From NCBI RefSeq assembly GCF_001767295.1, contig NZ_CP014944.1:3720001-3784000 (forward strand): DNA of 64,000 nucleotides, given 5' to 3'. The DNA is from Colwellia sp. PAMC 20917 (GTDB lineage: Bacteria; Pseudomonadota; Gammaproteobacteria; Enterobacterales; Alteromonadaceae). Below are positions 1 to 64,000 of this stretch, piece by piece (within the stretch, counting starts at the first letter, position 1; each line of letters opens with the position of its first letter). The notes beneath the pieces are model-generated. The model had not been told where the DNA came from. It was given only the letters and a program-made list of their open reading frames with translations, and searched no databases. The position numbers and the translations under genes were made by a program.

Positions 1-37
1 GCGTAGTGAATTTAAAGCCGCTAAATAGACTCTATGC

Positions 38-60
38 AACCCTTTGGGTTTATTTATATT
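38..60 (+). terminator. weak hairpin at window edge
   Basis: AACCC (38-42) pairs with GGGTT (46-50) and is followed by a T-rich stretch. It could end a plus-strand gene lying left of the window. The stem is only 5 bp, so this is tentative. Nothing else is visible in positions 1-68. Confidence 0.25.
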
Positions 61-68
61 GTCAAACA

Positions 69-1766
69 CTAGTCTTGAATCTCCATCGATTTGTCTTGGG
101 TTATAGTGGTGCGTGCTATAGCACCTTGTGATTTACACGCCAGAAAAGGGTCATTATCAATATAATATGCTTTTGTTCGCACTGACATAATACTAAGTAA
201 AGTGTCAAAAACATTGTCATGAGTTATAGGTGATTTTGCTGAGGTTTTCAAGCAATTAAGGTCAAAGTCATTTTGCATTGGGTCGTTCCAATAGATCATA
301 GGTACATGGGTTTGCTCCTCTGGAGCGAAGGCGTAGGGCAAGCCATGTAAATAAAGCCCATTCTCACCAAGTGATTCGCCATGGTCTGAAATATAAAGCA
401 AAGAAGTTTCAATATCATTTTTCTCAGCCACATGATTTAACTCATTAATAATTTTTGAGAGTACCAAATCGGTATAAGCGATAGTGTTGTCATAACTGTT
501 AATAAGTTGCTCTTGTGTACAGTTTTGAATATCGCTGCGTTGACAATCAGGAGTGAAAATACGTTTGTTTTTAGGGTAGCGTTTAAAATAAGTGGGTCCG
601 TGAGAGCCAATCATATGCAGTATGATCATGGTGTTTTTATGGGTTAGTCCATTGAGCTTACTTTTTAAGGGCGCTAAAAGTGCTTCGTCATAGCAGTACT
701 CACCATCACACAAAGGGTTTGATTGGTTAGTGTCTATCTGTTTCGTTTTTACCCGCGTACAAACGCCTTTACAACTGCCGTTATTATTACTTATCCATAA
801 AACGTCAGCCCCCGCTAAGTGGATAATATCTACAACATTTTGTTGTGCCATCGCAACACGTTTGTCATAACCCGCTTTATTTAATCTTGAAAACATACAG
901 GGGACAGAAACAGCCGTTGCCGTTCCACATGAACTCATCTTTGAGAATGAGACAACTCCTTGTTTTTCGGTATATGGGTTAGTCCGTTTACTATAGCCAT
1001 TTAGTGAAAAACTTTGCGCGCGAGCTGTTTCTCCTAACACCATTACGGTGACACGCTTTTTCTGACTATCACGCACTATTGATGGTGTTGTATCTAAGAC
1101 CTTAAATTCTAATGGTGGGTAAAAATAGTGATTTCGGACAAATTTGAATGACGAAACCATCATTTTATAAGGGATGATGTAGGTAATAAGGTCTTTATTA
1201 TTTCTGCCAACAGCCGCGTAATTTGAATAGAAAAAAACGCCTATTAAAAAGACAGAGATAAGACTTAAGCTAATGATTTTTAGTCGACTTAACAGTTCTT
1301 TTAAAAAGGGCTTATAAATTAATTGTACCGAATAAATAATGAAAGAGGGGAGTAATCCAAAAAATATAAAGAATATAATAGCGTGAAAATTTATGTAGGA
1401 CCACGCTTCAGCCGTGTCGGTTTCTATAGTATTTTGTACCATACCGTAATCAAAAACGATCCCGTATGAAATGGTGCCATAAAATATTAAAGCAGAACAA
1501 ATGACCGTAGCGATCAACAAAGGTTTAGTTAACCATCTAAAAGAAAAAAGCCCTTGAATGATAATGGTTAAGGCTAATAGAAATATCGGCAATGACACCA
1601 GAAAGAATAAATTATAGTTATCGAGCGCGGTAATAATCGTTGTGGATTTGATCAAAAAAGGCAAATTCAAGATCAGTGCTATATAACAGCTGGTAAAAAA
1701 CAATAATTGATTCGTTGTTAATTTTATATTGTTGAAATAAGAAATATATTTAATTATTAAATTCAT
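69..1766 (-). CDS. eptA: lipid A phosphoethanolamine transferase, EptA family
   Basis: Inner-membrane enzyme that, by family, moves phosphoethanolamine from phosphatidylethanolamine to lipid A on the periplasmic face, giving polymyxin tolerance. The N-terminal ~185 residues hold about five hydrophobic segments (DUF1705-type). A sulfatase-fold domain follows from about residue 235. Visible catalytic and metal residues are E246 in LGETARA, the likely nucleophile T282 in SCGTATAVSVPC, H388, D460-H461 in ISDHGESLGENG, and H486. Periplasmic cysteines that form disulfides in the family are present. Length (565 aa) is typical. It is transcribed alone, divergent from the DUF3108 gene. A PmrAB/QseBC-like two-component system lies 4 kb away, but no regulatory link is shown by the sequence. 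The family call is firm; lipid A rather than another acceptor is inferred. Confidence 0.9.
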   Translation of the reverse strand: MNLIIKYISYFNNIKLTTNQLLFFTSCYIALILNLPFLIKSTTIITALDNYNLFFLVSLPIFLLALTIIIQGLFSFRWLTKPLLIATVICSALIFYGTISYGIVFDYGMVQNTIETDTAEAWSYINFHAIIFFIFFGLLPSFIIYSVQLIYKPFLKELLSRLKIISLSLISVFLIGVFFYSNYAAVGRNNKDLITYIIPYKMMVSSFKFVRNHYFYPPLEFKVLDTTPSIVRDSQKKRVTVMVLGETARAQSFSLNGYSKRTNPYTEKQGVVSFSKMSSCGTATAVSVPCMFSRLNKAGYDKRVAMAQQNVVDIIHLAGADVLWISNNNGSCKGVCTRVKTKQIDTNQSNPLCDGEYCYDEALLAPLKSKLNGLTHKNTMIILHMIGSHGPTYFKRYPKNKRIFTPDCQRSDIQNCTQEQLINSYDNTIAYTDLVLSKIINELNHVAEKNDIETSLLYISDHGESLGENGLYLHGLPYAFAPEEQTHVPMIYWNDPMQNDFDLNCLKTSAKSPITHDNVFDTLLSIMSVRTKAYYIDNDPFLACKSQGAIARTTITQDKSMEIQD

Positions 1767-1941
1767 AAAAACACCTATGGGTTAGTGTCTTTATAGTAAT
1801 TATACAAACTTAAGTTTCGCTTAGACTAAACTGAAAATAGCCTTTAAGATAAAAATCAATTTACCTTGGACGTGATTTACGCTAAAAAGAGAACGTTTTA
1901 CAGGTAATTTTTCTGCATCACCACCACAAGGTACTATTTGG

Positions 1942-2709
1942 ATGTTTCTCTACTCTCATTTTTTACGCTCAACTTATATTCGAACTTATATATTGTCCTG
2001 TTTAGTTATGGTCAGTTGTTATGCACAAAGCACAGAAAAATCCACCGCAGCGAATAATGCGACTTTGGCAGAATATACTGCGCATTATACCGTTTATCGA
2101 CAGGGTGATAAATATGGAACGGCAGAGCGGATGTTATCAAAAACTGCTGATAACCAGTATAAATTGACGTTTAAAACGGAGGCTTCAAAATATTTTTATG
2201 TGATTAATACCGAAGAGTCTAGTGAGTTTTCATATGATGACCAACAGATAGAGCCAATAAAATATATCAGCAAAGATGAGCGAACATTTAAGAAAACAAA
2301 AAATCAAACGATTGAATTCGATCATGCTAACCATCTTGTTTTAGGGAGCGATACCGCTGAACAATGGTCGCTTGCTTTAAAAGCTAATATACTCGACCCT
2401 TTATTGGTTATCGAGAAATTGAGCCATGACTTACAAAAAAAAGAACAGCATTTAGAATATTTTGTTTATGATGATAATTCAGTTAAAAGTTATATATTTG
2501 AATATTCAGGTAGAGAAAAAATTAAGACACCAATGGGGCTGGTTGATACGTTAAAGGTTTCTCGAGTAAAAACCAATAGCTCAAGAAAAACCCATTTTTG
2601 GTTAAGTGTCGAGCATAACTTTATTCCTTTTAGAGTAGAGCAAGAAAAAGAAGGTAAAGAAGTTGCAACACTCGAATTAAAAAAATTGATAATACCTGCC
2701 GTAAGCTAG
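1942..2709 (+). CDS. DUF3108 family exported protein
   Basis: A 255-residue protein with an N-terminal hydrophobic segment (about residues 14-28, ending near VSCYAQS) that looks like a signal peptide or lipoprotein-like leader. The rest is rich in beta-strand patterns, starting TLAEYTAHYTVYRQGDKYGTAER and including a late region around MGLVDTLKVSRVKT, which fits DUF3108 (predicted periplasmic beta-barrel-like proteins of unknown function). It is divergent from the eptA-like gene with a 175-bp shared upstream region. No enzymatic motif is recognisable. The family call rests on sequence pattern memory, so it is good but not certain. Confidence 0.7.
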   Translation: MFLYSHFLRSTYIRTYILSCLVMVSCYAQSTEKSTAANNATLAEYTAHYTVYRQGDKYGTAERMLSKTADNQYKLTFKTEASKYFYVINTEESSEFSYDDQQIEPIKYISKDERTFKKTKNQTIEFDHANHLVLGSDTAEQWSLALKANILDPLLVIEKLSHDLQKKEQHLEYFVYDDNSVKSYIFEYSGREKIKTPMGLVDTLKVSRVKTNSSRKTHFWLSVEHNFIPFRVEQEKEGKEVATLELKKLIIPAVS

Positions 2710-3525
2710 AAGAATCTTAAATAGGTGATTTTAGTGTTTACCTATTCGGTTAAAGCGTGACTAGATTAAAATTTAAGCCTCAGTTTAGTCAAAAAGCGAA
2801 GAGCGTTTTGTTTTAAGCGGGCTTTATAAAAAGTAAGATTTGTAAATTGAGTCATATCATCTTGGCATTCGCCACTAAATCGATAACTAGATAAAAGGTG
2901 ATCAGTGTTAAAAAACATATTTGTAACGAAACTGAACGACATTGGTATTTATTTCAATAATAGGTACTTCTTTAGGTATTACTTTTTTTGAATAATAACA
3001 TCGGTTATGTTATCGAGTTACATTAGCACTTTCGGTTATTACCATTGACTACTGCGACTAAATAACATTGACCAGCTAATGTTATTTAGGTTACCCAGCA
3101 ACTTTAAGAAATAAATCATAATCATTTCAGAAAAAGAGTCGTTAAGACTCATTTTTATAATAGCAACTGTTCCGATTAAGCGACGTTAGCATCAATATAT
3201 TTTTAGGCCATTGAGAATAATCATAGATCTCGATTTATCTTAACTGGCAACTAACCACGAAAGGCGTCGTTCACATTTGAAATATTAACGATCACTTTGT
3301 GCGCTTAGTTGACGTTAACCTTTAAATTTTTGATATATAATTTCTAATGCTTTTTGCACACTTTCGCCCGAGAAAACGAGATAAAAACATGCTTTCCTCA
3401 AAAGCTCATTAAAGGAAAATATTAAACGCTTGATATACTGAGGATTTAAAGGTAACTTTTATTTATATTATAAAAATTTAGACTGTTAATTTCCTGTAGG
3501 AAATGTATTTTCCCGTCTATTAAGC
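2710..3525. other. long intergenic stretch, no gene recognised
   Basis: About 820 bp of very AT-rich sequence with stops in all frames. No RNA gene, clear terminator or repeat was recognised. It separates core-type genes from the two GIY-YIG cassette-like genes and may be the left edge of an accessory insertion. The short TTAAGCGTTATCTG at its right end could be the recombination point of the first cassette. Confidence 0.4.
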
Positions 3526-3549
3526 GTTATCTGTCTAAGGAGCTTCGTC

Positions 3550-3954
3550 TTGACTAAATTTAAAATATCATCTGAAACTATGTGGCATGAAATCAATGAA
3601 ATTCATGGTGAATTTGGTGGTGCATATATATTAAGGTGTGGTGATGATATGCCTATATCTACTAGTCGATTATTGGCAAAAGATGAAAGTGGCATACTCT
3701 ATATTGGTAAAACTAATTCTTTTATTAACCGAGTTGCGGAGTTAAAGAAAAGTATATCCCTTAAATATAAATCGGGTTCTCACGAATGCGGTTCTAGATA
3801 TAAAGCGCACTTAGGCATTTCAAATGCCTTCCCTTATGAACAACTGTATTTAAATTTAGTAGGAAGTGATGACCCGAGAACTACAGAATCAAATTTATTG
3901 AAAGAATATGAAGAAAAGTTTGGTGAATTGCCGCCTTTAAATCGAGTTAGTTAA
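3550..3954 (+). CDS. small GIY-YIG domain protein (cassette-like gene 1)
   Basis: A 134-residue protein starting with TTG at 3550, chosen because AAGGAG lies 7 nt upstream at 3537-3542. The core GIY-YIG pattern is visible as GGAYILRC (about residues 23-30), LYIGKT (about 56-61) and an Arg a few residues later (FINRVAELKK), with a late conserved Glu region (EEKFGELPPLNR). This is the minimal nuclease-fold module without an obvious extra DNA-binding domain. The first tyrosine motif is degenerate (AYIL for GIY), so catalytic competence is uncertain. The start codon is very close to a GTTATCT sequence, and an attC-like palindrome follows the stop codon, as in integron gene cassettes. Function unknown. 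Confidence 0.65.
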   Translation: MTKFKISSETMWHEINEIHGEFGGAYILRCGDDMPISTSRLLAKDESGILYIGKTNSFINRVAELKKSISLKYKSGSHECGSRYKAHLGISNAFPYEQLYLNLVGSDDPRTTESNLLKEYEEKFGELPPLNRVS

Positions 3955-3960
3955 TACACA

Positions 3961-4045
3961 TTACAAGCCATTCAAGCAAGATAGTTGGCTGTTTCACTCC
4001 GCTCACAATTTTAGCCAAAATTGTTGTTACTTTACATGGCGTTGC
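3961..4045 (+). repeat. attC-like integron recombination site (degenerate)
   Basis: Nested inverted repeats bracket this stretch. TACAAGCCA at the left mirrors TGGCGTT at the right, and an inner pair TTGGCT ... AGCCAA flanks an asymmetric centre. This is the R''-L''-L'-R' layout of attC sites, and its position immediately after a cassette-type stop codon and about 25 nt before the next start codon fits. The outer AAC/GTT core is imperfect (TAC on the left). No integrase gene is in the window, so this is an inference from structure. Confidence 0.45.
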
Positions 4046-4067
4046 TACTTATGAGATTATCGAGATT

Positions 4068-4568
4068 ATGATGAAGTTTAACGATTTATCTGAAAACCTG
4101 AAAAATATTCAAGATTCATTGAATTCCCAGTTTTCTGAGCTTGTTATAAATTTTCTTCAGCCCACAAAGAATTCGTTAATAAATGAATGGAGCGATAAAA
4201 ATAATCTTCCAGTGCCAGTAAAAGGTGACGGAGTTGGAAGTAAAAGTGGTATTTATTTTTTAATATCTGAAAATGATGAAGTTTTATATATCGGGAAAGC
4301 TACAACCAATAATATCCATGAGCGTATATGGAGTCATTTAAAAACCCCTGAAATAAAACAAAATGACAAAAGAGTATTCCCAAAAAATAACTTTATAAAC
4401 AGAGGTCTTGATGAGGATATCGTATCCCTTGTAACCAACGGTAATATTTATTTTGCTGCGGTAGAGGTCAATCCAACTTACCTTTGTTCGCTTGTTGAAG
4501 TTTACTTACATTCAATTTGTATGAAAGACTATGATCGTATACCACCTTTAAATAAACAAATTGGCTAA
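4068..4568 (+). CDS. GIY-YIG domain protein (cassette-like gene 2)
   Basis: A 166-residue protein with a predicted helical N-terminal part (residues 1-60) and a GIY-YIG module: SGIYFLISEN (about 64-73), VLYIGKAT (about 77-84), an Arg in NIHERIWSHL, and a conserved Glu in LVEVYLHSI. The core is closer to consensus than in the preceding gene, and the two proteins are not obvious duplicates of each other outside the motif. The start may be ATG 4068 or the next ATG at 4071. It begins about 25 nt after the attC-like site, as expected of a second cassette. Its biological role is unknown; nuclease activity is inferred from the family. Confidence 0.65.
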   Translation: MMKFNDLSENLKNIQDSLNSQFSELVINFLQPTKNSLINEWSDKNNLPVPVKGDGVGSKSGIYFLISENDEVLYIGKATTNNIHERIWSHLKTPEIKQNDKRVFPKNNFINRGLDEDIVSLVTNGNIYFAAVEVNPTYLCSLVEVYLHSICMKDYDRIPPLNKQIG

Positions 4569-4932
4569 TATCAACAGCACATAACAAGTGGCTATGGTTG
4601 GTTTTCAATACAAAATCTAATCCTAATTGCTATTCACGCTAGTTGCCTAATGTCTCTTTTGTGGCATAAGTTATCGTACAGAGACAACATTTCATTGCCA
4701 GCAATGAGCTTGCAGGAGTCATAGCTCTCAATATAACCAGACAGGATTGAACAACACTGTTACTGGCTTTTGAGCGACCACAGCGGTCATTCACATAATT
4801 ACATGACTATTACTGTGCACTAATTGAAACCCTTGATACTCTCTAGAGCAAATGGATAGCATCATTTAAGGTACCATCAGGTCAATCTAACTTTCAATTT
4901 GAAATTTATTTAGGGTAGTTAAGTAACCATTA
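4569..4932. other. intergenic stretch after cassette-like genes
   Basis: About 360 bp without a recognisable gene. ATAACAAGTGGC just after the stop codon resembles the left end of another attC site, but I could not find a matching right arm, so it may be a truncated site. Nothing else supported. Confidence 0.3.
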
Positions 4933-4974
4933 GTGACATATTATTATGTTTCTAATTACTTATCGGATAAAAAA

Positions 4975-5493
4975 ATGGTCTTAAGATTTCGTTTTTTGTT
5001 TTTATTATTTATTCATTTTTTCAAACGAACTATTGGTATCATGGATGCAAATACGCTGGAATTTCGTGTTTTATTTAATGATGTTGATATCAAGAGAATG
5101 AGCAGTGACAGATATCTACCCATTATGGATCTTGGTCGTATTAACATTATTCTTCAAGCAGGCCTTCTGAGAAGTTTTATAAAAAACAAATGGGTTCCAG
5201 TTTCTAGGGTAGCAACTATACGTTATAAATATCCTCTTAAGTTTTTTCAGAAATATACATTAACATCGAGAATAATTTATTGGGATGAAGAATGGGTTTG
5301 GACTGAACATCTATTTCAAAGAAATGGAAAAACAACAACGGTAGGGATAACAAAAATTACTTTTTTGGGACCCGATGGGATGGTACCTATATCTGATGTT
5401 ATTGAAGCATATGGACATCCCGTATCACGAATTGAAATACCTGATGTTATAAACGAATTAATGAAAGTTGAATTAAGTCTCAAGGATTTGTAG
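4975..5493 (+). CDS. THEM6-like acyl-CoA thioesterase (4HBT/hotdog fold)
   Basis: Hotdog-fold protein of the THEM6/4HBT_2 type. After a short hydrophobic N-terminus (FRFLFLLFIHFF) comes LEFRVLFNDVDIKRMSSDRY, matching the RVxPxDxDxxxHMNNxxY motif that places the active-site Asp and the long helix; here FNDVD keeps the Asp but the usual HMN is KRM. Later KYPLKFFQKYTLTSRI and WVWTEHLFQRNGK fit the central hotdog strands. ATG 4975 is preferred; an upstream GTG at 4933 would add 14 residues, and neither has a strong ribosome site. It stands alone between the cassette-like genes and the two-component system. Substrate unknown. Confidence 0.7.
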   Translation: MVLRFRFLFLLFIHFFKRTIGIMDANTLEFRVLFNDVDIKRMSSDRYLPIMDLGRINIILQAGLLRSFIKNKWVPVSRVATIRYKYPLKFFQKYTLTSRIIYWDEEWVWTEHLFQRNGKTTTVGITKITFLGPDGMVPISDVIEAYGHPVSRIEIPDVINELMKVELSLKDL

Positions 5494-5749
5494 TAAATTA
5501 GTCATCTAAAAAAAGCTGTATTGAGTCAATAGTTAAACTCTTTGATGGGATCCCTTTGGCAGCAATGAGCTTAAATCTGCCCCACAAATAAATTGTGAAT
5601 TTCAGTTTGCATTACTCTGAATATCATAGTTTTTTTCGAAAATATTTAATTTTAAAAGTGGTAAAAAATGTAATTGAGTGGTGCAGATGGTCGTTATTTT
5701 TCATAACGCCACAAGTTTAGTCATAGGCTAGATAAAATAATACGGTAGT

Positions 5750-7174
5750 TCATATTATAATAGTAAAAGTAATACTTTTGTCAGGTGCTATTGCTACGTC
5801 TAAAATGGCGCCTATTCTCTCACAGTAAGACTTTACAATTGCTAAACCTAGCCCGTACCTTTCTTCGGATGTTCTTGATGAATCTTTTTGCCACAAAGGT
5901 TCAAAAAACAAGGCTAAGTCTTGTGCTGAATACTCAAAACTGCTGACGTTTGAAATCTCCAGTCGTATTTTATGGGTATTTTGTTCAGGCCTTACGGCAA
6001 TAATTACCGGAGTCGTTTCTGGGCTATAGTAAAGCGCATTATTAATCAGATTAGTTAGCACAGTAGTGAAAGCAAATTCATTGGTCTGAATATAACCACA
6101 TTGCTTACTAAAGCTAAGGGTAATATTTCTACTCTGCTTATTTTCAGAGGCAATGATTGTCTTAAGTAATAGCTCAACATTTACTTGTTGTTTCTCTAAT
6201 TCAGCTTGATAAGTACTTTTTTGCAACAAAAGAATCCCATTGACGATATTTCTTAACCGTTGCGTGATCGCAAGTACATCAGTTTTAAAGCTTGCGGCTA
6301 ACTGCTCTTCATGAGGAAATTTTATTGCGACTTCACTTAAATTAAGTAACTCGGCAATTGGCGTTTTTAATTCATGAGCAATATCAGAGGTAATTCTTTT
6401 CTCTCTGGAATAAAGAACTTTATTCTCGCTGATAAAGTGGTTAATTCCGTCTGCTATTGCGATAAGTTCTTCGGGGAGTTGGCTTGTTGATATGGTGCTA
6501 ATTTCAGAATTTAAATTAATTTTTTTCAGTTTTATATTTAACTCATCGAGGGGTTTTAACCCTCGCTCAACAACACTGAAAACGATAATCCTTACTGCGA
6601 TAATCGCGAAAATCGAGGTCAATATAAAAATAATATCAACAAACCAAAGAATTTGATTTAAGCCCTCATTACTCGTTGCATAGGCCAACTCCATTGGCTT
6701 TTGAATTTTTTCAACAAACGCTTTTGTTATTCCGTATTCTTCTCTAACATCACTGTCGATTTGAGGGATGAATTTTGTGAAATACATCCGGCCAGAACGC
6801 CCATCGGGTAGGGTTATATTTGTTATTGATGATTTGTGCAGTGTAACGTCTAACTTGGGTAAGTCGTTATTTTCAAAAAGCTTAAGTGTTTCAGAACGCT
6901 CAAAAACCTTGTCATCTCGCCATAATTGAAAATATTCAGGATCGTTAGCCCCTGAAAACTCAGGCATAAACTCATCAGCAAAATCAAAATCTACTTTGTC
7001 AGGATGCTCGCTTACTAAGGTTTCCAATAAACCGGCTTTATTAATCATCGCGCGGTCAAACTGACTACTGATCCAACTATCAACACTAATATCAGTAATT
7101 AAAAAGAGCGAGACCAACAATATCGATATTGATATTGATATATATCGACTTAACTTTTTCTTAATAGAAGTCAT
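5750..7174 (-). CDS. sensor histidine kinase, QseC/PmrB-like
   Basis: Inner-membrane kinase of 474 residues. TM1 spans about 11-28, a ~145-residue periplasmic sensor follows, and TM2 spans about 176-199. The linker runs into a HisKA domain with the phospho-acceptor H267 in SDIAHELKTPIAELL. The ATPase domain shows an N box (TNLINNALYYSPE) and a G box (YGLGLAIVKSYCERIG). The QseC/PmrB subclass is inferred from H-box wording and architecture. The start codon overlaps the stop of the response regulator gene by one base (position 7174), so both are one operon. The signal is unknown; an eptA-like gene nearby makes envelope sensing plausible but unproven. Confidence 0.88.
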   Translation of the reverse strand: MTSIKKKLSRYISISISILLVSLFLITDISVDSWISSQFDRAMINKAGLLETLVSEHPDKVDFDFADEFMPEFSGANDPEYFQLWRDDKVFERSETLKLFENNDLPKLDVTLHKSSITNITLPDGRSGRMYFTKFIPQIDSDVREEYGITKAFVEKIQKPMELAYATSNEGLNQILWFVDIIFILTSIFAIIAVRIIVFSVVERGLKPLDELNIKLKKINLNSEISTISTSQLPEELIAIADGINHFISENKVLYSREKRITSDIAHELKTPIAELLNLSEVAIKFPHEEQLAASFKTDVLAITQRLRNIVNGILLLQKSTYQAELEKQQVNVELLLKTIIASENKQSRNITLSFSKQCGYIQTNEFAFTTVLTNLINNALYYSPETTPVIIAVRPEQNTHKIRLEISNVSSFEYSAQDLALFFEPLWQKDSSRTSEERYGLGLAIVKSYCERIGAILDVAIAPDKSITFTIII

Positions 7175-7848
7175 TAATCTTTCTCAACAAAATAACCAAA
7201 ACCACGCTTGGTTTTTATGGGTAAATCATGCCCTATATCTCTCACTTTTTTTCGGGTAGTTGATAGATGGGCTTCAATCGAATTTTTTGCTACTGCATTG
7301 TACTGGCCGGCTAGATAGTCACTTAGTTTTTCAGGAGAGACGACTTTACCTTGATTGGTAAATAAACATTCAACAAGCTTATATTCATTAGGTGTTAAAT
7401 GGGCATCGATGCCATTGCATAGCAATTGTTTTAAATGGATGTCTAATGAAAAAACGCCAATATTAATTTTGCTGTCATTTATATTTAAGCTGCCTCTGCG
7501 CATTAAGCAAAGCAGACGAACATGGAGTTCATCGAATGAAAACGGTTTTGTTAAATAGTCATCAGCGCCATTTAGTAAGCCTGATATTTTATCCTCAGTC
7601 AGATCTCTTGCTGATAGTATCAATACCCTTAGGTCTTTATTGGCTTTTCTTATAGCTTTTAATATTGCAGTGCCATCAACAGATGGCAGCATCAAATCAA
7701 GTATTAGTAGCGAGTAATCACCAGCTAAAGCCATACTTAGGCCTTCAGAGCCATCGCCAGTATCATCTACCGTGAAACCTAAGTTTGACAGCCCTATTTT
7801 TAGACTTCTTCTTAATGAAGTTGAATCTTCAATAATTAATATTTTCAA
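7174..7848 (-). CDS. OmpR/PhoB-family response regulator
   Basis: A 224-residue two-domain regulator. The receiver domain has acidic residues near IIEDS (7-9), the phosphorylated D51 in LLILDLMLPSVDG, and K101 in LTKPFSFDEL. The C-terminal winged helix (about 125-222) ends with KTKRGFGYFVEKD, typical of the OmpR/PhoB fold. It is first in the operon, with the kinase gene directly after it. The QseB/PmrA-like subclass is likely. The promoter must lie in the 210 bp upstream of 7848; no repeated binding site was recognised there. Confidence 0.9.
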   Translation of the reverse strand: MKILIIEDSTSLRRSLKIGLSNLGFTVDDTGDGSEGLSMALAGDYSLLILDLMLPSVDGTAILKAIRKANKDLRVLILSARDLTEDKISGLLNGADDYLTKPFSFDELHVRLLCLMRRGSLNINDSKINIGVFSLDIHLKQLLCNGIDAHLTPNEYKLVECLFTNQGKVVSPEKLSDYLAGQYNAVAKNSIEAHLSTTRKKVRDIGHDLPIKTKRGFGYFVEKD

Positions 7849-8108
7849 GGTAAGCCTACAATAAACAGTTTATCTTTGTAGAAGATAGCAGAGTTAACTT
7901 AAGATTTGCTGAGTTTTTACTTAGATTATGCTGTTAGATATAACCGGTAGATAGCCTAAATAAGCGCTATCTAAAGTGTCAATTGAAGAGAAATTACTTG
8001 TGAAAAAGTAACTTGAAAATCATAGAAATAAAAAATTACATTTACTGACTTGAAAAAATAAACTTGTCACTCAATATATATTTAATAGTAATTTATTTTG
8101 AGAACCGC

Positions 8109-8405
8109 TTGAGTAAATTTATCTTCGCCATACTTTTATTTGTTATAACCAGCTCCCATGGAGAGTTAGGATATAGTATTGGCGATGAAATAAACTCGAA
8201 CATTGCTCAACAATTCACTCTTGAAATCTTCACTGATATCGCATGTGATGCAGAACCTGATGTATTGCTTATCAGCAATAAGACAAATAATCGCATCAAC
8301 CAAGTTACCTACCTATTTAAAATTTCAACAAACAAAAACATCATATTATTGAATGACAAATTTCAATACCTGCACCCAAGAGCTCCTCCCTTAAAAATCG
8401 TATAA
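8109..8405 (+). CDS. short exported hypothetical protein
   Basis: About 98 residues from TTG 8109; an upstream TTG at 8064 is also possible. A signal-peptide-like leader is visible (KFIFAILLFVITSSHGELGYS). The remaining ~75 residues match no family I recognise. The middle (IACDAEPDVLLISNKTNNRINQVTYLF) and abrupt end suggest it could be a truncated gene. Weak ribosome site (TGAGAA) before 8109. Whether it is expressed is uncertain. Confidence 0.35.
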   Translation: MSKFIFAILLFVITSSHGELGYSIGDEINSNIAQQFTLEIFTDIACDAEPDVLLISNKTNNRINQVTYLFKISTNKNIILLNDKFQYLHPRAPPLKIV

Positions 8406-8837
8406 ATTTCATTGCTTTTAATCAGGCCATTTAAATATTGATTTTTGACCTAATCTCGACATTTTTTTGTGGAGATTTATTTAAGATGCTTTCAACGATT
8501 TTTGTTATATAAGCTAGGATTTAAAATTAAAATCCTACGTTAATAAAATCGTAAAAACCTTAGTATACATACACATTTAATTCATTGTGTTCACGTTACT
8601 TTTGAGCTTGATAGTTGTCGAAAAGGTCATGCTAAGTTCGGCTGTCATATTTCATTTACTAGGCAGAAAAATATCAATATAAAAGTGATTTGTAATTATA
8701 CAAAAGATGCTTTTAATCAAGCGTTTAATTAACTGAGAAACACGATTAAATTCTTGATTAAGCAGCAGGAAAATATCATTTATTCAGTGTTTTTTCTGTT
8801 ACAGACAAGATGATTCTTAATAAAGTGAGTAGTAATT
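8406..8837. other. intergenic stretch, nothing recognised
   Basis: About 430 bp of AT-rich sequence between the small exported ORF and the CBS gene. No ORF, RNA or clear hairpin was identified. It should contain the promoter of the CBS-domain gene. Confidence 0.3.
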
Positions 8838-9398
8838 ATGACCAGTTTACAGTTATTTGATTTAGATTTAATAGACAAGATTATATCACCAGAAGATTTT
8901 CACAATATATCTTTAACATCGCCAGCTACAGATATCTTTACTGATTTTAAAGAACATAAGGCGTTAGTGATTGAAGGGGATACTGATGCTGCTGATACTT
9001 TAAAGTTGATGATCAAAGCACATGTAAAAATGAAAATAGTTGTGTCAACAAACAATGATTTTTTAGGTATAGTGAGTACCAATGAGTTGTCAGAGCAACG
9101 TATCGTTGCAGAAGTTGCGAAGGGCATTGCCAGAGATGAAATACTAGTAAAAGATATGATGATACCAAGGTCTATGCTACACGCACTTGATTATAAAGAT
9201 ATTGAAAATGCTAAGGTTACTGATGTTATTTCAACATTAAAAAATTATGGATTACGCCATTGTTTAGTTGTTGATAGGAGTAATCACCATATTAGAGGTG
9301 TTATATCTTCTAGTGATATTGCGCGGAAATTACATTTACATATTGATATTATTACTAAAACCTCATTTAAAGATATTTTTGAGGTAATTCATGGGTAG
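8838..9398 (+). CDS. CBS-domain pair protein
   Basis: A 186-residue cytoplasmic protein built almost wholly of two CBS motifs. The first is in KALVIEGDTDAADTLKLMIKAH...NDFLGIVSTNEL (about 35-80) and the second in VTDVISTLKNYGLRHCLVVDRSNHHIRGVISSSDIARKL (about 130-172). Between them is an RDEILVKDMMIPR-like linker typical of CBS pairs. CBS pairs usually bind adenosine nucleotides and tune an attached enzyme; here no effector domain is fused. Monocistronic, followed by two hairpins. Ligand and target unknown. Confidence 0.8.
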   Translation: MTSLQLFDLDLIDKIISPEDFHNISLTSPATDIFTDFKEHKALVIEGDTDAADTLKLMIKAHVKMKIVVSTNNDFLGIVSTNELSEQRIVAEVAKGIARDEILVKDMMIPRSMLHALDYKDIENAKVTDVISTLKNYGLRHCLVVDRSNHHIRGVISSSDIARKLHLHIDIITKTSFKDIFEVIHG

Positions 9399-9406
9399 AT
9401 ATTAAT

Positions 9407-9437
9407 GACCATAAAGATAAATAATATCTTTATGGTC
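9407..9437 (+). terminator. long perfect hairpin after the CBS gene
   Basis: GACCATAAAGATA pairs perfectly with TATCTTTATGGTC around an AATAA loop, giving a 13-bp stem. No clean T-run follows, so it may be an RNA-stabilising or weak terminating structure just after the stop codon at 9398. Confidence 0.5.
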
Positions 9438-9504
9438 TCGTTATTTAACAGGTTTTTTAACAGTCGCAAGTTATAGATTGTTTGAATAAATGTTTGAATA
9501 AGTA

Positions 9505-9535
9505 AAAAAATGGATACAAGTGAGTATCCATTTTT
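9505..9535 (+). terminator. rho-independent terminator
   Basis: AAAAATGGATAC pairs with GTATCCATTTTT around AAGTGA, followed by more T. The stem has A-run and T-run on both sides, so it could act in both directions. The remainder of 9399-9800 shows no gene. Confidence 0.65.
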
Positions 9536-9800
9536 ATTTAGTAGTCAGTCAATTTCACCTCTATATATTGCAACTTTAGCCACTTAGCGTTACCTTTGCT
9601 TTATTTTGTTAACATTGCCTATATTTTATTTTTTGCCAAGACAGAGTCTTGATGATGAAAGCTTTCATAAAGCGACCAAACTTAGTTGTTGTAAAAACGG
9701 CAACTTGTTGGTGGAGCAAAATAGAATCTAAGATTATGTCAATATGTAGATGCATTTTAAATGCTTGTTCTAGTCAGATAGTATAGGAAAGGATCACACC

Positions 9801-12800
9801 GTGAAAAACGTATTAATATTAGCTATTTTGTTACTTTTTTTTTCACTGCCGAGTCAAGCTGATAGAGTTATTAATAGTGTATTACTTAATGGTACTGCAA
9901 CTACAATAGTTGCAGCGAGCGATACAATATCAGTGCTACTTAACGTCACTACCGATGGGAACGGTAGTCATGAGCGTTGGCAATCCACTTCTTATATATT
10001 AAATGGTACTACTACTTGCAATAATGACGCTAATATAGGCAGTGCTGGCACTTATAATCGTGGTTTTGATATTACTGCGCCTTCAACAGCAGGTAGTTAT
10101 ACTATTTCTTTTTATGCCTATAGAAGAGATGGTTGTGGCGCCAACAAAGAAAGTGATGTTTTTTCAATTACATTTGGTATTACGGTGATTGGAAATGAGC
10201 CTGATATTTCTGTTGATGATATAAGTATTGATGCTGGCGATATTGCCACTTTTACTATTGAGCTGACGAGTAGTTACTCCGAAGACATTACCTTGGATTA
10301 TGCCACCTCAAATGGGGCTGCTACTTCAGGAACTGATTATACGAGCGCTAATGGCACGGTAACGATATTTGAGGGTGATATCTCTAGTACAGTAAATATT
10401 ATTACTTCACCTTTAGGGAGTGGTGACTTTACTCTTACATTAAGTAATACAAGTGCAGGCTCTATCGCTGATGCAACTGCTACTGGAACAATTGTTAAAG
10501 CAGCGAGTTTAATCTTAGATTATCGTTTTGATGATTGCAGCTACACTGGGGCTGATGATGAGGTTTTTGATCAAACGGGAAATTATTCTGGTAAAACCTT
10601 TGGTGTATCAGATCCTGTTGATGATGCTGTTATTAATCAGTCACTCGACTTAACTGCTGATGGCATCAATGACTGGGTTAAGGTGCCTAGTGGTTCCGTG
10701 AATGGCTTAGATGACTTCTCGTTGAGTTTTTGGGTTAATACAACTGTAGATAAAAAGCAGCAGGAAGTTTTTCATGCATTAGGTGATGATGAAAACGATG
10801 ATGAATTAGAAGTATTCCTTAAAGGTAAAGACGAAGTTTATATTAAAGTTAAAAATGAGAAAGTTAACAATGAGAGAGAAACATTAAAAAGTAGTATCGT
10901 ACTCACTGATGGCTCATGGCATCATATTGCTCTTACCCGAAAGGGTGAAGATGTTTGCTTATTTGTTGATGGTAATGAGCAAGATTGTGAAGGTGGTGTT
11001 AATATCGGTGTTTTATCTGTCACTAATAGTAATGCAATTGTTATTGGCCAAGAACAAGATGAATTTGGTGGTGCCTTTTCTGTGGCTCAAGCTTTTGAAG
11101 GAAAACTAGATGAGTTTCAAATTTATGATGCTGTACTTAACTCAGATAGAATAGCTAATATATATGCCAAGCAAAAAGCGGGTAAAAATGGCGATGGTTC
11201 AACGCGCGACCCAGTAGCTTGTGGCGAAATTGAAGTGGTCGCAGGGCGTATTACCTTAAATAACACAGCAGATAACCCTTCATTTACTCATGTTTGTTTT
11301 GATACACCTTTTTCAGTTGCTCCAGTGGTTTTTAGTTTACCTACTACTGCGAGTAATAGTGATCGCCTCGCACTTAGGATCAGCAATGTTACAGTAAGTG
11401 GTTTTGATATTGCGCAGGTGGAATCACCAGAAAAAGCCAACCCTAGCGCACCCGCAGGTAACATAGCTCAAACAGTAGATTTTTTGGCTATTGTAGAAGG
11501 AGATTATGATCTAGATGGAGGGGCTAAAATGCGGGTAAGCACCTTGGATACTTCACGTTTTCAAGGGAGATATTTTAGCGGTAGTTCTTGGGATACTGTT
11601 GATATTACCGATTTAGGGTTTTCACAACCACCCTCTATCATTGCATCCATTCAGACAATGAATAATGAACCCAACGTCAATAATCCAGACGGCCCTTTCC
11701 CTATTTCAGAGCCCTTTTTAGTTACCGCTATTAGAAATGTTACTAAAACTCAGTTTAATATGGCTTTAGACCGAGCAGAAACAGACACAGGAACTATTGC
11801 TTCCAATGAAACCATAGGTTATTTGGCTATTACCCAAGGTGTTATTGGACAGCTAACGGATGATATTAGATATGAATCCTTTCAAACAGGCAATAATATC
11901 GAAGGTCTAAATAGTTGCCGTATATTCAACTTAACTGGCAGTTATACCGACAATCCACTCATTATCGCTACCCAGAACACTCGTAAAGGTGGTGACGGTG
12001 GTTGGCTGAAACGGTGTGCTATTTCACCTGTAAATGTTGGGTTTAGTATTGTCGAAGACAGTGACAGAGACACTGATACTTATCACACAAATGAACAAGC
12101 TGGCGGTCTAGCGTTGGTCGGTACTTTCAAGGATTTTACCAATAACTGTGGTGATCCTATTATTGATCACTACGAAATTGAACACGATGGCAGTGGTTTA
12201 ACTTGTGAAGCTGAAAGTATCATCATAAAAGCTTGTGCAGATGCCGATTGTAATACAGTTAGCTTAGACGCTACGGACGTAGAACTAGCAATTAATGGTA
12301 TGGTAAATAAAACAGTGACCGTTGTTGGTCGCACCGGTATCAGTTTTGATTTCACCACTCCAGGCGCGGCTACATTAAGCTTAGATCAAACTTATAAGTG
12401 TAAAAATGATGCTTCAGCAAGCTGTGATGTGGTTTTTGAAGATACTGGTTTTCGATTTTTCTCTGACACAGAAGGGACAGATATTCCAGAGCAATTATCA
12501 GCCAAGCCATCAAATGTTGGCTTTAATGGCAGTACGTTAAAAGTACAAGCGGTAAAGAAAAACCCTACAACGGGTGCTTGTCAGGCAGCATTTATTGATA
12601 GCAACACTATTGAAATGTTAGCAACTTGTGTTGACCCTGACGAGTGTGCAGGTAGCCAAGTAACAATCAATAACTTAAGCGCTGAGATCCCTATTAATAC
12701 TTTAAATAATGCGGCGAGCAAAACGTACACGGGTGTGGCTCTTAATTTTAGTAACGAAGCCGTAAACAGTGCAGAATTTATTTTTACTTATCCTGATGCG

Positions 12801-14375
12801 GGCAAAGTACAACTTCATGCTAGATATAATATTCGTGATGAAAATGGTGACCCAACGGGTAATTATATGCTCGGTTCGTCTAGCGCTTTTGTGGTTAGGC
12901 CGCTTGGCTTTTATATTAATGTTAATGGCAACCCAAAAGCACAGAGTGCTAATCAAGTTAATAGTGCTTTTAAAAAAGCAGGAGATGATTTTACTACAAG
13001 TTTAACAGCCGTACAGTGGCAAGCCACAGATGACAGTGATGGAAATGGAATACCAGATACAGGTGCTGATTTATCTGATAATACCACTACTGTTAACTTT
13101 GGTAATGAAGCCACATCAGAAAACGCTATTATAACCGATAGCCTTTATCTGCCAACCCTAGGTACAGAGGGGGTTTTAACCAATGTCAGTTTTAATGATT
13201 TTAGTAATGGTGTTGCTACTAATGGTGTTAATAATAATAAAAGTATGACTTATGACGAAGTAGGTATTGTCAAATTTGCTGCAAATTTAACGAATGGTAC
13301 TTATTTAGGGGCAGGTGATATTACAGGAGTAGCACCTTATGTTGGTCGCTTTATCCCTCATCATTTTGAATTAACAACGGGTCTAGATGGCGATATAATG
13401 TCGGTTTGTGATATTAATAGCCCTTTTCCAGCAATGACGTTCGCTTATAGCGGGCAAATGAGTAGAACATCAACATCGTCAATTTCAAGTAAAGGATCGT
13501 TACAATACCAATTTGCTCCTGAATTATTCATTACGGCAAAATCATCAATCTGTCCTAGTGGAACTTGCACAACAACAAGTAATTACACGGGAGATTTCAT
13601 AAAACTTTTACCGAGTAATGTTACCTATATTACGCCAACAGAAGATGCTGACACTCTTGATTTACTTGGTGCGAAAGTTAAGCTTACTGCCAACTTAAGT
13701 GAAGGGATCTTTCTTGATGAGAGCGAAGGCGTTATTACTTACGCATTTAATGCTGAGGATAACTTTGTTTACCTTCGAGATCAAAATACAGAGATAACTC
13801 CTTTCCCAGCTAAAATAGAATTAGGAATCGCAGCCGTAAGTGACACTGATGGCGTAGTCGCTATTGACAGTGATGGTGATACCGATAATGGTCGCTTATG
13901 GGTTTTGAACCCTGAAGGGAAAGAAATTCGTTTTGGTCGAGCTTCACTTAAAAACAGCTTTGGTCCAGAAACGTCCCCTATAGTGCAAGTTTTATCAGTA
14001 GAGTATTTTGATGGCACTAACTTTGTTTTAGCTGATACCGATACTTGTACCCAATACAATTCGACTAATGTTAGTTTCGGCTCGCTGAATGATGTTGGCC
14101 TTGATTCTGCTGATATTCCTCCTGTTTCCGGTGCATTTGTGGATATTGATGATTTACCTAATGGCATAACGCGACAAATTGTTTTACCTGCTGTAGCATC
14201 AGGAAATCAAGGAAATGTAGAAGTAATCTATAACATATATCCATGGCTGCAATACGATTGGCACTGGAATGGTGTAGAAGTGAAAACTTTAAATGAAAAT
14301 CCTAGCGCGATAGCCACCTTTGGAGTCTTTAGAGGAAATGATCGAGTTATTTTGTGGCGAGAAGTTATTAACTAA
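9801..14375 (+). CDS. mshQ: MshQ-like large surface protein (Calx-beta, LamG, DUF6701)
   Basis: A 1524-residue secreted protein starting at GTG 9801, with AAAGGA about 8 nt upstream. A signal peptide (VLILAILLLFFSLPSQADR) opens it. A Calx-beta-like repeat covers about 133-235 (IDAGDIATFTIELT ... TLTLSNTSAG). A LamG/concanavalin-like domain spans about 236-460 (DYRFDDCSYTGAD ... WHHIALTRKGEDVCLFVDG). A middle beta-rich region shows H-type-lectin-like wording near 490-570, and a DUF6701-type C-terminus runs from about 800 to the end. This matches MshQ, the large last protein of MSHA pilus loci. Here no other msh gene is in the window, so it is an orphan copy. Likely role in surface or ligand adhesion is inferred. 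Repeated low-complexity D/T/N-rich composition is typical of secreted marine proteins. Confidence 0.75.
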   Translation: MKNVLILAILLLFFSLPSQADRVINSVLLNGTATTIVAASDTISVLLNVTTDGNGSHERWQSTSYILNGTTTCNNDANIGSAGTYNRGFDITAPSTAGSYTISFYAYRRDGCGANKESDVFSITFGITVIGNEPDISVDDISIDAGDIATFTIELTSSYSEDITLDYATSNGAATSGTDYTSANGTVTIFEGDISSTVNIITSPLGSGDFTLTLSNTSAGSIADATATGTIVKAASLILDYRFDDCSYTGADDEVFDQTGNYSGKTFGVSDPVDDAVINQSLDLTADGINDWVKVPSGSVNGLDDFSLSFWVNTTVDKKQQEVFHALGDDENDDELEVFLKGKDEVYIKVKNEKVNNERETLKSSIVLTDGSWHHIALTRKGEDVCLFVDGNEQDCEGGVNIGVLSVTNSNAIVIGQEQDEFGGAFSVAQAFEGKLDEFQIYDAVLNSDRIANIYAKQKAGKNGDGSTRDPVACGEIEVVAGRITLNNTADNPSFTHVCFDTPFSVAPVVFSLPTTASNSDRLALRISNVTVSGFDIAQVESPEKANPSAPAGNIAQTVDFLAIVEGDYDLDGGAKMRVSTLDTSRFQGRYFSGSSWDTVDITDLGFSQPPSIIASIQTMNNEPNVNNPDGPFPISEPFLVTAIRNVTKTQFNMALDRAETDTGTIASNETIGYLAITQGVIGQLTDDIRYESFQTGNNIEGLNSCRIFNLTGSYTDNPLIIATQNTRKGGDGGWLKRCAISPVNVGFSIVEDSDRDTDTYHTNEQAGGLALVGTFKDFTNNCGDPIIDHYEIEHDGSGLTCEAESIIIKACADADCNTVSLDATDVELAINGMVNKTVTVVGRTGISFDFTTPGAATLSLDQTYKCKNDASASCDVVFEDTGFRFFSDTEGTDIPEQLSAKPSNVGFNGSTLKVQAVKKNPTTGACQAAFIDSNTIEMLATCVDPDECAGSQVTINNLSAEIPINTLNNAASKTYTGVALNFSNEAVNSAEFIFTYPDAGKVQLHARYNIRDENGDPTGNYMLGSSSAFVVRPLGFYINVNGNPKAQSANQVNSAFKKAGDDFTTSLTAVQWQATDDSDGNGIPDTGADLSDNTTTVNFGNEATSENAIITDSLYLPTLGTEGVLTNVSFNDFSNGVATNGVNNNKSMTYDEVGIVKFAANLTNGTYLGAGDITGVAPYVGRFIPHHFELTTGLDGDIMSVCDINSPFPAMTFAYSGQMSRTSTSSISSKGSLQYQFAPELFITAKSSICPSGTCTTTSNYTGDFIKLLPSNVTYITPTEDADTLDLLGAKVKLTANLSEGIFLDESEGVITYAFNAEDNFVYLRDQNTEITPFPAKIELGIAAVSDTDGVVAIDSDGDTDNGRLWVLNPEGKEIRFGRASLKNSFGPETSPIVQVLSVEYFDGTNFVLADTDTCTQYNSTNVSFGSLNDVGLDSADIPPVSGAFVDIDDLPNGITRQIVLPAVASGNQGNVEVIYNIYPWLQYDWHWNGVEVKTLNENPSAIATFGVFRGNDRVILWREVIN

Positions 14376-14382
14376 ACATAGG

Positions 14383-14422
14383 TGGGCATAATCAAAAAAA
14401 TAGCTTTGTGCCCTTATTATTT
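14383..14422 (+). terminator. possible terminator after mshQ
   Basis: GGGCATA and the downstream TGTGCCC can pair around an A-rich loop, followed by TTATTATTT. Imperfect stem, long loop; tentative. Confidence 0.35.
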
Positions 14423-15120
14423 AAATGACGAAATATAAACTCATGCTCTAACAACCACTCTTTAAATCATTAAAGTTTGGGGAGAAAACGTTTATTGCTA
14501 GGCATCACGCTTAAAAATAACCTTTTTAAGCGTCTCATTAATATTTTTGGCATACGCTAATTAGTTAAATTAAAGATGCTTTTTAAACCACTTTAATACC
14601 GCATATACTCCATGCTGACCCTGTTAGATAGTCGGCGAGTGACTCGTATCCTCAAACTCTATATATTGAGATTCAACTCCAGGGGATTGACGTTTTTAAA
14701 GGTAATTCCCCCCTTAAACAATCGCTACATCCTAGTCTGCGTTACCCGGTATGATTAAGGAGGGAGGATCTGCACAATTGTGGATCTTCATGAGTAATTA
14801 GAACTCTCGTTCAGGAATTTCTTGGCTGTAGCTAGATTGAGTTAAATCGATTGAAAAATTTACGTAAAAAGTCGTGAGAAAACTATAAAAAACGTCACAA
14901 AAAATAAGAAAATTTAAAAACCTCCTAAGCTATGTACTGAATGGTCACTTATTAGCCACATATAGTCATAGAGCTTTTGTGAAACCATGATCATATTCAG
15001 TGTAAGTTTAACTAAAACTGACTGCTTGTTTGTGGGGCTGGTTTAAGCTCAAAGTTGACGTAACAAAATGAAAAGCTTAATGTCAGGTTAGAGCGAATTC
15101 CGCTCAGTCAGAACTTTCAA

Positions 15121-15330
15121 ATCACAGCCACAACGTTACTTGGTAATGGCACTGACTTATTAACGACTCAAAAGATACTGGGTCATGCTAGCGTGGTCAC
15201 TACGCAAGGCTATACGCATATTGCAGTCAAGAAGATGAGTGAGGATTATCAGAAATATCATCCTGCGGTGCAGAATCCCAATTTATATATTCCACGTAGT
15301 CATCCTATTAGAAATCCTCCTAGTGATTAA
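15121..15330 (+). pseudogene. tyrosine recombinase/integrase, C-terminal relic
   Basis: Reading from 15121 to the stop at 15328-15330 gives ITATTLLGNGTDLLTTQKIL, then GHASVVTTQGYTH, continuing into KKMSEDYQKYHP. This is the last part of a XerC/XerD-type integrase, with the LGH motif and the catalytic Tyr of the QGYTH segment. The preceding catalytic His-x-x-Arg region is missing and upstream sequence does not continue the fold, so only the 3' end survives. It marks an old mobile element next to the Fic gene. The rest of 14423-15120 shows no gene. Confidence 0.6.
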
Positions 15331-15381
15331 ACTAAGACTTAGCGGATTATTCCCCCCTATATTTTAAGTTGTTTATTCTTC

Positions 15382-15567
15382 TTAAGGACAAAATTAATAA
15401 AATTGTCCTTAACTTGTCTTTTTTTATCTTATAAGGACAAAATATGTATGAAAATGTCCTTTAAATCATTCTTTTTGTCCTTTAGAACGCTGACTTTGTC
15501 CTTAAAGATTTGATTTTTGTCCTTTACAGGCGTACCATAAGGACAGTTTTATTAATTTTGTCCTTAA
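15382..15567. promoter_or_regulatory. array of nine TAAGGACA/TGTCCTTA sites upstream of fic
   Basis: The 7-mer AAGGACA or its complement TGTCCTT occurs at 15384, 15404, 15433, 15455, 15476, 15497, 15519, 15539 and 15559. Three pairs form inverted repeats with 13-15 bp spacers: 15384/15404 (arms TTAAGGACAA and TTGTCCTTAA), 15433/15455 and 15539/15559. Four same-orientation copies (15455, 15476, 15497, 15519) are spaced 21, 21 and 22 bp, two helical turns apart. The last copy ends 5 bp before the fic ATG at 15571, where a ribosome site would be expected. This looks like a cooperative operator, plausibly for the winged-helix domain of the Fic protein itself. Three more copies lie inside the gene. 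Confidence 0.7.
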
Positions 15568-15570
15568 GTT

Positions 15571-16992
15571 ATGAGTAAAAAAGCACTTCTTGAACAAGAA
15601 AAATCATCAATTTTAGCCCATATTACTGAAATAGGTGAGCCTATGAGTCTAGGCGAAATAGAGAAAACACTTCCTCTCTCTATTAACAAGAAAACCTTGC
15701 AAAGACGTATATGGTCTATGGTTGAAGAAGGGTTGCTGTTATCTGGTGGGAAGAAAAGCCATACTAAGTACTATGTCGATAAGGAAATAAATGAACTTAA
15801 AAGTGTCCCTAAGGAACAGATTGAGGACACTTGTGGGGAAAATGTAAGGACAAAAAGCGAAGATAAGGACAAAAACCCTATCTTTTCGAGTGATGCGATG
15901 TCCTTATTGGGTTATTTAAATACACCTTCTTATGCTCGAAAAAGATCGAGTTACCAATTTGCGTTAGTCGATAACTATATTCCTAATCAAACTCAGTATG
16001 TGCCTGAGACAATGAGAGTTCGATTGTATGAAGCTGGCAAGCGGTTTAATGAACAGTTTGCCGCAGGTACATACGCTAAAAAAATCAGTCAGAGATTACT
16101 GATTGACTTATCCTATAACTCTAGTCGATTAGAAGGAAACACGTATTCAAAACTCGATACGCAAAAGCTGATAGAGCAAGGTTTAACTGCTGAAGGTAAA
16201 GTTCACAAAGAAACTGTGATGATAATGAATCACAAGGAAGCGATAGAATTCTTAATTGAAAATGCAGAAGAAATTGTACTTATCCCATTTACAATCAGAA
16301 ATATTCACTCATTGTTATCACAAGATTTGCTAGCAAACCCAAAGGCTTGTGGGAAGATTAGAGAAATAGAAGTGGGTATTAGCCAGTCAGCCTATACGCC
16401 TATGAGCAACCCTCACCAATTAGAAGAATACTTATCACTTATCCTACGTAAAGCGGATAAAATTGAAGATCCATTTGAAAAGAGCTTTTTTTTATTGATA
16501 CACCTTTCGTACTTACAAGCCTTTGAAGACGTAAATAAACGCACTGCTCGACTGTCGTGTAATATTCCATTTATTCAGCATAATTTGTGTCCTCTGAGTT
16601 TTATTGATGTCCCCCAAGAAGACTACTTTAAGTCTTTGTTGTATTTCTACGAGACAAACCAGGTTGAGCCTGCGCTTGAGCTTTTTGAATGGGCATATTT
16701 ACGCTCATGTGAGCAGTATGATGTTGTAACTGAGTCATTGGGTGAAATAGATACTTACCGAATACAATATCGAGCCGATAGAAAAATTGCGATGGGCCAT
16801 ATTATTCGCCAAAAACTTGATGAGGCTACGGCTACTCGATATCTTGAGCAATACTGTATAGATAATAATATTCCATCAGAAGATAAGTTTATCAGTATGA
16901 CACTCAGTGACCTTGCACAACTTCATGAAGGCTCAATTATTGGGTTAGGTATCACAGAAAGAATATTTATTGAGTGGAAAAGCGCTAACTAA
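15571..16992 (+). CDS. Fic family protein with N-terminal winged helix
   Basis: A 473-residue protein. Residues 1-72 form a winged-helix DNA-binding domain (SILAHITEIGEPMSLGEIEK ... KKTLQRRIWSMVEEGLLLSGG). A charged linker (about 73-110) follows, then a Fic domain. A class-II inhibitory motif of the form S/TxxxEG/N is visible as SSRLEGN at about 184-190. The Fic core reads QAFEDVNKRTAR at about 316-327, where canonical enzymes have HPFxxGNGRxxR, so the catalytic His is Gln and the first Gly is Val. Classical AMP transfer is therefore doubtful; the FEDVNKR variant is known to me as a divergent Fic subgroup. No Shine-Dalgarno sequence precedes ATG 15571; the last TGTCCTTA operator sits there instead. 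Three further operator copies lie in the linker-coding region (15846, 15865, 15899). Probably an autoregulator. Confidence 0.85.
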   Translation: MSKKALLEQEKSSILAHITEIGEPMSLGEIEKTLPLSINKKTLQRRIWSMVEEGLLLSGGKKSHTKYYVDKEINELKSVPKEQIEDTCGENVRTKSEDKDKNPIFSSDAMSLLGYLNTPSYARKRSSYQFALVDNYIPNQTQYVPETMRVRLYEAGKRFNEQFAAGTYAKKISQRLLIDLSYNSSRLEGNTYSKLDTQKLIEQGLTAEGKVHKETVMIMNHKEAIEFLIENAEEIVLIPFTIRNIHSLLSQDLLANPKACGKIREIEVGISQSAYTPMSNPHQLEEYLSLILRKADKIEDPFEKSFFLLIHLSYLQAFEDVNKRTARLSCNIPFIQHNLCPLSFIDVPQEDYFKSLLYFYETNQVEPALELFEWAYLRSCEQYDVVTESLGEIDTYRIQYRADRKIAMGHIIRQKLDEATATRYLEQYCIDNNIPSEDKFISMTLSDLAQLHEGSIIGLGITERIFIEWKSAN

Positions 16993-17001
16993 AACAATTT
17001 T

Positions 17002-17032
17002 ACTTGACCACTTCATACTGTAGTGGTCAAGT
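17002..17032 (+). terminator. perfect hairpin after fic
   Basis: ACTTGACCACT (17002-17012) pairs perfectly with AGTGGTCAAGT (17022-17032) around a 9-nt loop, followed by AAATTC rather than a T-run. Position 10 bp after the stop suggests a transcription end or RNA-stabilising stem. Confidence 0.5.
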
Positions 17033-17735
17033 AAATTCGGCCATACTTTTAGAGTTATTTCTGTAGTTTATTAATAAGGCGCTTTGTGCCCCTTTGCGCC
17101 ATAGAATCACAAAAATTTAATACCTAAAATTATATTAATCTAATGTCCGCTTTGGTATTTTCTAATCAAATTATAATTTTTGACTTTATAGATTCCTGAT
17201 GATATTTAGAACAATTCTATTATCTAACGCAGGGCTGATTTTCATCGGTTCAAATGTCGCTAGATAAGCCAAAGCTAAGGTCTTATCGTATCTTTGCTGA
17301 CGATAGCTGCTGATTATTCTTTAGGTCGAGTGATAGCCAATTTCGGACATTAGCTTTTGAGTTACTAACGACATTTCAGAGCCTATAGCAACCATTATTT
17401 TTTTTGTAAATTCTGATCATGTTCAAAGTAATTCTTTGGTCTGTCACATTTTTTGGAGCATAGCGACATAGGATTTAAGGTCACTAGGGACGCAATATAA
17501 TATTGTTTATAAATTGTATTAGCACATTCTCAGATGCTGTGTTTAACAAAATGTCCCTTCCCCAAAACAAAGCGTTATTTTGATAGGAAAATAACACCCT
17601 ATAATTTGTGGCTTAGGTACTTATGCAAGCATACATAATCTATTTTTTTTCTATTTTTACCCATAATTAGATTTTTAATAAGATTTTATTTGCTGATGTT
17701 TTCATTATTACGCTCTCATTAAAAAGGAAAGCTAA
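17033..17735. other. 700-bp intergenic stretch with a dispersed repeat
   Basis: No ORF of note. Positions 17256-17302 share CTAGATAAG and TATCGTATCTTTGCTGAC with 21517-21560, indicating a dispersed intergenic repeat or the relics of one. A good ribosome site (AAAGGAAAG) precedes the next gene at its right end. Confidence 0.4.
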
Positions 17736-18608
17736 ATGAAACTAAACAAACTAATAGTCCCGCTATTTTTATCAGTAAGTAGTTCTGCACTTTATGCAAA
17801 CGAGAATAGCAGTGAGTTAATTGAACCTATTATGGTTACCATTCCTGCTGGTAGCTTTCAGATGGGTGATATCAATGAAGAAGATGCCCAACCTATCCAT
17901 ACCGTAACCTTAAGTGAATTTAGCTTAGGGAAATATGAAGTTACCGTAAAAGAGTTTCGTCATTTTGTCGAAGAGACTGGCTATAAAATGCCTTCTCAAT
18001 GCACACATCAACTCAATGGTTGGTTTAATTACGGTAAAACCGATGGCACATGGGAAAACAATTCGCTCAATACTAGTGATTTTCAACCGGTAAACTGTAT
18101 TGGCTGGCAAGCAGCTAATGCTTATACCCAATGGCTAGCAAAAGAAACCGGGCGTCCTTATCGTTTACCGAGCGAAGCTGAGTGGGAATATGCCGCTAGG
18201 GCAGGTACAAGCAGTAAATATTACTTTGGTGACGATCCCGAACAAACCTTAGTTTGTGAATATGAAAATACCGCCGACTTAACCGGTGAAAATATTTTGC
18301 AACGAGATAGTGGAACCAGCTATGTGAATTTTTTTAATGGCAAATCAAGCTGCGTTGATCACTCGGCTTATGCAAGTATCGTTGGTACGTATAAACCTAA
18401 CCCTTTTGGTTTGCACGATATGGTTAGTAATGTGGTTGAGTTTATTGCCGATTGTTATAAAGATAATTATAAAGATGCAAAAAATGATGGTCAGGCATGG
18501 ATAGATGACGTTTGTGAATTCCGGGTAGCGCGAGGTGGCAGCTGGCATTGGAACACTTTCTCGGTTAGCCAGAGGGGGGCATGGGTGAAGACTTTGTTGG
18601 GGCAGTAG
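17736..18608 (+). CDS. formylglycine-generating-enzyme-like (SUMF1) domain protein, 5' part of split gene
   Basis: The 290-residue 5' reading frame has a signal peptide (LIVPLFLSVSSSALYANE) and an FGE-sulfatase/SUMF1 fold: VTIPAGSFQMGD (about 31-42), EVTVKEFRHFVEETGY, RPYRLPSEAEWEYAARAG and RVARGGSWHW near the end. Most such exported proteins are non-enzymatic C-type-lectin-fold relatives. The frame breaks at a run of six G (18574-18579): adding one G would join it to the next frame as ...RGGMGEDFVGAVEGFR, which is the expected SUMF1 ending (GFR). So the true product is one ~550-residue protein, and this C-terminus (AWVKTLLGQ) is an artefact of the frameshift. It could be a sequencing error, a mutation or phase variation. 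Confidence 0.8.
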   Translation: MKLNKLIVPLFLSVSSSALYANENSSELIEPIMVTIPAGSFQMGDINEEDAQPIHTVTLSEFSLGKYEVTVKEFRHFVEETGYKMPSQCTHQLNGWFNYGKTDGTWENNSLNTSDFQPVNCIGWQAANAYTQWLAKETGRPYRLPSEAEWEYAARAGTSSKYYFGDDPEQTLVCEYENTADLTGENILQRDSGTSYVNFFNGKSSCVDHSAYASIVGTYKPNPFGLHDMVSNVVEFIADCYKDNYKDAKNDGQAWIDDVCEFRVARGGSWHWNTFSVSQRGAWVKTLLGQ

Positions 18609-19396
18609 AAGGGTTTCGAATTGCACTTGATGGTGCAACACCGACTAAATCGAACAACACTAAAAAATTTATTAAAGAGCTAACAACAGCTCAACGAAGC
18701 GAAAAATTGAGACGTAATGCTATGTTGCCTTATCCAGATACAGTAACAAACTTAACATTAAATCAAGAAGATGATCTCGTTATTTTAAACTGGGACAAGA
18801 GCCCGCAAACTGACATTGAGAGCTATCGCATCTATAGAAATGCGGCCACTGGCAGTACCTTTAAATTATTAGCGTCGAATATAATCGAAACGACATTTAA
18901 AGATGCCAATATCGATAGTCATCAATATGAATATACCGTGGTAGCGGTTAGGCATCACCAACAAAGCGACTACAGCAATACAGTAAAAACTCAAGCCTCG
19001 TGGGTGTATGCACCCGGAAGAGTGGAAGCGGAAGCCGCGGCTGAACTTACTGATTCTAGCGTAGGAAGAACCTCTGATATTGATGGTAAGTTTAATTTGA
19101 CGGGGTCTGGAGGTATTGGTGATAAAGCGATAATGGACTATCAACTTGAAGTAACACAATCAGGCCATTATAACCTTAGCTACCGTGTGGCTGCCCCTCG
19201 AGACACTAAGGGTTTTATGATATTGGTCAATGGTAAAGAGTTAACCGTAGAAAAAATAACGAATACTGGTGGTTACAATGAATGGCAAACACAAACAGGC
19301 GCCAAAGTTTACCTTGAAAAAGGTAAACACAAACTAACCTTACAATCACTTGATAACAACTGGAAGCTAAATTGGATTAACCTAAAACAGGGCTAG
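18581..19396 (+). CDS. FN3 and carbohydrate-binding-module region, 3' part of split SUMF1 gene
   Basis: The frame downstream of the G-run completes the SUMF1 fold (VGAVEGFRIALDG), then has a fibronectin-III-like domain (about residues 45-140, VTNLTLNQEDDLVILNWDKS ... YEYTVVAVRHH) and a CBM6-like jelly-roll (about 145-271, GRVEAEAAAELTDSS ... KHKLTLQSLDNNWKLNWINL). The apparent ATG at 18581 has no ribosome site and lies inside the SUMF1 domain, so it is not a genuine start. The architecture suggests an exported protein that binds polysaccharide. No sulfatase gene is adjacent. Confidence 0.75.
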   Translation: MGEDFVGAVEGFRIALDGATPTKSNNTKKFIKELTTAQRSEKLRRNAMLPYPDTVTNLTLNQEDDLVILNWDKSPQTDIESYRIYRNAATGSTFKLLASNIIETTFKDANIDSHQYEYTVVAVRHHQQSDYSNTVKTQASWVYAPGRVEAEAAAELTDSSVGRTSDIDGKFNLTGSGGIGDKAIMDYQLEVTQSGHYNLSYRVAAPRDTKGFMILVNGKELTVEKITNTGGYNEWQTQTGAKVYLEKGKHKLTLQSLDNNWKLNWINLKQG

Positions 19397-19421
19397 TTTC
19401 GGTAAGTAAAAATACAAAGTA

Positions 19422-19445
19422 AAAGGCAGCGATATCGCTGCCTTT
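19422..19445. terminator. bidirectional terminator between convergent genes
   Basis: AAAGGCAGCGAT and ATCGCTGCCTTT form a 12-bp perfect palindrome with T and A runs outside. It lies between the convergent CBM gene (+) and the CadC-like regulator gene (-). Confidence 0.75.
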
Positions 19446-19458
19446 ATTACTGTTTAAG

Positions 19459-21303
19459 TTAATCAACTGTCGCGTGATGCTGTAGGTTCAGTGCTAACAG
19501 CTTTTCTTCATTATTACGTCGCCAATAGGCTGTTGATTTTTTATCAATGTATTGAAAATAAAAATCATAATTAACTTGGGTGCTTTTTGTGCTACACATA
19601 AGTAAAGCCATATCCAAACTAAGATTAATATCACCGGCCAGCTCTGCTTGTTCAAAGGTACGTTGTGCATGACTGACAAAGGCATCATCATTTTGTTGTG
19701 CTTGCGCTAATAAGGTTCTCAAGTAAGAGTTCTGTGCGTTATCCTTAGTGATATTACTAATAAGCGCTTGAGCTTCTGTCAGACGGTTTTGACTTATATA
19801 GTATTTCATCAATTGTTGTCGGCTGTTTTGTGCGGCCCAAAAGTCAGGCGTCAACTTGGCAAGTTCTAATACTTGTTTAAAATGAGGTGCTTTGTCCTGA
19901 GGGCTTTTAGCGAAAATAGAGTAATGATAAGGCACTATAGCAAAGTGATAACTCGGTAATTGGTAAGCCTTCATCTTATTTTCTGCTTGTCTTAAATAAA
20001 GGTACTTATCATCTTCTTGCTGATTCTTATAGGCCAGTACAGACAAGTAAGTTAAAGCACTTAACTCTCGCTGCTTATCTTGAACATCAAAAGCCAACTG
20101 TGCAGATTTAAGCAGACTTGCCTTAATCGCTTGATAATTAGCCTGATTATGATCTATCCAAGACTGTGCAAACCAGGCGTCTGCTTGCCGAGTTAAATCA
20201 TTGATTTTTTTAAACTGCTCAATAGCACTGTCTAGCTTACGGGCGCTTAAATAAAACAGCTCTTTACGAGTTAAAATTTGACTTTGAAAGAGTAAAGCAT
20301 TGCCGACATATTGTGCGTTGTTTTGTAAAGCCGCAGTGTTTTCTAATTTATTAGCCATCACCATCGCTTTATCTAGCTCTCCTAGCCTTATGTAAGTCTC
20401 GGTTAATTGGCCAAGGATAATAAGGTCATTTGGCGCTTGTTGATGAGCAATAGATAAGTTTGCTTGTTTAAGCTCTGGAGCTTGCACTTTATTCAGTAGA
20501 TTATAAATAACGGGCTGTTGTAAATGTTGTAACAGCTGCTTTAAAACCGTTTGTTGGTCTAGGCCTGAAATTTGACCTTGCCAATCAGAAAACGGACCTT
20601 TTAATATAAAATCAAGATAAGTTTGTTGGTTATAGCGACGAATAGAGCCAGTTAAAATTAAGGGGTGCTCATCGGCTAACAGAGGATATTCCAATTCCAC
20701 TGAAGCCTGAAAATTTGCCGTGTTTAACTGAGATAATTCGCTAAAATCAAAGTGCTCATTATCATCAAGCCTAACAACCTTGGCACCTTGTTGATCACTT
20801 ATCGGGATATAGGCCATATTAATAACAGCGTTTTTCTCTTTATGAGGAGATACAGGTAATAAATTAATCGCCGCAATGATAAAGAGAATTAAACTCGCTA
20901 AGGCTATGACTAGCCGATGATTTTTACTTTTCGGCTTGGCTAAAGCACTTGTTTGTTGATGGGATATACTTGAACTTAAAACGCTTTGTGTCTTTTCAGT
21001 ATCAGGGTGAATAGAATCAACTTTAAGCTGCCATTGATAACCTCGTTTTGAAAAGGTTTTAATGGCTTGATTACCGAAAAGACTTCTTAGGTGACTAATG
21101 TTTTGAAAAACAGCTTGTTCCGACACCACTTTATCTTGCCAAACGTGAGATAAAATATCTTCTTTACTAAAAACATTATCCGAATGCTCAATCAGCAGTT
21201 TTAGTACTTTGGCTTCATTGTGTCGAATAGCCAATGTCTGACCATTTTTTTTAAGTACTAAACTTGTACTATCAAATTCAAAATCATTAAATCTATAACG
21301 CAT
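19459..21303 (-). CDS. CadC/ToxR-like membrane transcriptional regulator with TPR region
   Basis: A 614-residue one-component regulator. Residues 1-98 are an OmpR-type winged helix (VLKLLIEHSDNVFSKEDILS ... FSKRGYQWQLKVDS). One transmembrane helix is at about 129-148 (LVIALASLILFIIAAINLLP). The long periplasmic part has TPR-like helical pairs from about residue 270 on (LGQLTETYIRLGELDKAMVM, YVGNALLFQSQILTRKELFY, LLKSAQLAFDVQDKQRELSA). This is the CadC-type design, in which the periplasmic domain senses and the cytoplasmic wing binds DNA. Target genes are unknown; the neighbouring SUMF1/CBM gene is one candidate. No partner gene is present. Confidence 0.85.
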   Translation of the reverse strand: MRYRFNDFEFDSTSLVLKKNGQTLAIRHNEAKVLKLLIEHSDNVFSKEDILSHVWQDKVVSEQAVFQNISHLRSLFGNQAIKTFSKRGYQWQLKVDSIHPDTEKTQSVLSSSISHQQTSALAKPKSKNHRLVIALASLILFIIAAINLLPVSPHKEKNAVINMAYIPISDQQGAKVVRLDDNEHFDFSELSQLNTANFQASVELEYPLLADEHPLILTGSIRRYNQQTYLDFILKGPFSDWQGQISGLDQQTVLKQLLQHLQQPVIYNLLNKVQAPELKQANLSIAHQQAPNDLIILGQLTETYIRLGELDKAMVMANKLENTAALQNNAQYVGNALLFQSQILTRKELFYLSARKLDSAIEQFKKINDLTRQADAWFAQSWIDHNQANYQAIKASLLKSAQLAFDVQDKQRELSALTYLSVLAYKNQQEDDKYLYLRQAENKMKAYQLPSYHFAIVPYHYSIFAKSPQDKAPHFKQVLELAKLTPDFWAAQNSRQQLMKYYISQNRLTEAQALISNITKDNAQNSYLRTLLAQAQQNDDAFVSHAQRTFEQAELAGDINLSLDMALLMCSTKSTQVNYDFYFQYIDKKSTAYWRRNNEEKLLALNLQHHATVD

Positions 21304-21697
21304 TGTTTTTATTAGAATAGCTCGTCTGGTTATTTGCTTCGCTCATATCTTAACGTATTAGCCGATAAAGAGTAGAAGTTTGTTGTAATGCCTAATTATT
21401 TAGTTGTTTCTTCTGTAACATAATCTGTATATTTTCAACGAATTCTTTTGTTAGATATCTTCGGAGCATTGTAAACAATAGGAAGTGCTGTTGATGTCCG
21501 GTTTGTCAGATCACTTGTCACTAGATAAGTAAGGGATTATATCGTATCTTTGCTGACCTTGTTGGATCGTTGAGGAGTTACAAAATTTTTCTCAGGTGTA
21601 ACTTGAATGTTAAATTTCCTCATCGTGTGACGCATTTCTCATTATTTGTGACGAACAACACAATTATTGCAGACTATTGCATTTTTGATTAAATATT
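21304..21697. other. intergenic stretch, contains dispersed repeat
   Basis: About 390 bp with no ORF. It holds the second copy of the CTAGATAAG/TATCGTATCTTTGCTGAC repeat (21517-21560) and leads into the regulatory region of the first CsrB-like RNA. Confidence 0.35.
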
Positions 21698-21725
21698 TGT
21701 AAGACATATCCTACGTTAATGTAAG
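21698..21725 (+). promoter_or_regulatory. candidate UvrY/GacA binding site for CsrB-like RNA 1
   Basis: TGTAAGACATATCCTACG (21698-21715) matches the GacA/UvrY palindrome TGTAAG-N6-CTTACA in the first half fully and in 4 of 6 positions of the second. Another TGTAAG half-site follows at 21720. The site lies about 130-145 bp before the predicted RNA start, a usual distance for Gac/Rsm RNAs. Consensus is from established knowledge; the match is by eye. Confidence 0.5.
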
Positions 21726-21805
21726 ATATTGAGTAAGTATATGTAAAAATAAAGCATGTTATCTTTTTAGTTGTTGATTATGTTCGTTTTTATTTGCTTA
21801 CATGT

Positions 21806-21834
21806 TTGTTACATTTTATATTGTTAAATATAAA
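21806..21834 (+). promoter_or_regulatory. sigma70-type promoter of CsrB-like RNA 1
   Basis: TTGTTA (21806-21811) and TATAAA (21829-21834) are separated by 17 bp, putting transcription start near 21841, just ahead of the first GGA motifs. Confidence 0.5.
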
Positions 21835-21954
21835 ATGTTATTATGGGTACGAATAAATCTTAATTAACGTAATATTTACCACATCAGGAAGATACAGGTC
21901 AGGAAGACCGATAGAGTAGGGTACTCTTAAAAGGACGCTTGAAGGAATAGGCTG

Positions 21955-22230
21955 GATGACAGGAGTCATCGAAGGAATTAAACGGATTTAGGTTAAAGGA
22001 ATAACGGCTAATGGAACAAGCCAGATGACAGGAGTCATCGAAGGAACTAAACGGATTTAGGTTAAAGGAATAACGGCTAATGGAACAAGCCAGATGACAG
22101 GAGTCATCAAATGAACTAAACGGATTTAGGTTAAAGGAATAACAGCTCACGGAACAAGCCAGATGACAGGAGTCATCGAATGAACTAAATGGATTTAGGT
22201 TAAAGGAATAACGGCTGACGGAACAAGCCC
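21955..22230 (+). repeat. four 69-bp tandem repeats inside CsrB-like RNA 1
   Basis: Units start at 21955, 22024, 22093 and 22162, exactly 69 bp apart, with few substitutions. Each unit carries the AGGA hairpin plus GAAGGAA/GAATGAA, ACGGATTTAGG, AAAGGAATAA and a GGAACAAGCC element, so each copy adds up to five possible CsrA sites. Confidence 0.9.
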
Positions 22231-22385
22231 AAGGATGATATATCACTATTGATGTGACTCAGGACGAGTTGCAATCACGGAAGATGAATGGAAAGCAAAG
22301 GATTATTAGGAAACACTACGGACAGTTCTTTATGGATGAAGCGGGACACATATAATATGCAGGATGCATATAAGCTAGTTCAGGA

Positions 22386-22413
22386 AATACGGCTCTTAGA
22401 GCCGTATTTTTTT
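22386..22413 (+). terminator. terminator of CsrB-like RNA 1
   Basis: AATACGGCTC pairs with GAGCCGTATT around TTA, then a T7 run. The stem precedes the convergent DUF805-like gene, whose stop codon is at 22431. Confidence 0.9.
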
Positions 22414-22430
22414 GCTTAAAATATAGGGGT

Positions 22431-23573
22431 TTAATTATCAAGGAATGTTGAATAATATGGATGCTTACCTAAAATGGCTTGGCTACCGTTTAGAGAAAAG
22501 GTATAACCACATAAGGTAAAGCTGCTTCTAATGGCAATATTCTTGATTATCACTCTAGTATCTAGTGGTGAAAACCGCGCTAAATAGTCACCATTATTTT
22601 CTTGATTAACGTCCAATGTTCTAATCACTTCACCACTATCATAAGAGATAACCTGACAGCTTTTATCACCTTGTGCAGTCATTTGTTGCCATAAAAAACC
22701 ACTAATAGATTTGTCACCCTGCCATTTTATAGTAATACCATCAAAAGATGATGCCAATAAAGAAAAGTTATCAGGCAGTGTAACTTCGTGTCTCAGGGAT
22801 AATTTTGATTGCTCTATGGCTGTTGTTTCATTAGTGTTTGCTGCTATAACGTCATCATCAACTGAGGTAATACTCGATGGCAGAATTATTGCCATTATGA
22901 TGATTAATATCAGTACTGTTAACGCTAATACCTTCTGTTTATTGTTAACTAGCTTCAGCCTGATCGCTTCACCGATATCATTAGCAGGGGAAACAGGCGA
23001 GTCTTTAGCTTTGTTGTCATGTTGAGCCAATGTATCAGGGGTATCTTGATAGGAGCTTGCCAATGAATCTTTTACTTCGTGCTGATTAAATGTCGGTTCT
23101 ATACGTTTTTGAGGTTGAGAACTTCCTTTTTTTATATAGCCCGTTAAATCGACATGGCCAGCGTAACCAAGAATATGATTAATTTTTTGGCTTTTGTAGG
23201 TCATTAAGAAGGTAGAAATAGCTAAAGGGAGTAAAAGTAACCAGTAGCTTATGGTGTTATCACTGATGATGATAATTAACCCAGCAAGTAAAAAGCTGGC
23301 TGTAGGTGGCAGCAACCAGCTTATCTTGAGGTTGGCATCATTTAGACGACGCTTTGTTGAAAGAGTAAAAATACCTGCAAAAATAGACAAGGCCATAAAA
23401 GATAATAAGTTGTTAAAAGAAAAAATGGCGCTAGTAAGGGTAAACAACAAGTAACAACTTATATGAATAGCGATGAATCGACGACGATTATCTGAACCGG
23501 TTAAACAAAATAGTGACTTCAACAAAAGCACATAAACTCCTAAAAATATTGTTTGATCTGAAAACTTTGGCAA
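22431..23573 (-). CDS. DUF805-like membrane protein with C-terminal soluble domain
   Basis: A 380-residue protein. The N-terminal ~125 residues hold four hydrophobic segments, and a KRRLNDANL motif (about residues 74-82) resembles the conserved RRLHD of DUF805 inner-membrane proteins. A polar stretch (about 140-215) follows, then another TM helix (about 219-236, VLALTVLILIIIMAIILP), then a C-terminal domain (about 255-380) with an extracytoplasmic beta-rich look and three cysteines. Function unknown. It is antisense-oriented between two CsrB-like RNAs, convergent with the first and divergent from the second. Family call by pattern, moderate certainty. Confidence 0.6.
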   Translation of the reverse strand: MPKFSDQTIFLGVYVLLLKSLFCLTGSDNRRRFIAIHISCYLLFTLTSAIFSFNNLLSFMALSIFAGIFTLSTKRRLNDANLKISWLLPPTASFLLAGLIIIISDNTISYWLLLLPLAISTFLMTYKSQKINHILGYAGHVDLTGYIKKGSSQPQKRIEPTFNQHEVKDSLASSYQDTPDTLAQHDNKAKDSPVSPANDIGEAIRLKLVNNKQKVLALTVLILIIIMAIILPSSITSVDDDVIAANTNETTAIEQSKLSLRHEVTLPDNFSLLASSFDGITIKWQGDKSISGFLWQQMTAQGDKSCQVISYDSGEVIRTLDVNQENNGDYLARFSPLDTRVIIKNIAIRSSFTLCGYTFSLNGSQAILGKHPYYSTFLDN

Positions 23574-23706
23574 GAGTAACCAATTTTCTTTTAACTTTCA
23601 GTGATATTTTCATATTCCACCACTTATCATCTTGATACCTCCCGACAAAGTCACACCTCTGGTGTAAGCCATTTCGCACAATGACGTCAGTGATCATACA
23701 ATAATT

Positions 23707-23732
23707 TGTAAGTGTAAAAAAAAACACTTCGT
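23707..23732 (+). promoter_or_regulatory. possible GacA/UvrY half-sites for CsrB-like RNA 2
   Basis: TGTAAGTGT (23707-23715) faces ACACTTCGTA (23723-23732) as an imperfect inverted repeat. The first half is a perfect TGTAAG, but the spacing is wider than the usual 6 bp. It lies about 135 bp before the predicted RNA start, much as at RNA 1. Confidence 0.35.
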
Positions 23733-23846
23733 AACTATTTGTTTAATATTAATAAATTTTAATTATTCGTTAAATAGAGAAAGTAACGTTAATTTTCTTT
23801 CGTTTACCTTGCTAGCGACAAAGCACATGAATGCTAATATTTATCT

Positions 23847-24345
23847 TGTCAGGACGACACAAGTTACGGATAACACTACAAATAAGTTTAAGGGATAAAT
23901 ACTATTTGTTGAACACGTATAGGAAGTACGAAATGGAAAGTGGTATAAGTTAATATTCAGTTGATAAAGGATTTACCCGCAAGGACACTAACATTTCCAA
24001 CGGAATGGAAGGTAAATGGATTTACATGAATGGATGCAACAACAAGTGCTGAAGTTAACTTAATTTACTACGTTTATAATGAATAAAAATTTATGGATGA
24101 AACTAGCTGAGAAGGGATACTTAACACAGAGATAATACCTCTGCTTATACGGAGTCATTTAAAGGAATTAAATGAACAGTTAGTACTGAAATGGATGTTA
24201 ATTAAGGATAGTAATAAAGTTTGAGTAAAGTGATATTACCCAAAAATAATTTCCGTATGATTTAGGAAATTTAAAAATTAGCAAATGGATTTGCAGCATT
24301 ATATTTAGCAACGAAAAAAAGCGACTTTTATGTCGCTTTTTTTTT
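23847..24345 (+). ncRNA. CsrB/RsmZ-like CsrA-sequestering small RNA 2
   Basis: Second GGA-rich non-coding stretch, about 500 nt with at least 19 GGA motifs. Several are in loops of short perfect stems: TGTC-AGGAC-GACA (23847), GTTA-CGGA-TAAC (near 23873), GTAAA-TGGA-TTTAC (near 24012), ATTTAA-AGGAA-TTAAAT (near 24157) and GCAAA-TGGA-TTTGC (near 24281). TAATAT at 23835-23840 is a likely -10 box. The RNA ends at a terminator. It has no long tandem repeat and little primary-sequence similarity to RNA 1, so the two are probably paralogous functions (as CsrB/CsrC or RsmY/RsmZ) on the same strand with one gene between them. Confidence 0.78.
24314..24345 (+). terminator. terminator of CsrB-like RNA 2
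   Basis: An A7 run, then GCGAC (24321-24325) pairing with GTCGC (24332-24336) around TTTTAT, then T9. The flanking A and T runs extend the stem. Confidence 0.9.
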
Positions 24346-24420
24346 GTCTAGAAAAAGATTATTTACACACCCAATTTATCTTGATAATTGTCGAAATTAT
24401 ATTGTTGTTCAGTAAAGAAA

Positions 24421-24442
24421 AAACCTGCTAAAAGCAGGTTTT
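24421..24442 (-). terminator. terminator of fur
   Basis: On the minus strand AAAACCTGC pairs with GCAGGTTT around TTTTA and is followed by T-rich sequence. It lies 25 bp after the fur stop codon. Confidence 0.8.
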
Positions 24443-24466
24443 ATCAAGCGAAATTCATACTACAAC

Positions 24467-24910
24467 TTAGCTATTAGATGTTCGGTATGAATCACAAGCT
24501 TCTTCATCTTCACACTCACCATATAAATATAAACTATGGTTTGTTAGCTTTATTTTATGTGATTTAGCAATATCTTCTTGGCGTTGTTCAATGACGTTAT
24601 CTTCAAACTCAACTACTTTGCCACATTTTAAGCAAACAAGATGGTCGTGATGTTTTTTATGACTTAATTCGAAAACTGATTTACCGCCTTCAAAATGATG
24701 ACGACTAACAATGCCCGCATCGTCAAATTGATTAAGTACCCGGTAAACGGTAGCCAAGCCAATCTCTTCATTCTGCACTAATAATATTTTGTAAACATCT
24801 TCCGCACTAATATGCTGATTATTCGGATTTTGCAAAATAGTGAGAATTTTGATTCGCGGCAGGGTGATTTTTAATCCAGCTCTTTTTAGCTCTTCATTTT
24901 GGTCTGCCAT
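24467..24910 (-). CDS. fur: ferric uptake regulator Fur
   Basis: A 147-residue iron-dependent repressor. The N-terminal winged helix (LKRAGLKITLPRIKILTILQ ... GLATVYRVLNQFDDAGIVSR) is textbook Fur. The metal-binding HHDHLVCLKCGKVVEF and the later Cys pair region (GECEDEEAC) are intact. Length matches the family. In enterics fldA directly precedes fur; here a DUF4442 gene in the opposite direction sits between them. Fur should repress iron-uptake genes and may regulate fldA; no Fur box was confirmed in the 187-bp upstream region. Confidence 0.97.
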   Translation of the reverse strand: MADQNEELKRAGLKITLPRIKILTILQNPNNQHISAEDVYKILLVQNEEIGLATVYRVLNQFDDAGIVSRHHFEGGKSVFELSHKKHHDHLVCLKCGKVVEFEDNVIEQRQEDIAKSHKIKLTNHSLYLYGECEDEEACDSYRTSNS

Positions 24911-25097
24911 TAACTTTAATTCTCTAATTCGGTAATTTAAACAAAATTATAGGGGGTTCTTCTGCTTGAGGGAAGCCTTAGTTGAAATGAATAGTAAATT
25001 CATTGGCTTTGATTTTCGAAATTTGTATAAACACCAATAGCTTTACTGGTACGATGAGTTGTATGAGCGAGTGATTATAGGATCAAAGGAGATTTAG

Positions 25098-25565
25098 ATG
25101 TTAAGAAAAGCGTGGTTATTAAAGTTACTGCTAAATATTTGGCCGCCATTTTTATTTACGGGTATCAAAGTTACAGAGCTATCTAGTGATTTTAGACAAG
25201 CCAAGGTGCGTTTAAAAATGCGAGCATGGAATAAAAATGCTTTAGGCACACATTTTGGAGGCTCGCTATTCTCGATGACCGACCCTTTTTATGTGTTAAT
25301 GATTTTAGCGCGTTTAGATAATCAATATTATGTCTGGGATAAATCAGCTGACATTGATTTTATCAGACCAGGGAAAGGCGAAGTAACAGCTGATTTTTAC
25401 GTCAGTGATGATTTTATTAATGAGATTATTGAAAAAACCCGTCATGGTGAAAAATATCAACCCACGGTGAATGTTTATGTCAAAAATATTGATGGTGAGC
25501 TAGTGGCTAAATTAAATAGGCGTTTATATATACGTCAGAAGAATAAAGCGACTTTATTGACCTAA
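25098..25565 (+). CDS. DUF4442 hotdog-fold protein (PaaI/YiiD-like thioesterase fold)
   Basis: A 155-residue protein with a hotdog thioesterase fold: ITGIKVTELSSDFRQAKVRL-type first strands, then NALGTHFGGSLFSMTDPFYV (about 50-69), the active-site helix seen in PaaI-like proteins, and KSADIDFIRPGKGEVTADF. This matches DUF4442. Substrate unknown. It starts at ATG 25098 with AAAGGAG upstream and ends at a terminator shared with the convergent fldA operon. Confidence 0.78.
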   Translation: MLRKAWLLKLLLNIWPPFLFTGIKVTELSSDFRQAKVRLKMRAWNKNALGTHFGGSLFSMTDPFYVLMILARLDNQYYVWDKSADIDFIRPGKGEVTADFYVSDDFINEIIEKTRHGEKYQPTVNVYVKNIDGELVAKLNRRLYIRQKNKATLLT

Positions 25566-25583
25566 TTAGGTAAAAATAAGACA

Positions 25584-25609
25584 AAAAAAAGCCTGTCGAT
25601 ACAGGCTTA
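25584..25609. terminator. bidirectional terminator
   Basis: AAGCCTGT and ACAGGCTT pair around CGAT with an A8 run before and TATTATTA after. Placed between the convergent DUF4442 and fldA genes; strongest on the minus strand, where a T8 run follows. Confidence 0.8.
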
Positions 25610-25634
25610 TTATTAGTGGGTTATAAGAAATAAA

Positions 25635-26162
25635 TTAGTCTGCAAGTTCTGCTAAACACATTTCTTCAAATATTTGAGTAACCCACTTGTCAATTCTCGC
25701 TTCGGTTAATTCTGGCTGACGGTCTTCGTCAATACATAAACCAATAAACGTCTTTTCATCAACTAAGGCTTTAGACGCTTCAAATTCATAACCTTCAGTT
25801 GACCAGTTACCAACAATAATTGCGCCTCTTGACTCGGCAATATCTTTTAAAGGTTCCATTGCGTCACAGAAGTATTCAGAATAATCTTCTTGATCACCTA
25901 AACCAAAAATAGCGACTAACTTATCGGTAAAGTCGACTTCTTCAAGCTCAGGTAAGAAATCGTCCCAATCACATTGGTTTTCGCCATAATACCAAGTTGG
26001 AATACCTAAAATGATTAAATCAAATTCAGCTATTTCTTCTTTTGTACTTTTTGCGATGTCTTTTACTTCAACTAATTTTTTGCCTAACTTTTTTTGAATA
26101 GTTTTGCTGACAGCTTCAGTATTGCCTGTATCACTACCGAAAAATAAACCTACAATTGCCAT
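25635..26162 (-). CDS. fldA: flavodoxin
   Basis: A 175-residue long-chain flavodoxin. The FMN phosphate loop GSDTGNTEAVS is at about residues 9-19, IPTWYYGENQCDWDDFLPEL carries the 50s-60s loop (W/Y stacking on FMN), and GLGDQEDYSEYFCDAM is the 90s loop. It donates electrons to enzymes such as MetH, IspG/IspH and radical-SAM activators. Last gene of the ybfF-DUF2788-ybfE-fldA run on the minus strand (12 bp after ybfE), the same relative order as in enterics. Confidence 0.96.
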   Translation of the reverse strand: MAIVGLFFGSDTGNTEAVSKTIQKKLGKKLVEVKDIAKSTKEEIAEFDLIILGIPTWYYGENQCDWDDFLPELEEVDFTDKLVAIFGLGDQEDYSEYFCDAMEPLKDIAESRGAIIVGNWSTEGYEFEASKALVDEKTFIGLCIDEDRQPELTEARIDKWVTQIFEEMCLAELAD

Positions 26163-26174
26163 GGTATAAAACCC

Positions 26175-26468
26175 TTATTTACTAATATTTAATGCTGGTG
26201 CCGTCATTGAATTTTTCAATATCGACTCAATAAGTTCTCCGCGACTAACACCTTTAACTTTAGCTAAGTCGTCGAGTTGCTCAAACAAGTCTTGATGTAT
26301 TTTAAACTCAACTCGTTTTAAGCCATTGTTTTTATCGCGTTTAACTTGATTGCGCTTGTTTATTTTTACTTGCACGCTACGCGAATGAGGATTTGTTTTT
26401 GGGCGCCCGGGACGCTTTTCATCACTAAACAAATCAATAGTGGTTAAATCACTTGCTTCTTTTGCCAT
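26175..26468 (-). CDS. ybfE: YbfE-like small DNA-binding protein (LexA-regulated in enterics)
   Basis: A 97-residue basic protein. The GRPKTNPHSRSVQVKINKRN segment and a C-terminal ribbon-helix-helix-like part (KRVEFKIHQDLFEQLDDLAK, GVSRGELIESIL) identify YbfE, annotated in E. coli as LexA-regulated. It sits directly before fldA as in enterics. I did not find a clear LexA box immediately upstream, so SOS control here is not shown. Confidence 0.85.
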   Translation of the reverse strand: MAKEASDLTTIDLFSDEKRPGRPKTNPHSRSVQVKINKRNQVKRDKNNGLKRVEFKIHQDLFEQLDDLAKVKGVSRGELIESILKNSMTAPALNISK

Positions 26469-26477
26469 TGTTAACTC

Positions 26478-26699
26478 TTACCCAACCCCTTGGCTTTCCC
26501 AAACCAGTTGAATAATGCCTTTGGCAATAAAGCCAGCACAACCTAAAAATAGAACCAAATAAACGACCATACGGCCCATTTTGGGAACATCATTTTTTGT
26601 CATTACATCATGGACTGATAAGCCAATGAAAATAAAGATAAAAGCAAAAAATAAATTCAAACCAATAGTTTCAATAAGTTCTAAGTTTTCAGCTAACAT
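26478..26699 (-). CDS. DUF2788 small membrane protein
   Basis: A 73-residue protein with two predicted TM helices (about 9-27 and 45-65) and a short polar loop with SVHDVMTKNDVPKMGRM. This matches DUF2788, found in the fldA/ybfE region of marine gammaproteobacteria. Function unknown. It lies 9 bp before ybfE and is probably cotranscribed with it. Confidence 0.75.
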   Translation of the reverse strand: MLAENLELIETIGLNLFFAFIFIFIGLSVHDVMTKNDVPKMGRMVVYLVLFLGCAGFIAKGIIQLVWESQGVG

Positions 26700-26867
26700 A
26701 ATTCACCCTAAAAATTTCAGGCGCACTATAGCATAACCTAACGCTTAAACACATAATTTTTACCACAAATGACAAGGCAATTTGACGCTATTTGTTCAAT
26801 CAATTGATTGTAGCAAACCTAAAAAGGTCATTCGATTTATTCGTTTTAAAGCGTTTATAAGTCGATA

Positions 26868-27635
26868 TTAAAGGCTTAAATAGTCATTAACAATTTTGTT
26901 AAATACTGTCGTTTTCTCTGCATGTAACCAATGCCCCGTGCCTTGTATTATTTTGGCTCGACTATTTGGAAATAATGCTTGGATAATATCACGATGCGCT
27001 ACGGTTATATAATCAGAGTTACCACCTTTGATAAAAAGGGTTTCACCTTTAAAATCTTGTTTACCTTGATTTGCTGCCATTATTTGTTGATAACATTGCT
27101 GAATATTATCTAAATTGCATTTGAAATTGAATTTTCCATCCTTGGCCACTAAATTACGCAATAAAAACTGCCTAACGCCTATGTCATCAACAAATGCAGA
27201 TAATTGCTTGTCTGCATCTTTTCTATTATTAATGTCTTCAAGCTTAATACTTTGTAAACCTTCAATAATTAGATTGTGGTGAGGTGGATAGGCAACAGGG
27301 GCAATATCAGCAACAATAAGTTTATCCACTTTTTCACTATGGTCTAGTGCAAGCTGCATGGCTATTTTACCGCCCATCGAGTGTCCAAGGATATGGGCAC
27401 GTTCAATATTAATCATTGCCATTAGATCGACAACGTCTTGGGCTAATTCTTGATAGCTCATTGAATCTTTGTGAAAAGATAAACCGTGATTTCTCACATC
27501 GATATTAGTTACTCGGTAATTATCTTTTAAACCTTTTGCCACCATATTTAGATTTTCTAAACTACCGAATAAGCCATGTATTAAAATAATATCGGCGCCG
27601 GAGCCTTGTTGTTGATAATGTAAATTTTTAGTCAT
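26868..27635 (-). CDS. ybfF: alpha/beta hydrolase, esterase YbfF
   Basis: A 255-residue cytosolic hydrolase. The oxyanion region HGLFGSLENLN (20-30), nucleophile elbow GHSMGGK with S86, a late acid region, and the catalytic His in GTGHWLHAEK are visible. In E. coli YbfF hydrolyses short acyl esters such as palmitoyl- and malonyl-CoA-type substrates. It is divergent from seqA, the conserved enteric arrangement, which supports the orthology. Confidence 0.9.
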   Translation of the reverse strand: MTKNLHYQQQGSGADIILIHGLFGSLENLNMVAKGLKDNYRVTNIDVRNHGLSFHKDSMSYQELAQDVVDLMAMINIERAHILGHSMGGKIAMQLALDHSEKVDKLIVADIAPVAYPPHHNLIIEGLQSIKLEDINNRKDADKQLSAFVDDIGVRQFLLRNLVAKDGKFNFKCNLDNIQQCYQQIMAANQGKQDFKGETLFIKGGNSDYITVAHRDIIQALFPNSRAKIIQGTGHWLHAEKTTVFNKIVNDYLSL

Positions 27636-27794
27636 TGATAGCTCATCGAATGTATATACTTGCTTTAACCTTTATTGTCTTAGCTTTTATTGCACCATGC
27701 AATTATTTTGAGGCTTTATCGAGATATTGGCGCTGGAAAGTTTTCCTTAAGCTAAGTATAATCCTGCGCGAATAATAAAATTCTAGGGTAATTA

Positions 27795-28382
27795 ATGAAA
27801 AACATTGAAATAGATGAAGAACTTTATCAACACATAGTGTCGAATACCCAATTTATTGGCGAAAGTGCTTCGTCAATCTTGCGTCGCTTATTGAGTTTAA
27901 CGTTAGCTGAAAATGCGCTTGATGATCTTGTCGAAAGTGTTCAAGATGTTGAAGTCACCACTGACAACTTAGTGCATGGCGTTGAAGAAAATATCGAAAT
28001 GGAAGCCGTGATAGTTGAAGAAGTAATGGCAGAACCACCTAGCATTGATAATGTACTCAATTATATCAATAAAGAAGAGTTAGCCATGCAACGTGGTGCA
28101 GTTGGTCGATTTTTACTTATTCTTGCCGCTTTATATCGCGTGCACAGTGAAAGTTTTGCCGTTGTCTCTGAGATCCGCGGGCGAGACCGTCTATATTTTG
28201 CCAAAAGTAAAGATGAGCTTTCCGCCAGTGGTAGCAGTACCAAACCATTACAAATACCTGATAGTCCATTTTGGGTAATGACAAACTCGAACACTACCCG
28301 TAAAAAGATGATGTTAACGAAAGCATCGCTAATGTTAGGTTACACTGACGAAGATGCCGAAAATATTAGAGATCTTTTATAA
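27795..28382 (+). CDS. seqA: replication negative modulator SeqA
   Basis: A 195-residue protein that binds hemimethylated GATC and sequesters oriC after initiation. The oligomerisation domain is [20 protein letters not shown] with [12 protein letters not shown] (residues 1-35). An acidic, variable linker (about 45-85) follows, and the DNA-binding domain (about 95-195) has [20 protein letters not shown] and [20 protein letters not shown]. It is followed by pgm after 52 bp, as in E. coli. The presence of seqA implies Dam methylation in this organism. Confidence 0.96.
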
Positions 28383-28434
28383 GCGCTATAAAGTTGTCGA
28401 CGATAACATTTAAATAAAAAATAAAGGGAATATC

Positions 28435-30090
28435 ATGACTATTCATGCACACGCAGGAAAACCAGTTAGACCACAAGACCGTATCAATATTGGTAAATTA
28501 GTCAGTGATTATTTTTTATTAAGGCCAGACGTTGCTATTACCGCGCAAAGGGTAACTTTTGGTACCTCAGGTCATCGCGGTAATGCCAGTAAAACCAGCT
28601 TTAATGAGCAACATATTCTGGCTATTTGCCAAGCAGTTGCCGAACATCGCATTGAACAAGGATTGAAAGGGCCATTGTTTTTAGGTAAAGATACCCATGC
28701 CCTTTCAGAGCCCGCTTTTGCGAATGCGCTGTCGGTGTTAATTGCTAATAACATCCCGGTCGTTATTCAAGATGATGATGGTTTTACACCAACCCCAGTT
28801 ATTTCTAGGCTCATTATTGCTCATAATAAATTATCGATAAATAAAGATAAGCAAGCCGATGGTTTAATTATTACCCCTTCTCACAATCCACCAACAGATG
28901 GCGGCATTAAATATAATCCACCTCATGGCGGGCCTGCTGAAGGTGGTGTGACTAAAAAAATTGAACAACGAGCCAATGATTTAATTGCCGAAAAGCTTAT
29001 TAATGTCAAACAAGTTAGCTACCAGCAAGCTTGTTCGTCCGCTTTATTATCAAAAGAAGACTTTATTACTTTTTATGTTAACGAACTTGAACAAGTGGTT
29101 GATATGAAAGCTATTGCGAAAGCCGGTGTTAAAATTGGTGTTGATCCACTTGGTGGTTCAGGGATTCATTATTGGCCCGTTATCGCAAAGAAATATCAGT
29201 TAAATCTTGAAGTTGTCAACCCCGTTGTTGATGCCAGTTTTGCTTTTATGCCGCTTGATAAAGATGGCAAAATTCGTATGGATTGCTCATCTCCCTATGC
29301 TATGGCTGGACTCATTGCTTTAAAAGACAAGTTTGATATTGCTGTTGGCAATGACCCCGATTTTGATCGCCACGGTATTGTCACTCGCACGGGCGGGTTA
29401 ATGAACCCTAATCATTACTTAGCCGTTGCTATATATTATTTGATGACCCATCGCGATTGGCCTAAAACCAGTAAAATTGGGAAAACGTTAGTGTCTAGTT
29501 CACTTATAGACCGTGTTGCAAAGTATATTGACCGTCCTTTATCAGAAGTGCCGGTAGGTTTTAAATGGTTTGTCGATGGCCTCAGTGATGCTTCATATGC
29601 GTTTGGTGGTGAAGAGAGTGCGGGTGCTGCTTTTTTATCTCGTGATGGTAGTTGCTGGACAACAGATAAAGACGGTTTTATTATGGCGTTATTAGCAGCA
29701 GAAATTCTTGCTGTTACCGGTAAAGACCCCTATCAATTATACCAAGAGCTTGCTGAAAAATTAGGTGAGCCTTGTTATGGACGTGTTGAAGCCGTTGCAA
29801 GTTTTGAACAAAAACAAGTGCTAACTTCATTAAGCGCTAACGACATTACGACTAAGATGCTCGCCGGTGAAAAAATTAACCAAGTTTTATCACACGCACC
29901 TGGTAACAATGCCGCTATTGGTGGTGTGAAAGTTACGACTGACAATGGTTGGTTTGCTGCTCGTCCTTCAGGGACCGAAGACATTTATAAAATTTATGCC
30001 GAGAGTTTTATCGATCAAAAACACTTAGCCCTTATTATTACCGAAGCACAGGTACTGGTAAGTGCTGCTTTTACTAAAGCCGGTTTATAG
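28435..30090 (+). CDS. pgm: phosphoglucomutase (alpha-D-glucose-phosphate specific)
   Basis: A 551-residue enzyme that interconverts glucose-1-phosphate and glucose-6-phosphate, feeding UDP-glucose and glycogen synthesis. TFGTSGHRGNASKTSF (41-56) binds phosphate, the catalytic Ser is S149 in TPSHNPPTDGG, the Mg loop has D307, D309 and D311 in GNDPDFDRHG, and the C-terminal phosphate loop is RPSGTEDIYKIYAESF. AAAGGGAATATC precedes ATG 28435. Linked to seqA as in enterics. Confidence 0.96.
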   Translation: MTIHAHAGKPVRPQDRINIGKLVSDYFLLRPDVAITAQRVTFGTSGHRGNASKTSFNEQHILAICQAVAEHRIEQGLKGPLFLGKDTHALSEPAFANALSVLIANNIPVVIQDDDGFTPTPVISRLIIAHNKLSINKDKQADGLIITPSHNPPTDGGIKYNPPHGGPAEGGVTKKIEQRANDLIAEKLINVKQVSYQQACSSALLSKEDFITFYVNELEQVVDMKAIAKAGVKIGVDPLGGSGIHYWPVIAKKYQLNLEVVNPVVDASFAFMPLDKDGKIRMDCSSPYAMAGLIALKDKFDIAVGNDPDFDRHGIVTRTGGLMNPNHYLAVAIYYLMTHRDWPKTSKIGKTLVSSSLIDRVAKYIDRPLSEVPVGFKWFVDGLSDASYAFGGEESAGAAFLSRDGSCWTTDKDGFIMALLAAEILAVTGKDPYQLYQELAEKLGEPCYGRVEAVASFEQKQVLTSLSANDITTKMLAGEKINQVLSHAPGNNAAIGGVKVTTDNGWFAARPSGTEDIYKIYAESFIDQKHLALIITEAQVLVSAAFTKAGL

Positions 30091-30150
30091 GTCGATAGTT
30101 AAGATAAAGGTATCAGTAATTTTTACTCTGCTATAAATTGAAATAACATA

Positions 30151-30189
30151 ATAATATGGGGTAGTGACTAGATCATTAACCCATATTAT
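30151..30189 (+). terminator. hairpin after pgm
   Basis: AATATGGG (30153-30160) pairs with CCCATATT (30180-30187) around a ~19-nt loop. No strong T-run; tentative terminator. Confidence 0.4.
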
Positions 30190-30328
30190 ATGCTCGTACT
30201 GCTAAACGTCAGTGTCTTTTCGTCACTCTTCATTATCGTCATTTTAACTTTTATTCTGATCAAACCAAGCAATAACCTCCATTTCTTTGTACAATATAAG
30301 CAATTTTTATTGCCTTAGTGAATGTGGT

Positions 30329-31432
30329 TTGAATAAATTACAAGTAGTCTTACAAGAACAACAGCAAGCGTTACAATCTACGGGTGACTTTCTCGCCTTA
30401 ACTCGTGCGAATGAGTGGTCACTAGCAGGACGTTTTTCCTTTCAAGTTAAACATCAAGCAAGTAATAGCCAAACAAACGTCACCGTACTCGATACCGGTC
30501 TTATTACTTTTGAACCCGTTGAACTGCAAACATCTAATAAAGACATTGTGCTCTCTAGTGCCGTGCACGGTAATGAAACCGCGCCAATTGAAATTTGTGC
30601 TGAGCTCATTAAAAAGCTTATTTTAGGGGAGCTTGCTTGTACCGAGCGTGTACTGTTTATTTTTGGCAACCCAGCTTCTATTAATATTTCTGAACGTTTT
30701 ATTGAAGAAAATATGAATCGTTTATTCTCTGGTGGCCATTCTGCTGATCAGGGACAGGGGGCGGGTTTAATTAATAAAGAACGCCACCGTGCTTTATTAC
30801 TTGAAAATACCGTGCGAGATTTTTTTCAGCAAGGTCAAAGCTTATCCAGTAATAAAGAGAGAGAGCGTTGTCATTACGATTTACATACTGCCATTAGAGG
30901 CTCAAAAAACGATAAATTTGCGGTTTATCCTTTTCGACATGGTAAAGCTTGGAAAAAATCTCAACTACAATTTATGCATGCGTGTGGGGTAAGTACTATT
31001 TTACTTTCGCATTCACCCACTACGACCTTTAGTTACTTTTCATCAAATGAATTTAATGCAGACGCTTTTACTGTGGAATTAGGCAAAGTAATGCCCTTTG
31101 GTGAAAATGACATGGCTAAATTCGTTCAAGTTAAAGAAACACTAACGCGTTTGATTTCAGGACAAAACTTGTTGCTAAAAGACTATGATGAAAATGATTT
31201 TAGTATTTATGAGATCTACCAAACCATTAATCGCCAGGGTGAAAACTTTGCTTTAAATTTTTCTGATAACGTTGAAAACTTTACTGACTTTCCAAAAGGT
31301 ACCGTACTCGCAATAGATGATGGTAAAGAGATCAAAACAGATAAAGTCGGGGAAGCAATTATCTTCCCTAATGCTAATGTTGCTATTGGGCAGCGAGCAT
31401 TATTAACCGTTATTCCTACATCTATCGAATAA
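30329..31432 (+). CDS. astE: succinylglutamate desuccinylase
   Basis: Zinc enzyme that releases glutamate and succinate from N-succinylglutamate, the last step of the arginine succinyltransferase pathway. Counted from the upstream TTG at 30287, zinc ligands are H94 and E97 in [11 protein letters not shown] and H200 in [11 protein letters not shown]; the later [11 protein letters not shown] holds the catalytic Glu. TTG 30329 (giving [11 protein letters not shown]...) fits the usual family length better than 30287; neither has a clear ribosome site. The other ast genes are not in the window, so it is separated from the pathway operon. Confidence 0.88.
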
Positions 31433-31457
31433 TGGTCATGCTTATGTAAACTTTTAT

Positions 31458-31486
31458 GGGCATATTGATGATATTGCCGTATGCCC
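31458..31486 (+). terminator. possible terminator after astE
   Basis: GGGCATA pairs with TATGCCC around a 15-nt loop, followed by AAAACTTTACTT. Tentative. Confidence 0.4.
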
Positions 31487-31675
31487 AAAACTTTACTTAG
31501 CTCACACAACTTGTGTTTCAGTTTACGTAAAGGTAAAGTACGTTCGATTATTTACAGCAGCTCATTGCGCAAAACCCAAAAAGTACTAAAACTAAGTACA
31601 CTTACATTAAGAATAATGGGTATAGCAAATCCTGCAATGAACATATTCCATAAGACAAGAAGAGAAGAGAAGGCT

Positions 31676-32860
31676 ATGAACACTGACGTATATAAAGAAA
31701 GTCCGGTGGTACATCAACCCGCTTTTATTGATGGTCATTCAGTTGAAATTCCCATCCTCAAAGTATTACAACAAGACGGCACCGTATATGAAGGTGCTGA
31801 GCTTCCTGAAATTGATCAAGAATCAGCAACAAAAATTTATAAAACGTTAGCGTTTCACCGTGTACTCGATGAGAGAATGGTCGCATCGCAACGTCAAGGT
31901 CGTTTAAGCTTTTACATGACCGCACTGGGCGAAGAAGCCGCAAGTGTCGGTGGTGCTGCCGGTTTAAAACCTCAAGATATGATCATGGCGCAATACCGAG
32001 AGCAAGGTGCATTAATGTATCGTGGTTTCTCACTTGAAAACTTCATGAATCAAATGTTCAGTAATGAAAAGGATTTAGGCAAAGGTCGTCAAATGCCAAT
32101 TCATTACGGCAGCCGTGAATTAAACTACATGACGATTTCATCGCCACTAGCGACTCAAATACCACAAGCGACCGGTTATGCATATGGCCAGAAGTTACAA
32201 GGGCTTGACGCGGTAACAATTTGTTATTTCGGTGAAGGCGCTGCGTCAGAAGGTGACTTCCATGCGGGATTAAATATGGCTGCAGTACATCGTGCTCCTG
32301 TTATCTTTTTCTGTCGTAATAATGGCTACGCAATTTCAACACCCGCAGATGAGCAGTATGCAGGTAATGGTATTGCTTCTCGTGGTGTGGGTTACGGAAT
32401 TAAAACGATTCGAATCGACGGCAACGATATACTTGCGGTTTTAAAAGCGACACAAGATGCTCGTACTTATGCTTTAGCAGAAAACAAGCCAGTACTTATT
32501 GAAGCCATGTCTTATCGTTTAGGTGCACATTCTACCTCAGATGATCCTTCTGGATATCGTACGCGTGAAGAAGAAGCTAAATGGCAAGCACATGATCCTA
32601 TTCTTCGTATGAAAAATTGGATGTTAGCGAATAAGTGGTGGGATGAAGCACAAGAAACAACTTTGTTTGATCAATTACGTGAAGAAGTCTTAGCGGCGGT
32701 AAAAGTTGCTGAAAAAATTGATAAACCACCCGTTGAAGATTTAATCACTGATGTTTATGATGAACCACCAACGCTATTAAAAGCACAACTTACCGAGCTG
32801 AAAGTACATATTAAAAAGTATCCAGAAGCCTACCCATTCACCGCGGGGAGAATTAAATAA
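31676..32860 (+). CDS. bkdA1: branched-chain 2-oxoacid dehydrogenase E1 alpha subunit
   Basis: TPP-dependent E1 alpha of the branched-chain alpha-keto acid dehydrogenase complex (valine, leucine, isoleucine breakdown). ATG 31676 is chosen because AGAGAAGG lies just upstream and the protein [11 protein letters not shown] begins the conserved sequence; the open frame runs 65 codons further up without support. The TPP motif is [17 protein letters not shown] and ends with FCRNN; the phosphorylation-loop-like [16 protein letters not shown] is conserved. About 394 aa. The stop codon overlaps the start of the beta gene by one base, so the two are translationally coupled. Confidence 0.93.
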
Positions 32861-33837
32861 TGGCACAAATGAATTTATTACATGCAATTAATAACGCACT
32901 TGAAATTGCAATGACAGAAAATGAACGCGCCGTGTGTTTTGGTGAAGATGTTGGTCATTTTGGTGGTGTTTTTCGCGCAACCAGTGGTTTACAAGAAAAG
33001 TTTGGTAAATTACGTTGTTTTAACACGCCTTTAGTTGAACAAGGTGTTATTGGTTTTGCTAATGGTCTAGCAGCTCAAGGCAGTGTGCCTATCGCTGAAA
33101 TTCAATTTGCTGATTATATTTTCCCTGCTTTCGATCAAATTGTTAATGAATCAGCAAAGTTTCGCTACCGCAGTGGTAATGAATTTGATGTGGGTAATTT
33201 AACGATACGTACACCATACGGTGGCGGTATCGCGGGAGGCTTATATCATAGCCAATCACCAGAAGCTTATTTTGCTCATACACCGGGCTTAAAAGTTGTT
33301 GTACCTCGTAACCCTTACCAAGCAAAAGGTTTATTGTTAGCGTCTATTCGCGATAAAAACCCGGTTATCTTTTTTGAACCTAAGCGTTTGTATCGTGCCT
33401 CTGTGGGCGAAGTGCCTTTAGAAGACTATCAATTACCCCTTGGCAAAGCTGAAATTGTTACGCCAGGTAGTGATATCACGTTATTAGCGTGGGGCGCACA
33501 AATGGAAATAATAGAGAAGGCAGCTGAAATGGCTGCAGCTGATGGTATTTCATGTGAAATCATTGATTTACGTACTATTTTACCATGGGATATTGAAACT
33601 GTTGTTAACTCTGTTACCAAAACAGGACGCTTAGTTGTTAGCCAAGAAGCGCCATTAACGGCGGGTTTTGCTAGTGAAATTGCTGCAACGATTCAAAAAG
33701 AGTGTTTCTTACACCTTGAGTCACCGATTGCACGCATCTGTGGTATGGATACACCTTACCCATTATCACTAGAAAAAGAATATGTTGCCGACCACTTAAA
33801 AGTGTACGAAGCCATTAAACACAGCATAAATTACTAA
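32860..33837 (+). CDS. bkdA2: branched-chain 2-oxoacid dehydrogenase E1 beta subunit
   Basis: A 325-residue transketolase-like beta subunit. [15 protein letters not shown] (26-40), [20 protein letters not shown], and [20 protein letters not shown] are signature stretches of the family. The C-terminal transketolase domain has [16 protein letters not shown] and a late [11 protein letters not shown]. It forms an alpha2beta2 E1 with the preceding product. Operon gene 2 of 3. Confidence 0.95.
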
Positions 33838-33847
33838 GGTTTTTGTC

Positions 33848-35440
33848 ATGAGTATTGATTTTATTCTACCCGATATTGGTGAAGGTATCGTTGAATGTGA
33901 GCTAGTTGAATGGCTAGTTAAAGAAGGCGACGTTATTGTTGAAGATCAGCCCATTGCTGATGTGATGACAGATAAAGCGCTGGTACAAATTCCGGCGATG
34001 CATAATGGTACGGTTACTAAGCTTTATTACGCTCAGGGCGATATTGCCAAAGTACATCAGCCACTTTTTTCAATGACAACCGATCAAGAGCAGGCACCTT
34101 CGCCTGTGCAAGCAAGCCCAGTGGTTGCTGCGTCTAGTTCGCCAGTTGCTGAGCATTCAGTTGCGGCTTCGACTCATGGTGAGCCAACACTTGAACGTGA
34201 AGACTTTATTTTACCTGATATTGGTGAAGGTATTGTTGAGTGTGAACTCGTTGAATGGTTAGTTAAAGAAGGTGATGTGATTGTTGAAGATCAGCCCATT
34301 GCTGATGTAATGACAGACAAAGCGCTAGTACAAATTCCAGCGATGCATAACGGTACTGTGACTAAGCTTTACTATGCTAAAGGTGAAATTGCGAAAGTAC
34401 ATGCGCCTTTATTTGAAATAGAAAAACTGGCGGCTAATGGCCATCGGACTGCAGTTGTCGCTGCAGAAACTCTTGAAACGCCTACGGTTTCTGCCGTTGA
34501 AAAAGTGGCTTTAACAACCACTGCAGCACCTGTTGAGAAAAAGATTATTAACAGTAAAGCTGTTGCTAGCCCTGCGGTACGCCGTGTAGCTCGCGAATTA
34601 AATGTTAATATTCATGAAATACCAGGCAGTGGCAAGAAAGGGCGTGTTTATAAAGAAGACGTCGTTTCTTTCACTAAAGCGCCAGTTATAAGCACTGAAA
34701 ATGTAGCGCCAGTTGTTGCTGTTGCACAAAGTGGCGGTAAACGTGTTGAGCCTATTCGCGGTATTAAAGCGGCGATGGCAAAGGCTATGGTACGTTCAGT
34801 GTCAACGATTCCTCACTTTACTTATTGTGAAGAAATTGACATGACGAATCTAATGGCGTTACGCAGCGGTATGAAAGACGCTTATGCGAAACAAGATATT
34901 AAATTAACTATGATGCCGTTTTTCATGAAATCGATTTCTTTAGCACTAAAAGAATTCCCGATTGTTAATACGCAAGTTAATGATGATTGTACAGAAATTA
35001 CTTATTTTGACGATCATAATATTGGTATGGCAGTTGACTCTAAAGTCGGCTTACTCGTTCCTAATGTTAAGCAAGTACAGAATAAATCTATTGTTGATGT
35101 TGCTAAAGATATCATGCGTTTAACTGACTCTGCCCGTGCAGGTCGTGTTGGTGCAGAAGATTTGAAGGGTGGAACTATTACCATTTCAAACATTGGCGCG
35201 ATTGGTGGCACTGTTGCGACACCAATCATCAATAAACCTGAATCAGCGATTGTTGCGTTAGGTAAATTACAAAAATTACCACGCTTTAATGATAAAGGTG
35301 AAGTTGAAGCACGTTACATTATGCAGGTAAGTTGGTCTGGTGATCATCGTGTTATCGATGGCGGTTCAATTGCCCGTTTTTGTAACTTGTGGAAATCATT
35401 CTTAGAAGAGCCAAGCAATATGTTGATGCATATGTCTTAG
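33848..35440 (+). CDS. bkdB: branched-chain 2-oxoacid dehydrogenase E2 (lipoamide acyltransferase), two lipoyl domains
   Basis: A 530-residue E2 core. It has two lipoyl domains (about 3-78 and 118-192), with lipoylated K43 and K158 in DVMTDKALVQIP. The two are almost identical in protein and differ mainly by synonymous changes in DNA, suggesting recent duplication or gene conversion. Ala/Pro/Val-rich linkers follow, then a peripheral subunit-binding domain (ASPAVRRVARELNVNIHEIP, about 243-280) and the acyltransferase domain with SWSGDHRVIDGG near the C-terminus. No E3 (lpd) follows; a shared E3 elsewhere is presumed. The operon terminator is interrupted by an IS element. Confidence 0.94.
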   Translation: MSIDFILPDIGEGIVECELVEWLVKEGDVIVEDQPIADVMTDKALVQIPAMHNGTVTKLYYAQGDIAKVHQPLFSMTTDQEQAPSPVQASPVVAASSSPVAEHSVAASTHGEPTLEREDFILPDIGEGIVECELVEWLVKEGDVIVEDQPIADVMTDKALVQIPAMHNGTVTKLYYAKGEIAKVHAPLFEIEKLAANGHRTAVVAAETLETPTVSAVEKVALTTTAAPVEKKIINSKAVASPAVRRVARELNVNIHEIPGSGKKGRVYKEDVVSFTKAPVISTENVAPVVAVAQSGGKRVEPIRGIKAAMAKAMVRSVSTIPHFTYCEEIDMTNLMALRSGMKDAYAKQDIKLTMMPFFMKSISLALKEFPIVNTQVNDDCTEITYFDDHNIGMAVDSKVGLLVPNVKQVQNKSIVDVAKDIMRLTDSARAGRVGAEDLKGGTITISNIGAIGGTVATPIINKPESAIVALGKLQKLPRFNDKGEVEARYIMQVSWSGDHRVIDGGSIARFCNLWKSFLEEPSNMLMHMS

Positions 35441-35478
35441 TTTGACGCTTTTTGATATTAAAAAAAACCTGCTCATGC

Positions 35479-36898
35479 ATAATGCCGTTCACTTAAGGTG
35501 AACGGCATTTTTACTTTTAACAGGGTACCTATTCTTTGAACATTTCAACATTCTCGGATATTGCCGTTCTCGCCTACCGGGTAAAACGAATTGCTTAGCC
35601 GACTTTGTAATATTCATTGTGTATTTGGGAATGTTACCTGGCGTGCAGAATGACAACTGGGTTAATTCGTGAATAATATGCATTGAAGCGCCATTAAAAC
35701 TCAGTTGATTGGGGTGGACACCGTCTAGCGATTTAGCCATTAATACCATTTGATAACGGATTAAATTATAAGCCAATAATATCCCCCAAAGCTCTTGCCT
35801 AATAAGCTCTGGTTGATTACTTCGTAATGTGAATCGATTGTCCAATAGCGACTGTTTCATTTCCCTAAATCCCAACTCAATTTCCCATCGGTGGGCATAT
35901 AAATCAACAATATCAGCGGATGGAAAGCGCATAAGATCTGTCATCGAAGTGAGTATTTGAAGGTCTTTTCCTTTCACTTTTTTGGTGATGAGCCGTGCTT
36001 GCATCGTTTTAGGTAATTCTGGAAACTTTTTTCGTGACTGAGGTGTTGTGGTTAATTGGATTAATTTATCTTGTCTTCCAAAACTATTGATAACTTCATA
36101 TTGTGTATTTTTTTTGAGTGGCATTAACCAATGCCTTGTGTTACCTGTACTTTGCCAGCGATGTAACAAGCCTAATGAATAAAATCCACGGTCGAACAGC
36201 GTTAAACTATTATCAGGTGTTTTATCAATTAACCCTAACGCAAGATTCATCTCGTTAACTTCAACACTATCAAAGACACTGTTAGTCAATAAATGGCTCG
36301 TTAATTCCATCTGACACACCATACGTACTTGAGGGTAACTGGCTTTGCCATGTTGCGTCCCTGTTTTGGCAAACTCTTCATTATTTTCATCGGTATCGGG
36401 CACTCGCCACACAACACCATCGACACCTAAAAGGTTTAAACCACACCACTGACCATGATTAGCATCATGGTTCCATTGTTGTTGCGTTTGTTGAAAGACT
36501 GTTTCTATAACTTTGCTACCGAGTTTTTTTCTCGCTTGCGTGACCGCACTAGATGCAACATAGGGGATACCGCTGGGTAAAATAATATCCAACTGATTAA
36601 GCATTTGACGCATTGGAAACTTGCGAAACAATGCCATGCCAATGACAGCCCACACCATATTTTCCATAGGCAGCTTACGCTTTCGAATGGTAGATATTCC
36701 GTGTTCTTTTAGTCCCGCACTAATAATTTCTGGAGACAAAATTTCTGCTAAGTTTTGGAACTCGGTGACGTTATTTGAATTAACTAAAGAAAGCGCGGTA
36801 GAAAGTTGCATAAAAAAAATCCAGTGATATCAATCACTGGATTTTGATCTCATTAGCAAATTAATCAAGCTATAAATTGCTTAACTGATCGGCATTAT
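35479..36898 (-). mobile_element. IS4-family insertion sequence, apparently complete
   Basis: A 1420-bp element with near-perfect terminal inverted repeats, ATAATGCCGTTCACTTAAG at 35479 and ATAATGCCGATCAGTTAAG inward from 36898 (2 mismatches in 19). An 8-bp target duplication GCTCATGC flanks it at 35471-35478 and 36899-36906. It carries one intact transposase gene. An internal hairpin GCCGTTCAC/GTGAACGGC lies at the left end, and a second, AATCCAGTGAT/ATCACTGGATT (36830-36855), lies just before the transposase start. Intact duplication implies recent insertion. Confidence 0.9.
35489..36811 (-). CDS. IS4-family transposase
   Basis: A 440-residue DDE transposase. [16 protein letters not shown] (about residue 130) carries the first Asp, [17 protein letters not shown] the second, and [18 protein letters not shown] the YREK-type signature with the catalytic Glu. 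Length and motifs match the IS4 family. The gene fills the element and is intact. A hairpin immediately upstream of the start codon could block expression from outside promoters, as known for IS10/IS50. Confidence 0.93.
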
Positions 36899-36949
36899 GC
36901 TCATGCAGGTTTTTTTGTTTATGGTGGTATCGGTTCTCAAGGAGACGTT

Positions 36950-37699
36950 TTATTGAGTGAAGAAAGCATAGATAGAGAGTTCATTATCTTCATTAGACTT
37001 TGTTGACGTTGAAAATGATGAGAATTTCCACCATGTTTGTACCGATAAGTCTTTGAGAATATTATTCCAAGCATCTTCTTGTTTTTCAGTCACTAGAATT
37101 TCGCAATAAGGCTGTTTACAAATAACTGATATTAAATCAACATTCATGCCGTTATAGTGGGTTAGTACAAAGTCAGAAATATTATTTTTCATATTATATC
37201 CCCAATCTACATCGTCTTCTTTTTGATGAAAATCGTAGATGTCATTTCTTGTTTTTCCTCGAAATGAACTCAAGAAAAATTTGAAGGGCTCTGGAGCGAG
37301 TGCTTGCATTTCTTCGTCAGTTGCTTCACTACCATCAAATTCATTTAATTGATTTTTCAATAATGAAATTTTATTTTTTGATTTTTTATATTTGTCTTTT
37401 AATAATTGATGTTCAGCGATTAAATCTAGGTGCTGCTGATTTAACATTTCGTCATCGTCAACAGTTGTTAATGTCTGGTTATTGGTGACTTGTGGTTGGA
37501 CTTGAGTAGCGACAACGGTTTGATCGAGTACATCCGGAGTGACTTTTAATTTTGATATCTTTGCGGTTGGCGGTGTCTTAACTGGCATTACCGTAGGATG
37601 AGCCAAATTATCTTGATAACTTTCTGTGCTCAACGATGAAAAACCATAGCCGAGTATTGCCCCAACAGTCAAAAGTATCAGTGCTTTTAGTAAATTCAT
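36950..37699 (-). CDS. membrane-anchored coiled-coil protein of unknown function
   Basis: A 249-residue protein. One N-terminal TM segment (about 4-22, LKALILLTVGAILGYGFSSL), then a linker, a predicted coiled coil at about 85-120 (LNQQHLDLIAEHQLLKDKYK...), and a C-terminal globular part with two cysteines in VICKQPYCEILVTEKQ. I do not recognise the family. It is divergent from the kinase gene and lies just outside the right end of the IS; the original bkd terminator separates it from the bkd operon. Confidence 0.6.
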   Translation of the reverse strand: MNLLKALILLTVGAILGYGFSSLSTESYQDNLAHPTVMPVKTPPTAKISKLKVTPDVLDQTVVATQVQPQVTNNQTLTTVDDDEMLNQQHLDLIAEHQLLKDKYKKSKNKISLLKNQLNEFDGSEATDEEMQALAPEPFKFFLSSFRGKTRNDIYDFHQKEDDVDWGYNMKNNISDFVLTHYNGMNVDLISVICKQPYCEILVTEKQEDAWNNILKDLSVQTWWKFSSFSTSTKSNEDNELSIYAFFTQ

Positions 37700-37802
37700 A
37701 TAAATCCTTTTATCTATGTTTTATTATTTTTTAAAGATATTACCTCAATAGAATTATCTTTCAAGCGCTTAAATTTAAGCGGGAGCTTTGAGTTAACATC
37801 AA

Positions 37803-39695
37803 GTGACTTTAAAGATATACTTTTTAGCAGAGCAAGCATTGTTAGGAAATCACGTGCACGAAAATAAACTGCAACATTTTTATATTGCCGAAGAGCAATC
37901 GGTTTACTTATTAAACACTAAAGACGCTACTAAATTAAAAGTTTGGGTTGAATTATGTCAGCAACAGTTAAGTTTACTGGGCTATAAAAATATCGCCTTA
38001 TTGGGAAAGGGCGCCTATGGGTTTGTGTTTAATGGTGATGATGACTTAGGAAATGCCTTCGTTTTCAAATTTTCACGAATGAATTTACCGCAACACGTAC
38101 AAGACAGACTAGCAGAAGAAGCTGAAATTCAAGGTGAGTTATCGCATCGCCGCATCCCTAAAGTTATTAAATATTACAAAATTAAGCGCCAATCTATCGT
38201 GCATATGGAACGAGCGCCGGGCATCGATTTAGAAAAGTATTCTCAACAGCATGGGCCGTTAGCACCTGAACTTGTCGTTAATATCGCGATTCAACTCGCT
38301 GAAATTTTGCTTTATTTACGCAACCCTAAAAAACACGGCAAAGGGAAACCCTATGTTCATGGGGATATTAAACCCTCTAATGTTGTTTTTAATGATAAAA
38401 CGGGCAAGGTTTACTTAGTCGACTGGGGCTCTGCTGTTGTTGCGCAGCTAGATGCTACTGGGCAAAATACCGCAAATAGTGTTATGGACTTAATGAGTAG
38501 TGATCTGCAAAATACTAATGCGCGTTTAGGTGATGTTTACTTTATTGGTCAAGACCAAATAAGTGGCGCAATGTCCTCGCCCCGCTTCGATGAGCAGGGG
38601 TTAGCGGCAACTATTTATGCGATTGCGTCAGGTCAATCGTGTCGATATGGTCATCAGGTTATTTCTCCGCTTTCATTGGGTTTACCAAAGTTACTGGCGA
38701 AAATTATTGATGCTATGCTCAGCGACGATCTTAAAACACGTAATAGCGCAGGTGATTACTTTTTTAAACAGTTACCTTATTTAAAACGCATGGTCATGGC
38801 AAAAAAGCATACGGCTTTCGATGCTAAATTACTTATTCCTGTTTGGTTAAAATCTAAAACAGACAAAATTTTTGATACTGTGGTTTATGGTTCAAGAAAA
38901 TCTTTTTTAAGAGAGTCTACCGAGAGTGATGAGTTAAACGAGATTGATGATGCGCAACTAGAAAAGTATTACAAAAACTTTTTGATGGGCATGGGCGATA
39001 CCGAAAAAGCATTTATTGCCGCAGTTGGTCGACTAGGTAATTTTCCTGTAGTGGGTGGTTTAGCGATACGTTGGCAGACCGATGGTGTTTATATTGATTC
39101 TAATTTAACCTTGTTTGACCCTAACCTTAATGCTTCTTTTCAAAGTGCGGTCAATAATATGGTGCATCTCGCTCAAGGTATTCACCGCGTTGGTATGTTT
39201 AAGAGTTGTTTATTTAATGCTAGAAATACTTTGCATGTCGAACGACAAAGTAGTGAGCACGACTTTATTGCTGAGTTGGGACAGGAGTTTTCATTTGAGA
39301 TCAGTGATGTTGCTGAGGTTGATGATATTACACGTTTGCATTCATACTTTGAAGACGGTAAAGACCCCGATGAATACCTCTATCTACCCGATGAAATAAT
39401 GGCTGTATTAGGACGTTTAAATCTAATTCATCATACCGGCTGCATTATTTTTGAAGTTTTGCCTACTCACTTAAAGATTCATAGCTATTTAATGTTACTT
39501 AACCATGAAAAAAAGCAAGAATTTGCCGAGTGTTTAGCTGAAATTATTACGCTATTACCAACAATTCAAGGTCAGGGGATTTCAGGCTTTATGAAGTTAC
39601 CCTATAAAGATACCCGATATTTTGAACATATCAGTACCTTGCCTGAAAAGTATTATCCAAGAAACCCAAAAATTATTGAATCAGTGGAGAAATAA
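37803..39695 (+). CDS. bacterial Ser/Thr protein kinase-like protein
   Basis: A 630-residue protein from GTG 37803. The N-lobe has LLGKGAYGFVF (67-76) as the glycine loop and K89 in FVFKFSR. The catalytic loop is VHGDIKPSNVVF with D188 and N193, and the metal-binding Asp is D207 in VDWGS (DWG in place of DFG). The kinase domain ends at about 340. A unique ~290-residue C-terminal half follows that matches no domain I know (GMGDTEKAFIAAVGRLGNF, LPDEIMAVLGRLNLIHHTGC). No TM segment, so it is cytosolic. It is followed after 1 bp by a VOC gene, so the two are cotranscribed. Substrate unknown. Confidence 0.8.
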   Translation: MTLKIYFLAEQALLGNHVHENKLQHFYIAEEQSVYLLNTKDATKLKVWVELCQQQLSLLGYKNIALLGKGAYGFVFNGDDDLGNAFVFKFSRMNLPQHVQDRLAEEAEIQGELSHRRIPKVIKYYKIKRQSIVHMERAPGIDLEKYSQQHGPLAPELVVNIAIQLAEILLYLRNPKKHGKGKPYVHGDIKPSNVVFNDKTGKVYLVDWGSAVVAQLDATGQNTANSVMDLMSSDLQNTNARLGDVYFIGQDQISGAMSSPRFDEQGLAATIYAIASGQSCRYGHQVISPLSLGLPKLLAKIIDAMLSDDLKTRNSAGDYFFKQLPYLKRMVMAKKHTAFDAKLLIPVWLKSKTDKIFDTVVYGSRKSFLRESTESDELNEIDDAQLEKYYKNFLMGMGDTEKAFIAAVGRLGNFPVVGGLAIRWQTDGVYIDSNLTLFDPNLNASFQSAVNNMVHLAQGIHRVGMFKSCLFNARNTLHVERQSSEHDFIAELGQEFSFEISDVAEVDDITRLHSYFEDGKDPDEYLYLPDEIMAVLGRLNLIHHTGCIIFEVLPTHLKIHSYLMLLNHEKKQEFAECLAEIITLLPTIQGQGISGFMKLPYKDTRYFEHISTLPEKYYPRNPKIIESVEK

Positions 39696-39696
39696 G

Positions 39697-40071
39697 ATGA
39701 GTGACAAAATAGGTGAAATGGCTTGGCTAGATTTAACGGTAGACAATGCCACTGAGGTGAAAGACTTTTACCAGCGCGTTATTGGTTGGCAAGTTGAAAA
39801 CGTGGCGATGGGTGATCATAACGATTATGTTATGAAGAGTCCTGACAGCGGAGAAGCGATCAGTGGTATTTGTCATGCTAAAGGTGTGAATGCTAGTATG
39901 CCTGCGACATGGCTACCGTATTTTTTAGTTAAAGATATTAACGATGCCGTTGCAAATGTTATCGAGCTTGGCGGCGAGTTGCTCACTGAAATAAAGCAGG
40001 TAGGTAAAGATAAGCATGTGGTGATTAAAGATCCCGCAGGTGCTGTTTGTTCACTCTATCAGCAAGGTTGA
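39697..40071 (+). CDS. VOC (glyoxalase/bleomycin-resistance fold) family protein
   Basis: A 124-residue protein from ATG 39697 (MSDKIGEMAWLDLTVDN), one base after the kinase stop codon. Two beta-alpha-beta-beta-beta modules are visible: WLDLTVDNATEVKDFYQRVIGW and PYFLVKDINDAVANVIELGG, ending DPAGAVCSLYQQ. These match the glyoxalase-fold superfamily, sub-type often annotated as 'VOC family protein'. Enzymatic activity not predictable. Coupled translation with the kinase suggests a functional link, which is inference. Confidence 0.85.
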   Translation: MSDKIGEMAWLDLTVDNATEVKDFYQRVIGWQVENVAMGDHNDYVMKSPDSGEAISGICHAKGVNASMPATWLPYFLVKDINDAVANVIELGGELLTEIKQVGKDKHVVIKDPAGAVCSLYQQG

Positions 40072-40140
40072 ATTAAGCTTTATCTATTACGCTAATTTTT
40101 GTCAGTATTGACCGTTTTACTTTTAGCGCAAACAGTAAAC

Positions 40141-40170
40141 AATGAAGCCGAGTCAATATCTAGCTTCATT
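40141..40170. terminator. hairpin between convergent genes
   Basis: AATGAAGC (40141-40148) pairs with GCTTCATT (40163-40170). It lies between the VOC gene and dgt and could end either transcript. Confidence 0.5.
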
Positions 40171-40182
40171 GCATGCTTAGAG

Positions 40183-41529
40183 TTAGCGCTCACTTAGACG
40201 GAATGAACCACTGGGCAGGAACAGTCGCTGATAAAGATGAGTAGCATAGTCATCGGTCATCCCTGAGACATAATCAGCAATCACTCGATGTTCGTTCAAG
40301 TTATGCGTTTTTGCATAAAGCCAACGTTGCTTGGTATGTTTAGGCAATAACCGAGCGGGATCACTGGCCAGTGCTTCAAATAACTCCATCACTATTTGTT
40401 GTCCTCGATATTCGAGCTGTTGAATACTGGTTTGTTTAATAACAAATGAGAAGACAAAGTCTTTGAATATCTGTAGTGCCTTCGCGGCATTAACCGGTAG
40501 CTTAGCGTTGTAGCGTAATAAGGGTTCAGCAAAGCTTATTGCTGAGTTTTCATTTAAATCAGCTAAATATATTTCGGTAATTAAATAATTGACTAAGCCG
40601 CCAATCGCTTCTTTTTGAATGTAGTGTTGTTCATTAAAAAGCTTTGCCGTTAACCGTTGACAATAATCTTGCAACCAAGGTTCATCGATTGCTTTAAGTT
40701 TAGTGATAACTTCTTGTTCAAAATCCTGCAGGCTAACTACACCTGTAACTATTGCGTCTTCTAGGTCATGAATACCATAAGCTATGTCGTCAGCTAGCTC
40801 CATAATAGAACAATCGAGTGATTTAAATATTGTTTTATTATGTTTGTTTTTGGTGTTTTTTATTGATTGAAAAAGAGCGCGATCATCAGCAGATAATGGC
40901 GATAAAACCCAGTCAAACATTTCAGCGTCATCACTATATAAGCCTTTGGCAGGATGCCAGTCAGCCGCTTTTAATTGTCTAAAACTTTGCGGAGCAACAG
41001 GTAAAGGTAATTGTGTTAACTCGGTTAGTAGTTGTGGATATTTTATTAAGCCTAATAATGTTCGGCGAGATAAATTCATCCCATAAAACTCACTAAAGGG
41101 CTCTAAGTGTGAAACAATGCGAAAAGTTTGCCCGTTGCCTTCAAAGCCGCCATGGTTACGCATCATATAATTAAGAGCAACCTCACCACCGTGCCCAAAA
41201 GGAGGGTGACCAATGTCGTGGGCTAAACAAATAGATTCAATTAAATTCTCATCATCAGGAAAAAGCTCAGCCGATAATTGTGCATGCTTATTTCTTAATT
41301 GGGCACTAATTCCTGAGCCAATTTGCGCTGCCTCTAATGAATGCGTAAGACGTGTTCGATAGAAATCACTTTGTCCACTGCCCATCACTTGGGTTTTAGA
41401 CTGTAAGCGTCGAAAAGCAGCAGAATGTAGAATGCGCGCACGATCACGCTGAAAAGGGCTACGGTGATCATTTAGACGTTTTGCAACACTGGCTAGTTTT
41501 CGCTGCGACCAAAGTTCGTTCATAGACAC
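40183..41529 (-). CDS. dgt: deoxyguanosinetriphosphate triphosphohydrolase-like (dGTPase)
   Basis: A 448-residue HD-domain enzyme that, by family, removes triphosphate from dGTP/dNTPs. RDRARILHSAAFRRLQSKTQ (24-43) and TRLTHSLEAAQIG (about 59-71) lead to the HD motif in CLAHDIGHPPFGHGGEVALN, and a later ADDIAYGIHDLEDAI supplies the remaining metal ligand. Length fits the type 2 dGTPase subfamily. Monocistronic, 115 bp from cmoB. Confidence 0.93.
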   Translation of the reverse strand: MSMNELWSQRKLASVAKRLNDHRSPFQRDRARILHSAAFRRLQSKTQVMGSGQSDFYRTRLTHSLEAAQIGSGISAQLRNKHAQLSAELFPDDENLIESICLAHDIGHPPFGHGGEVALNYMMRNHGGFEGNGQTFRIVSHLEPFSEFYGMNLSRRTLLGLIKYPQLLTELTQLPLPVAPQSFRQLKAADWHPAKGLYSDDAEMFDWVLSPLSADDRALFQSIKNTKNKHNKTIFKSLDCSIMELADDIAYGIHDLEDAIVTGVVSLQDFEQEVITKLKAIDEPWLQDYCQRLTAKLFNEQHYIQKEAIGGLVNYLITEIYLADLNENSAISFAEPLLRYNAKLPVNAAKALQIFKDFVFSFVIKQTSIQQLEYRGQQIVMELFEALASDPARLLPKHTKQRWLYAKTHNLNEHRVIADYVSGMTDDYATHLYQRLFLPSGSFRLSER

Positions 41530-41644
41530 CCTTTTATCTTAATTGTGTTAATTTTTTTACCTATCACAATCATATACTTAAATAATAACAGTCACTACCT
41601 AAATATACTCTACAGACAATTAACAGACTGCTTATCTCGACAAC

Positions 41645-42607
41645 TTAAGTATTAGCAATAAAAATAGCGCGTTTTGGCGCGGGGTAACCTTCTATTGTTT
41701 TACTGTTATCGTCAGGGTCAAGGAAATCAGCCAGTGACTCAGTATCTATCCAGTCAGTTTTTCGTTGTTCATCAAGGGCGGTGATATCGGTATTAACCAC
41801 CCGGATATTTTTAAATCCACATCGCGAAAGCCATGCACACATCGCATCACAACTAGGTAAAAACCAGACATTACGCATTTTAGCATAACGTTCGCCAGGC
41901 ACTAAAACGGTATGTTCATCACCATCAACCACTAAGGTTTCTAGCACTAACTCACCACCTTTAACTAACTGTGCTTTTAATTGGTAAAGAAAATCAATGG
42001 GAGAACGGCGATGGTATAAAACACCCATGGCAAATACGGTATCAAATGCATTGAGCTCAGGTAATTGTTCTACACCTAGCGGCAATAAGTTGACTTTAGG
42101 GTCATTAACAAAGTGCTGAATAGCATTAAATTGTGTAAAAAATAATTGTGTTGGGTCTATGCCAACAACAAATTTAGCTCCATCACCGCGCATACGCCAT
42201 AAGTGATAGCCACTGCCACAACCAATATCTAACACGTATTTATTGTTGAGTGGGCTAATATGCTCTTTTAAACGATCCCATTTAAAATCGGAGCGCCATT
42301 CAGTGTCTATATGCAAACCATGAATATGGTAGGGGCCTTTACGCCAAGGTTTGAATTTTTTCAGTAAATTTTCTAAACGCTTATATTCACCTTCAGTAAT
42401 ATCTTCTTTTTTACCGACTGTTACCCCGTCACTGATATTAACGACTGATGGTGTCGTCTTGGGTAAAGCGGTTAAGGTTTTTTGCCATTGGGCAAACTCG
42501 CCATGTAGCTGTTCTTTTTTCCATTGGCTAAGTTGCGCAGGAAGAGTGTTTAACCAATGGCTTAGGCGGTTTTGAGCTATTTCTTGATAAAATTTATTGA
42601 ATGACAT
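41645..42607 (-). CDS. cmoB: tRNA U34 carboxymethyltransferase CmoB
   Basis: A 320-residue enzyme that transfers the carboxymethyl group of carboxy-SAM to 5-hydroxyuridine-34 of tRNA, forming cmo5[21 protein letters not shown] and the SAM-binding [20 protein letters not shown] are characteristic, as is [17 protein letters not shown]. It follows cmoA by 8 bp, and the two form the conserved operon in which CmoA makes carboxy-SAM for CmoB. Confidence 0.96.
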
Positions 42608-42615
42608 GAATAAAG

Positions 42616-43350
42616 TTACTTAATGGCGATGAGTGAAAAAAAGTTAAAACATTGGAACCAAGGTGTTTGATGGTTGAAACCAGCATTTTCTAAGCGTGCA
42701 ATATGTTCGGGTAAGCTATCAATGCGCATCACTTTTTCAATAGCGGTACGTTTTTGGGCTATTTCTAGTTCGCTATAGCCGTTGGCGCGTTTAAAGTCGA
42801 GATGCAAGTCGACAAGTAGTTCATTACAGACCTTATCATCAGCTGATATTTTTTCTGATAATAACAATAAGCCACCAGGCTTTAAGCCCTTGGCTATTTT
42901 ATCTATTAATGTCGAGCGTATTTCTGGCTCAATAAATTGTAAGGTGAAATTAAGGACTACCATTGAAGCGTTTTCAATCACAATATCTAAAATATTACCT
43001 TCAATAATTTCTACCGGTGTAGCACCTTTGAATGCACTAACATGCATTTTACAGCGCTCCACCATGGCAGAAGAATTATCAACACCTATAATTTTACAGT
43101 TTTTCGCGGTGATCGCTTTACGCATGGCTATCGTTGCGGCGCCGAGTGAGCATCCTAGGTCATAAACATGACTATTGTCAGTGACAAAACGCTGACTTAA
43201 GCGGCCAATAGTATCAATAATGGTATTATAACCAGGTACAGAGCGGGAAATCATATCAGGAAAAACTTCGACAACATGTGCGTCAAAAGTAAAATCTTTA
43301 ATTTGGCTTTGTTTTTTTGAAAAAATTAAATCGGGTTCTGATGGTTTCAT
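42616..43350 (-). CDS. cmoA: carboxy-S-adenosyl-L-methionine synthase CmoA
   Basis: About 244 residues from ATG at 43350 ([13 protein letters not shown]); a TTG at 43383 would add 11 unsupported residues. It makes carboxy-SAM from SAM and prephenate. [20 protein letters not shown] and the SAM site [19 protein letters not shown] are typical of CmoA. Operon leader of cmoAB. Confidence 0.95.
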
Positions 43351-43531
43351 TAGGCTGAACTTGTCTTGGCATTTAAATATCAATTTTGCGTTATTTTAAC
43401 CCAAATTTATTGTCATAGGGTAGTATTGCGTACTTTTTAGTAGTTAAAGATAAAATTTCCTCTGCAATTTATGACGAATAAGGTCTATAATCGTTGTTAT
43501 TTCATCCACTTTAACCATTAAGGAATTGCTG

Positions 43532-46378
43532 TTGCAACTCAATTATTTTGTTCGTTGTCTAATCTTACTGGTGATGTGTTTTGCAATAACAGTGCAAGCA
43601 AACAATGAACGTTTTGAAATCTCAGCACAGCCACTCACAATAGCGGTAAACAAAACCAGCTATCCTTATATGTTCCTCAATGACAAAGGACAGGCGGATG
43701 GCTTAATGCCAGATCTTTGGAAGCTATGGGCAGAGCGACAAGGTGTTGAAATTGAATTTATTACCACGGATTGGTTATCAACATTAGCACAGGTTCAATC
43801 AGGAGAAATTGATATTCATGGCGGAATGACTAAAACAGTAGAGCGCAGTAAAGAATTATTGCTTACACCGTCATTTTTCTATCACGATTTCTATTTTTAT
43901 ACCCATAGAGATTTTACCAATTTAACTGAAATTAGCCAATTGTCACCTTACATTATTGGTTCGGTTCGTGGGTCAAGTCATGCCGCAATCATTTTAGAAA
44001 ACTACCCACACCTTAAATTACGTTTATACGAAAATCGCCATGTCTTATATCAAGCGGCATTAGCTAACGAAATAATGGTTTATACGGACGTTGAAAAGCC
44101 TTCTAAACTCTTTAGTGAGTATTTTGAATTAAATAAACAATACCCACCTTATAAAAGAATTAGTTTTTATCAAGGTGAATATGTAGCCGCCACATCAATA
44201 GAAAATAAGTTGTTAAAAGACTTTATCGTTGAAGGTTTCGATAAAATTACGGTTGCCGAAAAATCGCTAATAGAAACAAAATGGTTAGGACGAGAGAAAA
44301 GTAGCAAAACATTATTATTAAGCTTTCTAACACAAGCGCCGCCTTATATGGCGGTATCTCCTACGGGTCAACCGCAAGGTTTATTTATTGATTTATGGCG
44401 TTTATGGGCGAAAGAAAGTGGCATTGAAATTGAATTTATTGCTCAATCACCATCACAAGAATTAGCAATGTTACAAGACGGTGATGTCGATATACATATT
44501 GGGTATTCAGCCGAAAATTTTAATAATAAATTACAGATCGCCTCGCAAATTTATGGTGTTGATGCTGGCGTCTTTGTTTCTACCCGAATTGATAATGTTT
44601 ATTCATTAAAAGACTTACAAGGTAAGAGAATAGGTATTTTAGCGGGGACCACTTATGAAAAAACCTTAACTAAGAGGTACCCTAACTTAAAAATTCAGGT
44701 TTACCAGACAGCTAATGAATTACTCCATCAGGCTGAATTAGGCAATGTTGATGCTATGGTCAGCGCTCAAGAATACCTAAATGCCCGTTTAATACAAAGC
44801 AATTTACAATCTTCATTTTATCAATTAAAAAATGTTACTTTCCCAACACCGGTTTATTCCTTAGTAAAAAAGGGTAATGATAAATTGGTTGAATTGATTA
44901 ACGAAGGCTTTAACAATATCCCTATTGAGCAACTTATTAGACTCGAGAGAAATTGGCTTATCGACAAAAACAACGGCTATTTTGTTCGCTCTGCTGAAAA
45001 AGTGAGTTTGTCTAAGTCTGAGCAATTATGGCTAGAAAAAAATCAAAAAGTAAATGTTGGACTGGTTAATAACTTGATGCCAATGGAATTTATTAATGCA
45101 AAAGGCCAAGTAACAGGTATCAACCCCGATGTACTTAAGTTGATATCTGATCGCTCTGGTTTAGCATTTGAATTTACATTTTTTGATAGCTGGAATGAGT
45201 TATATCAAGGATTGATCGATCAAAAAATTGATATGCTTGCCAGTGTTTCTGTGACACAAGAGCGTAAGAAGCAGGTACTATTTACCCAACATTATTGGAG
45301 TATGCCTTGGGTTATTTTACACCAACGTCAATTGGGCTCTCAACTGACACTTAACAGTTTTCATGGTAAAAAATTAGCCATTATTAAAGGCTACTATCTA
45401 TCGTCTGCTATTAGAAAAGAACACCCATTAATATCGTTAAAACTCGTTGATACTCATAATGCTGGCCTACTTGCCGTTCAGCAAGGTAAAGTTGACGGTT
45501 TTATTTCTAACATAGCGTCTGCTTCTGAATTAATGAAACGAGAAAGTCTCAGTGTTTTAGATATGTCAGTGTTGGAAGAATTGCAAAGGGACAGCAGTCA
45601 CTTTGCCATTAGACCTGATTGGATTGAATTACAACAAATCATAAACAAAACCTTATTGACTATTTCTGAGAATGAAAAACAGAAAATTTATGACCACTGG
45701 TTTGGGGTAAATATAGAAACAGGGTTTAATAAAGACGTTGTCATGCGAGTTTCTGCACAAATTGGCGTACTTATCCTCATTATTATTATTGCGATAATAA
45801 TGTGGAATAGGCGCTTATATGGTGAAATAAAAACGCGTAAATTGCTTGAAAAAAAAATGAAACATATGGCGACCCATGATGAATTAACTGGATTAGCCAA
45901 CCGAGTATTGCTAAAAGATCGAATCAATACTGCCATTAGCTTTCATCAGCGGCAACAATTGCAAATGGCCGTTTTATTTCTCGATCTTGATGGTTTCAAA
46001 ACTATAAATGACACCCATGGCCATGATGTTGGCGATGAACTGTTAGTCAAAGTGGCTAATAAACTAAAAAGTTGTGTTCGACAGTCAGATACGGTTGTTC
46101 GTTTTGGTGGTGATGAATTTGTTCTACTGCTAACAGGTTTGCATCAAAAAAGTGAAGCGGCATATATTGCCGATAAAGTATTAAAGCTGATGCAACAGCC
46201 TTTTGAATTGTCGGTGGAACGTATTAATATTGGTTGTAGTATTGGTATTGCTATGTATCCCGATGATGGCTTGACAGATAATGACCTGCTAAAAATTGCC
46301 GATACGTTAATGTATAGGGTTAAGGCAAATGGAAAAAATCATTATGTCTTCAACTCAGAGACATACGCAGCTAAATAA
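43532..46378 (+). CDS. diguanylate cyclase with three periplasmic SBP_bac_3 sensor domains
   Basis: About 948 residues. TTG 43532 is chosen because AAGGA is 7 nt upstream; TTG 43526 is too close to it. A signal peptide or TM segment (FVRCLILLVMCFAITVQANN) leads into three PBPb/SBP_bac_3 modules (about 30-255, 262-500 and 505-735), with similar openings such as TIAVNKTSYPYMFLNDKGQA, and GLMPDLWKLWA / GLFIDLWRLWA in the first two. A TM helix is at about 748-766 (IGVLILIIIIAIIMW). The GGDEF domain starts at about 785 and has intact GGDEF near residue 859 and an RQSD I-site five residues before it. So it should make c-di-GMP with product inhibition, in response to a small periplasmic ligand. Confidence 0.9.
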   Translation: MQLNYFVRCLILLVMCFAITVQANNERFEISAQPLTIAVNKTSYPYMFLNDKGQADGLMPDLWKLWAERQGVEIEFITTDWLSTLAQVQSGEIDIHGGMTKTVERSKELLLTPSFFYHDFYFYTHRDFTNLTEISQLSPYIIGSVRGSSHAAIILENYPHLKLRLYENRHVLYQAALANEIMVYTDVEKPSKLFSEYFELNKQYPPYKRISFYQGEYVAATSIENKLLKDFIVEGFDKITVAEKSLIETKWLGREKSSKTLLLSFLTQAPPYMAVSPTGQPQGLFIDLWRLWAKESGIEIEFIAQSPSQELAMLQDGDVDIHIGYSAENFNNKLQIASQIYGVDAGVFVSTRIDNVYSLKDLQGKRIGILAGTTYEKTLTKRYPNLKIQVYQTANELLHQAELGNVDAMVSAQEYLNARLIQSNLQSSFYQLKNVTFPTPVYSLVKKGNDKLVELINEGFNNIPIEQLIRLERNWLIDKNNGYFVRSAEKVSLSKSEQLWLEKNQKVNVGLVNNLMPMEFINAKGQVTGINPDVLKLISDRSGLAFEFTFFDSWNELYQGLIDQKIDMLASVSVTQERKKQVLFTQHYWSMPWVILHQRQLGSQLTLNSFHGKKLAIIKGYYLSSAIRKEHPLISLKLVDTHNAGLLAVQQGKVDGFISNIASASELMKRESLSVLDMSVLEELQRDSSHFAIRPDWIELQQIINKTLLTISENEKQKIYDHWFGVNIETGFNKDVVMRVSAQIGVLILIIIIAIIMWNRRLYGEIKTRKLLEKKMKHMATHDELTGLANRVLLKDRINTAISFHQRQQLQMAVLFLDLDGFKTINDTHGHDVGDELLVKVANKLKSCVRQSDTVVRFGGDEFVLLLTGLHQKSEAAYIADKVLKLMQQPFELSVERINIGCSIGIAMYPDDGLTDNDLLKIADTLMYRVKANGKNHYVFNSETYAAK

Positions 46379-46569
46379 ATAAATAAATAAATAAATAAAA
46401 CCAAACTATTTTATCATCCGTAAAATATTTTTTAACCATTTTACGGTCACTATTCCCCTTAATGCTTTTTTTGTCGTCATATTCCTTTATAATGTCGGCA
46501 ATTTTCCATCCTAACGATTGCCATGCTAATACTTTGCATGAGCTAGTTAGTATTATCAGGACAACAGAC

Positions 46570-48369
46570 ATGCGCGATCTTTATTGTGGTGATGTGAACG
46601 AATCTCACATTGGCAAAGAAATTACTTTATGCGGCTGGGTTAACCGTCGTCGAGACTTAGGTGCGGTGATCTTTTTAGATCTACGTGATCGTGAAGGTAT
46701 GGTACAAGTCGTTTATGATCCAGATTTACCTGAAGTTATTGCTAAAGCGAATACTTTACGTAATGAATTTTGTGTTCAAATTAAAGGCAAGGTGCGTGCC
46801 CGACCTGAAGGTCAAATTAATAAAGACATGAAAACCGGCGCTATTGAAATTTTAGGGTTAGAACTGACTATTTTAAATAAGTCTGCACCATTACCACTTG
46901 ATTCCAACCAAAATAATTCAGAAGAACAACGTTTAAAATATCGCTATTTAGATTTACGTCGTAGCGAGATGACAGAACGTATGCGCTTTCGTGCAAAAGT
47001 AACATCGGCAGTGCGAACGTCCTTAGAAGGGCAAGGTTTTTTAGATATTGAAACGCCTATTTTAACTGCTGCGACACCTGAAGGTGCACGTGACTATTTA
47101 GTACCAAGTCGCACGCACAAAGGTCAGTTTTTTGCTCTACCGCAGTCACCTCAGTTGTTTAAACAATTGTTAATGATGTCGGGTATGGAACGTTACTATC
47201 AAATTGTTAAATGTTTTCGTGACGAAGATTTACGCGCTGACCGTCAGCCTGAATTTACTCAAATAGATATTGAAACGTCATTCATGAGCAGCGAGCAAGT
47301 GATGAATGTTGCTGAAACGATGATCGTTAAATTATTTAAAGATTTGATGAATGTTGATTTAGGCACATTCCCTCGTATAACTTATTTAGAGGCAATGACA
47401 CGTTTTGGTTCAGATAAGCCTGATTTACGTAATCCACTAGAATTAGTGGATGTTGCTGATATTGTTAAAGATGTAGAGTTTAAAGTTTTCTCTGGACCTG
47501 CAAACGACGAAAAAGGCCGTGTATCGGTAATTTGTGTGCCGGGTGGTGCTGCAAAATTCTCACGCAAGGGTCTTGACGAACTGACTAAGTATGTTGGCAT
47601 TTATGGTGCTAAAGGCATGCCTTGGTTAAAAGTTAATGATGTTGATGCAGCCTTAAGTACTGGTATTGACGGCATACAATCGCCGGTCTTGAAGTTCTTA
47701 AATGAAGAAGCGGTAAAAGCGTTATTAACACGTACTAACGCTAAAACAGGCGATATTATTTTCTTTGGCGCCGACAAGTACAATGTTGTTACTGAATCAC
47801 TTGGTGCATTGCGTCTTAAACTAGGCGAAGATTTAGAATTATTACAAGGTGATTGGAAACCATTGTGGGTTGTTGACTTCCCAATGTTTGAAGAAGCTGA
47901 TGGCGGCATGCATGCAATTCATCACCCGTTTACCGCACCTATTAATTTAACGGCTGAAGCATTAGAAGCTAACCCTGTTGGCGCGCTTTCTGATGCTTAC
48001 GATATGGTGTTAAATGGCTGTGAATTAGGCGGCGGTTCGGTACGTATTCATAACCAAGATATGCAAGCTGCAGTTTTTAGAATTTTGGGTATTAGTGACG
48101 AAGAAGCGCAAGAAAAATTTGGCTTTTTACTTGAAGCACTTCAGTATGGTGCTCCACCACACGCTGGCTTAGCGTTTGGTTTAGACCGCCTAGTGATGTT
48201 AATGACTGGCGCATCATCAATTCGTGATGTTATGGCTTTTCCAAAAACAACCACAGCGGCTTGTCCATTAACCAATGCACCGGGTAAAGCAAATCCAGCA
48301 CAGCTTGTTGAACTGGGCATCGCTTGTTTACCTAAAGCTGAAAAGAAAGAAGAACCTTTAGCTGAATAG
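46570..48369 (+). CDS. aspS: aspartyl-tRNA synthetase
   Basis: About 599 residues from ATG 46570 ([15 protein letters not shown]); the open frame extends 36 codons further without support. OB-fold anticodon domain ([20 protein letters not shown]), class II motif 1 region, motif 2 [20 protein letters not shown], and motif 3 [15 protein letters not shown] are present, along with the bacterial insertion (GAD) domain. It charges tRNA-Asp. A TATAAT-like box at 46488 may be its promoter -10. Ends in a strong terminator. Confidence 0.97.
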
Positions 48370-48392
48370 TTTTTAAATAATCAGTGTTCGAT

Positions 48393-48420
48393 AAAAAGCA
48401 GCTAATTAGCTGCTTTTTTT
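48393..48420 (+). terminator. terminator of aspS
   Basis: AAAAAGCAGCTAA and TTAGCTGCTTTTT form a perfect stem followed by T's, 24 bp after the aspS stop codon. Confidence 0.9.
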
Positions 48421-48422
48421 AT

Positions 48423-48815
48423 CTATAGAATGTACGGTCATGACAACTTTTAGGCAGCCATGCCTTCACTGTATTAGTGCTTTCTACACGTCATTTTTGT
48501 TCCAGCTAAATCATAGCCCCTGATTTCTGTAAGCAATGTTATGGCGCCACGGATGGCAAGGAACGACGAATGGTTACGACTGCATGAATACAGAAGGTAG
48601 AGCGAAGCATGGAAGCACGAGCCGAGGATTTACTAGGGCTCTTGTCGTCATGCTGAATTCATTTCAGTATCTGGATAAGGGTTCTTATCTGCATAACGTT
48701 CATTGTCAAAATGAACGACGACATTGCCATTTAACTGACTTCAACGCATAATCTCGATACTCTTTTAAGCCATTGCTGCTTTCGTTAAAAATACTATTAA
48801 ATAAGAGAACTCAAT
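48423..48815. other. intergenic stretch with repeat-like sequences, no confident gene
   Basis: A 71-codon open frame at 48536-48751 has no recognisable domain and overlaps sequences that look like dispersed intergenic repeats: GTCATGCTGAATTCATTTCA, and the hairpin CGTTCATT...AATGAACG (near 48698-48718). I do not call it a gene. In many relatives yebC lies between aspS and ruvC; it is absent here. Confidence 0.4.
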
Positions 48816-49352
48816 TTGACCATAATCCTAGGTATTGATCCTGGCTCACGTATTACCGGTTACGGTGTTATAAAAAAAGAAGGTCGCAAAATCTTATATT
48901 TGGGCAGTGGCTGTATAAAAGCGTATGCGGGCAATAAAGAGGAAGATGACTTTAGCCTGCGTCTACAAACTATTTTTGCTGGGGTTTCTGAATTGATCTT
49001 GCAATTTTCTCCCGAACTTTTTGCTATAGAACAAGTTTTCATGGGCGTTAATCCTGGTGGCGCGTTGAAGTTGGGGCAAGCGCGAGGAGCCGCTATTGTT
49101 GCGGCAACCAATAAAGGCTTACCGGTTGCAGAATACTCAGCAAGACAGATAAAACAATCAGTTGTTGGCACGGGCGCCGCCGATAAAAGCCAAGTACAAC
49201 ACATGGTAAAATCGATTTTAAAACTGCCTGCAATGCCGCAAGCGGATGCTGCCGATGCACTCGCTATTGCGCTTTGTCATGCTCATAGCCATGATACTCT
49301 TACAAAAATGGCGGGGCAGGTCAGTAAAATCGTCCGTGGACGATTACGATAA
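48816..49352 (+). CDS. ruvC: Holliday junction resolvase RuvC
   Basis: A 178-residue RNase-H-fold endonuclease from TTG 48816 with AAGAGAA upstream. [16 protein letters not shown] (4-19) holds the first catalytic Asp, [20 protein letters not shown] the catalytic Glu, and [16 protein letters not shown] the two final Asp residues. It cuts four-way junctions at cognate sites bound by RuvAB. First of ruvC-ruvA-ruvB. Confidence 0.96.
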
Positions 49353-49427
49353 ACCACTTAAGCGACTTTACTGTATAAATATATAGTGGTATGGTTGCCA
49401 AAAGTTAATGTAGAGAAGGTTTTAGCT

Positions 49428-50051
49428 GTGATTGGTCGTTTACGTGGAACATTATTAGAAAAATTAGCACCAGAAGTCTTAATTGAGTGTGGGGGGATTG
49501 GCTACGAAGTTACTATGCCAATGACCAGTATTTATGCCTTACCTGAATTAAACGAACAAGCCATTATTTATACACACTTTGTGGTTCGTGAAGATGCGCA
49601 ATTATTATATGGCTTTGCTAATAAAATCGAACGTAGATTATTTAGACTGGTTATTAAAGTTAATGGCGTTGGCCCTAAGTTAGGCCTTGCCATACTTTCA
49701 AGCATGTCTGCAGACCAATTTGTTAGCTGTGTTGCTCATGACGACTTGACCAGCATTGTAAAAATACCAGGCGTTGGGAAAAAAACAGCTGAACGTTTAC
49801 TCATTGAAATGCGCGACCGTTTAAAAGATTGGCAAGTCACCCATACGGCATCGCCATTAGCATCGGGAACACTTCCGATTGAGCTTCATCATGAAAACAC
49901 TTTTGTGACTAATGCAAAAGGTGATGCGATTAACGCATTAGTTTCTTTAGGCTACAGTCAGCAACAAGCTGAAAAGTCGATACGAAACGTATTTAAAGCA
50001 GAATCAACGAGTGAAGATCTTATTCGTGACGCATTAAAGTCAATGCTTTAA
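49428..50051 (+). CDS. ruvA: Holliday junction branch migration protein RuvA
   Basis: 207 residues from GTG 49428 ([18 protein letters not shown] upstream at 49413-49418); the open frame starts 14 codons earlier without support. An OB fold, then helix-hairpin-helix pairs ([33 protein letters not shown]) that bind the junction, then the C-terminal RuvB-contact domain ([20 protein letters not shown]) are all visible. Confidence 0.96.
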
Positions 50052-50174
50052 TATCTACTACATTGATAAAATGTAGATAAAGCTGACACGTAAATAACAG
50101 GCTGCTAATAGTAACATCGGCCTGACAATACTTACTTAGCTGTATTTAAATAAGCCAAGACACAAGAGAAAATA

Positions 50175-51179
50175 ATGATAGAAGCTGATCGTCTTATTGA
50201 ACCCACTGCCCAGCCAGAAGAAGAAACCATTGATCGTGCTATTCGTCCTAAACTACTAGCCGATTATACTGGGCAAGATCATGTCAAAATTCAAATGGAA
50301 ATTTTTATCGCAGCGGCAAAAAAACGTGATGAACCACTCGATCATTTATTGATATTTGGTCCTCCTGGTTTAGGTAAAACCACACTTGCCAATATTGTGG
50401 CTAACGAAATGGGCGTGAATATCCGCACAACTTCCGGTCCTGTCTTAGAAAAAGCGGGAGATTTAGCGGCTTTACTGACTAACCTCGAAGAAAATGATGT
50501 GCTCTTTATTGACGAAATTCATCGTCTAAGTCCTGTAGTTGAAGAAATTCTTTACCCCGCAATGGAAGATTACCAGCTAGATATCATGATTGGAGAAGGG
50601 CCCGCGGCTCGTTCAATAAAATTAGACTTACCAGCATTTACTTTGATTGGTGCAACGACCCGTGCCGGCGCCTTAACATCACCACTGAGAGACCGTTTTG
50701 GCATTGTGCAACGACTTGAGTTCTATAACACTAAAGATTTAACTGAAATAGTTAAACGTTCAGCTTACTTTCTCAAGCTACCTATCGACGAAGAAGGTGC
50801 ATTTGAAGTGGCCAAGCGCTCTCGTGGCACACCAAGAATAGCTAATCGGTTATTACGCCGAGTTCGTGACTATGCCGATGTGAAAACGCAAGGCATTGTT
50901 AGCCAAGCAACGGCCGCTAAAGCACTAAATATGTTAGAGGTTGATGATCAAGGTTTTGATTTAATGGACCGGAAATTATTGCAAGCGATTATTGATAAAT
51001 TTATGGGTGGTCCTGTTGGCCTTGATAATGTCGCAGCAGCTATTGGCGAAGAGCGCGAAACAATTGAAGATGTTATTGAACCTTATCTTATTCAGCAAGG
51101 TTTCCTGCAAAGAACGCCGCGAGGGCGTATAGCAACTGAACGCGCTTACCAGCATTTTGGTTTAGATAAGCCGGATTAA
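50175..51179 (+). CDS. ruvB: Holliday junction ATPase RuvB
   Basis: A 334-residue AAA+ motor. [20 protein letters not shown], Walker [20 protein letters not shown], Walker [21 protein letters not shown], the sensor 1 [19 protein letters not shown], and C-terminal winged helix ([17 protein letters not shown]) are present. It hexamerises on RuvA-bound junctions to drive branch migration. Confidence 0.97.
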
Positions 51180-51213
51180 TAACCAACCCATATCGTTATA
51201 TCAAATTTTAGGT

Positions 51214-51242
51214 AAAAAAAAGCCCACATCAATTATGTGGGC
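51214..51242 (-). terminator. terminator reading on the minus strand after ruvB
   Basis: GCCCACAT (51222-51229) and ATGTGGGC (51235-51242) form a perfect stem, with an A8 run on the left only. It is therefore a canonical T-run terminator only for minus-strand transcription, although the surrounding genes are on the plus strand. Confidence 0.55.
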
Positions 51243-51314
51243 CAACTTATAAATTAAGTTGATAAGAGGAAATAGGGTTCCAATAAACATGTCAGAGAGA
51301 AGAGATAAAATCTA

Positions 51315-51562
51315 TTCAAGTTGTCTGGCTATCAATTACCCCGTTATATCAGTGAAGATAAACTTGAATAATTATTACGCTAGCTCGAACAACAAGCGGA
51401 TTTTAGAGTAACTATTCTATTTATACAAGATAAAAAAATTAGATATTTTGCATTAGAAAAACTAATGTTAACTTTGGTGGTGTGTATTTAACCAGCGCGG
51501 TACAAAACGCTAATATTCTGCTAGAAACTATTTTTCAAAATGTTACATTCGATTACCACTAA
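51315..51562 (+). pseudogene. decayed ORF relic upstream of ybgC
   Basis: Translation from 51315 gives FKLSGYQLPRYISEDKLE, a stop, LLR, a stop, LEQQADFRVTILFIQDKKIR, then YFALEKL; a frame change near 51460 continues as NVNFGGVYLTSAVQNANILL, then ETIFQNVTFDYH to TAA at 51562. Two nonsense codons and one frameshift break an otherwise protein-like sequence, so this looks like a dead gene. The family is not recognised. Confidence 0.4.
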
Positions 51563-51685
51563 ACGCTTGTCGTCAGAAGTTATTATCATTAATATAGAAG
51601 AAATTATAATTGAGTGCCTCGAATTTTATTTTTTACGATAAAAATACAAATAACGATGCTCTGAGCGTTTTACATCATTCAAGTT

Positions 51686-52096
51686 ATGGCAGATATTAAA
51701 CACGTTTATCCAGTTAGGATATATTATGAAGATACAGATGCCGGCGGTATTGTTTATCATGCAAACTATTTAAAGTTTTGTGAACGTGCACGTACTGAGT
51801 GGTTGAGAGAATTAAACGCTAATCAATCATCTTTTTTAGAACAAAACATTGGTTTAGTGGTCAGAAGAGTGGAAATGGATAATGTAGCTTCAGCCAGCTT
51901 AGATGATTTACTCATTGTTACCTCATGGATTAGCGAATTGAAACGCGCCAGTCTGGTTTTTACTCAACAAATTAGTGATCAGCAAAATAAGCTTATTTGT
52001 GCTGTTGTTGTCCAAATTGCTTGTGTTAACTTATCACTTGCCAAACCCTGTGCTATTCCCGAAAAAATATTAGGAGCGTTAAAACGTGTCAGCTGA
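51686..52096 (+). CDS. ybgC: Tol-Pal system acyl-CoA thioesterase YbgC
   Basis: A 136-residue hotdog thioesterase. The active-site Asp is in [19 protein letters not shown] (about 11-29). In E. coli YbgC hydrolyses acyl-CoA/ACP and associates with phospholipid metabolism near the Tol complex. Its 3' end overlaps the tolQ start by 11 bp, so it is the first gene of the tol-pal operon. Confidence 0.95.
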
Positions 52097-52769
52097 AATT
52101 TCTATATTTGATTTATTCCTGCAAGCCAGTTTGTTAGTTAAAAGTGTAATGTTAATTCTACTAGGTTTTTCTATTGCATGTTGGGCGATGATATTTCAAC
52201 GTCGAAAAGCACTTAACGACGCACAGGCACAAATGAAAATCTTTGAAGATAAGTTTTGGAGCGGAGCCGACCTAAGTAAACTCTATAATGAAGTTTCTTC
52301 TAAAGGTCCCGCCACCGGTATTGAAAGTTTATTTGTCTCAGGCTTTAAAGAATTTGCCCGTTTACGAAAAAGCAATATGGATTCACCACAAGCGATTGTT
52401 GACGGAACTCATCGAGCAATGCGCGTGGCACTTTCACGTGAAGTTGACCATCTTGAAACACATTTGCCATTTATGGCGACCGTGGGCTCTATTAGTCCGT
52501 ACATAGGTTTGTTTGGTACTGTTTGGGGGATTATGAATTCGTTTATTGCGCTTGGCGCTGTTGAGCAAGCAACACTTGCGATGGTTGCTCCGGGTATTGC
52601 TGAAGCATTAATTGCCACGGCTATGGGCTTATTTGCTGCAATTCCAGCAGTGATCGCTTTTAACCGCTTTAGCCACCATGTTGAAAAATTAGAAAATGGC
52701 TACGGTAATTTTATGGAAGAGTTTTCCAGTATTTTACAACGTCAAAGTACCAGTGAACCATCAGCATAA
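52086..52769 (+). CDS. tolQ: Tol-Pal system protein TolQ
   Basis: A 227-residue inner-membrane protein of the ExbB/MotA family. Three TM helices at about 18-36, 133-155 and 165-190 ([20 protein letters not shown] is the proton-channel helix, and [20 protein letters not shown] the third). It forms the proton-driven motor with TolR that energises TolA for outer-membrane constriction at division. Confidence 0.96.
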
Positions 52770-52784
52770 ACGGAGTAATATCTT

Positions 52785-53210
52785 ATGTATAAAAGAGTAA
52801 GACGCCGTAAAGTTGCTGAAATCAATGTTGTTCCTTACATTGATGTTATGTTGGTGTTGTTGATTATTTTTATGGTTACCGCGCCATTGGTCACTCAAGG
52901 TGTGAAAGTTAACCTACCTAAGGCCGATGCAGAAGCACTTGATAAAGAGTCAAAGCCGCCTTTAGTCGCTTCTGTTGATGCCGACGGTAATTATTATTTA
53001 GCGGTTGGTACCAGTAAGAATGAACCTATGTCTGCTGAGCAAGTGGCAACACTGGTTGCTGCCCATTTAAAAGTTGAACCTGACACGCCAGTCGTTGTTA
53101 ACGGTGATGGCTCTGTTTCTTATGATGCTGTGATACAACTAATGGTGTTATTACAACAAAAAGCAGGTGTGCCATCGGTTGGTTTAATGACAGACCCTGG
53201 AGCTAAATAA
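52785..53210 (+). CDS. tolR: Tol-Pal system protein TolR
   Basis: A 141-residue ExbD-family protein: one TM helix (about 17-37, INVVPYIDVMLVLLIIFMVT) with the key Asp in PYIDVM, then a periplasmic domain (LPKADAEALDKES ... GVPSVGLMTD). 15 bp after tolQ. Couples proton flow to TolA. Confidence 0.95.
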   Translation: MYKRVRRRKVAEINVVPYIDVMLVLLIIFMVTAPLVTQGVKVNLPKADAEALDKESKPPLVASVDADGNYYLAVGTSKNEPMSAEQVATLVAAHLKVEPDTPVVVNGDGSVSYDAVIQLMVLLQQKAGVPSVGLMTDPGAK

Positions 53211-53214
53211 TTAA

Positions 53215-54111
53215 ATGAGTCGAAAATTTGCCATTGCATTATCGTTTAGTTTCTTATTACATATCGTATTAGCTGCGGTATTATTGATGGGCGATTTTGA
53301 AAGTGAACCCAAAGTGGCGCCCAAAGTTGTGCAAGTTCAAACTATTCAGGCAACTATTGTTGATAAAAGTACAATTGAAGCACAAGTTAATAAAATTAAG
53401 CAAAAAAAACTTGATGATGCCAAACAGTTAAAAGACTTGGAACAACAAGTGGCTTCCGCTAGGGTAAAACGTGCTAAAGAAGAAAAACGTATTAAAGCAC
53501 TTGAGCGACAAAGAAAGAAAAAATTACTAGAGAAAAAGGCAGCTGACTCAGCAGCAAAAAAAGCGCTAAGCAAAGCCAACGCCGCTGAAAAAATACGTAA
53601 ACAAAAAGAAGAAGAGCAAAAAATCGCAGAACAAGCGACGGCTGATGCAAAAGCTAAGCGCTTAAAAGAAGAAATAGCAGCTAAAAAAGCCGATGATTTA
53701 CTCAAGAAAAAAGCAGCAGAGCGTAAACGTAAAGAACAAGAAGCTCAAGAGCGTGCTCGACAGCAAGAAATGTTAGAGCAACAAATGGCTGAAGAAATGG
53801 CGGTTAGACAACAAGCCCGCTATCAGCAAACAATGAGTGAGGTTGGTCGGTTTACCGCCCTTATAAGGCAAACTATTCAAGGAAACTTGATCACTGACCG
53901 CAGCACTATGGAAGGTAAGTCTTGTAAATTAACCATAAGTCTTGCACCATCAGGTTTTGTAACCAACGTTGTTATTGGCAAAGGGGACCAGGTAGTTTGT
54001 AGCGCTTCAAAGACGGCTATTTATAAAGCAGGGACATTACCTGTCTCTAAAGACCCCGAAGTATTTAAAGAAATGCGTACAATTAGCCTAACAGTGGTGC
54101 CTGAATTTTAA
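53215..54111 (+). CDS. tolA: cell envelope integrity protein TolA
   Basis: A 298-residue protein: TM anchor at about 4-24 (FAIALSFSFLLHIVLAAVLL), a long Lys/Ala/Glu-rich helix (about 45-205) and a C-terminal TolA domain III (about 210-298) with GRFTALIRQTIQGNLI and CKLTISLAPSGFVTNV. It reaches across the periplasm to contact Pal and TolB. The helical arm is somewhat shorter than in E. coli TolA (421 aa). Confidence 0.93.
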   Translation: MSRKFAIALSFSFLLHIVLAAVLLMGDFESEPKVAPKVVQVQTIQATIVDKSTIEAQVNKIKQKKLDDAKQLKDLEQQVASARVKRAKEEKRIKALERQRKKKLLEKKAADSAAKKALSKANAAEKIRKQKEEEQKIAEQATADAKAKRLKEEIAAKKADDLLKKKAAERKRKEQEAQERARQQEMLEQQMAEEMAVRQQARYQQTMSEVGRFTALIRQTIQGNLITDRSTMEGKSCKLTISLAPSGFVTNVVIGKGDQVVCSASKTAIYKAGTLPVSKDPEVFKEMRTISLTVVPEF

Positions 54112-54167
54112 TGGTTCAGTTTATATTCAATGAAAAATAACCCATGACTGAGAAAATAGTAAAATAT

Positions 54168-55514
54168 ATGAATAAATTTAAAGTAGCCTTCATTTTCTTT
54201 ATCGTACTGATTTCAAATAGTGCATTTGCAACGCTTGAGATTGTCATTACCGAGGGTATTGATAGCGCTAGACCTATCGCTGTTGTACCTTTTAAATGGA
54301 CAGGATTAGAGCCGCTTCCAGAAAATATATCGTCGATTATTGCTGAAGACTTATTGCGCAGCGGTAAATTTAACCCGATAAAAAATAATCGTTTTCCACA
54401 AACACCCTTTTCTGATCAAGAAATTGATTATTCAGCTTGGGCAAATGAGGGCGTTGAAGCGGTTGTTGTTGGAGAAATTAATCAAATAGGGATTAGTCGT
54501 TACAAGATAAGCTACCAGCTGGTTGATGTTATTCGCGGGCAAATCACCGGTGGACAATCGCAAATGCTAAGCAATGGTGAATTGGTTCAAACTTCTGATC
54601 ATATTTATGCTGAGGGTGCTTTTGAAATTAATGCTGACCAATTTCGTCGTTATGGGCATCACATCAGTAATGTTATTTATGAAAAGTTAACCGGCAGTAA
54701 AGGTGCATTTTTAACTAAAATTGCTTATGTGATTGTGCGAGACCAAGGTGAATTTCCTTTTCAGTTAGTGATGGCTGATTATGACGGTGTTAATGAGCAC
54801 GTTTTGTTGAGTTCTAAAGAGCCGTTAATGTCACCTTCATGGCATCCAAGTGGCAATCAGTTAGCGTACTCGACATTTGAGAATAACCAACAAAAAATAT
54901 ATATTATAGATATCTATACCGGAAAGCGTACTATGATAAGCGATCACCCTGGTATAAATAGTGCGCCACGTTGGTCACCCGACGGTAATCAACTTGCGAT
55001 GATGTTATCTAAAGATGGCAATTCAGAGCTCTATGTTATGGAAGTAGCAACAAGAAAACTACGTCGTATCACCCGTCATCGAGCGATAGATGCAGAGCCA
55101 AGTTGGAGCCCTGATGGAAAATCATTAGTATTTAGTTCAGAACGGGGTGGTAAACCTCAGCTTTATCGCGTAAATTTAGTCGATGGTCGTGTTAAACGAC
55201 TCACCTTTGATGGTGAAATGAACCTTGGTGGTTCAATTACACCTGACGGTCGCCAACTAATTATGGTGAACAGAACACGAGGGAATTATCATTTAGCTAA
55301 ACAAGAGTTGGCGTCAGGAATTTTTCAAGTTCTGACTAAAACACGTTTAGATGAGTCGCCGAGCATAGCTCCAAATGGTGGCATGATAATCTACAGTACT
55401 TTACACAATAATAGGCAAGTGCTTAGTTTAGTATCTGTAGATGGAAGATTTAAAGCGCGCTTACCCGCGGCTGATGGTGAAGTAAAAGCACCTGCTTGGT
55501 CACCATTTTTATAA
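54168..55514 (+). CDS. tolB: Tol-Pal system beta-propeller protein TolB
   Basis: About 448 residues from ATG 54168, chosen because it starts a clean signal peptide ([17 protein letters not shown]); ATG 54144 would add 8 residues. The N-terminal alpha/beta domain ([20 protein letters not shown]) is followed by a six-bladed propeller with repeated WSPDGxxLxF blades ([40 protein letters not shown]). Periplasmic partner of Pal. Confidence 0.95.
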
Positions 55515-55566
55515 AAAATTAAACATTAATTTAAAACATAACTTTAGAAAAATAAGGACAATTATA

Positions 55567-56112
55567 ATGCGTTTGAATAAAACTGTGAAAGCTCTTGCGA
55601 TTGCTTTGCCAATTTTGGCTTTATCTGCTTGTAGTTCAAATTCAGAAACTGATGAACAAAGCAATGTAGCGACTAATGCTCAAGAGTCTTCAGTAATTGA
55701 AAATAATACTGCTGATGTTCAAGTAAGCGCCGTACAACGTGCCGCTGAAATTGAAGAGCAACAACGTCAAGCATTAGAAAAACTTCGTGCTGAGCACATC
55801 GTTTATTTTGATTTTGACACCTCTACAGTTAGCACTGAATTTTCTGCTATTTTAGATGCACATGCTAAATTTTTAAACAAAAGCTCAAGCATGAAAGTTT
55901 TAGTTGAAGGTCATGCCGATGAACGTGGTACGCCTGAATACAACATTGCTTTAGGCGAACGTCGTGCCAAAGCGGTAGTAACTTATTTAGAAAATATGGG
56001 TGTTTCATCTGCACAGCTAAGTGTTGTTAGCTACGGTGAAGAAAAGCCAATGATTAAAGACCGTAGTGAAAACGCATTTGCTAAAAATCGTCGTGCGGTA
56101 TTAGTTTACTAA
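55567..56112 (+). CDS. pal: peptidoglycan-associated lipoprotein Pal
   Basis: A 181-residue outer-membrane lipoprotein. The lipobox LALSAC places the lipidated Cys at 22. After a linker, an OmpA-like peptidoglycan-binding domain (about 75-181) shows VYFDFDTSTVSTEF, GHADERGTPEYNIALGERRA and the terminal RRAVLVY. Links outer membrane to cell wall and to TolA/TolB. Confidence 0.96.
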   Translation: MRLNKTVKALAIALPILALSACSSNSETDEQSNVATNAQESSVIENNTADVQVSAVQRAAEIEEQQRQALEKLRAEHIVYFDFDTSTVSTEFSAILDAHAKFLNKSSSMKVLVEGHADERGTPEYNIALGERRAKAVVTYLENMGVSSAQLSVVSYGEEKPMIKDRSENAFAKNRRAVLVY

Positions 56113-56124
56113 TCAAGGATAGAA

Positions 56125-56937
56125 ATGAAACTGAATAAATTTTTATTCGGGATGTCCTTTGCTGTTACTACCCTTGCGGTAGTGGCAGCAGAATCTGCTC
56201 CCGTTATAGATATAACCAAGACGGGTGCAATTAAAAGTAGCCCTTCGCAATACACCTCTTCGGTACCAGAAACAATGGCTGAGAAGTTGGTTAATCTTGA
56301 ACGTAAACTTGATGCTCGTAATCGTGCCCAAGTCAAGGTGCAGCGACAGCTTGATGAACTTCAAAATGAAGTGAATGAATTACGTGGTGTTACTGAATTA
56401 CATACTCATCAGCTTAGTCAAGTTTTGAATCGACAGCGTGAGTTATATCAAGAGCTTGACCGTAGGGTAACAGAAGCATTAAAACCTGAAAATAACGTTC
56501 CTGCGGCGATTATAGCCCCAGCAAAAGCATCTTCAGACGCTTCAATAAATTATTCAACGAATTTAACTGAAAACCAAGCATATGACAGCGCGGTAAATTT
56601 AGTTTTAAAAGACAAACAATACGATAAAGCGATCCCTGAATTTCAAGCGTTTAATCGAAAGTTCCCAAATTCTAGTTATGCACCCAACGCACATTATTGG
56701 TTAGGACAGCTATTATTTAATAAAACTGAATACACCAAAGCAAAAAATGAATTTAATTTAGTGGTTGAACAATACCTCGACTCAAACAAGCGAAGCGATG
56801 CAATGTTGAAGTTGGCGATGGTTGAACAAAAGCTAAATAATAACGCAGCAGCAAAAATTTGGTATCAGAAAGTTCTCGCACAATACCCAGATTCAAGTGC
56901 GGCTCAACTAGCAAAACCTAGGTTAGAAAATTTATAA
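56125..56937 (+). CDS. cpoB: cell division coordinator CpoB (YbgF)
   Basis: A 270-residue periplasmic protein. Signal peptide (LFGMSFAVTTLAVVAAES), a trimeric coiled coil at about 48-110 (MAEKLVNLERKLDARNRAQV...), and TPR repeats at about 150-268 (AYDSAVNLVLKDKQYDKAIP, NAHYWLGQLLFNKTEYTKAK). In E. coli CpoB links Tol to PBP1B during septation. Last gene of the tol-pal operon, 12 bp after pal. Confidence 0.93.
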   Translation: MKLNKFLFGMSFAVTTLAVVAAESAPVIDITKTGAIKSSPSQYTSSVPETMAEKLVNLERKLDARNRAQVKVQRQLDELQNEVNELRGVTELHTHQLSQVLNRQRELYQELDRRVTEALKPENNVPAAIIAPAKASSDASINYSTNLTENQAYDSAVNLVLKDKQYDKAIPEFQAFNRKFPNSSYAPNAHYWLGQLLFNKTEYTKAKNEFNLVVEQYLDSNKRSDAMLKLAMVEQKLNNNAAAKIWYQKVLAQYPDSSAAQLAKPRLENL

Positions 56938-57099
56938 CCAATAAAAGCGACGATAACTTACACTAACTGCCTTCTTTTTATGCAAGTAGTCAATTAATAA
57001 GAAATAAGTTGAATTTAAGGTTGCACTAAAAAAAATTATGAGTATTATATGCGTCGCGTTGAGGCACTAGTGCAACGCAGTGTGAATTAGCACTTATGT

Positions 57100-57175
57100 C
57101 GGCCGTTAGCTCAGTTGGTAGAGCAGTTGGCTTTTAACCAATTTGTCGAAGGTTCAAATCCTTCACGGCCGACCA
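57100..57175 (+). tRNA. tRNA-Lys (TTT), copy 1
   Basis: 76-nt cloverleaf with CCA encoded. Acceptor CGGCCGT/ACGGCCG, D arm GCTC...GAGC, anticodon stem GTTGG/CCAAT (one G-T pair) with loop CTTTTAA, so anticodon TTT, and T arm GAAGG TTCAAAT CCTTC. First of four identical copies. Confidence 0.97.
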
Positions 57176-57258
57176 CTTCTTTATAATGTTTATTTCTTAT
57201 AAAGAAAAAGAAGCACCTTGTAAGATTCGAAATTTATTTCGAAAAAAAGAAAATATGG

Positions 57259-57334
57259 CGGCCGTTAGCTCAGTTGGTAGAGCAGTTGGCTTTTAACCAA
57301 TTTGTCGAAGGTTCAAATCCTTCACGGCCGACCA
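57259..57334 (+). tRNA. tRNA-Lys (TTT), copy 2
   Basis: Identical in sequence to copy 1, including the encoded CCA. The 83-bp spacer from copy 1 is not repeated elsewhere in the array. Confidence 0.97.
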
Positions 57335-57424
57335 CTTTCTTTCTTAACAAGTACAATGCAAAATTAGCATGTTAGTGATTTTTGCATTAGTTGATGATGA
57401 TTCTCAACACCACAGTTTATATGT

Positions 57425-57500
57425 CGGCCGTTAGCTCAGTTGGTAGAGCAGTTGGCTTTTAACCAATTTGTCGAAGGTTCAAATCCTTCACGGCCGACCA
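57425..57500 (+). tRNA. tRNA-Lys (TTT), copy 3
   Basis: Identical to copies 1 and 2. The ~87-bp spacer before it recurs almost unchanged (two differences) before copy 4, exactly 280 bp later, showing a tandem duplication. Confidence 0.97.
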
Positions 57501-57552
57501 CTTCTTCAATAGTTAATTTCCAAATTTATAAGTCAGATAGCAAACAACAAAA

Positions 57553-57614
57553 AGCCGAGGCTTTTAACCGTTAAGCCGATTAGCTCGAAGGTTCAAATCC
57601 TTCACGGCCGATCA
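57553..57614 (+). pseudogene. tRNA-Lys 3'-half copy 1
   Basis: GGCTTTTAACC of the anticodon arm, then CGAAGGTTCAAATCCTTC (perfect T arm) and the acceptor 3' strand with ATCA end. The 5' half (acceptor 5' strand, D arm) is replaced by AAAGCCGAGGCTTT, a hairpin of its own, and GTTAAGCCGATTAGCT. Cannot form a cloverleaf. This copy ends GATCA instead of GACCA. Confidence 0.75.
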
Positions 57615-57704
57615 ACTTCTTTCTTAACAAGTACAATGCAAGATTAGCATATTAGTGATTTTTGCATTAGTTGATGATGATTCTCAACACCACAGTTTAT
57701 ATGT

Positions 57705-57780
57705 CGGCCGTTAGCTCAGTTGGTAGAGCAGTTGGCTTTTAACCAATTTGTCGAAGGTTCAAATCCTTCACGGCCGACCA
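57705..57780 (+). tRNA. tRNA-Lys (TTT), copy 4
   Basis: Identical to the other three copies. Starts 280 bp after copy 3 and shares its upstream spacer. Confidence 0.97.
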
Positions 57781-57812
57781 CTTTCTTTCTTAAGTCAGAC
57801 AGTACAAAAACT

Positions 57813-57876
57813 AAAGCCGAGGCTTTTAACCGTTAAGCCGATTAGCTCGAAGGTTCAAATCCTTCACGGCCGACCA
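57813..57876 (+). pseudogene. tRNA-Lys 3'-half copy 2
   Basis: Same design as the first half copy, with the T arm and ACGGCCGACCA intact and the 5' AAAGCCGAGGCTTT hairpin conserved. Confidence 0.75.
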
Positions 57877-57910
57877 CTTCTAAATTCTTAAGTCAGATAG
57901 TACAAATACC

Positions 57911-57974
57911 AAAGCCGAGGCTTTTAACCGTTAAGCCGATTAACTCGAAGGTTTAAATCCTTCACGGCCGACCA
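57911..57974 (+). pseudogene. tRNA-Lys 3'-half copy 3
   Basis: Third half copy, starting 98 bp after the second, with a related spacer (AAGTCAGATAGTACAAA). One substitution in the T arm (GGTTTAAATCC). The CCA end is kept. Confidence 0.72.
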
Positions 57975-58236
57975 CTTTCTTTAGTGGACGACTTTTCATT
58001 AATTTTTTGTGTCCTTACTCTCTACGACCAAAGTAAACGGTATTCGTTAATATTCTATGGATCTCATTTGGTGACAACTTTTTATTGTTTTTTAATATGT
58101 TTGTTTCATTTCAATAAGTAGCTATTCTTTTTACACCGTAAGAAGTTCCGAAAACACCTGAGCTTGCTAAAGAATAAGTTAGCTTTATTATTTCAGCATT
58201 ATTGGGCTCTATATAAAGAGTTTTTTTATCAACAGT
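57975..58236. other. short stretch without a gene
   Basis: No ORF, tRNA or clear hairpin recognised between the tRNA-Lys array and the recombinase relic. Confidence 0.3.
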
Positions 58237-58655
58237 TTAACTTGGGACGGCAATTGATTGATAACCAAAAGGGGGACCCCCTCCTGTAAATAATCCTTGA
58301 GTGGCTATGTCATTAAGTTTTAATAGAGAGCGCTTACTTGTTTTACGGCTAAAGCTTTCATTAAATAGTCCGTTAATGCTTTTTTGTATAAAAGCATCAT
58401 CAACATCTTCTGGTGTTGTATAAAAATATGGAAAAAGCAATACACCATTTTTCTGTAATAGTCTTTCCGCATTGTGTCGCGTAGCTTCATTTCTAGAAAA
58501 CCGTGAAGAGTCGTACACAGCGATACAGTCGATATTAATAAAACCTACTCAATATCAGAAAACATTTGATTAAACTGCTTTCGCGGTCATTTAAAGCAGA
58601 GCTATCTGCGTCTGCATATATCTTAACTATATTCTAGTGATTATCTTCTGCCCAA
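58237..58655 (-). pseudogene. serine recombinase (resolvase/invertase) relic
   Basis: On the minus strand the pieces WAEDNH-stop-NIVKIYADADSSALNDRE, QFNQMFSDIE, and IDCIAVYDSSRFSRNEATRH run into GVLLFPYFYTTPEDVD and TGGGPPFGYQS. These are the catalytic-domain landmarks of a serine recombinase (the SRFSRN motif and the PPFGY junction). A nonsense codon and two frame changes break it, and the N-terminal catalytic Ser region and the DNA-binding tail are missing. It lies next to the tRNA-Lys array, a common integration target. Confidence 0.65.
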
Positions 58656-58678
58656 TTTTATCAGCACCGTCGAGAAAA

Positions 58679-58698
58679 CTCGGTACTTTAGTGCCGAG
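58679..58698. repeat. left flanking palindrome of TnpB relic
   Basis: CTCGGTACTTTAGTGCCGAG, an 8-bp stem with one G-T pair and a TTTA loop. Identical to the copy at 59997-60016. Confidence 0.85.
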
Positions 58699-58750
58699 AT
58701 GAATCCATAATTTCTTGACAACCTATGCTTATACAGTACCTATACAGTAT

Positions 58751-59972
58751 ATGAAAAGGACGCTCAGATACAATTACCGGCTCAAGCCAACAGTAGAGCA
58801 AGAAGTTAAACTCGTAGTGTTTGGCTCATATGCTCGTGGGCTGTGGAACTTGTTGCTGTCTGAAAATATACGTCGATATCGCTATGATAAAACGTTTTTG
58901 TTTTACTATGAAATGGCGGGGTTAATTCGTGACTTGAAAAAGTTCGACGAATTCTCTTGGCTCAAAGCCTTTGATTCTTCAGCTTCACAGCAAGTAGCTC
59001 GTGATTTGGAAGCGGCTTTAAAAAACGCATTCACAAAAGGTCGATTGCAGCAGTTTCCTACTTTCAAAGAGAGCTTTAAACAAAAAAAGCTTCACGATGA
59101 TAGCTTTCGTTGTGTTAATAATTCAAATTGTATTCGCATAGAAAATGGCGCTATCAGCATTCCTAAAGTTGGTAAAGTACCGATTGTTTTTCATCGAAAA
59201 CTATCCAGTAAAATCAAAACAGCTACGGTGCAATTTAAGCACGGAAAATGGTATGTTTCACTCACTCAAGAAGTTGAGTGCAAAAGTGCAAAGCAAGTGC
59301 TATCGACACTTGTAGGTTATGATATCAACAGCCAACACACCGTCGTTGGTTCAAATGGGTGGTACGTTAAAAACCCGAAAGCTTTCAAAAAATCTTCAAC
59401 CAAATTAAAGCAAATTCAAGTCCAGTTGAGCCGTCGAAAGAAAGGCTCTACTCGCTGGCACAAAACAAAAACACGCTTAAATAAACTTCACGGAAAAATC
59501 TCTCGCCAACGCTTAGCGTTTGCTCACGAAGTATCATGTTCGATAGCCAAGACCAGTGATATCATCGTGTTTGAGGATTTAAACGTGAAAGGAATGCAGC
59601 AGTTTAATGGTCAGATGGTGAAGGATAATGTGATGGGTATGGTCACAGCGTTAACCCAGTACAAGGCTTAATTAAAGGGTGCTGTGTACCATGAAATAGG
59701 TCGATATGTGAAATCGTCAGGCATTTGTTGCGAATGCAAACATGAGCATAAATTCGATTTGAGTGTGAGAAATTTCGCGTGTGAAAGCTGCGGCACAGTG
59801 CAGATATTTGTCTGCGGCTAAATCAGTGGCAGACACAGGCGAAAAAGAGTTAATAGCTAATGGGATATTAGTTAGGGCGTTGCCCAAAGCTCAGCAGAAA
59901 TCACCTTCTAAAATAAAAGTCTTTGAGCAATCAAAGTTTGGTGTGGGAACTGAGAAAAAAGAAGCAGCCTAG
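58751..59972 (+). pseudogene. TnpB-like (IS200/IS605 OrfB) RNA-guided nuclease relic
   Basis: From ATG 58751 (MKRTLRYNYRLKPTVEQEV; TTG 58715 also possible). The first RuvC Asp is in LVGYDINSQHTVV and the Glu in IIVFEDLNVKGMQ. A TAA at 59669-59671 interrupts it. In the same frame the zinc ribbon follows (SSGICCECKHEHKF ... NFACESCGTVQ). A frame change then leads to RYLSAAKSVADTGEKELIANG, the usual C-terminal end, where the last catalytic Asp of RDxSAA is Tyr. So it is inactivated three ways. The element is bounded by two identical palindromes. No tnpA is adjacent. Confidence 0.8.
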
Positions 59973-59996
59973 CCGTTAAAAGCTAAATTGCAGAAG

Positions 59997-60016
59997 CTCG
60001 GTACTTTAGTGCCGAG
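59997..60016. repeat. right flanking palindrome of TnpB relic
   Basis: Exact second copy of CTCGGTACTTTAGTGCCGAG, 25 bp after the TnpB reading frame ends. Such subterminal palindromes mark IS200/IS605-type element ends and the region that gives the guide RNA. Confidence 0.8.
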
Positions 60017-60609
60017 TAGTTCACAGTGTACGGAGTTGATCTGAGAGTGACATCTTTACAATACTTAGGAACGTGTTAGGGACCTTTTTAACATATATTC
60101 AAAAATAAGCTTAAAGTGTTTCCGGGGGAGACAAGCTTTTATATGCAAAGAGGCTAATTCACAATACTTCTGTGTAGTGCATTGCAGTTATCCAATTGAG
60201 TTTGACAGTCTACAATAAAGGTGTCTTTTGCCGCTTGACCGGAACAGTTTCCTCCAAAGTATAAATGTATACAGAATAAAATATTTAAGTAGTATAATAT
60301 TTAGCAATTAGCATGCTAGGAATAATGTATATTTACAATGACTAAAGATTTTAGATAAAGTATTGACCATTACTTTGATATGAATTTACCTGAAATAGAG
60401 GTTTTTCTTCAAAGTAGGAGTAATGACAATTTTCAAACACTCGTTTCTGTATCCTGAAATAGGATGTGTATATATTTGAAAATGAGTTATTCATATTGAT
60501 TTATTCTGAAACTCTGTAAGATAATTGATAAAAGTGATATAAATTAAGCATCTCGACAATTTATATTGAAAAATGGGACTTACAAAATACTTTACAAAGG
60601 GTTGGAATT
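60017..60609. other. 600-bp intergenic stretch before the redox operon
   Basis: No ORF. A small hairpin (TATCCT...AGGATG near 60450) is present. It must hold the promoter of the flavin/Fe-S gene; no convincing FNR or CRP site was identified by eye. Confidence 0.35.
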
Positions 60610-62994
60610 TTGACTGAGCAATATAAAATTGTCGTAATTGGTGCCGGACCTGGTGGAATAAGTGCAGCTGCACATGCCGCAGAGCTTAATATATCGCATG
60701 TTTTATTAGAAGCTAGTCCCAAGATTGCTAATACCATTCAAAAATACCAAAAAGGTAAACATGTTATGGCTGAGCCTAGCATTCTACCTTTACGAAGTCC
60801 TATCGCATTTGAAGCCGGTAAAAGAGAAACTATTCTAGACGAATGGCTACAAGGGCTTTTACAAAACAAAGTTAATCTTAAATATAATGCTGCAGTCGTC
60901 AATATTGATGGGCAAAAGGGTGATTACACAATTACTCTTGCCAATGGCGATGTAATAAAAGCAGAATTTATTATTCTTGGCATTGGCGTGCAGGGTAACC
61001 CCAGAAAACTTGGGGTTACAGGTGATGATGCTGATTTTGTCCAATATACACTTGATAACCCTGATGATCATAATAATGAAACCATTGTTATTGTAGGTGC
61101 TGGTGATGCTGCTATAGAAAATGCGGTTGTATTAGCTAAAAATAATAAAGTTTATATTGTTAATCGACGTGATGAATTTGCTAGAGCCAAAGAAGGTAAT
61201 TTAAATTTAATTACTGCAGCAATTGATAGTGGCGATGTTGAATGTTGTTATAATACCAATCCTCACTGTGTTGAATTAACACCAGACCAAGAAAAACCTG
61301 GGGTATTTGTATTAAAAACAGCGTCGGGTGAAATTAGCGTACCCGTTGATAGAATCATTGCACGTTTAGGTGCAATTCCCCCGCGAGCTTTAGTTGAATC
61401 TTTTGGCATCGAATTTCCAAACAGTGATCCAAATTCTATTCCTGTTTTATCTGCTAAGTATGAATCAAATGTAGCTGGTATGTATGTTATTGGTGCACTA
61501 GGCGGTTATCCATTAATTAAACAAGCCATGAATCAAGGCTACGAAGTTGTTGAATATATACTCGGCAACGACATTAATCCTGCTGATCATCCTTTATTAG
61601 AAAGTAAGCTCGAACATTTACCGTTTGATATGGATGTTGATCAAATACTTTCTAAGATGCAAACAGACATTCCAGTATTTACACCATTATCGGCTTTATC
61701 TTTTAGAGAGTTAATGCTTGATAGCCAAGTGCATGTATTTGAGCCTAATAAAGAAATTTTTAAGAAAAATGATTATACCAATAGTTTTTACACCATTTTG
61801 CAAGGTGAGGTAAATATTGTCATTGGTGATAGGGTAATAAAAAGCACACAAGGTAATTTCTTTGGAGAAATGAGTTTAATCTCAGGTCGACGACGTTCTG
61901 CGACGGTTTTGGCTGGTGAATCGTGTATCGTAATTGAAACACCTCGTCGAACCATGATTAAGCTCATTACATCTGTTGATGCCGTTAAAAGGGTATTAGA
62001 TGAGACTTTTATTGTGCGTATTATACAAGAAAAGTTTGCCCCAAAAGTACCGATTGAACAACTACAACCCATTGCAAAAAAAGCAAAGCTTAACCAGTAT
62101 CGCGCTAATGAAGTGTTATTTTCAGAGGGAGATGAAGCAAACTGTTTACATGTTATTAGAAATGGTTCTGTTACGGTATCAAAAAAAGTTGGCGACAAAG
62201 ATATTCCGATGACCTACGTGGCGGCAAACAATGTTGTTGGTGAAATGGGACTATTAGGTAATACCGTTAGGTCGGCAACCATTACAGCTACCGTTAAAAC
62301 TGAAACAATTTCTATAGACAGTGATTCATTTAACGATTTGTTAGCAAAATCACCAACCTTACGTGAAACCATGGAGCTTGAGGTACAAAAACGCCATCTA
62401 GAAAATACCAAGCTTGAATCAGACAGTGAAACAGGTGATATTTTATCATTTTTGATGCAACAAGGTTTGGGCGAAGCTACAGATGTTTTATTGATCAATG
62501 AAGATACGTGTGTTGGCTGCGATAACTGTGAAACCGCATGTGCAGCAACCCACGGTGGAACTTCACGTTTAAACCGTAAAGCTGGGCCTACATTTGCTCA
62601 TGTTCACGTACCTACATCATGTCGCCATTGTGAAGACCCTAGTTGTATGAAAGATTGCCCCCCGGATGCAATACATCGAGGTGGTCTTGGTGGGGAAGTT
62701 TTTATTGACGACAGCTGTATAGGTTGTGGTAATTGTGAACGAAATTGTCCTTATGGTGTTATTCAAATGGAATACCCTAAAGAAAAAAACACTAACTTTT
62801 GGCCTTGGATGTTTTTCAATGCAGGGGAAAAACCTGGTGATAATAAAGTAAAAGATGGGGATAACATCAAAAAAGCTGTTAAGTGTGACATGTGTAAGGA
62901 TATCGAGGGTGGAGCGGCCTGTGTTCGTGCTTGTCCAACGGGTGCGGCTAACAGAATCAGCCCTGAAAATTTTATTAAAGTGGTAAATTTATAA
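60610..62994 (+). CDS. fusion of flavin oxidoreductase, two cNMP-binding domains and a four-cluster ferredoxin
   Basis: A 794-residue cytosolic protein. Residues 1-325 form a thioredoxin-reductase-like FAD/NAD(P)H module: FAD site VIGAGPGGISAA (9-20) and second Rossmann loop VGAGDAAIE (162-170), but no redox CxxC, as in YpdA-like proteins. Residues about 345-470 and 475-600 are two cyclic-nucleotide-binding folds, each with the phosphate cassette kept: FFGEMSLISGRRRSATV (417-433) and VVGEMGLLGNTVRSATI (542-558), with Glu and Arg in place. Residues 630-780 hold 16 Cys in four 4Fe-4S groups (C634/637/640/644, C671/674/679/683, C703/706/709/713, C759/762/771/775), a DmsB-like electron-transfer chain. 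TTG 60610 is the best start. Its stop is one base before the membrane gene. Redox function is clear; substrate, ligand (cAMP, c-di-GMP, other) and pathway are unknown. Confidence 0.85.
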   Translation: MTEQYKIVVIGAGPGGISAAAHAAELNISHVLLEASPKIANTIQKYQKGKHVMAEPSILPLRSPIAFEAGKRETILDEWLQGLLQNKVNLKYNAAVVNIDGQKGDYTITLANGDVIKAEFIILGIGVQGNPRKLGVTGDDADFVQYTLDNPDDHNNETIVIVGAGDAAIENAVVLAKNNKVYIVNRRDEFARAKEGNLNLITAAIDSGDVECCYNTNPHCVELTPDQEKPGVFVLKTASGEISVPVDRIIARLGAIPPRALVESFGIEFPNSDPNSIPVLSAKYESNVAGMYVIGALGGYPLIKQAMNQGYEVVEYILGNDINPADHPLLESKLEHLPFDMDVDQILSKMQTDIPVFTPLSALSFRELMLDSQVHVFEPNKEIFKKNDYTNSFYTILQGEVNIVIGDRVIKSTQGNFFGEMSLISGRRRSATVLAGESCIVIETPRRTMIKLITSVDAVKRVLDETFIVRIIQEKFAPKVPIEQLQPIAKKAKLNQYRANEVLFSEGDEANCLHVIRNGSVTVSKKVGDKDIPMTYVAANNVVGEMGLLGNTVRSATITATVKTETISIDSDSFNDLLAKSPTLRETMELEVQKRHLENTKLESDSETGDILSFLMQQGLGEATDVLLINEDTCVGCDNCETACAATHGGTSRLNRKAGPTFAHVHVPTSCRHCEDPSCMKDCPPDAIHRGGLGGEVFIDDSCIGCGNCERNCPYGVIQMEYPKEKNTNFWPWMFFNAGEKPGDNKVKDGDNIKKAVKCDMCKDIEGGAACVRACPTGAANRISPENFIKVVNL

Positions 62995-62995
62995 A

Positions 62996-63859
62996 ATGGA
63001 TCAATTTCTCTCGTACGCTAATGGTCGTTATTTAAAAATCACCTTTATATTAACGATTATTATGTCAATTATTTATGTATTACATGAACCCGGACAACCA
63101 AAAAATGGTGGCACATGGTTTGGTTATACTATTGGCACTATTTCAGCATTACTGATTGTTTGGTTAATGTATTTTGGTCGCAGAAAACGAGATTATTTCT
63201 CAACTTTAGGGACAGTTAAAGGCTGGTTATCTGCTCATGTTTATTTAGGTAGTGGTCTACTTATTCTAGCTACCTTGCATACAGGTTTTCAATTTGGTGT
63301 AAATGTTCATACTCTCGCGTATTTTTTAATGTGTATCGCTATTTTTAGTGGTTTTTATGGGGCATGGAGTTATGTATACCTACCTATTAAAAAAAGAGAA
63401 AATCTTAAGACAATATCTGCAGAAGAGTACTATTTATTAATTGAAGATGTTGATCGCCAAATAATTAAATTATCTAAAAAGTTACCAGAAAAAATGATGT
63501 TGATGATCAATAGTGCGATTGAACGTACTGAAATTGGTGGCAATGTTTTTAATCAGTTAAGTGCTAAAGACAGATCTTGTTTATTAGTTGACGGTAAATT
63601 GAATAACAACGAAAACCAGTCTACGGTTATCCATTTATTAGTAACAGAATTAGCGAAGGTTACTGATCAGCAAAGTGCTACCCAACTTAAGCAAATAATT
63701 GACTTATTTGGTAGCAGAAAAAAGTCATTGAAAATATTACGTCATCACATTAAAACCGATGCATTACTAAAATTATGGTTATTTATACATGTGCCAATCT
63801 CATTCGCGTTATTAGCAGCTTTACTGGCACATATTCTATCAGTATTTATCTATTGGTAA
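62996..63859 (+). CDS. membrane protein with two conserved His pairs, possible diheme cytochrome b
   Basis: A 287-residue inner-membrane protein with five hydrophobic segments at about 11-29, 42-60, 79-99, 106-128 and 262-285. H81 and H95 lie in one helix (HVYLGSGLLILATLHTGF) and H265 and H279 in the last (HVPISFALLAALLAHIL). Each pair is 14 residues apart, the spacing of heme b ligands in cytochrome b. A ~125-residue cytoplasmic-looking region (about 133-260) separates them. It is 1 bp after the flavin/Fe-S gene, so it is probably the membrane partner that passes electrons to or from quinone. Family not recognised with certainty. Confidence 0.65.
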   Translation: MDQFLSYANGRYLKITFILTIIMSIIYVLHEPGQPKNGGTWFGYTIGTISALLIVWLMYFGRRKRDYFSTLGTVKGWLSAHVYLGSGLLILATLHTGFQFGVNVHTLAYFLMCIAIFSGFYGAWSYVYLPIKKRENLKTISAEEYYLLIEDVDRQIIKLSKKLPEKMMLMINSAIERTEIGGNVFNQLSAKDRSCLLVDGKLNNNENQSTVIHLLVTELAKVTDQQSATQLKQIIDLFGSRKKSLKILRHHIKTDALLKLWLFIHVPISFALLAALLAHILSVFIYW

Positions 63860-63873
63860 TGTGAGGAAAGATA

Positions 63874-64000
63874 ATGAAATTACTGATCAGACATTTAAAA
63901 AAACAAGGGCAAGGCCAAACTACAGAAGATGTATTTGTAGAAGGTGATACCTTACTTATTGGTCGCGGTACCAATCAACATATATTGCTACCCGATCAGA
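63874..64000 (+). CDS. FHA-like domain protein (partial, runs off window)
   Basis: ATG 63874 with GAGGAAAG 4 bp upstream, 14 bp after the membrane gene. The 42 visible codons read MKLLIRHLKKQGQGQTTEDV and then FVEGDTLLIGRGTNQHILLP. The LIGRGTNxHIxLPD pattern is the start of an FHA (phosphothreonine-binding) or related beta-sandwich domain. Only the first part is visible, so identity and length are open. Third gene of the redox operon. Confidence 0.55.
   Translation, partial: MKLLIRHLKKQGQGQTTEDVFVEGDTLLIGRGTNQHILLPDQ

Follow-up and report, generated by a model that had tools for sequence, protein, structure and literature searches.

The gene cluster that starts near the end of the 64,000-nt window analysed here (the whole stretch taken from Colwellia sp. 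PAMC 20917, assembly GCF_001767295.1, contig NZ_CP014944.1, positions 3,720,001-3,784,000, forward strand) is, by its sequence, a sister variant of the porin-cytochrome cluster PCC4 and not a wholly new kind of system, and we lean towards the view that it encodes a PCC4-related trans-envelope conduit, linked to NAD(P)H and gated by cAMP. The window holds gene A (60610..62994), gene B (62996..63859) and the first 42 codons of gene C (63874..64000), all on the plus strand; C ends at genome position 3,785,685 and is cut by the window end inside the start of its FHA-like domain. Beyond the window, C is followed by D (an HbpS-type protein), E (a putative barrel), F (a ten-heme/LVIVD protein), G (a four-heme protein), H, I and the nucleotide cyclase K. 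The redox cluster reported by the first-pass annotation is real and larger than it described, since C is a multiheme cytochrome and further cluster genes lie downstream. The annotation had proposed looking past position 64000 for cytochrome c, kinase or phosphatase genes: the cytochromes are there (C, F and G, with 10, 10 and 4 CXXCH motifs), and no kinase or phosphatase was found among the downstream genes scanned with Pfam in this genome.

Protein A, a frame open over 794 aa from a TTG start, joins an NAD(P)H/FAD part of the TrxR/FNR type to two cNMP-binding domains and four 4Fe-4S sites. Pfam detects Pyr_redox_2/3, two stretches of cNMP_binding (PF00027, 114.6 bits; the Pfam match to the first maps to 61732..61968 and the second lies at 62095..62349, plus strand) and several Fer4 models, with the Fe-S model PF13247 at 38.9 bits (cut-off 26.2). 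The ferredoxin part (62509..62934, plus strand) carries 16 cluster cysteines between residues 634 and 775, all of them present in 103/103 aligned A rows. GxGxxG is kept in 102 of these rows, Gly163/Gly165 of the second dinucleotide motif in all 103, Gly-Glu in all 103 for both cNMP domains, Arg429 of the first in 103 and Arg554 of the second in 100; Gly-Glu...Arg are what we take to be the phosphate-binding cassette residues of PF00027. Because conservation over the 103 rows is nearly complete, the motif pattern, as read from the alignment, is under strong selection, and this rules out chance motifs or a frame artefact. The flavin module lacking a redox CxxC, the two complete cyclic-nucleotide pockets and the 16-cysteine Fe-S chain claimed for A at first sight all hold. 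A sequence scan found no CxxC before residue 634, and with scores far under the equivalog cut-offs as well (96.5 bits against 339.9 for YpdA), a role in reducing thioredoxin or bacillithiol disulfides is rejected. The flavin part of A resembles YpdA and the TrxR-like ferredoxin-NADP reductases in family, in dinucleotide motifs and in having no CxxC, but in A it shares one polypeptide with cNMP domains and a tetracluster ferredoxin.

The stop of A and the start of B are 1 bp apart (62994/62996). B is predicted to fold into five long helices (pLDDT 91.2), as an inner-membrane protein bearing W77-H81-H95, W261-H265-H279 and SGxxG at 118-122. Among 79 B rows, one of which is apparently an overlapping frame in locus L058, H81 and H265 occur in 79 and H95 and H279 in 78, while W77, W261 and SGxxG are likewise conserved, with motif residues in 77-79 of 79. 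The two histidine pairs noted at the outset are therefore kept, and they support the suggestion of a membrane electron-transfer system with two b hemes. At E <= 0.1 the cytochrome b561 model PF01292 matches 44/54 B members (best 3.8e-6) and the ferric reductase/NOX model PF01794 only 3/54 (best 0.0013), although B has the two HX13H motifs of PF01794, on TM3 and TM5. A Foldseek search of the PDB for the fold of B gave nothing at E <= 0.001, and profile searches of PDB sequences for B, E and F gave no convincing match; since no significant fold match was found, the hemes are assigned from the motifs, and B is a probable di-heme b protein.

C (603 aa) continues after its FHA-like part with one TM helix and ten CXXCH, and scores only 21.9 bits against the DmsE-family decaheme model (cut-off 192.2). 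The proposal that this third gene is FHA-like stands as a resemblance of its N-terminus, which scores 19.9 bits with PF00498, just below the cut-off of 20.7. Phosphothreonine is bound in FHA domains by Arg, Ser and Asn. In C, Arg is found in 78/81 rows, His in 72/81 and Asn in 63/81, but where the Ser that contacts phosphothreonine would presumably lie, 40/81 rows have Ala and at most 2/81 have Ser. From this pattern, phosphopeptide binding by C is doubtful, and the domain is rejected as a proven phospho-switch; the suggested control by phosphorylation is weak, given the unconserved Ser position and the scanned downstream genes.

The arrangement of these genes was surveyed in 81 loci, namely the Colwellia locus itself and the 80 best-scoring relatives of A, of which there are at least 529, a sample in which distant members are under-represented. 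A is present in 81, B in 66, C in 70, D in 63, E in 60, F in 58 and G in 21. Among loci with enough downstream DNA, the genes follow on the same strand in 62/74 (B), 58/71 (C), 50/62 (D), 46/55 (E) and 47/53 (F). Of the 12 loci without a downstream B, six belong to the seven genomes with a betaproteobacterial order, where B lies directly upstream of C in 7/7 to give B-C-D-E-F-G-A; L098 is scored so probably only because the called B frame begins within A. Thus A and B are not unlinked, as would have spoken against the original proposal, and the cassette is syntenic across Proteobacteria. Pairwise identities of six families correlate with r 0.53-0.91, values that none of 1000 shuffles reached for any of the 15 pairs. 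L092 and L102 have A without B or C nearby; ORFs in the fetched loci were called mechanically, and spurious ORFs may mask genes in G+C-rich loci, as in L091. Named hosts among the relatives include Lysobacter, Dokdonella, Alcanivorax and Sphingobium; most are MAGs, and the titles Bordetella, Klebsiella, Mycobacteriaceae and Marinimicrobia, given as deposited, are doubtful.

Kinship with the porin-cytochrome clusters PCC3 and PCC4 of He et al. 2017 (PMC5566968) shows at the inner membrane. The PCC4 inner-membrane protein has five TM, SGxxG on TM4 and WX3HX13H on TM3 and TM5, and in Subgroup II an Fe-S (pfam13247) gene lies upstream of it (PMC5566968); B shares the five TM, the SGxxG and both WX3HX13H, and A, with PF13247, is directly upstream by 1 bp. 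Ten-heme and four-heme cytochromes and a putative outer-membrane barrel are also common to both. However, the three periplasmic cytochromes of PCC4 have 4, 5 and 10 hemes (PMC5566968) and ours 10, 10 and 4, with no homologue of the five-heme protein of L163 in the Colwellia cluster. No relationship of E to the barrel candidate of PCC4-type loci could be detected in a comparison with L159, L160 and L163: the E profile found nothing significant there (best E 0.93), nor did the L163 candidate match E. These three loci, labelled PCC4-type by gene content (L163 as Subgroup II, L159 and L160 partly so), also carry two cNMP domains fused to the Fe-S protein, of which the main text of He et al. (PMC5566968) makes no mention; the second cNMP motif is not kept in them. 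Unlike A, their Fe-S protein has no FAD, and all three have a separate NAD/FAD/2Fe-2S reductase; that of L163 had no homologue (E <= 1e-3) among the ORFs of the 81 A loci and 23 further loci (L117-L139), so that by gene content the fused FAD of A seems to replace the separate enzyme. The Colwellia cluster further differs from PCC4 in D, in F and in an FHA-like domain on a ten-heme protein, for which the PCC4-type ten-heme proteins gave no match. L161 and L164, PCC3-type again by gene content, have an inner-membrane protein homologous to B, but their cytochromes bear 21-27 CXXCH, with a further one truncated at the edge of the stretch, and next to them no cNMP fusion turned up. MtrCAB, MtoAB and PioAB have the logic of decaheme plus outer-membrane barrel in common with our cluster, whereas E has no match to Mtr-type porin models and C has a TM anchor and an FHA-like domain. 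The Geobacter cluster ExtHIJKLMNOPQS (Jahan et al. 2018, PMC5877670) likewise groups porin, multiheme and cytochrome b genes but differs in gene content; its ExtM is matched by a stretch of 55 residues in F, at 67 bits against a cut-off of 800. Heme counts, porin and gene content rule out straightforward membership of MtrCAB, Ext or PCC4, and we found no paper on this domain combination. The first-pass idea of a new redox system is therefore to be narrowed: B and the upstream Fe-S gene belong with PCC3/PCC4, and what is new, as far as sequences tell, is the cNMP fusion in three PCC4-type loci, the FAD fusion that seemingly replaces a separate reductase, and the linkage to a CHASE2 cyclase.

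In the Colwellia genome this cyclase, K, lies ~23 kb downstream of A, the 22.6 kb between them being occupied by B-I and a giant cadherin-like gene. It scores 74.6 bits with PF00211 (class III) and contains FSDI, GTIDKYVGD and VLGDAVNLGSR; the catalytic residues of class III cyclases are presumably Asp, Lys, Asn and Arg. It is the sole PF00211 match in the genome, where no class I cyclase was found. Linkage is tight in only 8 of the 81 surveyed loci: L057; L052, L054, L061, L065, L066 and L070, with cyclase-TPR-FecR-A on one strand as an overlapping operon and a 4-bp FecR/A overlap in 6/6; and L075, with cyclase-FecR-A and a gap of 5 bp. CHASE2 and cyclase domains are Pfam-confirmed in L065 and recognized by similarity to the Colwellia cyclase in the others. 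Matches in L062 and L073 (opposite strand) and L092 (unrelated genes between cyclase and A) were excluded from the count. The order cyclase-TPR-FecR-A recurs in G412 with a gap of 15 bp, the set is inverted between A and B in G358, and in G194 CHASE2 is on the contig and strand of A, ~20 kb further on. Because these are three different gene orders (in an operon ahead of A, in reverse orientation between A and B, or far downstream), they suggest repeated association of cyclase and A.

The mechanism that we infer, including cofactor occupancy, carrier order, cAMP as ligand, gating and an outward flow from NAD(P)H, would let electrons pass between NAD(P)H of the cytoplasm and the FAD and four 4Fe-4S clusters of A, carry them across the inner membrane on the two b hemes of B, and pass them to the inner-membrane-anchored, ten-heme C, from which they would go on to the outer membrane, where barrel E, HbpS-type D, ten-heme/propeller F and four-heme G would form a module. 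Placed after the flavin part of A and before its Fe-S part, the cNMP domains would be the gate: the linked CHASE2 cyclase may sense an extracytoplasmic signal and make cAMP, which would alter the flavin-to-Fe-S geometry and so turn electron transfer on or off. That the cAMP of an operon-encoded, envelope-sensing cyclase directly opens or closes this step, and with it the NAD(P)H-driven flow through both membranes, allosterically and within seconds rather than through transcription, is a tentative proposal, possible if somewhat short of probable. The early suggestion of cyclic-nucleotide control does gain support from the conserved pockets and the linked cyclase. It is rather unlikely that the cNMP domains are no gate at all, binding another ligand or serving assembly or dimerisation while the cyclase supplies the cNMP-MscS channel encoded directly after it or a CRP-like regulator. 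CHASE2 is indeed widespread without A (51/147 family genomes, against 3/147 with it), four of the seven PF00027 matches in the genome lie outside A and the channel, and the motif of the second domain is not kept in PCC4-type proteins, but both pockets of A are near-invariant and the several gene orders again point to repeated association.

The probabilities given to this rival and to the following two do not exclude one another. Electrons might flow inwards, from a reduced metal or some other donor outside the cell to the quinone pool at B or through A to NAD(P)+, with the cNMP domains regulating uptake; we consider this distinctly improbable. FNR-like flavin modules can run in both directions. 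B has the motifs of PCC3/PCC4 membrane proteins, and donor-to-quinone flow was proposed for PCC4 (He et al. 2017, PMC5566968). Yet A links to NAD(P)H, which is reachable only uphill from Fe(II)-type donors. Moreover, Lysobacter, Dokdonella, Alcanivorax and Sphingobium are heterotrophs. By analogy with MsrQ, the power supply for MsrP, D-E-F could be a dedicated outer-membrane redox enzyme for one substrate, powered by A-B-C-G, a reading compatible with the conduit and one that we regard as nearly even in its prospects. Among the six families, mean pairwise identity is highest in F (0.64; A 0.60, C 0.37). F is 58-73% identical to the Colwellia F over 24 relatives, and its ten CXXCH are kept in 25/25 rows, as are 13 further His; many F rows are truncated by the locus edge, so that this conservation is mainly that of the heme part. 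Being so high, it points to one specific substrate and away from a loose wire. D is HbpS-like, and in L091 and L135 A-B-C is found with a PCC4-type barrel candidate and a five-heme protein replacing D-E-F. Against an enzyme, profile searches of the PDB recovered none that is known, and the matches seen were short ones of the ExtM-like and c3/c7 kinds. An AlphaFold model of an F fragment was unusable in the heme part (mean pLDDT 49.8) and mostly confident in the propeller, and the C-terminus of E is aromatic in 24/24 rows.

To our knowledge, cyclic-nucleotide control of extracellular electron transfer is known only via transcription. Receptor-like cNMP domains on an NAD(P)H-linked subunit, in places in an operon with a cyclase, make direct gating testable with one purified protein, and, if true, receptor fusion would be a general property of PCC4-like conduits. 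The cluster, present in dozens of loci among the 80 top-scoring A relatives examined out of 529 or more, is tied to PCC3/PCC4, whose cytoplasmic partner it suggests to be NAD(P)H rather than quinone alone; several of its host genera are not known to us as electroactive. In two Sphingobium plasmids, examined out of 12 matches, C is followed by a metallophosphoesterase gene, annotated as CpdA in one of them.

Gene A (60610-62994, + strand, 794 aa) carries in a single chain a flavin module, two cyclic-nucleotide domains (CNB1 and CNB2) and an iron-sulfur segment. Pfam places Pyr_redox_2/3 at residues 5-310, cNMP_binding at 496-580 and 4Fe-4S models at 664-779; the other cNMP stretch lies earlier, at 375-453 as reckoned from genome position, and HydN- and AegA-type Fe-S protein profiles begin at about residue 627. 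Among solved sequences, the start of A is closest to YpdA, TrxR and TrxR-like ferredoxin-NADP reductases, the middle to parts of cGMP- and cAMP-dependent kinases, and the end to HycB-type ferredoxins. The Fe-S cysteines and the Gly-Glu of both cNMP pockets are kept in 103/103 aligned rows, the flavin motifs in 102-103, and the pocket Arg in 103 (CNB1) and 100 (CNB2). The order FAD, CNB1, CNB2, Fe-S in one chain makes it plausible that the two cNMP domains, lying between the flavin and Fe-S parts, would act as a hinge-like gate.

Gene B starts 1 bp past A and encodes a putative membrane protein with no Pfam match above the cut-off. Of 79 rows, His81 is kept in 79, His95 in 78, His265 in 79, His279 in 78 and His105 in 78. 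The AlphaFold2 model (mean pLDDT 91.2) predicts five long helices (11-29, 41-63, 74-96, 104-137 and 225-286); the third carries His81 and His95, the fifth His265 and His279. The B-profile search took in 299 genomes, of which 15 matched. In two relative loci, L121 and L122, A and B are naturally fused into a single polypeptide of 1118-1123 aa; a C with nine CXXCH follows the fusion, and no match to D-G was found within the stretch fetched.

The window covers bases 3,720,001-3,784,000 of a single 4.68 Mb contig, and the sequence was followed past 64000 (numbering is genome position minus 3,720,000). The first-pass annotation had suggested looking there for cytochrome c genes, among others, and three multiheme genes, C, F and G, were found. 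C, which begins at 63874 and is interrupted by the window end (63874-65685, +), is FHA-like at its N-terminus and carries a single TM helix (139-157) and ten CXXCH; each site is kept in 79-81 of 81 rows, with exactly ten in 76/81. D (65675-67825, +, 716 aa) is HbpS-like, with a lipobox-like start in 27/52 rows. E (67797-69632, +, 611 aa) has no Pfam match and a weak porin profile; its last residue is Tyr or Phe in 24/24 rows, and a C-terminal Tyr or Phe is typical of outer-membrane barrels. F (69640-73527, +, 1295 aa) combines ten CXXCH with LVIVD repeats, and the ten CXXCH and 13 further His are present in 25/25 rows. G (73517-74821, +) is c554-like with four CXXCH. Intergenic gaps from A to G range from -29 to +14 bp. 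The relatives of F are 58-73% identical to this genome's copy, and its mean pairwise identity is the highest of the families (0.64, versus 0.60 for A and 0.37 for C), which argues that F would act in a defined outer-membrane reaction rather than as a non-specific outlet.

Beyond G, on the same + strand, come H (74927-76264, a weak TPR match), I (76264-77481, FecR), a lipoprotein-like cadherin-repeat protein of 2371 aa (77487-84602; 88-7203 in L119, a downstream stretch of this genome), a metallo-beta-lactamase-fold protein (84732-85556), K (85602-87821, CHASE2 plus class III cyclase) and a mechanosensitive (MscS) channel with a cNMP domain (87904-89430; L119 10505-12031). The cadherin-repeat protein, in which near-identical cadherin/Ig repeats form long runs, sits between FecR and cyclase; in the relative locus L130 a frame of 2251 aa separates A from FecR. 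The cNMP-domain channel adjoins K, the one class III cyclase that was detected in this genome.

The A-type cluster can be seen as a variant of known conduits with an unusual, testable control feature. Porin-cytochrome conduits are known, and PCC4 was proposed in 2017; as described in the main text of that paper, PCC4 combines a porin with cytochromes of 4, 5 and 10 hemes and further redox proteins, its inner-membrane protein bears SGxxG and two WX3HX13H motifs, and in Subgroup II an Fe-S gene precedes the one for this membrane protein (He et al. 2017, PMC5566968). B carries exactly these SGxxG and WX3HX13H motifs. Among six distant B matches, L159, L160 and L163 are PCC4-like, L161 and L164 PCC3-like, and L162, with a seven-heme gene as neighbour, like neither. 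L163 reads five-heme c, 459-aa barrel candidate (no profile match), NAD/FAD/2Fe-2S reductase, four-heme c, a protein with two cNMP domains and four-cluster Fe-S, B homologue and ten-heme c; L159 and L160 resemble it as far as their contigs reach. The predicted cNMP fusion is therefore present in these PCC4-type clusters too. In all three, FAD is missing from the Fe-S protein and the flavin reductase is a separate protein, whereas in A-type loci FAD is fused into A and no such separate reductase was found; a homologue of the reductase is also present in L162, within a frame of 673 aa. The A-type loci L091 and L135 are hybrids of A-B-C with a PCC4-type barrel candidate and a five-heme protein, and give no D-E-F match within the fetched DNA, so the inner module can be exchanged between two outer-membrane modules. 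In L161, close to 24- and 27-heme genes and the gene for a PCC3-type membrane protein, the opposite strand encodes a 449-aa protein (4477-5826) that combines 4Fe-4S with the same Pyr_redox fold as A, without cNMP domains. He et al. (2017, PMC5566968) use the terms 'cyclic nucleotide', 'FHA' and 'cNMP' 0 times in their main text, and in a search of open-access published papers no article describing a cNMP-receptor or FHA domain in a conduit of this kind came up. Sequence analysis shows the parts of the cluster, their predicted ligands and their linkage; we infer that NAD(P)H is the partner, that two b hemes are bound, that flow is gated, and in which direction it runs.

With its own genome counted, A was matched in 2/247 genomes of the order sample and 3/147 of the family sample (threshold 1e-60), and in 17/369 of the class and 15/398 of the phylum sample (1e-50). 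A genome-collection scan found at least 529 stretches encoding an A relative, and the 80 best of them were retained. In these plus our own (81 loci, many stopping at contig or fetch edges), profiles from this genome's genes gave 81 loci with A, 66 with B, 70 with C, 63 with D, 60 with E, 58 with F and 21 with G. The gene coupling noted in the first-pass annotation holds in most loci: given enough downstream DNA, B follows on the same strand in 62/74 and C in 58/71, as do D (50/62), E (46/55) and F (47/53). In loci titled Betaproteobacteria and kin, A stands at the opposite end; B lies directly upstream of the locus-opening C in 7/7 such genomes checked, giving the order B-C-D-E-F-G-A. Three alphaproteobacterial loci (L083, L097, L115) have A-B-C, one extra gene, then D-E-F, and on two Sphingobium plasmids A-B-C precedes F-E-D-G, which the opposite strand encodes. 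Pairwise identities of the six families are strongly correlated; these genes thus travel together. In L092 and L102, MAG contigs titled Thiotrichales and Thiomargarita, A has no B or C match alongside and its neighbours look unrelated.

Four tRNA-Lys genes lie upstream of the cluster at 57100-57780, as does a TnpB/OrfB_IS605 frame (58715-59671) flanked by two 23-nt direct repeats (58676-58698 and 59994-60016). Since A occurs in just 3 of the 147 family genomes, a genomic island at the tRNA array is possible. Beside the array, two 79-nt tandem copies (57801-57977, 95% identical) look tRNA-like by eye, and ARAGORN called no tRNA in them.

The genome has a single CHASE2 and a single PF00211 match, both in K; for class I, the other cyclase class searched, there was just a spurious sub-threshold match with stops. 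For a single gene, the chance of lying no more than 25 kb from A is about 1%. Three of the genome's seven PF00027 matches fall in this region, two in A and one in the MscS protein. In six relatives (L052, L054, L061, L065, L066, L070), cyclase, TPR-type and FecR genes lie upstream of A and share its strand, with a 4-bp overlap between FecR and A; L132 has the L054 order with a 15-bp gap, L075 has cyclase, FecR and A with no TPR gene between, L057 has cyclase and one gene ahead of A, and in L131 (G358) the cyclase, TPR-type and FecR genes are inverted between A and B. Because cyclase-linked loci (the L052-L070 group, Colwelliaceae, L057 and G358) fall in separate places on a tree (fast method, 105 rows, 30/102 inner branches open) and show three different gene orders, they suggest that A and cyclase have been associated repeatedly. 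However, CHASE2 cyclases greatly outnumber A within the family, and 73/81 loci are without tight cyclase linkage in the DNA fetched. On the two Sphingobium plasmids (L117 19245-20093, L118 19459-20307), a metallophosphoesterase gene, annotated CpdA in one, lies 16-20 bp after C.
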